The notes: a model not told the origin generated them from the letters alone. 24,568 bases of DNA from a virus (IMGVR_UViG_3300008216_000073:1-24568), one strand, 5' to 3'. Positions 1 through 24,568 are shown, numbered from the stretch's first letter. Numbers and translations: made by a program.

Positions 1-1092
1 ATCTCTGACATATTCAAGGACGTAGCACAGGATGGCACTTTCCAATGTGCCGTGGTACACGACGGTTATGCACTCTTTCATGTGTTGACTAACCTGCCCG
101 AACAGTATCTTACCGTGGTCTACGACATGACCACCAAGAAGTTTGTGAGCCTTGACCGTCAGGAGCCTAGCGGGACAGGTGTTGCGTGGGGAGACGAGGA
201 TGAGGAAGCTACTTCGGTGGATGTATTCGATGCGAATAGCTACTGTACGCCGATAAGGGGTATGGCCGTGGGTGTCACGACGGCAGGCGGCAAAGACCTG
301 TTTGCGGTCACAGACGACCCCAGCAGCAAGTCTTTCTGGGTTAAGCATCTTTATGGCAGCACCGAATTTGCTATAGGCCGTGTGGATACCAAGGCGTACA
401 GTACGCCCGATCCCAAGGTGGAGTTGAAGCCTCTCTCGATGAACATGATGTTCAACAAGCCTTTTGAGGCCTACCACACGTTCAAGATCAACAACGGCGA
501 CGGCTACCCACCGGGAGTCTACCCCTCGACAGCAACCACAGAGTTGCATAGTGGCTCTTCCACAAGCCTCTACATTACCGTGGACGAGTTCCAAGAGGGC
601 GACACGGCAGTCACGACGGACAACCTGCCGATACACAATACCACGGTGTTCTTCGATAGCGGGGCCACTCTGGTCTATAAGGAGTTTGCCACTTCTGGTC
701 AGGAAGGCCGCTCCCTGTCGAATAGCGCGACCAAGGTGGCAGGTATCCTGTCCAACGCGGCTGTGGCCGACGACGCAGAGGGCCGTAATGCAGGCTATGT
801 GTCCGTCTCGCAATTCGTGGATGATGTGCGTACAGATGGTACGCATGGCGGTTTGCAGACTAGGGGATTGCCTTTAATACAGTCAGGCGTAAGATACCCG
901 GTGGTGTTTCCGGTAGAGTTTGACGTAAACACCCATGCGAATCTGGCGTTTAACTGGCAGTCCGGTTGTCAAGGATGGAAGATCAAGTACAGAATTTATT
1001 TACAAGGGTCGCCCAAGCTTTCTCAGATAAGGCTGGAGGCAAAGGATGTGACGCTGAAGTCGTCACTTATTAACCAAGCATACTCGGCGTGA
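1..1092 (+). CDS. Probable tail tube/stopper protein, 5' end outside window
   Basis: The frame is open from base 1, so the first 17 codons shown and everything before them belong to a longer gene; the GTG at 52 is not a convincing start. The visible 363 residues include a stretch around VVYDMTTKKFVSLD, which resembles the beta-propeller repeats of podovirus tail tubular protein B or P22-type DNA stabilisation proteins, where each blade carries a 'YD..t..W' pattern. The position, just before a small head protein and three ejection-like proteins, matches T7 gp12. The C-terminus (KYRIYLQGSPKLSQIRLE) looks like a closing beta strand. This assignment rests on weak pattern similarity and gene order; another virion protein such as a neck or fibre-base protein is possible. 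The next gene starts one base after the stop. Confidence 0.5.
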   Translation: MSDIFKDVAQDGTFQCAVVHDGYALFHVLTNLPEQYLTVVYDMTTKKFVSLDRQEPSGTGVAWGDEDEEATSVDVFDANSYCTPIRGMAVGVTTAGGKDLFAVTDDPSSKSFWVKHLYGSTEFAIGRVDTKAYSTPDPKVELKPLSMNMMFNKPFEAYHTFKINNGDGYPPGVYPSTATTELHSGSSTSLYITVDEFQEGDTAVTTDNLPIHNTTVFFDSGATLVYKEFATSGQEGRSLSNSATKVAGILSNAAVADDAEGRNAGYVSVSQFVDDVRTDGTHGGLQTRGLPLIQSGVRYPVVFPVEFDVNTHANLAFNWQSGCQGWKIKYRIYLQGSPKLSQIRLEAKDVTLKSSLINQAYSA

Positions 1093-1093
1093 T

Positions 1094-1336
1094 ATGTCAA
1101 TAGCAGTAACAAGTTCAGTAACGAAGTCGGACAAGGTGACGTTGTTCACCAGTAAGGATGATTTTGACACGTGGTTGGCGGGGATTACCGTGCCAGCGGC
1201 AACAACGGCAGCTTATGGTTCGGTAAAACAAGCGGCAACGGTGTCAGATGTGTCCAGTAGTACGACAGGTAATAACACAACAACAATCAATGCGCTTCTT
1301 GCGAGTCTAAGGACAGCAGGGGTGTTGGCCAGTTAA
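1094..1336 (+). CDS. Small head-fibre-like virion protein
   Basis: This 80-aa protein is rich in Ser, Thr, Ala and Val. It has a short N-terminal strand region, a middle AAYGSVKQAATV segment and a predicted C-terminal amphipathic helix (TINALLASLRTAGVLAS). That helix resembles the C-terminal 'NALLa.LraAG.ma' tail of small phage head-fibre or decoration proteins, so a surface or fibre role on the virion is plausible. The ATG lies one base past the preceding stop (TGAT-ATG), which suggests translational coupling, and the next gene follows 12 bases after the stop. No enzyme motif is visible. The family is inferred from composition and context only. Confidence 0.5.
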   Translation: MSIAVTSSVTKSDKVTLFTSKDDFDTWLAGITVPAATTAAYGSVKQAATVSDVSSSTTGNNTTTINALLASLRTAGVLAS

Positions 1337-1348
1337 GGAGATAGAGAT

Positions 1349-2287
1349 ATGGCAAACGGTGACGGATTTTTTGGATCAGACTTCGGTTGGCCCGAAGCGA
1401 TAGGCCTTGGGATTGACTACTGGGCAGGTAAGGAAGGCGAGCGGTCAGGTAAAGATGTAGGCAAAGACTACGGTAAAGCGTACGCAGAATCTTATCCTAG
1501 GATAATGAGGGCGCATCGTGACGAGGTAGAAGCGATGATGCAAAAAGACCTCGATATGCAGAGGCAGTTCACCCCTCAAGAACAGCGACTAGCTTGGGAG
1601 ACTGCACAAGGTACAGAGGGTATTAAGGACTATAAAGAAGGCTTTATACCGGGTGCAGTTGACTACGCTGGCCTTAGTGGTGAGGTAGATCACGTATTGC
1701 GTAGGCTGGCTGCTGGTACGGATAAGAGCATCATGGATTTGCAAGGGCCGTATATGGCTCAGAATGTCATGGATCAGTTGGCTATAACTGATCAGCCGTG
1801 GATGCAAGCCAGAGAGACGGGGGTGCAGAAGTTACAGGAACTTTTGGGTAGCATAAACATGGGTGGCCTCTCCGGTGGTGAGCGTGCAGAGATAGAGCGT
1901 ATGAACGCCAGACGGAATTTGCAAAGAGGCCAAGCCGGGGGCGGTGGCAACCTCACAGCCATCGAGAACGCCATGCAGTTTGGCTCTGCCCTAGACCGCA
2001 AGAGGGCTGCGCTGGGTAATGCCTTGCAGACAGCAACTAACTTTATGGCTGGCTCTAGGTCAGGTTATGATCCTGTACAGGCTGTGTTAGGCAGAGGCAG
2101 TGGCACTAACCAGATAGCCGCAGGATTCCAAGGTGTGCAGCCGGTGCAGAACTACTCTAACCAGATGCCGGGTATGCCCTCTAATTTAATGCAAGGTGTA
2201 ACCGCAGGTGGTAACTTTTTCGACACACTAGCAAGAGGCGGAAAGTCTAGAACTGATTGGCTTAACCCCAACAGTCAAAGGAAGTAA
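1349..2287 (+). CDS. Probable internal virion/DNA-ejection protein (gp14 position)
   Basis: This 312-aa protein starts at an ATG with a clear Shine-Dalgarno sequence (AAGGAGA, 7 bases upstream). The N-terminus is Gly/Asp rich (MANGDGFFGSDFGW). A charged helical middle follows (about residues 50-180), then a low-complexity Gly/Gln/Asn-rich C-terminal third. A region around residues 175-235 (SGGERAEIERMNARRNLQRG, then ALDRKRAALGNALQ) is helical and looks like a structural protein. The gene is the first of three consecutive, increasingly large genes after the tail proteins, which is the layout of the T7 ejectosome genes 14, 15 and 16. No catalytic motif is seen. The function is inferred from position and composition. 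Confidence 0.5.
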   Translation: MANGDGFFGSDFGWPEAIGLGIDYWAGKEGERSGKDVGKDYGKAYAESYPRIMRAHRDEVEAMMQKDLDMQRQFTPQEQRLAWETAQGTEGIKDYKEGFIPGAVDYAGLSGEVDHVLRRLAAGTDKSIMDLQGPYMAQNVMDQLAITDQPWMQARETGVQKLQELLGSINMGGLSGGERAEIERMNARRNLQRGQAGGGGNLTAIENAMQFGSALDRKRAALGNALQTATNFMAGSRSGYDPVQAVLGRGSGTNQIAAGFQGVQPVQNYSNQMPGMPSNLMQGVTAGGNFFDTLARGGKSRTDWLNPNSQRK

Positions 2288-2292
2288 TTATT

Positions 2293-3495
2293 ATGGCAAG
2301 TCTTGGTGATATATTAAGCGGTGCGCTCGGTGGCGAATACAACATGGGCAGACCTCTCGACGAAGAGGAGCGTAGGTTAATAGAGGAGCTACGCGCTCAA
2401 GGTATGTACGTCCCACAGGAGCGTAAGGTGTCTCCATTTCGATATGGTGCAGGTACGGTAAGTCAGCGGAACTTGGCTGATGTCCGTGGTGCGATACAGC
2501 CTGAGCAAGAGCGTAAGACGAAAGAGCTTATGTGGCAGCGTGGCAGGGGTGCAAGAGATGCTACCGCCAAAGAACTTCGACAACAGCAAAGAAAGAGTGC
2601 TGCAAGTCAGCAAAGATCGGCTATCAAACGTGCTTCGTCACCCAGAGCTGTAGCTGAGCGTAAGCGCGTGGCGTTAGAGGAGTTTAATCGTAAGCAGGCT
2701 TTTGCTGACCAGCTCAAGCTGAAAAGAATCGCAGATGAACAGCGTAGACAGCATTTGAGCGGTTTACCAACGACTCCGCGAGAGCAAAGATATCTCAAAT
2801 CAACAGCCTTTGGTGAGTCTCCGATGATATCGAGGGAGGATTTTATTGCAGGTGCTAGGCCACAGATAACTGATCCGCAAAAGGCAGAGCTTTCTGTGTT
2901 ACAGCGTGAAGTAACCCCAGCTTTGTTACAAAGTGAGGCTTTGACACAAGCGGGGCAAAAGACAGCGACAGGTGCAATAGATGTAGCGACTAAAAGACGC
3001 GCTGATGATTTAGCCAAGCAAGTACACAATCTTTTACCTCCTGACTACGCCAAAATGATAGTTGATAAACAAATTGTTGGCTTAGAACTTGAAAATTTGT
3101 TGAATACACACCGTCTTGCCGTGCAGAGAGCTGTAGGTGAGGATTTGTTGAGTACAGAGGCTGATGCACACTTAGCTGCCAAGAGACAGGAGATCATGGC
3201 GATTGAGTCTCTTGAATCGTGGCTTGTTAATACACGGGAGGGGCAGGAATTTTTGCGTACAGGTGGGCCTCAGAGGTTTGATATGAGATTAAAGCTTGGG
3301 CAGTTGAAGGGCTATCTAATGCAGTCAGAAGCCCGAAAAGCGGCGGCTGGATCACGTAATCCACTTCTTAACGATCCGTTCTTCAATCAACCGGGAGGGT
3401 CAGGATTAACTCCCGCTAGAGTTGATTGGCCGCTGCCGTTTCCTCCAACATCAGGGGTCAGAACTAACGCACCACCGTCTAATCTGTTGCCATAA
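2293..3495 (+). CDS. Probable internal virion/DNA-ejection protein (gp15 position)
   Basis: This 400-aa protein is highly charged and Arg/Lys/Gln rich. Residues from about 60 to 160 are predicted to form long helices or coiled coil, and the tail is Pro/Gly rich (about 350-400). The start is supported by AGGAAG, 8 bases before the ATG. There is no signal peptide, clear membrane segment or enzyme motif. Its basic, helical character and its place between a 312-aa and a 2168-aa virion gene fit a capsid-internal protein that is ejected with DNA, like T7 gp15. This is an inference from layout; I do not recognise a specific family. Confidence 0.5.
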   Translation: MASLGDILSGALGGEYNMGRPLDEEERRLIEELRAQGMYVPQERKVSPFRYGAGTVSQRNLADVRGAIQPEQERKTKELMWQRGRGARDATAKELRQQQRKSAASQQRSAIKRASSPRAVAERKRVALEEFNRKQAFADQLKLKRIADEQRRQHLSGLPTTPREQRYLKSTAFGESPMISREDFIAGARPQITDPQKAELSVLQREVTPALLQSEALTQAGQKTATGAIDVATKRRADDLAKQVHNLLPPDYAKMIVDKQIVGLELENLLNTHRLAVQRAVGEDLLSTEADAHLAAKRQEIMAIESLESWLVNTREGQEFLRTGGPQRFDMRLKLGQLKGYLMQSEARKAAAGSRNPLLNDPFFNQPGGSGLTPARVDWPLPFPPTSGVRTNAPPSNLLP

Positions 3496-3498
3496 ACA

Positions 3499-6400
3499 AT
3501 GCCTCAGTTACACATAGTAGAAAGGCGACCTAGCTCACTTCTTGATCGTTACCCTGTGGGTTCTAATTTGCTTCTGGACGCTAGGCTGCGAGAGATGGGC
3601 TATGATCCCAACAGGTATGCTGCAATACCAGAAGATGATCTTGAGGAGTATTTGGGAGAATACTGGAGCGGCCCCGGTTCTGCTTGGAAAGCTGCCAAGG
3701 AACACGCAGGCGCAGGGGTAGGTGCAGCCGGTGCTATGATGACTGCTGGTGCTTACATGACAGGTACTGGCATCGGTTTCTGGCCCGGTCTAGCTCTTAT
3801 GGGTGGTGCTGGTCTTCTTGGTGCAGTCGGCGGCAGCTTGGGTCAGGACGTTGCTGAAGCTGCCGTTCTTACTGACAGGCAAGAGGCTGAGCTGGCAAGG
3901 GAACGTCAAGAGGCGTATATGGCAAACCCTAACTGGTCTTTTGCCGGTTCGATGGCTCCTGCGGGATTGGCTTTCAGGCCTTCACCAACACAGTTTGTCA
4001 AAGGTTTAAGCGGAGTAAAACAGGCTTTGACAGGTAAACTTGGCTGGGGCAAGGGGTTTACTAGAGCAGACGTTCCCACCTCAACTAGCTTTACAACTCG
4101 TTCTGGATTAGCAGGCCCGACACGGTCTAAACTTGGTTTTGAATCGCCGCTGGGAAGAGTCGCACCGGGAGAAAAGCAAGCATTAGCAGAGATGGCACTT
4201 GGCGCAACCTTTGATACAGCCATTGAGGGAGGCTTTCAGCTTGCACACGGAAAGTTCGACCCCAGCAGACTAGCTATCGCAGCGGGTATCGGCGCAACTC
4301 TGCAACGGCCCACGTTTAAGCCACCGGGATTGAAGGCACTCGTTGCGAAAGGTGAGCTAAGAGCTGAAGCCAAGGGTCGTAATCCTAACAAAATGTTCAA
4401 CCCTTGGCGTGAGCCAATACCTGCCTATGCTACTCTAAGGTCGCAGATAGGTGATGTGGGATACACCAGCTTATACAACAAGGGAGAAGTTTACGAGGGT
4501 GATATAGGTCGTAAGGTTGGTGTGATAGAGGACGCATTGACTCCCACAGATGCAGGCGTTGCCGCCACCATTGAGGCACACGTTACAAGGGGCGCGGGTT
4601 TTCTGGAGCCGTTTGAGCCGGGGCCAGCAGCTAGGTCTATGCAAAGGCCGGGTATTGGTGCTGTGCCTCTGACGGCAGATGAGGTTGCTGCTGCACAAAT
4701 GGTATCCCCGGAGAGGCACGTTGAAATTTACGGTGCGTCGGAAGCAATCAAGCAGAAAGCTAGGTTATCGCGTGAAGAGGGTGTACAGGAGTTGGAGGTT
4801 GCCCAGCAAAGGCTTGCTGTAACAAAGGACGAAGGTGTTACTTTTAGTGTCAGAGAAAAGAAGCAGGCACAGACTGCTGTAAACAAGGCGCGGAGAAAGA
4901 TAGACAAAGCAGACAAGGTGCTGGAAGCAGACGTTAGCAGGGCGCATGAGAGGGCCATAACAAGACTGTTCTCCAGCGCAGCCGAGCCTGTGAGGATTCT
5001 TGATCCTGTTACCGGCAAGCGAAGAACTATCAAGGTAGCCAAGGTTCCTAGGGAAGCCAGCGAACGTATCGTAGACCGTGATGGTGAGCCGTTGATAGAC
5101 AGGCTGGATATCTGGGAACCCACAGGTGTAGATCCCAAAACAGGCACAGTTATACAGAATCCTGTACGGGTCTTAGCCAACGGTTCCGTACAAAAAGCCG
5201 TTGTAAGGCCGGATGGTACTACTGGCTGGCAGTTCATTGACAAGATTACAGCCAGCAGACTACAGAAACAATTTCACGATCATGCCATTGGTATGCGGAA
5301 GCTTATCGGTGAGGCCAGAAGGAAGCTGGAAATAGAAAGGCGTGAGGTCACAGGTAAAACGGGAAGAAGGCTAAAACCACTAGACCCGGAGGTCATAGAC
5401 ATACTGAACAGGCTTGCGCTGATCCGGGGTTTCAACCTGACCGAAGCAATCAGAAGCATTGACCACCCAGAAGGCGGTCTAGCCGGTGGTTTCGCCACCT
5501 ATGATACACGAAGCGTAACTGTTGACCCTCGGCGTATGTCGAAGCACGCAATAGCCCACGAAGGTTTACACAACTGGTTGGATGATCTGCAATGGTCATC
5601 GAATCCCAGAGATCGAAAACTGCGTCAAGATTTTCTGGAGCTTTTTGGTGAGTTTGGGCCGCGCAGGGCTAGGTTGGATTTACCGGCTGAACCCCTATCA
5701 GCCGTTCACGCCAGAGAAGAAAGAGCCGTTGAGTTCTTGGGTAGGGCGATGACCGAGAAGGTTGCGAACCGTAATCAGAAGAAGTTTATGAAGCTGTTGG
5801 AAGAAGCCAAGATACGCTGGAAAGACCGGTTCGGTATCCCGCTGACAGATAAGCAGCTAAAGAACTATATGCTTCTCAAGTACGAGCATGATCTGCCGTT
5901 CATGTTCAATGACGATATGATTGCAGGTTTTACGGCGCATCTTTACGGGGCAAGGGCTACGCCGGAGTTAAAGCAGAAGGTGCTGGAAGATGTAAGGGCC
6001 GGGAGACCCATCAGAAGGGACGATGCTTATTACGAGAAGCGTATCGGGACTGATCCTTGGAAAGGCTTGAAGTTTCAAGAAGCCAAGAAACGCTTCAACT
6101 CTAGGGGTGAAGAGGTGGTTTCCGAGGAAGAGAGTCTTAGGTTGATGAAGGGTGTGAAGCGTCAACTGGGTATCGAGGACGAGCCGGGAGCCGATCCGCA
6201 ACGGTTTGCCACCGACAAGGGCATGATAAACAAGATTTTGCAGGACACCGAGGGGCTTGGCAGACACAAGTTTCAGAAGGTGGACGCAGCGTATGAAAGA
6301 GAGCTTGCTCGTCCTATTCCTGATATGGATAAAGTCAAGCTTCTGGTAAACGAGGCTGCAAGGCTTGGCGGGTTTTTCCCACGGATGGGTTTTCATGGTA

Positions 6401-9400
6401 CGACAGACATGATGGGCGGCACTCGGTTTGATGTCTTAGACCCGGAAAAAATCGGTCAGGGTATAGGCATTTCTGAAGAGATAGGCTTGGCACACGTTTC
6501 GCTAGACCCCAAGGTAGCAAACCAAGCCTCTGGTTATCCGTCAAAATTGTCTGGCAAATCACTTGCCGCCAGAAATGTAACAGCCGAAAGTGATTTATTT
6601 AACGTCTATTTCAAGGCTGAAAGGCCGCTTGTTTTTAATGAGGATGCTGGTGCTTGGACTATACCACAGCTTGTGAATCTTTTGCGTAAGTCAAATATGG
6701 TTGCACTCGCTGACGATCTCGAAAGAACCCTGCTTGATCCCAGTGTTGACGTACGAATTAGGAGGTCTAAAGATGCTTCAGAAGGCGGAGACGTTCGTGA
6801 ATTTCTCGAACTGCGGCAGCAGCAGGCAGCAGAAATGCCCCCGGTGGCTAGGGTTCTTGAAACAACTGATCCCGCTTACGCAATGTCAAAGACCGAGCGC
6901 GTGGATGCCGTAAGGTCTATCCTAAACGAGCATGGTTATGATTCTATAAAGTACACAAACCAAAACGAGATATCCAGGCTAAAGACTGATTGGGCAAACG
7001 ACTCGTACATAGTTTTTGAGGCCAACCAGATTAAGTCTGCCGATCCTGTTACACGTGATATAGACTCAGACAGGGTTATACCTTTGGGCGAACGCTTCGG
7101 GCCGAAGCCTAGCATGAGATACCAAAAAGGTGCAGTCGGTGAGCGTACTCTTTCCGATGATGAGATCGCACTCTTTGCTTCCAGCCGTGACCGCGCCAAA
7201 CACATGGCGGAAACCTTCGACAAGTTCGTCACGGACATAGGGGCGTTCGATCCCGAACGGCGTATACTTTCGCCCTTAGAGGGCAAAGAGTACACGATGC
7301 TTGTTGATCCCCGCTGGTGGCTTCAGAAACTTCAATACTCCATAGCAGAGACAGATCAACTGCTGGTGAGGCCGTTCAAGGGGCTGTTAAATTCCGAGAT
7401 CACGGACGCCACCAAGAAGCAGGCTTTGTATATTAGGGACGCGCACAACAGGTTGGAGATGGTGGAGAAGCGTTACATTGGCAGGTTTGTAGAACCTCTG
7501 ATTATGGAGCTGCGGACTTTGGGATTAAACAAAGCAGATGTAACGCTGCTTGGACGCTACAGAACCTTGCGTCGTATGGTCAGAGGACGAGAAAGACGAG
7601 ACTTCGATGATACCCCGGAGTTCCGCAAGGTAAGGGACGAACTCGACAAGCTTGAACCACAAATCAAGGGCAAGCTTCACGCAGCCAACGAGACACTCGA
7701 CAGGTTCTTCACGGAGACACGCTTGGAACACGCAGCCAACGGGCCGATGGTCTGGAGAAAGAATCGCTGGGTAAAGGTCAGCAACGACCCGGATCATGTG
7801 GATAAGACCTATGATCCGTATATGCTGAGTCGTGATGCCTCAACGATCCTTCGTAAAAAGTCCCACACGAAAGAAGGCAAAGACTTACAGGACAAGATCA
7901 TCAAGCATTGGAAGGAAGAGTCTAATCTTAGTGAAAACGAGTTGCGTGACACACTCTTGGAGTACGTCGCCGTCATCAACAACAAGGATAGTTACAAGAC
8001 AACCGGAGGTGAAACGAAAAGTCTTGTTGGTGCGTCGAAATTCCAGGCGTTAAGGAAGACGGAGGGTTTGAGTATGCCGGTAGACTTGATAGACCCTGAC
8101 CCGTTTATACGAGCGCAGCGGTATGCCGGACGTTTCGCCAAGGACATGGCGTGGTATACCCAGATCGAGAGTGATAATATCGTACGGGCAATACGTGATC
8201 TTCCTGACCAGACGGGTATGTATACACACCGCAAGGTGGGTGACAGAGAGCCAACGACACCTACGCTGAAGGAACACTTCGGTGATGATGTGGATGTCGG
8301 CTACGGTGATCGCGCTCAAGAGACTTTTAACAATCTAGATGAGGTTCATGCGGGTTTTCACGATGACATGGATTTGTTTGTCCTGAGAGCCAACAGGATG
8401 ATAACCGCAAACTGGCTTGGTTTGTACTCTGGTGCGCGTGACTTTGCCACCGCTTTCGAGAAGGCTTCCCATTACATGAGGCTACAGGACTATCCCCTGA
8501 TGCTGAAGGCAGTAACGCATTTTGGGGATGCGTGGAAGCAAAGTCACAGGGCCGGTGCGAATCGTGACAAGTTTTCTTCTATAGAGTTTGCAATGGGCAG
8601 CGTGGACGAGGTGGCAGATTCCTTTTCTACCGTGGCTGATTTCTCGCAGAAGTGGTCAGGTCGTGAGCTGTTCGAGAAAGGCACACGGGCTATACAGTTT
8701 AGCCTAGGGAAGCTGCTGATGCGTAGCTACCTTAACAGCGCATCCAAAGATCCGCACGTGCAGCGTATACTTACAACGATGGGGCGGTTTGCAGATGTTG
8801 ATACCGTCAGGCTTCGGAAGAATCCCACGGAAATTACGGAATCCGATATCCAAAAACTTGCGACAGCTTGGGTAGAGATCAATCAAGGCACGTATGGCGT
8901 TCGCGGCGTACCGTCCACAATGATACGCGGCAAAGGTAGCTACGTCTTGTCTTTATCCAGATGGTCTGTGGAGAAATTCAACCGCTACCAAAAGGACGTA
9001 ATCCTGCCCATCCTCGACAAGAAAACCTACGGCAAAAGAGACTTTAGACCGCTCATCAAGGCTACGCTTGGCGCGGCTGTTATGGGTACTGCGCTCAATG
9101 AGATTGGCAAGATGATGAACGGGAAAGAAAGTTACGAGCCATCACTTGAGGAAGTTCTGGAGTCACCGTCTGGTATGACAGATTTCATTTATCATGCCAT
9201 GCACTTGGCTAACCTGAGTGGTTACTTTGGCATACTGTCTGCACTGGGTAATGATCTTGTTAGGATGTACACCGGTAAGAGTGGTGCGGCTGACTTTTCT
9301 CTTGTGACTTTTCCGGCTTTGGAGGGGCTTGTTTTCGACAAGGGTTTTCTAATGTCAGCATTCTCCTACCTGAGATCAGGAAACATAGGTGACCCGTCTA

Positions 9401-10005
9401 CCTCACTACGCTTTCTGGAAGACGTTATGACCAACCTTAACCAGACGCTGCGTATTGCCCGTAATCAAGCCTTGGCCCACACAGAGGTTGCACAGACGCT
9501 GGACGAGGCCTTGAGTACAGGTGTGTTTAGGGGTAGGGCTTCTGAGTTTGAGCGTGCAAAGATGGATCGTGACCTCAAGGTCTTTAAGCGTCTCTATCGT
9601 GGTGACTACGGCTCACGGTTTATGGCGAACCTTGACCGTTATGAAAAGACACCTGCGTCTGCTTTCCGCAACTCTGAGACCTTGGAGCAGTTACAGGATA
9701 CTGTAAAGCCGTTCATGGAGAGTGCTTGGAAACGCTCGCAGACCAAGAGTGGCGTAGACCCAAGCAAGTTCAAGCGTCTTCTACAAGAAGGATACGTCAA
9801 GCACAAGAAACTTCATCCCAACGTGACTGATGCTTTCTCACTAAGGGAATCACGCAAGTTCGCAGACTTCATCGCTCGAACAAAGAGCAAGGAAGCTGTG
9901 CGTGATATCGTGCTGCGTGAACAGAGGGACGAAGCTTTGTCTCAGGTTCGCAAGCGGCTAGTTCAGGAGGGTCTTAGAGATTTTCTAGCCACCAAAGGTT
10001 ACTAA
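3499..10005 (+). CDS. Giant multidomain virion protein with HExxH and ADP-ribosyltransferase-like domains
   Basis: At 2168 aa this is the largest protein in the window and sits in the T7 gp16 position, so it is probably packaged in the capsid and ejected into the host. Residues about 72-118 form a Gly/Ala-rich hydrophobic stretch that could insert in a membrane. Residues about 420-510 are a charged coiled coil. HEGLHNW at 687-693 matches the HExxH zinc metallopeptidase signature. Residues about 960-1195 resemble the ADP-ribosyltransferase domains of phage polyvalent proteins: FHGTT at 965-969 supplies the NAD-binding His, and NQIKSA at 1176-1181 matches their typical end motif. The C-terminal half (about 1250-2168) is helical, with hydrophobic patches near 1855-1880 and 1900-1990, as in other large injected proteins. 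No lytic transglycosylase motif was recognised. The domain calls come from motifs, not from alignment. Confidence 0.75.
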   Translation: MPQLHIVERRPSSLLDRYPVGSNLLLDARLREMGYDPNRYAAIPEDDLEEYLGEYWSGPGSAWKAAKEHAGAGVGAAGAMMTAGAYMTGTGIGFWPGLALMGGAGLLGAVGGSLGQDVAEAAVLTDRQEAELARERQEAYMANPNWSFAGSMAPAGLAFRPSPTQFVKGLSGVKQALTGKLGWGKGFTRADVPTSTSFTTRSGLAGPTRSKLGFESPLGRVAPGEKQALAEMALGATFDTAIEGGFQLAHGKFDPSRLAIAAGIGATLQRPTFKPPGLKALVAKGELRAEAKGRNPNKMFNPWREPIPAYATLRSQIGDVGYTSLYNKGEVYEGDIGRKVGVIEDALTPTDAGVAATIEAHVTRGAGFLEPFEPGPAARSMQRPGIGAVPLTADEVAAAQMVSPERHVEIYGASEAIKQKARLSREEGVQELEVAQQRLAVTKDEGVTFSVREKKQAQTAVNKARRKIDKADKVLEADVSRAHERAITRLFSSAAEPVRILDPVTGKRRTIKVAKVPREASERIVDRDGEPLIDRLDIWEPTGVDPKTGTVIQNPVRVLANGSVQKAVVRPDGTTGWQFIDKITASRLQKQFHDHAIGMRKLIGEARRKLEIERREVTGKTGRRLKPLDPEVIDILNRLALIRGFNLTEAIRSIDHPEGGLAGGFATYDTRSVTVDPRRMSKHAIAHEGLHNWLDDLQWSSNPRDRKLRQDFLELFGEFGPRRARLDLPAEPLSAVHAREERAVEFLGRAMTEKVANRNQKKFMKLLEEAKIRWKDRFGIPLTDKQLKNYMLLKYEHDLPFMFNDDMIAGFTAHLYGARATPELKQKVLEDVRAGRPIRRDDAYYEKRIGTDPWKGLKFQEAKKRFNSRGEEVVSEEESLRLMKGVKRQLGIEDEPGADPQRFATDKGMINKILQDTEGLGRHKFQKVDAAYERELARPIPDMDKVKLLVNEAARLGGFFPRMGFHGTTDMMGGTRFDVLDPEKIGQGIGISEEIGLAHVSLDPKVANQASGYPSKLSGKSLAARNVTAESDLFNVYFKAERPLVFNEDAGAWTIPQLVNLLRKSNMVALADDLERTLLDPSVDVRIRRSKDASEGGDVREFLELRQQQAAEMPPVARVLETTDPAYAMSKTERVDAVRSILNEHGYDSIKYTNQNEISRLKTDWANDSYIVFEANQIKSADPVTRDIDSDRVIPLGERFGPKPSMRYQKGAVGERTLSDDEIALFASSRDRAKHMAETFDKFVTDIGAFDPERRILSPLEGKEYTMLVDPRWWLQKLQYSIAETDQLLVRPFKGLLNSEITDATKKQALYIRDAHNRLEMVEKRYIGRFVEPLIMELRTLGLNKADVTLLGRYRTLRRMVRGRERRDFDDTPEFRKVRDELDKLEPQIKGKLHAANETLDRFFTETRLEHAANGPMVWRKNRWVKVSNDPDHVDKTYDPYMLSRDASTILRKKSHTKEGKDLQDKIIKHWKEESNLSENELRDTLLEYVAVINNKDSYKTTGGETKSLVGASKFQALRKTEGLSMPVDLIDPDPFIRAQRYAGRFAKDMAWYTQIESDNIVRAIRDLPDQTGMYTHRKVGDREPTTPTLKEHFGDDVDVGYGDRAQETFNNLDEVHAGFHDDMDLFVLRANRMITANWLGLYSGARDFATAFEKASHYMRLQDYPLMLKAVTHFGDAWKQSHRAGANRDKFSSIEFAMGSVDEVADSFSTVADFSQKWSGRELFEKGTRAIQFSLGKLLMRSYLNSASKDPHVQRILTTMGRFADVDTVRLRKNPTEITESDIQKLATAWVEINQGTYGVRGVPSTMIRGKGSYVLSLSRWSVEKFNRYQKDVILPILDKKTYGKRDFRPLIKATLGAAVMGTALNEIGKMMNGKESYEPSLEEVLESPSGMTDFIYHAMHLANLSGYFGILSALGNDLVRMYTGKSGAADFSLVTFPALEGLVFDKGFLMSAFSYLRSGNIGDPSTSLRFLEDVMTNLNQTLRIARNQALAHTEVAQTLDEALSTGVFRGRASEFERAKMDRDLKVFKRLYRGDYGSRFMANLDRYEKTPASAFRNSETLEQLQDTVKPFMESAWKRSQTKSGVDPSKFKRLLQEGYVKHKKLHPNVTDAFSLRESRKFADFIARTKSKEAVRDIVLREQRDEALSQVRKRLVQEGLRDFLATKGY

Positions 10006-10077
10006 AACACAGGGAGATAAACCTTGACAAAGTAGGCGTTTAAGAAGAAAAAGAATGAAACGACACAACTTTAGCCT

Positions 10078-10515
10078 TTGCCTGAATCAGAACCAACAAA
10101 GAACCGCAGAGCCATTGGACAACGTGGAGAGTTTCTGGTTGCAGAAAAATTACTCGAACACGGTTGGAACATAGCGCACCCACTAAGCGACAGTTCTGCT
10201 TTCGATCTTCTAGCCAGCAAGGGCCGTAAAATCTGGCGAATACAAATTAAGACTACGCAGAGTCTTGTCCATTACCCCAGCGAGAACTCACCGAACTTCC
10301 AGTTTCAAACCAACCACGGGTGCAAGACGAAAGTTATGTACAATAAATCCACGGTGGATTTCTTTATCTGCTGTGCTTTGGACTGCTCAAAGTTCTGGGT
10401 GTTGCCCTTCGATGCAGTAAAGAGCGTAACCTTAAAGATTTACGGCGGTAAAAAGTGCAAGTACACCATCTACGAGAATGCTTGGGAGCTACTAGAGAGC
10501 GACGATAAATCTTGA
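10078..10515 (+). CDS. PD-(D/E)XK endonuclease, QxK type (I-Ssp6803I/resolvase-like)
   Basis: This is a 145-aa protein. The motif order GQRGEFLVAEKLLEHGW (E18), FDLL (D43) and RIQIKTT (Q56, K58) matches the PD-(D/E)XK nuclease fold in the variant with Gln-x-Lys, as in the group I intron enzyme I-Ssp6803I and related small nucleases. It may be a free-standing homing endonuclease, a Holliday-junction resolvase or a host-DNA nuclease. The only start in frame after an in-frame TAG (10072-10074) is TTG at 10078, and no Shine-Dalgarno sequence precedes it. An ATG at 10055 with a purine-rich leader opens a different frame that closes after about 40 codons, so a frameshift near the 5' end is possible. 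The gene sits between the giant virion gene and the pseudopilin, a typical place for a moron. Confidence 0.65.
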   Translation: MPESEPTKNRRAIGQRGEFLVAEKLLEHGWNIAHPLSDSSAFDLLASKGRKIWRIQIKTTQSLVHYPSENSPNFQFQTNHGCKTKVMYNKSTVDFFICCALDCSKFWVLPFDAVKSVTLKIYGGKKCKYTIYENAWELLESDDKS

Positions 10516-10540
10516 CTTCTAGCCTACGCCACAAGATTCT
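10512..10540 (+). promoter_or_regulatory. Possible sigma-70-type promoter of the pseudopilin gene
   Basis: TTGACT (10512-10517, 5 of 6 to the -35 consensus) is followed after 17 bases by GATTCT (10535-10540, 3 of 6 to the -10 consensus). Transcription would start at about the GTG at 10547, giving a leaderless mRNA, which fits the lack of a Shine-Dalgarno sequence there. The match is modest and could be chance. Confidence 0.25.
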
Positions 10541-10546
10541 CTTACA

Positions 10547-11524
10547 GTGGCTGTTGGAAAAAAGGGTGGGTTCACGCTTATTGAACTGTTAGTAGTGATT
10601 GCAATAATTGCGATCCTAGCCGCCCTACTGTTACCATCACTGGCTTCTGCCAAGCGCACCGGCTGGCAGGCAGCTTGCCTCAACAACCACAAGCAGTTGA
10701 ATCTAGCTGTTAAAGAGTTCGCTGACGACCATAGCGACAGGTTCCCGTATGCTAGCGCGTGGCACAATGAACCGTCAGCGCGTTGGTCATGGGTGGCAGA
10801 CTCGATGAGCGGCGTAAGCGAGTGGTCTACTTGGGCGCAGACTGATCGTGCGCTGTTCTGGTCGCCTCTGAAAGACTACGCAGGGATGAGGATATTCCGC
10901 TGTCCCGGTGATAAATCAACAGTCAAGTGGACAGGCCGCTGGGAGGCTGTTGGTGAGGGTAGCGGCACAAACGTCCAGCAGCAGCTACGTCCGCGCAGTT
11001 ACTCGATGAATATCTTCGTGGGGGGTTGGTCAGGCTGGCCGTTCATGTACGATAACCAGTACAAGGTGCATCACACCTATGCAGATGTGGGGTCTGCCTC
11101 CCAGTTATTCACGTTTATCGAGATGCCAGCAGAGTCTATCAACGCGGGAAACTTCCGCGTTGTGCCGTTGAAGACGGGACAGAAAAGCGTCTTCAGCATG
11201 GATTGGCCCGGTGTATACCACAACAACGGCAGCGTGATTTCGTTCGTCGATGGCCATGTGGAGTTCCGGCGATGGTTAGAGGAAGACACAAAGCACATAC
11301 CGGGAGGCGCAGGAACACCAACTACACGATCTACAATAGTCGTCTCCGATGACAACCGCGACCTCGCTTGGCTACGAGACAGAGCCATTGTGCCTGACCC
11401 GAACAGTCACGATTGGTATAGTTTAATGGGTGGTATCGGCAGATACAACCGAGAGTGGAATGCAACAGAGATCAACGGCAAGCGGTATGATAGTTGGGGC
11501 TGGTACTGGAATGGGAGCTGGTAG
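10547..11524 (+). CDS. Type II secretion-type pseudopilin with H-X9-DG motif
   Basis: This 325-aa protein begins with a textbook prepilin N-terminus: KKGG followed by FTLIELLVVIAIIAIL. The prepilin peptidase would cut after Gly8, and Glu5 of the mature protein is present. A single hydrophobic helix (residues 9-30) precedes the periplasmic or surface domain. His followed by exactly nine residues and then Asp-Gly (YHNNGSVISFVDGHVE) is the H-X9-DG signature of the large DUF1559-like pilin families of Planctomycetota, Verrucomicrobiota and Lentisphaerota. The CLNNHKQL and FADDHSDRFPYA segments also fit verrucomicrobial members. The start is GTG with no Shine-Dalgarno sequence. The gene ends the virion block, directly against the convergent replication block. 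Host-derived acquisition is inferred. Its role (receptor mimicry, superinfection exclusion, modified secretion or virion decoration) is unknown. Confidence 0.88.
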   Translation: MAVGKKGGFTLIELLVVIAIIAILAALLLPSLASAKRTGWQAACLNNHKQLNLAVKEFADDHSDRFPYASAWHNEPSARWSWVADSMSGVSEWSTWAQTDRALFWSPLKDYAGMRIFRCPGDKSTVKWTGRWEAVGEGSGTNVQQQLRPRSYSMNIFVGGWSGWPFMYDNQYKVHHTYADVGSASQLFTFIEMPAESINAGNFRVVPLKTGQKSVFSMDWPGVYHNNGSVISFVDGHVEFRRWLEEDTKHIPGGAGTPTTRSTIVVSDDNRDLAWLRDRAIVPDPNSHDWYSLMGGIGRYNREWNATEINGKRYDSWGWYWNGSW

Positions 11525-11737
11525 TTAGATTTTCAGCTTCCTGCGTAACTCTTCGATCTGCTTGTGTTTGGTGCTAAAATCCTGTGCTAAAGTCTCGTGT
11601 GAGAGTTTGGTTCTTACCCGCTTTGGTGGTTTCTTCAGCTTGCCCAGGTCGCCTAACAGTTCATCTAGTTCGTCTAGTTCGTCTTGCATAAGTCTTCGTT
11701 CTTTTTCCCACCACGTTAGATTAGGTTTTGCCACCAA
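11525..11737 (-). CDS. Small coiled-coil protein, unknown function
   Basis: This 70-aa, highly charged protein has a DELDELDELL run (about residues 19-29) encoded by a repeated 9-base unit (TCTAGTTCG on the + strand), followed by a basic segment KKPPKRVRTK and a second helix. It is likely a helical or coiled-coil protein. The start overlaps the end of the upstream SprT-like gene by 22 bases, which suggests translational coupling. It is the last gene of the leftward block, and its stop abuts the stop of the convergent pseudopilin gene. No family is recognised, and a chance ORF cannot be excluded. Confidence 0.45.
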   Translation of the reverse strand: MVAKPNLTWWEKERRLMQDELDELDELLGDLGKLKKPPKRVRTKLSHETLAQDFSTKHKQIEELRRKLKI

Positions 11738-12132
11738 TCGAATGCTTTCTTGTTATCTTTCCACACCATACACAAACCTGTGGCGAGCCTGCGTGTCATC
11801 TGCTCGTCACCCTCTTCCATCTTGATAGCCATTACGTAACAGACAGCGTGAATCACCTCGTGGAGAAACGTATCGTGCAAGGCCTCGGCTGACTGTTCCG
11901 GGTTTAATGCGATAAGCTCTCTGCTAAAATCCACCCAGCCGTGGCTGTCACAAATCTCCTTGCTGTCGAGGTTGATAAACTTCAACTTGAATACGAGGTT
12001 GGCTATTTTGATTTTGGAAGGTAGACTAATTTCCCCCCGCGTTTTGCCGCCACGATCTGATCGGTTTGCATTAGAAACTCTAGTGCTGCCTCTAGTTCGT
12101 CCTTTTTCAGATCGCTGTGCCAATCTAGCCAT
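11716..12132 (-). CDS. SprT-like zinc metalloprotease
   Basis: This 138-aa protein contains HEVIHAV at about residues 90-96, an HExxH zinc site preceded by a helix with the ALHDTFLHE pattern of SprT/phage metallopeptidases. The upstream GWVDFSRELIALNP segment matches the strand that precedes the active-site helix in this family. Phage members are usually of this size and have no assigned target. The ATG at 12132 makes the first about 43 codons lie inside the 3' end of the DUF3987 gene in another frame. These residues are Arg/Ser/Gly rich and unlike the conserved core, and the only other start in that stretch is TTG at codon 4. The core from about residue 36 on is solid; the true start is uncertain and could be a non-standard codon such as ATT near 12020. 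Confidence 0.7.
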   Translation of the reverse strand: MARLAQRSEKGRTRGSTRVSNANRSDRGGKTRGEISLPSKIKIANLVFKLKFINLDSKEICDSHGWVDFSRELIALNPEQSAEALHDTFLHEVIHAVCYVMAIKMEEGDEQMTRRLATGLCMVWKDNKKAFDWWQNLI

Positions 12133-13226
12133 AATCTCTTGTGGGATACCCCGTCGTCTGCGTTGTTTATGTACTCACCAAGCTTGCGCGTAAATTCGTG
12201 TATCACATTCCTACCTGTTAGGTCATAGCTAAGGTGCATGAAAATCTCTGTCTCTGCAATGAATTTCTCTGCCTCCTTAAATGACTCCAGCTCAACCTCT
12301 TTGGACTCTGCTGATCTGCCCATCTGCACGGCCAAGGCGAGCTTCTGTAGGTGGATGTTCTTCCGGGCGTAGTACATATCCAGCTTGGGGCTGGTGTTGA
12401 TTCTGTTGTTTATGTACGAGCCGCTCTCGTAGCGTTCTTTATGGTAGGCCGCGCACTTCTTCGACATAGGTACGGGGCCGCAGCGTTTGGAGAGTTTCTT
12501 TATGTGCTGAACCAAGTCTGCCCTAGCCTGCTTGTGCTTGTCATCGAAGCCGGTGAACTGCCGGAGGAAGCGCGGCTGATCTTGGTAGACTACAACAAAG
12601 CGGGAGGTGAAGCCTTGGGATATAAGGTTCTCATTGAAGCACTCGCGGATGAACGCCGGGGTCGTGCCTGCTATCATCGACACGCACACGTTTTGCACGT
12701 TGTCTTTACCCTGCTTCTTCGTGTAGTAGCGGTAGTTGCGAGCATCGTAGAGTTGGTTGAGCATATTCACGGTGTCCTCGGTTCGTTTCTTTAGGAAGAC
12801 TCCGAGTTCCTCTATCAGCATCATACAGGATGCATGGACGTATTCGCTGCCGTCGTCGAGTTCAAAAAGCTTCGTGCATTCTTCGGCCAAGTATCTGCTG
12901 AGAGCCTCTGCCGTGATGCTGTCTGCGGTATAGGGAAAGAGCGGCTCGGTATCTTTCTTGTTCTTGCTCATAATGAGTAGGTCAGAGTCCTGTATGATGT
13001 CGGAGATCATGGAGATCAGGCGACTCTTACCGCAGGCCGGTGGGCCAACCAACAGCATGAACATATTAGGGTAGATTGCGTTGATACCCTGCGAAGTCCA
13101 TATCCTACGTTGCAGGCAACTGCTTATCATAAAATAGAATCCCCAATCTATGTAGAGGTTTGGGGATTCAAGGTCTTCCAGATACAACCGCCACTTCTCC
13201 AGATTCGTCACGCCAGACCTCCCCAT
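12003..13226 (-). CDS. DUF3987-like AAA ATPase, probable replicative helicase
   Basis: This is a 407-aa ATPase. GPPACGKS (residues 61-68) is the Walker A motif. CMMLIEELG (134-142) is the Walker B strand with its acidic pair. SMIAGTTP (183-190) is a sensor-like strand, and GFTSRF (205-210) supplies an arginine-finger candidate. This motif arrangement and spacing fit the DUF3987/YfjI-like ATPases often found beside phage DNA polymerases, where they are proposed to serve as replicative helicases. The C-terminal 90 residues look like a winged helix (KRLWLDWH, then LEAALEFLMQTDQIVAA). The gene overlaps the polymerase stop by 19 bases, so the two are probably translated together. No separate primase or DnaB-type helicase is present in the window. 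Confidence 0.7.
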   Translation of the reverse strand: MGRSGVTNLEKWRLYLEDLESPNLYIDWGFYFMISSCLQRRIWTSQGINAIYPNMFMLLVGPPACGKSRLISMISDIIQDSDLLIMSKNKKDTEPLFPYTADSITAEALSRYLAEECTKLFELDDGSEYVHASCMMLIEELGVFLKKRTEDTVNMLNQLYDARNYRYYTKKQGKDNVQNVCVSMIAGTTPAFIRECFNENLISQGFTSRFVVVYQDQPRFLRQFTGFDDKHKQARADLVQHIKKLSKRCGPVPMSKKCAAYHKERYESGSYINNRINTSPKLDMYYARKNIHLQKLALAVQMGRSAESKEVELESFKEAEKFIAETEIFMHLSYDLTGRNVIHEFTRKLGEYINNADDGVSHKRLWLDWHSDLKKDELEAALEFLMQTDQIVAAKRGGKLVYLPKSK

Positions 13227-15595
13227 GTATCACCGACACAGGCTTCGCTTCTCATTGAGAAACTCTCACCGCGTGGCGAAACTAGATCACAGTTCATTAT
13301 GGTCATGGTTTCCTTGGCCACGTAGTCCGAGTGTTCGGGTGGGCATTGGAGTAGGACGCTATCGTGGTTGTTCTGTAGGATGTCCACGTTCATGGAGGAT
13401 AGCGGATCTTGAGGGTTTTCTATTTTCTGCTGCATCTTGGTAAACGTGAGGTTTGTTATCGTACCCACGGTTGACTGTGGTACGAATGCGTAGGCTTCCC
13501 TATACATGGATTCGTCTATGTTGGCGGTGAATACACGGGGGTAGCCGAATAGATTACGCAAGATACCCTCACGGCGCAGTGTATTAACCGTGTCCATGTG
13601 CCACAAGCGTATTTCAGGAAAGAGGTCATGGTAAGTGTTCAGAAATCGTTTGGCCTCGGAGAGGGATATAGAGACCTTGCCTTCGGATTTCTGTAGTAGG
13701 TTAACCCTGAACGTGGGAGGCCTCATGCCATAGTTGCTGGCATGACAGACCATCTTGGCTATGAAGTAGTAGCGTTTGGATGCAATCCAGTTGTCGCTGG
13801 ACTTTATCAGACGGTCGAGTTCTTCCCATCCTCGCAGCGAAGCAACTTCGGCAATTGGCGAAAGGCAGAACTCATTGACCGAACGGCCCATTTCTGTAGA
13901 CCACACTTCGGCAAACAGACGAAGGGCAACGTACACATGACTTTTAATCCCATGTAGAAAGAGGCTGCGAAAGTTACCCTCGTTAGAAAGATAAGCAACG
14001 ACAAGGGCTTCTGCTCCCGATTGATCGACCTGTACGAAGACTTTGTTTTCATCTGGAATGAAGAGTTTCCTTAAACCCTTGGGAAAGTTTTGCACATTAG
14101 TACCCCATCTGCCAAGCAGTCTTTTAGAGGCTAGGCGAAAGGTGGTAGTCCCGGCCAGATTGTAGGCTGTGGTTATCCTTTCCTTGGTTGTTCCACGTGG
14201 AACGTACGGCGGGAACTTCAACTGGCCTGACTGCTTGGCTATCTCACGGTACTTCAGTATAAGCGTGAGTACGGGATTCGGGTGCTTCAGTCGCAACTGC
14301 AACAGGTTCTTCTCGTTCGTCAGGTCTTTAGCTGGCTTCTTGTAAAGCATACCCTTGTAGAGATAGTTCGAGACCTGCTTGGGACTGTTGGGGTTGAGTT
14401 CGTAGCCGACGAGAAGCCGCAGCATACGAGAGACTTGGGCGCAGTAGCGGGTGTTGTATACCATCTTGTCCTCCAGCCCACGTTTGTTGTAGTTGATACC
14501 TTGGAACATGGCAGTCAGGTACGGTATGATGCTGTCGTTTACCTGGTCTATGCTTTCCTTGGCGTAGAGTTGTGCCGCGTGGCGTTCGAGTTTGGGTTTA
14601 AGCAGGGCGAGACTTACCACATCCTTGGCGTTGTAGTGGTAGAGGGAGAGGATTTGCTGCTGGTTGCGGGGTTCAAAGACGCCCTCGTTTTTGTGGTACT
14701 CGCGGTCTATGTAGAGAGAGATGCAATGGCCTAGGGATTTCTCGACTTCGGGGTAGAGTCGGTGGTGCGAAAGCATGGTGTCGTAGACTTTGCGGGGGAA
14801 TGGGATACCGTACTTGTGGGCCATGACGAAGAGGTCGAACATGGCGTTGTGGATTACCACCGTATTGTCCCGAAATGCCACCGCCAAGGCTCTTAAAATT
14901 CTGGCTGTACCCTGACCCCCATAGTAGTACGCCTGACGCGGGATTTCGTACATAGGGACACAGATAGCCTCGGCATCCGACCACCCGTACCCAAAGCAAG
15001 TGAGCGTCAAATCGCTCATGGTCTCGACATCGAAGAACAGGTCTTTACCCTTGGTCTCCGTGAGGTCTCTGACTACATCCTCAAGCTCCGGGTAGATTAC
15101 CTCATCGAAATCCCCCATACTTGGCTTTACCATAAGATACCGACAGACCTTGCGGATATCCTTCCGTAGCCAAAACCTCCAGTTCTGCCGCTTAGTCTTC
15201 CCGTGTGTTACCTTGTCGTCATCGCTGCCCCCGGCGTAGTCTTCGTTGGGGTTGAAGTAGTTCTTACGGTCAAAGGCATCCTGCGGCATATAGGACGCAA
15301 GGTAGATTACACCATTCTCCAGCCAAGGATTCCCCCTCTGCTCATCAAGACTCACTCCCGGCTTGTGCTGGTACAGACACTTACGACCAAGCAACAAGAC
15401 TACCTTCGTCTCCGGCAACAACCCTGCACCCAACGTAGACATAGTACGCAGGTCACAAGAGTACCGACCAACTGCAAGCGTAGAGTCAAAAAACGCCCCC
15501 GCATAACCGCTCAAAAGAACGTGTCGGTCAAACCGCGAGGGCGTGTCTATTACAACAGTTAGTCCAGAGTACGCCTCGGTGGGCTTATGACGCAT
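13208..15595 (-). CDS. Family A DNA polymerase with 3'-5' exonuclease and UDG-like N-terminal domain
   Basis: This 795-aa replicative polymerase has three parts. Residues about 10-110 resemble the family 4 uracil-DNA glycosylase fold, as at the N-terminus of phage SPO1 polymerase: SGYAGAFFD, then VVLLLG, RGNPW and YLASYMP. The catalytic GEAPG motif is replaced by IDTPS, so it is probably non-catalytic. The exonuclease has D189/E191, HN..FD (H249, D254) and Y321...D325. The polymerase has motif A D524QS with E529, motif B R608...K614...Y622-G623 and motif C H744-D745-S746. His618 occupies the site equal to E. coli Pol I Phe762, and motif C has Ser where Glu is usual. GGAG lies 10 bases before the ATG. 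The gene overlaps its neighbours on both sides. Confidence 0.93.
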   Translation of the reverse strand: MRHKPTEAYSGLTVVIDTPSRFDRHVLLSGYAGAFFDSTLAVGRYSCDLRTMSTLGAGLLPETKVVLLLGRKCLYQHKPGVSLDEQRGNPWLENGVIYLASYMPQDAFDRKNYFNPNEDYAGGSDDDKVTHGKTKRQNWRFWLRKDIRKVCRYLMVKPSMGDFDEVIYPELEDVVRDLTETKGKDLFFDVETMSDLTLTCFGYGWSDAEAICVPMYEIPRQAYYYGGQGTARILRALAVAFRDNTVVIHNAMFDLFVMAHKYGIPFPRKVYDTMLSHHRLYPEVEKSLGHCISLYIDREYHKNEGVFEPRNQQQILSLYHYNAKDVVSLALLKPKLERHAAQLYAKESIDQVNDSIIPYLTAMFQGINYNKRGLEDKMVYNTRYCAQVSRMLRLLVGYELNPNSPKQVSNYLYKGMLYKKPAKDLTNEKNLLQLRLKHPNPVLTLILKYREIAKQSGQLKFPPYVPRGTTKERITTAYNLAGTTTFRLASKRLLGRWGTNVQNFPKGLRKLFIPDENKVFVQVDQSGAEALVVAYLSNEGNFRSLFLHGIKSHVYVALRLFAEVWSTEMGRSVNEFCLSPIAEVASLRGWEELDRLIKSSDNWIASKRYYFIAKMVCHASNYGMRPPTFRVNLLQKSEGKVSISLSEAKRFLNTYHDLFPEIRLWHMDTVNTLRREGILRNLFGYPRVFTANIDESMYREAYAFVPQSTVGTITNLTFTKMQQKIENPQDPLSSMNVDILQNNHDSVLLQCPPEHSDYVAKETMTIMNCDLVSPRGESFSMRSEACVGDTWGGLA

Positions 15596-15851
15596 CGGTT
15601 GGAAACTCCAAATCCATGAGTTTCTCCGTGGCGATCTCTTCGGACTCCTTGTTAAAGTCCTCGTTCTTCTTGAAGTGATCGTCAGCGTAGGTTATAACCA
15701 AGGCCGCAGCGTCTTGGAAGCCGGACTTATACCCGACGACCATTACCTTAGCCATTAGATCCTTTAGCCTATGCGCCAATGCTTCACAGTCCTGCGTCTT
15801 CTTGGGAGCCAAACTGTCCAACTCTTGTTTTATTTGTTCAAAGACCGTCAT
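15585..15851 (-). CDS. Small acidic helical protein upstream of the polymerase
   Basis: This 88-aa protein is predicted to be mostly helical, with an acidic C-terminal part (FKKNEDFNKESEEIATEKLM). I recognise no family. The stop overlaps the polymerase start by 11 bases, and its own start overlaps the stop of the ribbon-helix-helix gene by 14 bases, so it belongs to a tight operon with both. A polymerase accessory role is possible only by proximity. Confidence 0.6.
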   Translation of the reverse strand: MTVFEQIKQELDSLAPKKTQDCEALAHRLKDLMAKVMVVGYKSGFQDAAALVITYADDHFKKNEDFNKESEEIATEKLMDLEFPTDAS

Positions 15852-16020
15852 CTTCGTGTCGTAATGCCTTGGCCAAAAGGCGTGGTGTATATTGATTGAG
15901 CCGCATACGCTTGTCTCTGGCCTTTGATTTTAGCCTGCGGTGCAAAGACTCCGGTATCATTAGAGAACAATACCTTCTGACCCTGCTATCTGATCTGGGT
16001 TTAGTTTTGCTTTTTTTCAT
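15838..16020 (-). CDS. Ribbon-helix-helix (Arc/CopG-like) DNA-binding protein
   Basis: This 60-aa basic protein has a positively charged N-terminal arm (MKKSKTKPRSDSRVRR). A short strand follows (YCSLMIPE), then two helices (SLHRRLKSKARDKR and LNQYTPRLLAKAL), which is the ribbon-helix-helix layout of Arc, CopG and similar repressors that bind DNA as dimers. It is the first gene after structured element B (16031-16114), whose palindromes would be natural operator candidates, so autoregulation or control of the polymerase operon is plausible. No Shine-Dalgarno sequence precedes the ATG; a TATAGA box ends 8 bases upstream. The fold call comes from the pattern of hydrophobic residues and size. 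Confidence 0.65.
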   Translation of the reverse strand: MKKSKTKPRSDSRVRRYCSLMIPESLHRRLKSKARDKRMRLNQYTPRLLAKALRHEDDGL

Positions 16021-16030
16021 GTTTATTTTC

Positions 16031-16114
16031 TATAAGTGAGACTTGCGTTTGTTTCAGAGGGAAAATAAATTTAACCCGCCGTAGGGTCTCCCTACGTACC
16101 ATACCGCAAGTCTC
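16031..16114 (-). ncRNA. Structured element B (candidate RNA or structured operator)
   Basis: This intergenic element lies between the SSB-like gene and the ribbon-helix-helix gene. The outer stem pairs 16105-16114 with 16038-16047, a perfect 10-bp inverted repeat. Inside is a 7-bp hairpin at 16080-16096 with sequence CGTAGGG-AGA-CCCTACG on the - strand. It shares these features with element A (20492-20579): ATGGT between the outer stem and the hairpin, the GGGAGACCC hairpin head, TGAAACA just before the closing strand, and CTTATA exactly one base after the outer stem. The outer stem sequence differs in A but is again paired, so the pairing itself seems to be conserved. TGAAA and TATAGA are also spaced like -35 and -10 boxes (17 bp), so a promoter-operator role is an alternative. 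Confidence 0.6.
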
Positions 16115-16122
16115 GTTAGAGA

Positions 16123-16605
16123 CTAGAACCCAGACATATCGTGGTCTTCAGCAGCTTCTAGTCTGCGTTCCACGTTGTAGCGATAACTCGCTAACGGTTG
16201 CCCAGTTATGGGGTCGATCATGGGATTACCCGTGATCTCGTCCATTCTAGACTCTGACTTTGTGTAGAGTACAGCCTTAAATGCTTTACCCTTGAGACCC
16301 TCTGCAATCTCGTCGTAATCCTCCAACTCGAACTCGTCGGGCAAGTTGAAGATTTTGTGATACTCCTTTAGACTCCGTGATGGAATCAGCGGGTAGTCCC
16401 TGACTTGAACACCGCTGACCTCAACAAAGCCGCTAGGCCCGTTGACTTCTGCGGGTTCTACAACCTCAGTTACAATGGCAACCATATCGTTGCCCTTGCT
16501 GCTGACCTTGCGCTCTGCCTCGACAATGCGAAGCGTGTATGTACCGTTCGGGAGGTAAGGCCTGCCCGAACTTTCCGTAATATCTTTTAGACTGATCTTA
16601 GCCAT
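16123..16605 (-). CDS. DUF669-like single-stranded DNA-binding protein
   Basis: This 160-aa protein starts with a beta-rich domain. Its pattern (GTYTLRIVEAERKVSSKGN, then MVAIVTEVVEP) is that of DUF669-type phage proteins, which have an OB-like fold and bind ssDNA in replication and recombination. The C-terminus is acidic and ends in Phe (EAAEDHDMSGF), the arrangement used by SSB and T7 gp2.5 to contact partner proteins. It lies two genes downstream of the Sak4-like recombinase, a frequent pairing. The start ATG is preceded by an AT-rich 75-base gap (16606-16680) that contains GTGTA-AGA-TACAC, a 5-bp hairpin, but no clear promoter. Element B follows directly after its stop. Confidence 0.65.
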   Translation of the reverse strand: MAKISLKDITESSGRPYLPNGTYTLRIVEAERKVSSKGNDMVAIVTEVVEPAEVNGPSGFVEVSGVQVRDYPLIPSRSLKEYHKIFNLPDEFELEDYDEIAEGLKGKAFKAVLYTKSESRMDEITGNPMIDPITGQPLASYRYNVERRLEAAEDHDMSGF

Positions 16606-16680
16606 TAGTTATTATGTATTGTAGTTTATGTTTATCGTAGTGTATCTTACACGTATCCCCTACACTCATAGGGAAATTCA

Positions 16681-17049
16681 TTACAGTATAAAATTACTAT
16701 TCGGCCCACTAACGTAGGGAGATTTCTTGTAGGTTTCTAGCTCTTCACCAACGCTCATGGGTACATACCACTGTAGTCCGTAACCGTAGTCTCCGTCTGA
16801 ACCGTTTTGTAAAATTGAGTTCATACTCAAGCGTAAGTAAACATTCTTGTGCAAATCTGCAAAGACAAAGTTCTCAACAGCATTCTGCTTTGCGTAGTCG
16901 AGAAGTTTTTTGTCAAAGCTAAACGATTTGTTCTGCCACAAGACTGATTTAGCAAAAGGAAACTCACGTATGATGTTGTTCTTTATGTGTTTTCCTATGA
17001 ACCTATACGAACCGTTAAACTTTATGTAGAGTGCTTTGTTCTTTGTCAT
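16681..17049 (-). CDS. Hypothetical protein, Lys/Asn/aromatic-rich
   Basis: This is a protein of 122 aa if it starts at the ATG at 17049, which overlaps the upstream stop in an ATGA junction. An in-frame ATG at 17067 would add six residues but lies deeper in the neighbour. The protein is rich in Lys, Asn, Phe and Tyr and looks like a small mixed alpha/beta domain (ALYIKFNGSYRFIGK, then VENFVFADLHKNVYLRLS). Its codons look more AT-rich than those of its neighbours. No known family or catalytic motif is seen. It lies between the SSB-like gene and a small basic protein in the recombination cluster. Confidence 0.6.
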   Translation of the reverse strand: MTKNKALYIKFNGSYRFIGKHIKNNIIREFPFAKSVLWQNKSFSFDKKLLDYAKQNAVENFVFADLHKNVYLRLSMNSILQNGSDGDYGYGLQWYVPMSVGEELETYKKSPYVSGPNSNFIL

Positions 17050-17270
17050 TTCCAAAACTGCCACCATCTAGATAGAGGCAGACAGTCCTCGGTGTTATTA
17101 GCTGCCCGTTCTCTGGCTTCCTTTAGCTGCCCGTCCGTGAATAGATATGGGACAGGTCTGTGTTTGCCCTCAAGGTACGTAAAGATGTACGACCTGTTGG
17201 CTGCTCTGTGTTTGTGGTCGTTTGATACCACAAACAACCGCCCTAATGTTACCCTAGGTTTCTTAGGCAT
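17046..17270 (-). CDS. Small basic phage protein, unknown function
   Basis: This 74-aa protein has a beta hairpin-like start (RVTLGRLFVVSNDHKH), a strand ending in PYLFTDGQLKEARERAANN, and a Trp-rich end (RWWQFWK). The 'FTD..L..A..RA..N.ED' stretch resembles a type of small protein that I associate with phage replication regions, with no known function. It overlaps the Sak4-like gene by 8 bases and its downstream neighbour by 4 bases, so it is part of the operon. Confidence 0.6.
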   Translation of the reverse strand: MPKKPRVTLGRLFVVSNDHKHRAANRSYIFTYLEGKHRPVPYLFTDGQLKEARERAANNTEDCLPLSRWWQFWK

Positions 17271-17919
17271 AGTATTCCTCTGCTTTCTCCAGCACCGTCA
17301 CGATGTCATTGGGGATGAGTAGCTCATCGAACATACCCATTGGGGTCTTGGCTGACGTAACACCATCCGTGTTAGTCTGGAAGAAGTATTCCATTTCCTC
17401 GGTCTTCTCATTCTTGCGAACCTCAGTGAACAAGACCATGAGGAACTCCTTCTCTATCGCGCCTTCGTGGACTTTACCCTGCACCTTGACCCTGCGATGC
17501 GAGGTCTCGCCGCCTGTAATCTGCGGAATCTTCACGATGTCGTCTACGGCGGTGAAAATAATTGTAGCCTTATCGTTCTTGATGGAGTCTAACATATTGC
17601 GGATAGTCCTGTTGTAGAACGACCAGATATCGTAGCCCTTGAACGAGTTGGTAGCCAGCGTGTGAACCTGCTCCACGTACTTGGTGAACGATTCGACCAC
17701 CACAACCTCGCAGTTGTCCTCCTTTAGAACCTTGTCCAGTTCCCTAGGGAAAGCGTTGGCGTTCTCCACGGGAATGATGTTGAACCTACTAGCGTTACGG
17801 AAAGGGAATCCCTTGCGCTCCAAGTCTAGGATGTAGGTTGTCTTCGGGTCTAGGTTACGCAACGCCGTACTCTTGCCGCTGCCACTATGACCCACAATTG
17901 CGATCAATGGTTTATACAT
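17263..17919 (-). CDS. Sak4-like RecA-type ATPase (single-strand annealing recombinase)
   Basis: This is a 218-aa RecA-fold ATPase. GHSGSGKST (residues 10-18) is the Walker A motif, EVVVVESF is the Walker B strand, and TIIFTAVDD resembles a sensor strand. The late segment with NTDGVTSAKTPMGMF matches the end of Sak4/AAA_24 phage proteins, where a Thr/Lys-rich loop precedes 'P.g.f'. Sak4 proteins promote annealing of single strands together with a phage SSB, and both an SSB-like protein and an exonuclease are nearby. The start ATG overlaps the upstream stop by 8 bases. The family call is based on motifs and context; other AAA_24 roles cannot be excluded. Confidence 0.7.
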   Translation of the reverse strand: MYKPLIAIVGHSGSGKSTALRNLDPKTTYILDLERKGFPFRNASRFNIIPVENANAFPRELDKVLKEDNCEVVVVESFTKYVEQVHTLATNSFKGYDIWSFYNRTIRNMLDSIKNDKATIIFTAVDDIVKIPQITGGETSHRRVKVQGKVHEGAIEKEFLMVLFTEVRKNEKTEEMEYFFQTNTDGVTSAKTPMGMFDELLIPNDIVTVLEKAEEYYA

Positions 17920-18301
17920 TTTCTTTTTCTTCCTCTGTCTCTGCTCCTGTTGTTATTTCTATCTTAGTCTCTGGTTCAATGACACCGTAGAAGGTGTCAA
18001 ATTCTAGCTGTTCTTCCTCCGGCCATTGCTCCCGCAGAAGCATAAGGCCTATGAGTCCGTAGTTCGCAATGTCCTTGAAGGTATCCTCCAACGGTTCGTT
18101 CTGCGGATCTTCCTCCTTGTCCATTAGCAGATTTGCGAGCCGCTCCACCTTATCGTAGAGGCGCACGCTTAGACCACGAACACCAAACCTAGTGATGTTC
18201 TTCGGCCCGTAGTCTTTCTGCTTCTTGTCCAGCAGACTAACGCAGTCGGCGGCTACGAATAGCGCACGCTTGCCTGCCACGGTATCCAGTTTTATTTTCA
18301 T
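17912..18301 (-). CDS. DUF1599/Nmad1-like protein (MazG-like all-alpha fold)
   Basis: This is a 129-aa helical protein. The stretch KKQKDYGPKN (residues 26-35), FGVRGLSVRLYDKVERLANL (39-58) and FKDIANYGLIGLMLL (75-89) matches DUF1599, also called nucleotide-modification-associated domain 1. The fold is related to MazG/dUTPase-like NTP pyrophosphohydrolases. The family is often found in phages near nucleotide metabolism genes, so handling of a dNTP is a reasonable inference; no base-modifying enzyme is visible in this window. The C-terminus is Glu rich. It overlaps the next gene by 8 bases and the previous by 4 (ATGA). Confidence 0.7.
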   Translation of the reverse strand: MKIKLDTVAGKRALFVAADCVSLLDKKQKDYGPKNITRFGVRGLSVRLYDKVERLANLLMDKEEDPQNEPLEDTFKDIANYGLIGLMLLREQWPEEEQLEFDTFYGVIEPETKIEITTGAETEEEKENV

Positions 18302-18579
18302 TTGGTTACTAGCCTCCCTACCATCACGGACATATTCTGCAAAGACTTGTCCAATGCGGTTAGCTTACTGCCCAACATATCTGCCGCCGCAAGTATCGCT
18401 GATGTGTGACTTACACAGTCGGCGGTCAGTATGCCTGTCATTTCGTTATCCTGTAGCGTAGCTTCAAGAGTCTTGTTGAGGGACTCCATAGCTGCCGTGT
18501 AGCGTAGCATGGTAAAGTTATCCATGCCGTCCAAGTAGGCGTCGTGCCTAGCCGTTAATGTTTTCTGTGGTACTTCCAT
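18298..18579 (-). CDS. Small helical protein, unknown function
   Basis: This 93-aa, mostly helical protein has several Met residues and a leucine-rich C-terminal helix (LGSKLTALDKSLQNMSVMVGRL). No family is recognised. Its start lies inside the previous gene (32-base overlap), and its stop overlaps the DUF1599-like start in ATGA. Translational coupling along the operon supports that it is expressed. Confidence 0.55.
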   Translation of the reverse strand: MEVPQKTLTARHDAYLDGMDNFTMLRYTAAMESLNKTLEATLQDNEMTGILTADCVSHTSAILAAADMLGSKLTALDKSLQNMSVMVGRLVTK

Positions 18580-18736
18580 GTTCTTTCTCCAATTCTTCTA
18601 GTCTTTCTTCCAACTCATGTACCCTACCCCATGCGAAGGCCAGCGAGCTATACGATGTCTCATACGCTGCCTCCAACTTACGAGTCAGGGTTACTACCTG
18701 ATCTACTGCGCTTATGTAATAGTCTTGTTGCATCAT
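18548..18736 (-). CDS. Small coiled-coil protein, unknown function
   Basis: This is a 62-aa protein. Residues about 10-55 are predicted as one long helix, ending in the heptad-like VHELEERLEELEKEH, so a coiled-coil dimer is likely. No family is known to me. It starts with an ATG that overlaps the stop of the exonuclease gene by 4 bases, and its end overlaps the next gene by 32 bases. Confidence 0.55.
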   Translation of the reverse strand: MMQQDYYISAVDQVVTLTRKLEAAYETSYSSLAFAWGRVHELEERLEELEKEHGSTTENING

Positions 18737-19659
18737 AGTTGAAACTGTAGTGGGTCGTAGACTTTGTTGACGTAGTCCATGTTGACGATGGACTCCCTGT
18801 CACGGCTTGAGTTCGCCGTGCAGAGGGGAGAGAACGAGCAGAGTCCAAACCTAGTCTCGCAGCAGGCAAAGTTACTGAGAAAGATATCCTCGGCCTCGGA
18901 CTCTGCTGACCACTTCATGCGAATCTTCATGGTACTCATTCTCAAGATAAGCCTGTTGACCATGTCGTCGATGTAGGCCTTGAACTTATCCAGCATATCC
19001 TTGCTGAACTCGTAGATTTCGCTGCGCTCGAACTTGTTCTTGTTAGACCGGCCAAGGAACAGACCGTTAATCATGCAGCCTACGTTTTCTTCGGGAAAGA
19101 TTGTACGCCAGATGAGGTTGTAGAACATTAGCTGGGGCGAGACTTTGTAGGATGCGAAGTATGCGGCGGGGCTGTAGGCTGCTGTGGATTTGTGGTCTAC
19201 GATGACAGGCCTACCGAAGTAGGTTCCGACAAAGTCTATAGTGCCGCAGAAGATTATGTCCAGCTCCGGTGTTTGCTTGTAGGGGTAGGCAAAGCGCATC
19301 TCCACCAATGAGTCAGGGTCTTTGCGAACCTCAAGCCCCGTGTCCTGTTTGAAGTATTGATTGAGCAGGTTGACCAGATGGGCTAGGTCACGGAAGTCCT
19401 TGTCGGGTACGAGGACATCAACATAGTGGTCTATCGCCGCGTTGACGGCTTTCTCTTCGTCACCGTCAGAGTAGTACGACTCCAAGGCTTTGTGTACTGC
19501 CGTGCCGTACTCCATCTTATGATTGGTGTTCCGCTTGCGTAGACCACGGCATAGCATATACCATAGCCTACGCTCGCAGGCTGATTCTTTTATAAGGGAC
19601 GCATCTATCTTTAGGATAAGCTTGCCCTCTTCGGTTTTTTCTAGGTTAAGTAATTCCAT
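18733..19659 (-). CDS. RecB/Cas4-like PD-(D/E)XK exonuclease with Fe-S cysteines
   Basis: This is a 308-aa nuclease. The PDDEXK_1 motifs are in order: GTAVHKALE (His56), Glu120, GTIDFVG (Asp142), VIVDHKST (Asp155, Lys157) and SPQLMFY (Gln176). Cys28 near the N-terminus and the C-terminal Cys267, Cys274 and Cys280 (CETRFGLCSFSPLC) fit the four-cysteine iron-sulphur site of Cas4 and AddB-type nucleases. Together with the Sak4-like and SSB-like proteins it would form a phage recombination set in which it resects DNA ends. It could also degrade host DNA. It overlaps its neighbours by 14 and 4 bases. There is no sign of truncation. Confidence 0.8.
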   Translation of the reverse strand: MELLNLEKTEEGKLILKIDASLIKESACERRLWYMLCRGLRKRNTNHKMEYGTAVHKALESYYSDGDEEKAVNAAIDHYVDVLVPDKDFRDLAHLVNLLNQYFKQDTGLEVRKDPDSLVEMRFAYPYKQTPELDIIFCGTIDFVGTYFGRPVIVDHKSTAAYSPAAYFASYKVSPQLMFYNLIWRTIFPEENVGCMINGLFLGRSNKNKFERSEIYEFSKDMLDKFKAYIDDMVNRLILRMSTMKIRMKWSAESEAEDIFLSNFACCETRFGLCSFSPLCTANSSRDRESIVNMDYVNKVYDPLQFQL

Positions 19660-19858
19660 AGGTTTTCTTTAGTAGTTCCATTTCGGCTTGCAACGAGGGC
19701 TTCTCTTTAGGCACACGCTTCTTTCGTGTCCTCGGCTTGGCTAACTCTACCCTCGGTTCGGTTAGCTTTAGATAACTGTCGAAGTGTTGGAGTAATTCCT
19801 CATCCGACATGGACTCTAGTTTCTCTACCGTGCAGTCTAGTAGTTCCTCAATGGTCAT
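19646..19858 (-). CDS. Small protein with acidic and basic halves
   Basis: This 70-aa protein is acidic in its first half (MTIEELLDCTVEKLESMSDE) and then has a basic stretch (KPRTRKKRVPKEKP). The last helix overlaps the exonuclease start by 14 bases. It has no recognised family. The basic patch could bind nucleic acid, and the pairing with the exonuclease suggests an accessory role, but both points are guesses. Confidence 0.5.
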   Translation of the reverse strand: MTIEELLDCTVEKLESMSDEELLQHFDSYLKLTEPRVELAKPRTRKKRVPKEKPSLQAEMELLKKTYGIT

Positions 19859-19934
19859 GTAGATCTATGATAATGAGGACTATAAATAGCAGGGTAAAAA
19901 ATATAGAGGTTGCGGCTATGACTACCAAGGGCAT
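19848..19934 (-). CDS. 28-aa single-span membrane microprotein
   Basis: A short ORF starts at an ATG that overlaps the upstream stop as TAATG (19932-19936), a classic coupling junction, and ends 11 bases inside the next gene. The peptide has a hydrophobic core IAATSIFFTLLFIVLIII and an end DLHDH, so it is predicted to be one membrane helix with a short charged tail. Such microproteins can be holin-like, lysis-timing or superinfection-exclusion proteins; nothing here points to one. It fills a gap that would otherwise have no gene. Confidence 0.45.
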   Translation of the reverse strand: MPLVVIAATSIFFTLLFIVLIIIDLHDH

Positions 19935-20485
19935 TATCTTACGACACTAAGCGTGTCCTTGACCGTGTCGAACTCGAAGTCTACAAGTTTCTGTTGTTCT
20001 TCCAGCCACTTGATATCTTCGTGCTTTATAATTAGGTTCTCACGCCGGAAGGTATCCATTTCCTTGGCGTCCTGTAACCAAGCGAGAAACTCCGCCTTCC
20101 AGACTTTAGAGTCTGCGAAGTCGTACTTCATTTCCTTGGCTTTGATCTGATTACGTATGGTGTCCTTGAAGTAAATCAAGACACCGGTAGCAGTCTTGCG
20201 GAGCGCAACTTGAGTACGTAACTCCGCATAGATTGGGCCATACTCCGTAGAGTTGTCAACCAAAAACTTAAAGCCGTCCGATAACTTTACATGGAGGGTG
20301 TTGACTTTATATCCTGTTTCCTCTGCGGTAACTAGGATATCCGTGTTCCCATCAAGTAGCTTATCTATAATCGGCTTTACTTTATGTGCGTTGGTTGGGG
20401 TATATGTTGATCTGCTTATGGAACTCCTTGATCGTAGCTTACGAAGGAGAGCCGAGTGATCCTGTAATGTTGTGTCTTTTTCCAT
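19934..20485 (-). CDS. Hypothetical protein with possible N-terminal helix-turn-helix
   Basis: This is a 183-aa protein. The first 30 residues are Ser/Arg rich and possibly disordered. Residues about 35-70 (KPIIDKLLDG, then TAEETGYKVNTLHVKLSDGF) have the spacing of a helix-turn-helix that could contact DNA. The rest is charged and helical (KVWKAEFLAWLQDAKEMDTF). No family is recognised. It follows directly after structured element A; a TATAAT box ends 4 bases before its ATG and no Shine-Dalgarno sequence is visible, the same arrangement as at the ribbon-helix-helix gene after element B. Confidence 0.6.
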   Translation of the reverse strand: MEKDTTLQDHSALLRKLRSRSSISRSTYTPTNAHKVKPIIDKLLDGNTDILVTAEETGYKVNTLHVKLSDGFKFLVDNSTEYGPIYAELRTQVALRKTATGVLIYFKDTIRNQIKAKEMKYDFADSKVWKAEFLAWLQDAKEMDTFRRENLIIKHEDIKWLEEQQKLVDFEFDTVKDTLSVVR

Positions 20486-20491
20486 GGAAAT

Positions 20492-20579
20492 TATAAGAGG
20501 GTAGCGCAGTGTTTCACCAAGTTGAACGCTAGTAACTACTCTGTTCGTGGGTCTCCCACGACACCATGCTACGCTACCC
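20492..20579 (-). ncRNA. Structured element A (candidate RNA or structured operator)
   Basis: This element lies between the 139-aa and 183-aa genes. The outer 8-bp stem pairs 20572-20579 with 20499-20506 (GGGTAGCG/CGCTACCC). The inner hairpin at 20545-20561 (CGTGGG-AGA-CCCACG on the - strand, extended by a T-A pair) has the same GGGAGACCC head as element B. A third imperfect hairpin occupies about 20510-20532. Shared with B at equal positions are ATGGT (20563-20567), TGAAACA (20510-20516) and CTTATA one base after the outer stem (20492-20497). It resembles a multibranched RNA but does not fit a tRNA. GTGAAA-17 bp-TATAAT could alternatively be a sigma-70-type promoter. Confidence 0.6.
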
Positions 20580-20587
20580 CGATTTGT

Positions 20588-21007
20588 TTAGGCCGATTCG
20601 GCCATTAGTTCCTCCATACGAGTAAGCAGTTCTTTGCCCAAAGGAATATCCCCAGATGCGAAAGCCAGCTTAGCTTTCTTGAACAGCTTGCCGGGAGTCT
20701 CCCCGCCGCCGCTCTCTGGAGTCCACTTGTCGGCATCCTCCTTGGTGTAGATTACCAAGTCAGGGTGCTTCGCCAGTAACTCGGCCTTCAGTTCTTCAGT
20801 CGTCTGGCCGTTAGGCTTCAACGAGTTCTTTACCGTAGACCGGATTCGTGCGCTGATCTGCTGATTCAGCAGGCCAAGCGTTTTCTCTTCTCCATACCTA
20901 AAGACTACGTCAGCCGTAGCTTTGAACTCTGGTACGTTAAACTTGAAGTCTTTCCAATCACCAGACTGGAAATGCTCCACCTCGTAGTTTGTATCTATCG
21001 TTTGCAT
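20588..21007 (-). CDS. Hypothetical protein, first gene after the sigma-54 promoter
   Basis: This is a 139-aa protein. The N-terminal 45 residues look beta-rich (VEHFQSGDWKDFKFNVPEF), followed by helices and a Gly-rich linker (ESGGGETPGK) leading to a C-terminal helix pair that ends ELLTRMEELMAESA. I do not recognise a family. It is the first gene of the leftward replication operon, about 80 bases downstream of the predicted transcription start, so it would be expressed first and most strongly from the sigma-54 promoter. There is no good Shine-Dalgarno sequence (AGATAAAAAGCATA before the ATG). Confidence 0.6.
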   Translation of the reverse strand: MQTIDTNYEVEHFQSGDWKDFKFNVPEFKATADVVFRYGEEKTLGLLNQQISARIRSTVKNSLKPNGQTTEELKAELLAKHPDLVIYTKEDADKWTPESGGGETPGKLFKKAKLAFASGDIPLGKELLTRMEELMAESA

Positions 21008-21064
21008 TATGCTTTTTATCTGTTAGTTTCGCGCCGTGTAACTGTTAGCGCAAATTTTTTGTGT

Positions 21065-21088
21065 GTTAAGAGGGAAAAACCTCTTAAC
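21065..21088 (-). promoter_or_regulatory. Perfect 9-bp stem-loop at the predicted 5' end of the replication mRNA
   Basis: GTTAAGAGG (21065-21073) and CCTCTTAAC (21080-21088) form a perfect stem with a 6-base A/G (+ strand) or U/C (- strand) loop. Counting from the -12 element at 21101 puts transcription start near 21088-21089, exactly at the stem base. A hairpin at the 5' end is a known way to protect mRNA. It has no following U-run on either strand, so it is a poor terminator. Confidence 0.55.
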
Positions 21089-21099
21089 GATTAGTAATA

Positions 21100-21115
21100 A
21101 GCAGGAATCGTGCCA
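21100..21115 (-). promoter_or_regulatory. Sigma-54 (-24/-12) promoter for the replication operon
   Basis: On the - strand the sequence reads TGGCACG-ATTC-CTGCT. Compared with the sigma-54 consensus TGGCACG-N4-TTGCW it differs only at the first T of the -12 box. The invariant GG and GC are separated by exactly 10 bases. It is intergenic, correctly oriented, and lies between a sigma-54 activator-like AAA+ gene and the replication operon. I found no second match of this quality in any other gap of the window. Confidence 0.62.
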
Positions 21116-21188
21116 ACCCGGTTAATAGTTAAAAGTTTTTCTTTAGTCTATGTAAATCTGGTAGTCCGGTGATAGATTTACCTGCACC

Positions 21189-21208
21189 ATAACCTATCGC
21201 TACATTGT
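21189..21208. repeat. 20-bp direct repeat, copy 1
   Basis: ATAACCTATCGCTACATTGT differs in one base from copy 2 at 21238-21257; the starts are 49 bp apart. It lies about 100 bp upstream of the sigma-54 start site, where enhancer (activator-binding) sites usually are. It also overlaps the adhesin-like fragment, which could explain it as a coding repeat. Confidence 0.8.
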
Positions 21209-21237
21209 AGTCACCAGTTGTAATCTACACTAGGGCT

Positions 21238-21257
21238 ATAACCTATCGCTACGTTGT
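21238..21257. repeat. 20-bp direct repeat, copy 2
   Basis: ATAACCTATCGCTACGTTGT is the second copy, about 150 bp upstream of the predicted sigma-54 start and 12 bases past the end of the activator gene. The 49-bp spacing is not quite five helical turns (about 52 bp), so same-face binding is possible but not clear. Confidence 0.8.
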
Positions 21258-21269
21258 GTGTACCTGTGG

Positions 21270-22013
21270 TTATCGGAAGTCCAAGTAGTCTCGGCCTAGG
21301 ACTCTATACTGTTTGGCCAAGCGCAACAGTTCTCGTACGTTACCCATGAGGACTCCCTGCTCTGGCTTTATGTTTTTCCACGCTAGACCAAGCAAGTCTT
21401 TGGTTTCTTCGTCGGTCAGGATACCCTTGAGGATAAGCTCCGCGTCTTTTATACGCCGCCTCAATGGCTTTATATCCAGCCTAAAGGTTGATATCCTTTG
21501 GTATAGATCATTACGAAAGTTGTCGCCTAGCGAGTTCGAGGCAAAGACGAACCTGCCTGTGAACTTTGTGTCCTCGTTCTCCCCTATCCTACGAAACAGG
21601 CGTGTCTCTATCAGACGCAACAGCATCACCTGTATGTCAGGGGCTATGTCTCCGATCTCGTCTAGGAAGAGTGTACCTTTGGAGGCTGCAACCAGCAGAC
21701 CCATACGGCTGGTGACAGCCCCGCTGTAGCTCCCGCGCACATGGCCGAAGAGTTCGGCCTGTACCATAGTGTCAGGCATGGCAGATAGATTCAAGGCAAT
21801 GAACCTACCTGTACGCCTGCCGTGCAGACGCTGGGCTATGATCTCCTTGCCCGTGCCACTCTCGCCTACGACAAGCACGGCATCGTCGAGCGGCGCAAGC
21901 TTATCGGTGGCCTTTAACATAGCGATACAGTCCGGGTCTTGGGTTATGAAACCCTTCGTATCGTAGATGTTCTGATTCTTAAACTGCTTTAGCTGGGCTG
22001 CTAGGCTAGGCAT
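21270..22013 (-). CDS. PspF-like sigma-54 activator AAA+ protein without DNA-binding domain
   Basis: This is a 247-aa AAA+ protein of the sigma-54 interaction family. The Walker A motif is GESGTGKE (residues 50-57). ELFGHVRGSYSGA (87-99) holds the sigma-54 contact loop, GSYSGA in place of GAFTGA, with conservative F-to-Y and T-to-S changes. The Walker B motif is GTLFLDEIGD (113-122). FASN (157-160) ends the sensor strand, FRNDLYQRIS (166-175) carries the arginine fingers R167 and R173, and GNVREL (224-229) is sensor II. Unlike NtrC, it has no receiver domain and no Fis-type helix-turn-helix. The Shine-Dalgarno sequence AAGGAG is 4 bases before the ATG. It would use ATP to open host sigma-54 RNA polymerase complexes; the promoter at 21100-21115 is the obvious target. 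Loss of sigma-54 contact and another remodelling role is the alternative. Confidence 0.85.
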   Translation of the reverse strand: MPSLAAQLKQFKNQNIYDTKGFITQDPDCIAMLKATDKLAPLDDAVLVVGESGTGKEIIAQRLHGRRTGRFIALNLSAMPDTMVQAELFGHVRGSYSGAVTSRMGLLVAASKGTLFLDEIGDIAPDIQVMLLRLIETRLFRRIGENEDTKFTGRFVFASNSLGDNFRNDLYQRISTFRLDIKPLRRRIKDAELILKGILTDEETKDLLGLAWKNIKPEQGVLMGNVRELLRLAKQYRVLGRDYLDFR

Positions 22014-22896
22014 TTTTCTCCTTTACCTCCACGAACTTTCGCTTGATTAGCTTCTTGAATGTCTTCTCTATCTTCTTCGTGTCCGTTAGACCAGAGACAT
22101 CGTACCAGAAAACTAGCTCCGTGCTGTCTTTCTGTATCATAATGTCCTCGTCGTTGAGTGTATCCATTGGTATCTGTGTACCGTAGCCACCGTCAGCATG
22201 GTAGCCGTACTGTAGTCTGATCTCGTCGGACTCTAGCTCTTGTAGGTGGAACAGGAACCGGCGCATCATAAAGGTAGCGCACACGGAGATACATAGCCTG
22301 TCGGCGTCGATCATTTCTTGGAACTCCTTGATCTTGACGTAGGTTACGTGGGCTTCACCGTTTCCCCTACAGGGAAAGACTGCTATGACTTCGCAGCCGA
22401 AACCCAAGGACTCTAGGCGGTCTATAGCCTTGTATATCAAAGCCCCCCTATGGAAGTAACACTCCTCCGGTATGCCATTGTGGTTCCAACAGTTGACGTA
22501 GACCGTAAGCAAGCGTTTGCCTGCCGCTATTACGGTATCGGTTTCTTCCTCTTCTAGGAAGTGTTCGGGGCCAGCGTCCGTGACGGCGGCCTCTATGTTT
22601 ACCATGCCGCCTGCGATAGTCGGGACGTACTCGGTAAGGTACTCTTCGAGAGGGGCGACAGACTCCACGATGGAGTCGTCTACCTCAGTTTTCTCTAGTC
22701 TATCTATACCCCAGCCTCCAGCGTCGAGAAGGAATACAGCTTCCGTCCACGACTTCGTACCGTACCACGCGTCGTCGTCTGTCTCGGTATGGCTGGCGTA
22801 CTTGCGTAGCTTCTTGATGTCGCTACGCTTGGGATCCTTGTCTAGGGCAGAGCGGAACTCTTCCCATGAGTATATGGTTTTGTGTGCTATTTTCAT
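22006..22896 (-). CDS. Partner protein of the MoxR-like ATPase, possibly degenerate VWA-like
   Basis: This 296-aa protein lies between two AAA+ genes. Its middle part (LTVYVNCWN, then RGALIYKAIDRLESLGFGCEVIAVF) alternates strands and helices like the Rossmann-type core of von Willebrand A domains that pair with MoxR/CobS ATPases. A metal-site DxSxS motif is not visible, since VNCWN occupies that position. Similar proteins of unknown function accompany CobS-like ATPases in other phages. The C-terminal part (LTDTKKIEKTFKKLIKRKF) is basic. It overlaps the sigma-54 activator start by 8 bases, so the two are probably co-translated. The VWA comparison is tentative. Confidence 0.55.
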   Translation of the reverse strand: MKIAHKTIYSWEEFRSALDKDPKRSDIKKLRKYASHTETDDDAWYGTKSWTEAVFLLDAGGWGIDRLEKTEVDDSIVESVAPLEEYLTEYVPTIAGGMVNIEAAVTDAGPEHFLEEEETDTVIAAGKRLLTVYVNCWNHNGIPEECYFHRGALIYKAIDRLESLGFGCEVIAVFPCRGNGEAHVTYVKIKEFQEMIDADRLCISVCATFMMRRFLFHLQELESDEIRLQYGYHADGGYGTQIPMDTLNDEDIMIQKDSTELVFWYDVSGLTDTKKIEKTFKKLIKRKFVEVKEKNA

Positions 22897-22901
22897 GGTG
22901 C

Positions 22902-23942
22902 TTAGAAGGGAGCCTTGTCGTCGTTGTCTAGGATAGTCTTGATGTCGTCGGGTACGGTAGACTTGGTGTCCTCGTCCTTCTTCGCCGTGATAGACTTACG
23001 CTTCTCGCTGTAGACTTCGAGTAGCCTACGGCGTTGCTCTCCCTTGACTGAGCGGAATACCGTAGCGTCCAAGGCATCGAACTCATCCCATCCTGCTTTG
23101 GCCATTAGGTTAATGCACTGGCGTAGGTTGCGCGTGGCAAAGATTACCCGTATCTTGTTGGTCTCGGCGTACTCTCGCATCGCTTGGAACCGTTCGATAA
23201 ACTTGTGGAACTGAGTCTCAGTTATCTTTGGTTCATCGACTACCTTGTACAGAGAGAACGTCCATAGTTTCTCTGCATCGGTATCATACGGCCACTCGAC
23301 GCAGACGAACTCGTTTAGGAGGGCTACATCTAGGGCGTTGCGGCCTACGTACTCACGGTCTGGCCCTAGCCCCCATGTATTTGCGGTACACATGAGGTGG
23401 CAGTTAGGGTTGACCTCCTGCATACCGTACGGCATATAGATATAGCCGGAGAGTATGCCCTTGATAATCATCAGCACATTCGAGTTGCCGTTGTCTATCT
23501 CGTCGATCACGGCTAGCCCACCCTCCTGGATTATCTTGGTGAACACACCGGGAACGTAGTTGCCTGTCGCATTGTTGAAGCCTATCAGGTCGTGCGTTGC
23601 AGTCTGCTTGTTGACTGCGCGGATAGCGTAGTGCTTTGCGCTCAAGGCATCCTTGACTGCGTGCGTTACCCTAGTCTTGCCGCTGCCCGTAGGCCCGATA
23701 ATCATGGCGGGTTCTCCAGACCCCATGACTTCTAGCAAAGGCTTGAGCTGGTGATGCTGGCCCTTGAGCGAGGTGTAGTTAATCACGTTATGGCTAACGT
23801 GCTGCTTGATTTCCAAGACTACGTTCTGCTGTGTAGTCTCAGCGATTCTCTTGTCTAGCTCGGTGAACTTGTCAGCGAACTCGCTCTTAACCGACGCTAT
23901 GATTTCGTCGGTCATACCTTTCATCCAGTTATTTTCTGTCAT
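22902..23942 (-). CDS. MoxR/CobS-type AAA+ ATPase
   Basis: This 346-aa protein has a charged, helical N-terminal 60 residues. The AAA_5-type core follows, with GPTGSGKT (83-90) as Walker A, GGLAVIDEID (141-150) as Walker B and TANTWG (186-191) as sensor I. GRNALDVALLNEF (200-212) carries the arginine finger and is the hallmark of the CobS/NorQ/CbbQ branch. Members of this branch remodel partner proteins, often with a VWA protein, to insert metal or activate an enzyme. The phage substrate is unknown; the partner is probably the next gene. The C-terminus is Lys/Asp rich and ends DNDDKAPF. Confidence 0.8.
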   Translation of the reverse strand: MTENNWMKGMTDEIIASVKSEFADKFTELDKRIAETTQQNVVLEIKQHVSHNVINYTSLKGQHHQLKPLLEVMGSGEPAMIIGPTGSGKTRVTHAVKDALSAKHYAIRAVNKQTATHDLIGFNNATGNYVPGVFTKIIQEGGLAVIDEIDNGNSNVLMIIKGILSGYIYMPYGMQEVNPNCHLMCTANTWGLGPDREYVGRNALDVALLNEFVCVEWPYDTDAEKLWTFSLYKVVDEPKITETQFHKFIERFQAMREYAETNKIRVIFATRNLRQCINLMAKAGWDEFDALDATVFRSVKGEQRRRLLEVYSEKRKSITAKKDEDTKSTVPDDIKTILDNDDKAPF

Positions 23943-24234
23943 GTTTATTTTCTCTTTCTTGGTCTTGGTCTTGGTCTTGTAAGCTGGAGATTACCCAGCC
24001 TACATCTATGTATCTATCTAGCTTGAACATTATACGTCCCTTAACGAAGCCATCTTTTTTGCTGCCTAGGGCAGCGCAGTTATCCAAAGAGTAGCCTTTG
24101 ATTTCATTGTTGTCCTGTAGGAATTCGAATATTATAGGCAGGTTATGCTTATAGGTCTCGAATATAGCCTCTATGTCTGTTTCCAGCATGAACCTATGGT
24201 TCAAGTCTATATATCCTGTGTCTTCTGGGTTCAT
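23929..24234 (-). CDS. Small acidic hypothetical protein with hexamer-repeat tail
   Basis: This 101-aa protein is an alpha/beta mix (FMLETDIEAIFETYKHNLPI, then GRIMFKLDRYIDVGWVISSL) ending in a charged tail DQDQDQERENKHDRK. The tail is coded by three perfect copies of a 6-base unit. No family is recognised. It overlaps the MoxR-like start by 14 bases and starts one base after the stop of the membrane microprotein gene. Confidence 0.55.
   Translation of the reverse strand: MNPEDTGYIDLNHRFMLETDIEAIFETYKHNLPIIFEFLQDNNEIKGYSLDNCAALGSKKDGFVKGRIMFKLDRYIDVGWVISSLQDQDQDQERENKHDRK
23958..23979. repeat. CTTGGT hexamer tandem repeat
   Basis: Three full CTTGGT units plus CTTG lie at the 3' end of the 101-aa gene and encode Asp-Gln pairs. 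Because the unit is 6 bases, gain or loss would change the protein length without a frameshift. Confidence 0.85.
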
Positions 24235-24235
24235 G

Positions 24236-24358
24236 TCAGTAGAATAGCATGAACCCTAGGCCTAGGCCGACAAGCCAGCTTACGATATAAAGCGTGAGCC
24301 AGCCTAGCCATGATGTTAGTCTGTACATTAGTTCGATACGTGTTTCGTGTTTGTTCAT
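24236..24358 (-). CDS. 40-aa single-span membrane microprotein
   Basis: A short ORF starts at an ATG overlapping the upstream stop (ATGA, 24355-24358) and stops one base before the next gene. The peptide has a polar N-terminus (MNKHETRIELMYR) and a Trp/Leu/Gly-rich hydrophobic part (WLGWLTLYIVSWLVGLGLGF), predicted as one membrane helix. The charge pattern suggests the N-terminus stays inside. A lysis, exclusion or membrane-anchor role is possible. The start and stop junctions on both sides support that it is real. Confidence 0.55.
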   Translation of the reverse strand: MNKHETRIELMYRLTSWLGWLTLYIVSWLVGLGLGFMLFY

Positions 24359-24513
24359 TGTTCTTCGTGGTCTAGCATTTCATTCGTGTGCATCATATCC
24401 TCGACGTCTGCCTCGGATAGATAGCAACAGAAAGCCTTGATTACTATATCTTTGTCTAGGATACCCTCCTCGATCATTTCCAACAGTAGGTTCGTGTATT
24501 TTCTAGCTTCCAT
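24355..24513 (-). CDS. 52-aa acidic helical protein
   Basis: This short ORF has the best ribosome-binding site in the window: AAGGAGGT (24517-24524), three bases before the ATG. The protein is acidic and helical (LLEMIEEGILDKDIVIKAF, then YLSEADVEDMMHTNEML) and resembles tiny phage proteins of unknown function that end in 'dV..m...NE'. It is the first complete gene of the leftward block in this window. The remaining 44 bases to the window edge hold no recognisable promoter. Confidence 0.6.
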   Translation of the reverse strand: MEARKYTNLLLEMIEEGILDKDIVIKAFCCYLSEADVEDMMHTNEMLDHEEQ

Positions 24514-24568
24514 AGTACCTCCTTATGGTGTTGTCTCTGGGTGGTAGTATGGTCAACGGCGGCATCCA

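Follow-up and report, generated by a model that had tools for sequence, protein, structure and literature searches.

Two structured elements in a phage replication operon

The window, which is the whole 24.6-kb stretch of viral DNA analysed in this study, carries two elements (E1 and E2) that share short sequence blocks and are closed by outer stems of different sequence, raising the question of what kind of element they are and what they do for the phage. An earlier note, which gave no strand, had placed them at 16031-16114 and 20492-20579; both were found, on the minus strand. Screening of the whole window with a covariance model gave two matches, at 16115-16036(-) (50.5 bits) and 20581-20496(-) (61.2 bits), and no third copy was detected in the 24.6 kb by either the model or a pattern search. 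Both elements lie on the minus strand in the phage replication operon, which includes genes for an SSB-like protein, a Sak4-like annealing protein, an exonuclease, a family A DNA polymerase, and a primase/helicase. The elements, their parts, and the adjacent genes are as follows.

15838..16020, minus strand: gene downstream of E1, 60 aa, no PHROG match
16036..16115, minus strand: E1, whole three-way-junction RNA (R1 match 50.5 bits, E 5.8e-12; fold z -4.1)
16038..16047, minus strand: E1 P1 3' strand, CGCAAGTCTC (from sequence, model match, and orthologues)
16050..16056, minus strand: E1 J3/1, UGAAACA (model match)
16059..16077, minus strand: E1 P3, weak, GGG...CCC (from sequence and fold; P3 varies across the family)
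16080..16096, minus strand: E1 P2 hairpin, CGTAGG-GAGAC-CCTACG (model match; compensated in orthologue L015 as CGCAGA-GAGAT-TCTGCG)
16097..16102, minus strand: E1 J1/2, AUGGUA, consensus AUGGUG (model match; junction coupling in the family)
16105..16114, minus strand: E1 P1 5' strand, GAGACTTGCG, partner of 16047-16038 (A-U to G-C compensated in orthologue L015)
16123..16605, minus strand: gene upstream of E1, SSB-like, phrog_378 (PHROG E 1.2e-5), stop codon 8 nt before P1
19934..20485, minus strand: gene downstream of E2, 183 aa, no PHROG match
20496..20581, minus strand: E2, whole three-way-junction RNA (R1 match 61.2 bits, E 6.3e-15; fold z -3.4)
20499..20509, minus strand: E2 P1 3' strand, CTGCGCTACCC (mostly CTACGCTATC or CTACGCTACC in orthologues)
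20510..20516, minus strand: E2 J3/1, UGAAACA (model match)
20545..20561, minus strand: E2 P2 hairpin, TCGTGG-GAGAC-CCACGA (model match)
20562..20567, minus strand: E2 J1/2, AUGGUG (model match; junction coupling in the family)
20569..20579, minus strand: E2 P1 5' strand, GGGTAGCGTAG, partner of 20509-20499
20588..21007, minus strand: gene upstream of E2, 139 aa, no PHROG match, stop codon 8 nt before P1

From 5' to 3', E1 consists of P1 (GAGACTTGCG), GU, AUGGUA, P2, the weak P3, UGAAACA, AA, and P1' (CGCAAGTCTC), and E2 of P1 (GGGTAGCGTAG), C, AUGGUG, P2, AC, the P3 region, UGAAACA, and P1' (CTGCGCTACCC). As RNA, E1 (z -4.1) and E2 (z -3.4) are both more stably folded than shuffled sequence. 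The shared ATGGT, GGGAGACCC hairpin head, and TGAAACA blocks described in the earlier note were present in both elements, while its fourth block, CTTATA, has to be dropped, as the copy near E1 reads CTTACA in E1 orthologues and the block is absent from E2 orthologues. The outer stems are indeed paired and different in sequence; P1 of E1 has the 10 perfect base pairs proposed, while P1 of E2 has 11 including one G-U, not eight. The genes downstream of E1 and E2 have little or no Shine-Dalgarno sequence, as was noted; in the family as a whole, a downstream gene is not constant. As well, a promoter-like sequence, GTGAAA-16-TATAAT (window 20517-20490(-)), overlaps the 3' side of E2 and is not conserved in orthologues; if used, it would give a nearly leaderless mRNA.

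Elsewhere in the window, the product of a gene at 10547-11524(+), where the two transcription directions meet, carries a pilin-type methylation motif at its N terminus (PF07963, E 1e-7); in style, its sequence resembles those of PVC-group bacteria, which may be a clue to the host. The 2168-aa product of an ORF at 3499-10005(+) is probably a virion protein, and by eye only, part of it resembles an ADP-ribosyltransferase.

Family size and covariation

Since two copies in one window could agree by chance, viral contigs in IMG/VR were searched more widely, which led to many true members. An exact pattern for the shared blocks was found in 45 contigs, comprising five coding coincidences and about 40 true members, in which the P1 arms are complementary and yet unrelated in sequence between phages. 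When the loop was relaxed, more than 119 contigs were found, with about 90 true members judged by eye. The search patterns themselves partly impose invariance at some positions. The family, of about 75 nt, has well over 100 distinct members in IMG/VR, spread over many unrelated phages.

Among 43 diverse members, 92.6% of helix cells were paired, compared with 58.1% when the letters of the 3' strand were shuffled and at most 50.9% when the partners were slid, and changes on both sides occurred in 18 of 21 pairs. The covariation score was 0.887, against 0.221 for shuffled and at most 0.19 for slid partners; a lack of covariation in homologues, which the earlier note had named as evidence against structure, is thus contradicted. 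A covariance model built from these 43 members gave 93 matches in 0.79 Mb of loci and was almost noise-free.

The folded strand could also be recognized. G-U pairs outnumbered A-C mismatches by 57 to 6 in P1 and by 15 to 0 in P2, and therefore one strand, the sense strand, is the one that folds. By a simple gene caller, about 73 of 84 elements read in the same direction as the gene closest upstream, and in the operon runs of 19 records the elements are in sense orientation. Selection thus acts on the folded strand, which is the sense of the surrounding transcripts, and E1 and E2 belong to a class of structured RNA that is centred on phages and not yet catalogued.

The conserved core

The architecture comprises a closing stem P1, a P2 hairpin fixed at 6 bp with a GAGAN loop, a J2/3 of about 2 nt (AC), a variable P3, and junction strands that are usually AUGGUG and UGAAACA. 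Because the first scans had a fixed core, the junctions were surveyed with one P2 sequence fixed and the junctions left free, and AUGGUG was kept by 100 of 121 members. The junctions of the remaining members change in a coupled manner, GUGGUG occurring with UGAAUCA and GUGGAG with UGUAUCA; further coupled variants are AUAGAG with GUGAACA or UUGAACA, AUAGCG with UUCAACA, and AUAGGG with UGCAACA. Mutual information within the junction peaks at positions 19/74 (0.64 bits), position 17 is also coupled with 74 and 73, and 15/76 switches from A-A to G-U. The covariation of the junction strands indicates that the two strands interact, in a junction that is largely non-canonical and consists of AUGGUG/UGAAACA or its coupled variants.

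Position 31 of the GAGAN loop can be any base. For one P2 stem type, no contig was found with the first loop base altered and one contig with the third (G29) altered, and the GG/CC pairs beneath the loop vary to AG/CU or AC/GU with compensation. Moreover, a subfamily consisting of L280, L285, L291, L323, and relatives has AUAGAG/GUGAACA junctions and an extra conserved stretch near GUCAACAAUCAACC after P3, and is located about 74 nt after a gene of 466-498 aa, in long, apparently non-coding regions.

Genomic context and distribution

The neighbours of the elements are unrelated, both upstream (SSB, RusA, replication initiators, endolysins, terminases, RNA ligase) and downstream (helicases, primases, portals, kinases). 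An upstream stop codon often lies 0-20 nt before P1, which is commoner than any constant downstream gene, and in 12 cases the upstream gene runs in sense and the gene on the other side converges on the element. In some cases an intrinsic terminator lies only a few nt downstream, and in others a tRNA or a promoter-like sequence follows; elements also occur at domain boundaries. Sense tRNAs were found within 36 nt of six elements, two related phages being counted among them, compared with 0.18 expected. Five of these six tRNAs are tRNA-Arg, and the six elements concerned (L049, L077, L088, L115, L288, and L319) sit mostly on the 5' side of the tRNA. Cis-regulation of the downstream gene by the RNA, as suggested in the earlier note, finds no support, given the unrelated neighbours and the many elements that end an operon in front of a terminator or convergent gene, adjoin tRNAs, or lie within ORFs; a processing signal is possible.

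Most records carry one copy, about one fifth carry two, and one 230-kb record carries four. In L162, a tandem pair 84 nt apart with differing P1 arms (3821-3984(-)) lies upstream of a helicase gene, as does the single copy in the related phages L056, L068, and L095. In G041, where two operons converge, a copy closes each operon at its 3' end, and 46 or 20 genes precede it while 2 or 0 follow; in other records the position is mixed or distal. With fast filters, copies were detected in chromosomes of 3 of 388 Verrucomicrobiota genomes and in 1 of 100 genomes of the phylum of a Thermotoga MAG. Among cultured phages, a likely, divergent copy was found only in Microcystis phage Mae-JY24, with a BLAST match also in Mwe-Yong1318-1, and further BLAST matches looked like chance.

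A shared phage partner protein was also considered and appears unlikely. No phage protein common to all element-bearing genomes was detected by BLASTP, which misses distant relatives, and the only widely shared proteins among 19 genomes were a generic terminase (9/19) and DNA polymerase (7/19). A host partner or an autonomous RNA is therefore suggested.

Elements inside reading frames and empty sites

In L071, the element lies within the reading frame of the terminase large subunit (phrog_38, E 1e-44). Compared with the related L113, the 108 upstream codons contain 55 synonymous and no non-synonymous differences, and the 26 element codons contain no synonymous difference. P2 pairing reaches 100% across 14 element-bearing terminases, both partners have changed in four of six pairs, and the P2 swaps alter the protein (SGEIPEQ, PEEISGQ, SEEISEQ, SDERSEQ). 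Since RNA pairing is kept despite this amino-acid cost, the fold must be worth much to the phage. Selection on RNA structure, which the earlier note had proposed from two copies, is strongly supported by the 43-member covariation, the terminase codons, and the P2 pairing. Other ORFs with the element are Mu-type portal genes, in which it follows just after the portal domain (PF06074), a transposase gene, and the gene of an unidentified protein (L064, L109). The element is thus compatible with being translated, and in a translated ORF its folding would be transient.

A comparison of 55 related terminases showed that the insert of about 20-25 residues is missing from those with roughly 68-77% identity. 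Of 44 such records searched whole, 12 contained the element and five of these 12 a second copy; four second copies could be read clearly, each located downstream of a gene for a protein of about 209-244 aa that by eye resembles a cell-wall hydrolase, and just before a terminator. The other 32 records, several of 35-40 kb and many of them fragments, showed no copy anywhere. The copies thus seem to be gained and lost jointly, which would fit a function that a phage uses or not, or a mobile element. Absence from close relatives indicates that phages can do without the element in the long run, and a mobile or selfish element is therefore conceivable. The element is independent of the neighbouring gene, occurs in one or two copies per genome, and can be gained or lost whole.

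The terminase gene of L380 (within 646-2583) contains a decayed copy, in which an SSLPDETSSPA remnant is kept and the P2 hairpin and junctions are lost; no intact copy was found in L380. In L418, the terminase large-subunit match (2001-4778) covers 2778 nt for 649 aa and exceeds that of relatives by about 0.8 kb; the extra length is possibly an inserted element or intron besides the RNA element.

Comparison with known RNAs

At gathering thresholds, Rfam 15 gave no match in the window, and ARAGORN detected no tRNA or tmRNA there, in agreement with the earlier note, which had recognized neither a known riboswitch nor a tRNA. A search of 10 short member loci against Rfam at E up to 0.5 returned only tRNAs and one subthreshold match antisense to a tRNA. 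With lax settings, ncS16 (RF02866) matched on the opposite strand with 17 bits, compared with a gathering score of 48 bits, most likely by chance. No paper describing the motif was found within the literature searched. The element is treated here as a new class of RNA.

The hammerhead ribozyme has a core of CUGAUGA...GAAA...UH, with three helices, conserved junction strands, and variable arms. The phage element resembles it in the last three respects; however, the hammerhead core is absent, the element has AUGGUG...AC...UGAAACA and a GAGAN loop instead, and no Rfam match was obtained. The HK022 put RNA is an antitermination RNA that modifies host RNA polymerase without a phage protein and is located in operon leaders. 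It shares with the element the one or two copies per phage and the lack of a phage protein partner, whereas the elements here follow stop codons or occur within ORFs or at the ends of operons. Integron attC sites are folded DNA with conserved boxes, used with an integrase. They too have a conserved structure, variable arms, and a position just after stop codons, but neither conserved boxes nor an integrase was seen with the phage element. The diverse neighbour genes also differ from the constant regulon of a riboswitch.

Theta ribozymes of gut phages are HDV-like, gene-agnostic, and often abut tRNAs; they form nested double pseudoknots and have their cleavage site at tRNA 3' ends (PMC10879173). 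The element described here is likewise a small structured phage RNA that is gene-agnostic and tRNA-adjoining. Unlike theta ribozymes, it forms a three-way junction, lies mostly 5' of the tRNA, and also occurs in ORFs. Its J2/3 of about 2 nt leaves no room for the P1-type partner strand of the HDV/theta topology, and no HDV family of Rfam matched.

Possible roles

As a whole, the observations are best explained by a structured phage RNA that engages a conserved host component, a tentative reading of sequence data to which we give a chance just short of even. The junction and the GAGA loop would form a single compact tertiary surface, and the partner that it engages would be conserved from host to host, for example RNA polymerase, the ribosome, a ribonuclease, or a different RNA-binding protein. 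Either at its site of transcription or after processing, each copy would then act to the benefit of the phage. A host partner is proposed because no phage gene was found to be shared by BLASTP.

Less probable, at about one chance in five, is a candidate small self-cleaving ribozyme, whose three-way junction would cut phage transcripts at gene ends or next to tRNAs. Such activity would suit a conserved core with freely varying arms, a gene-agnostic distribution in phages, and positions 0-20 nt after stop codons or adjoining tRNAs, as in theta ribozymes (PMC10879173). However, no Rfam ribozyme matched, and several members lie in long ORFs that remain translatable and belong to presumably essential genes (terminase large subunit, Mu-type portal), whose messages constitutive cleavage would destroy, which weakens self-cleavage.

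It is rather unlikely that the element is a 3'-end or intercistronic stability element, in which a compact fold blocks exonucleases and protects the upstream message. The proximity to the upstream stop codon, the 12 elements before a convergent gene, the copies directly before terminators, and the two converging operons of G041 would be expected of such an element, but copies within ORFs or far upstream in operons would shield fragments only, and each genome has just one or two.

By analogy with put, the nascent RNA might, with no phage protein involved, modify the host's RNA polymerase. The low copy number (one or two per genome), the sense orientation, and the lack of a shared phage partner are consistent with this, although many copies lie far from a promoter, at the 3' end of an operon, or right in front of a terminator. 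The promoter-proximal position of put is not seen in G041, where both copies are distal, and elsewhere the position is mixed or distal; put-like antitermination is accordingly improbable. A single-stranded DNA structure, such as a primase or primosome assembly site, would account for the many replication genes among the neighbours, the tolerance of location, and the low copy number. It is nevertheless a very improbable alternative to RNA, given that the strand closely tracks transcription and that tRNAs are enriched alongside.

Intrinsic termination by P1 was also considered and rejected, a U-run after P1 being present in some relatives (such as L015) and absent in most members. Stop-codon readthrough, prompted by an in-frame linker at E2, showed no frame bias, with open frames in 23, 20, and 23 of 49 cases for frames 0, +1, and +2. 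Promoter and operator DNA common to the two genes, for which the GTGAAA-16-TATAAT over the 3' side of E2 could speak and which the earlier note had kept as its DNA-level alternative for all blocks, is next to inconceivable, since TATAAT and CTTATA are not conserved in orthologues and P1 covaries without sequence conservation, which refutes it as an account of all blocks. Of all these readings, the promoter/operator one and a general readthrough function alone are clearly rejected.

This RNA class combines very strong covariation with a common occurrence in uncultivated phages, is absent from Rfam 15, and is rare in the bacterial chromosomes searched. Conceivably, with a likelihood somewhat below even, its widespread members, carried in transcripts and even within terminase, act directly on host machinery that is conserved, be it RNA polymerase, the ribosome, a ribonuclease, or a defence effector, or else they form a new ribozyme class that is silenced during translation. 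Close relatives with and without the element provide natural controls.
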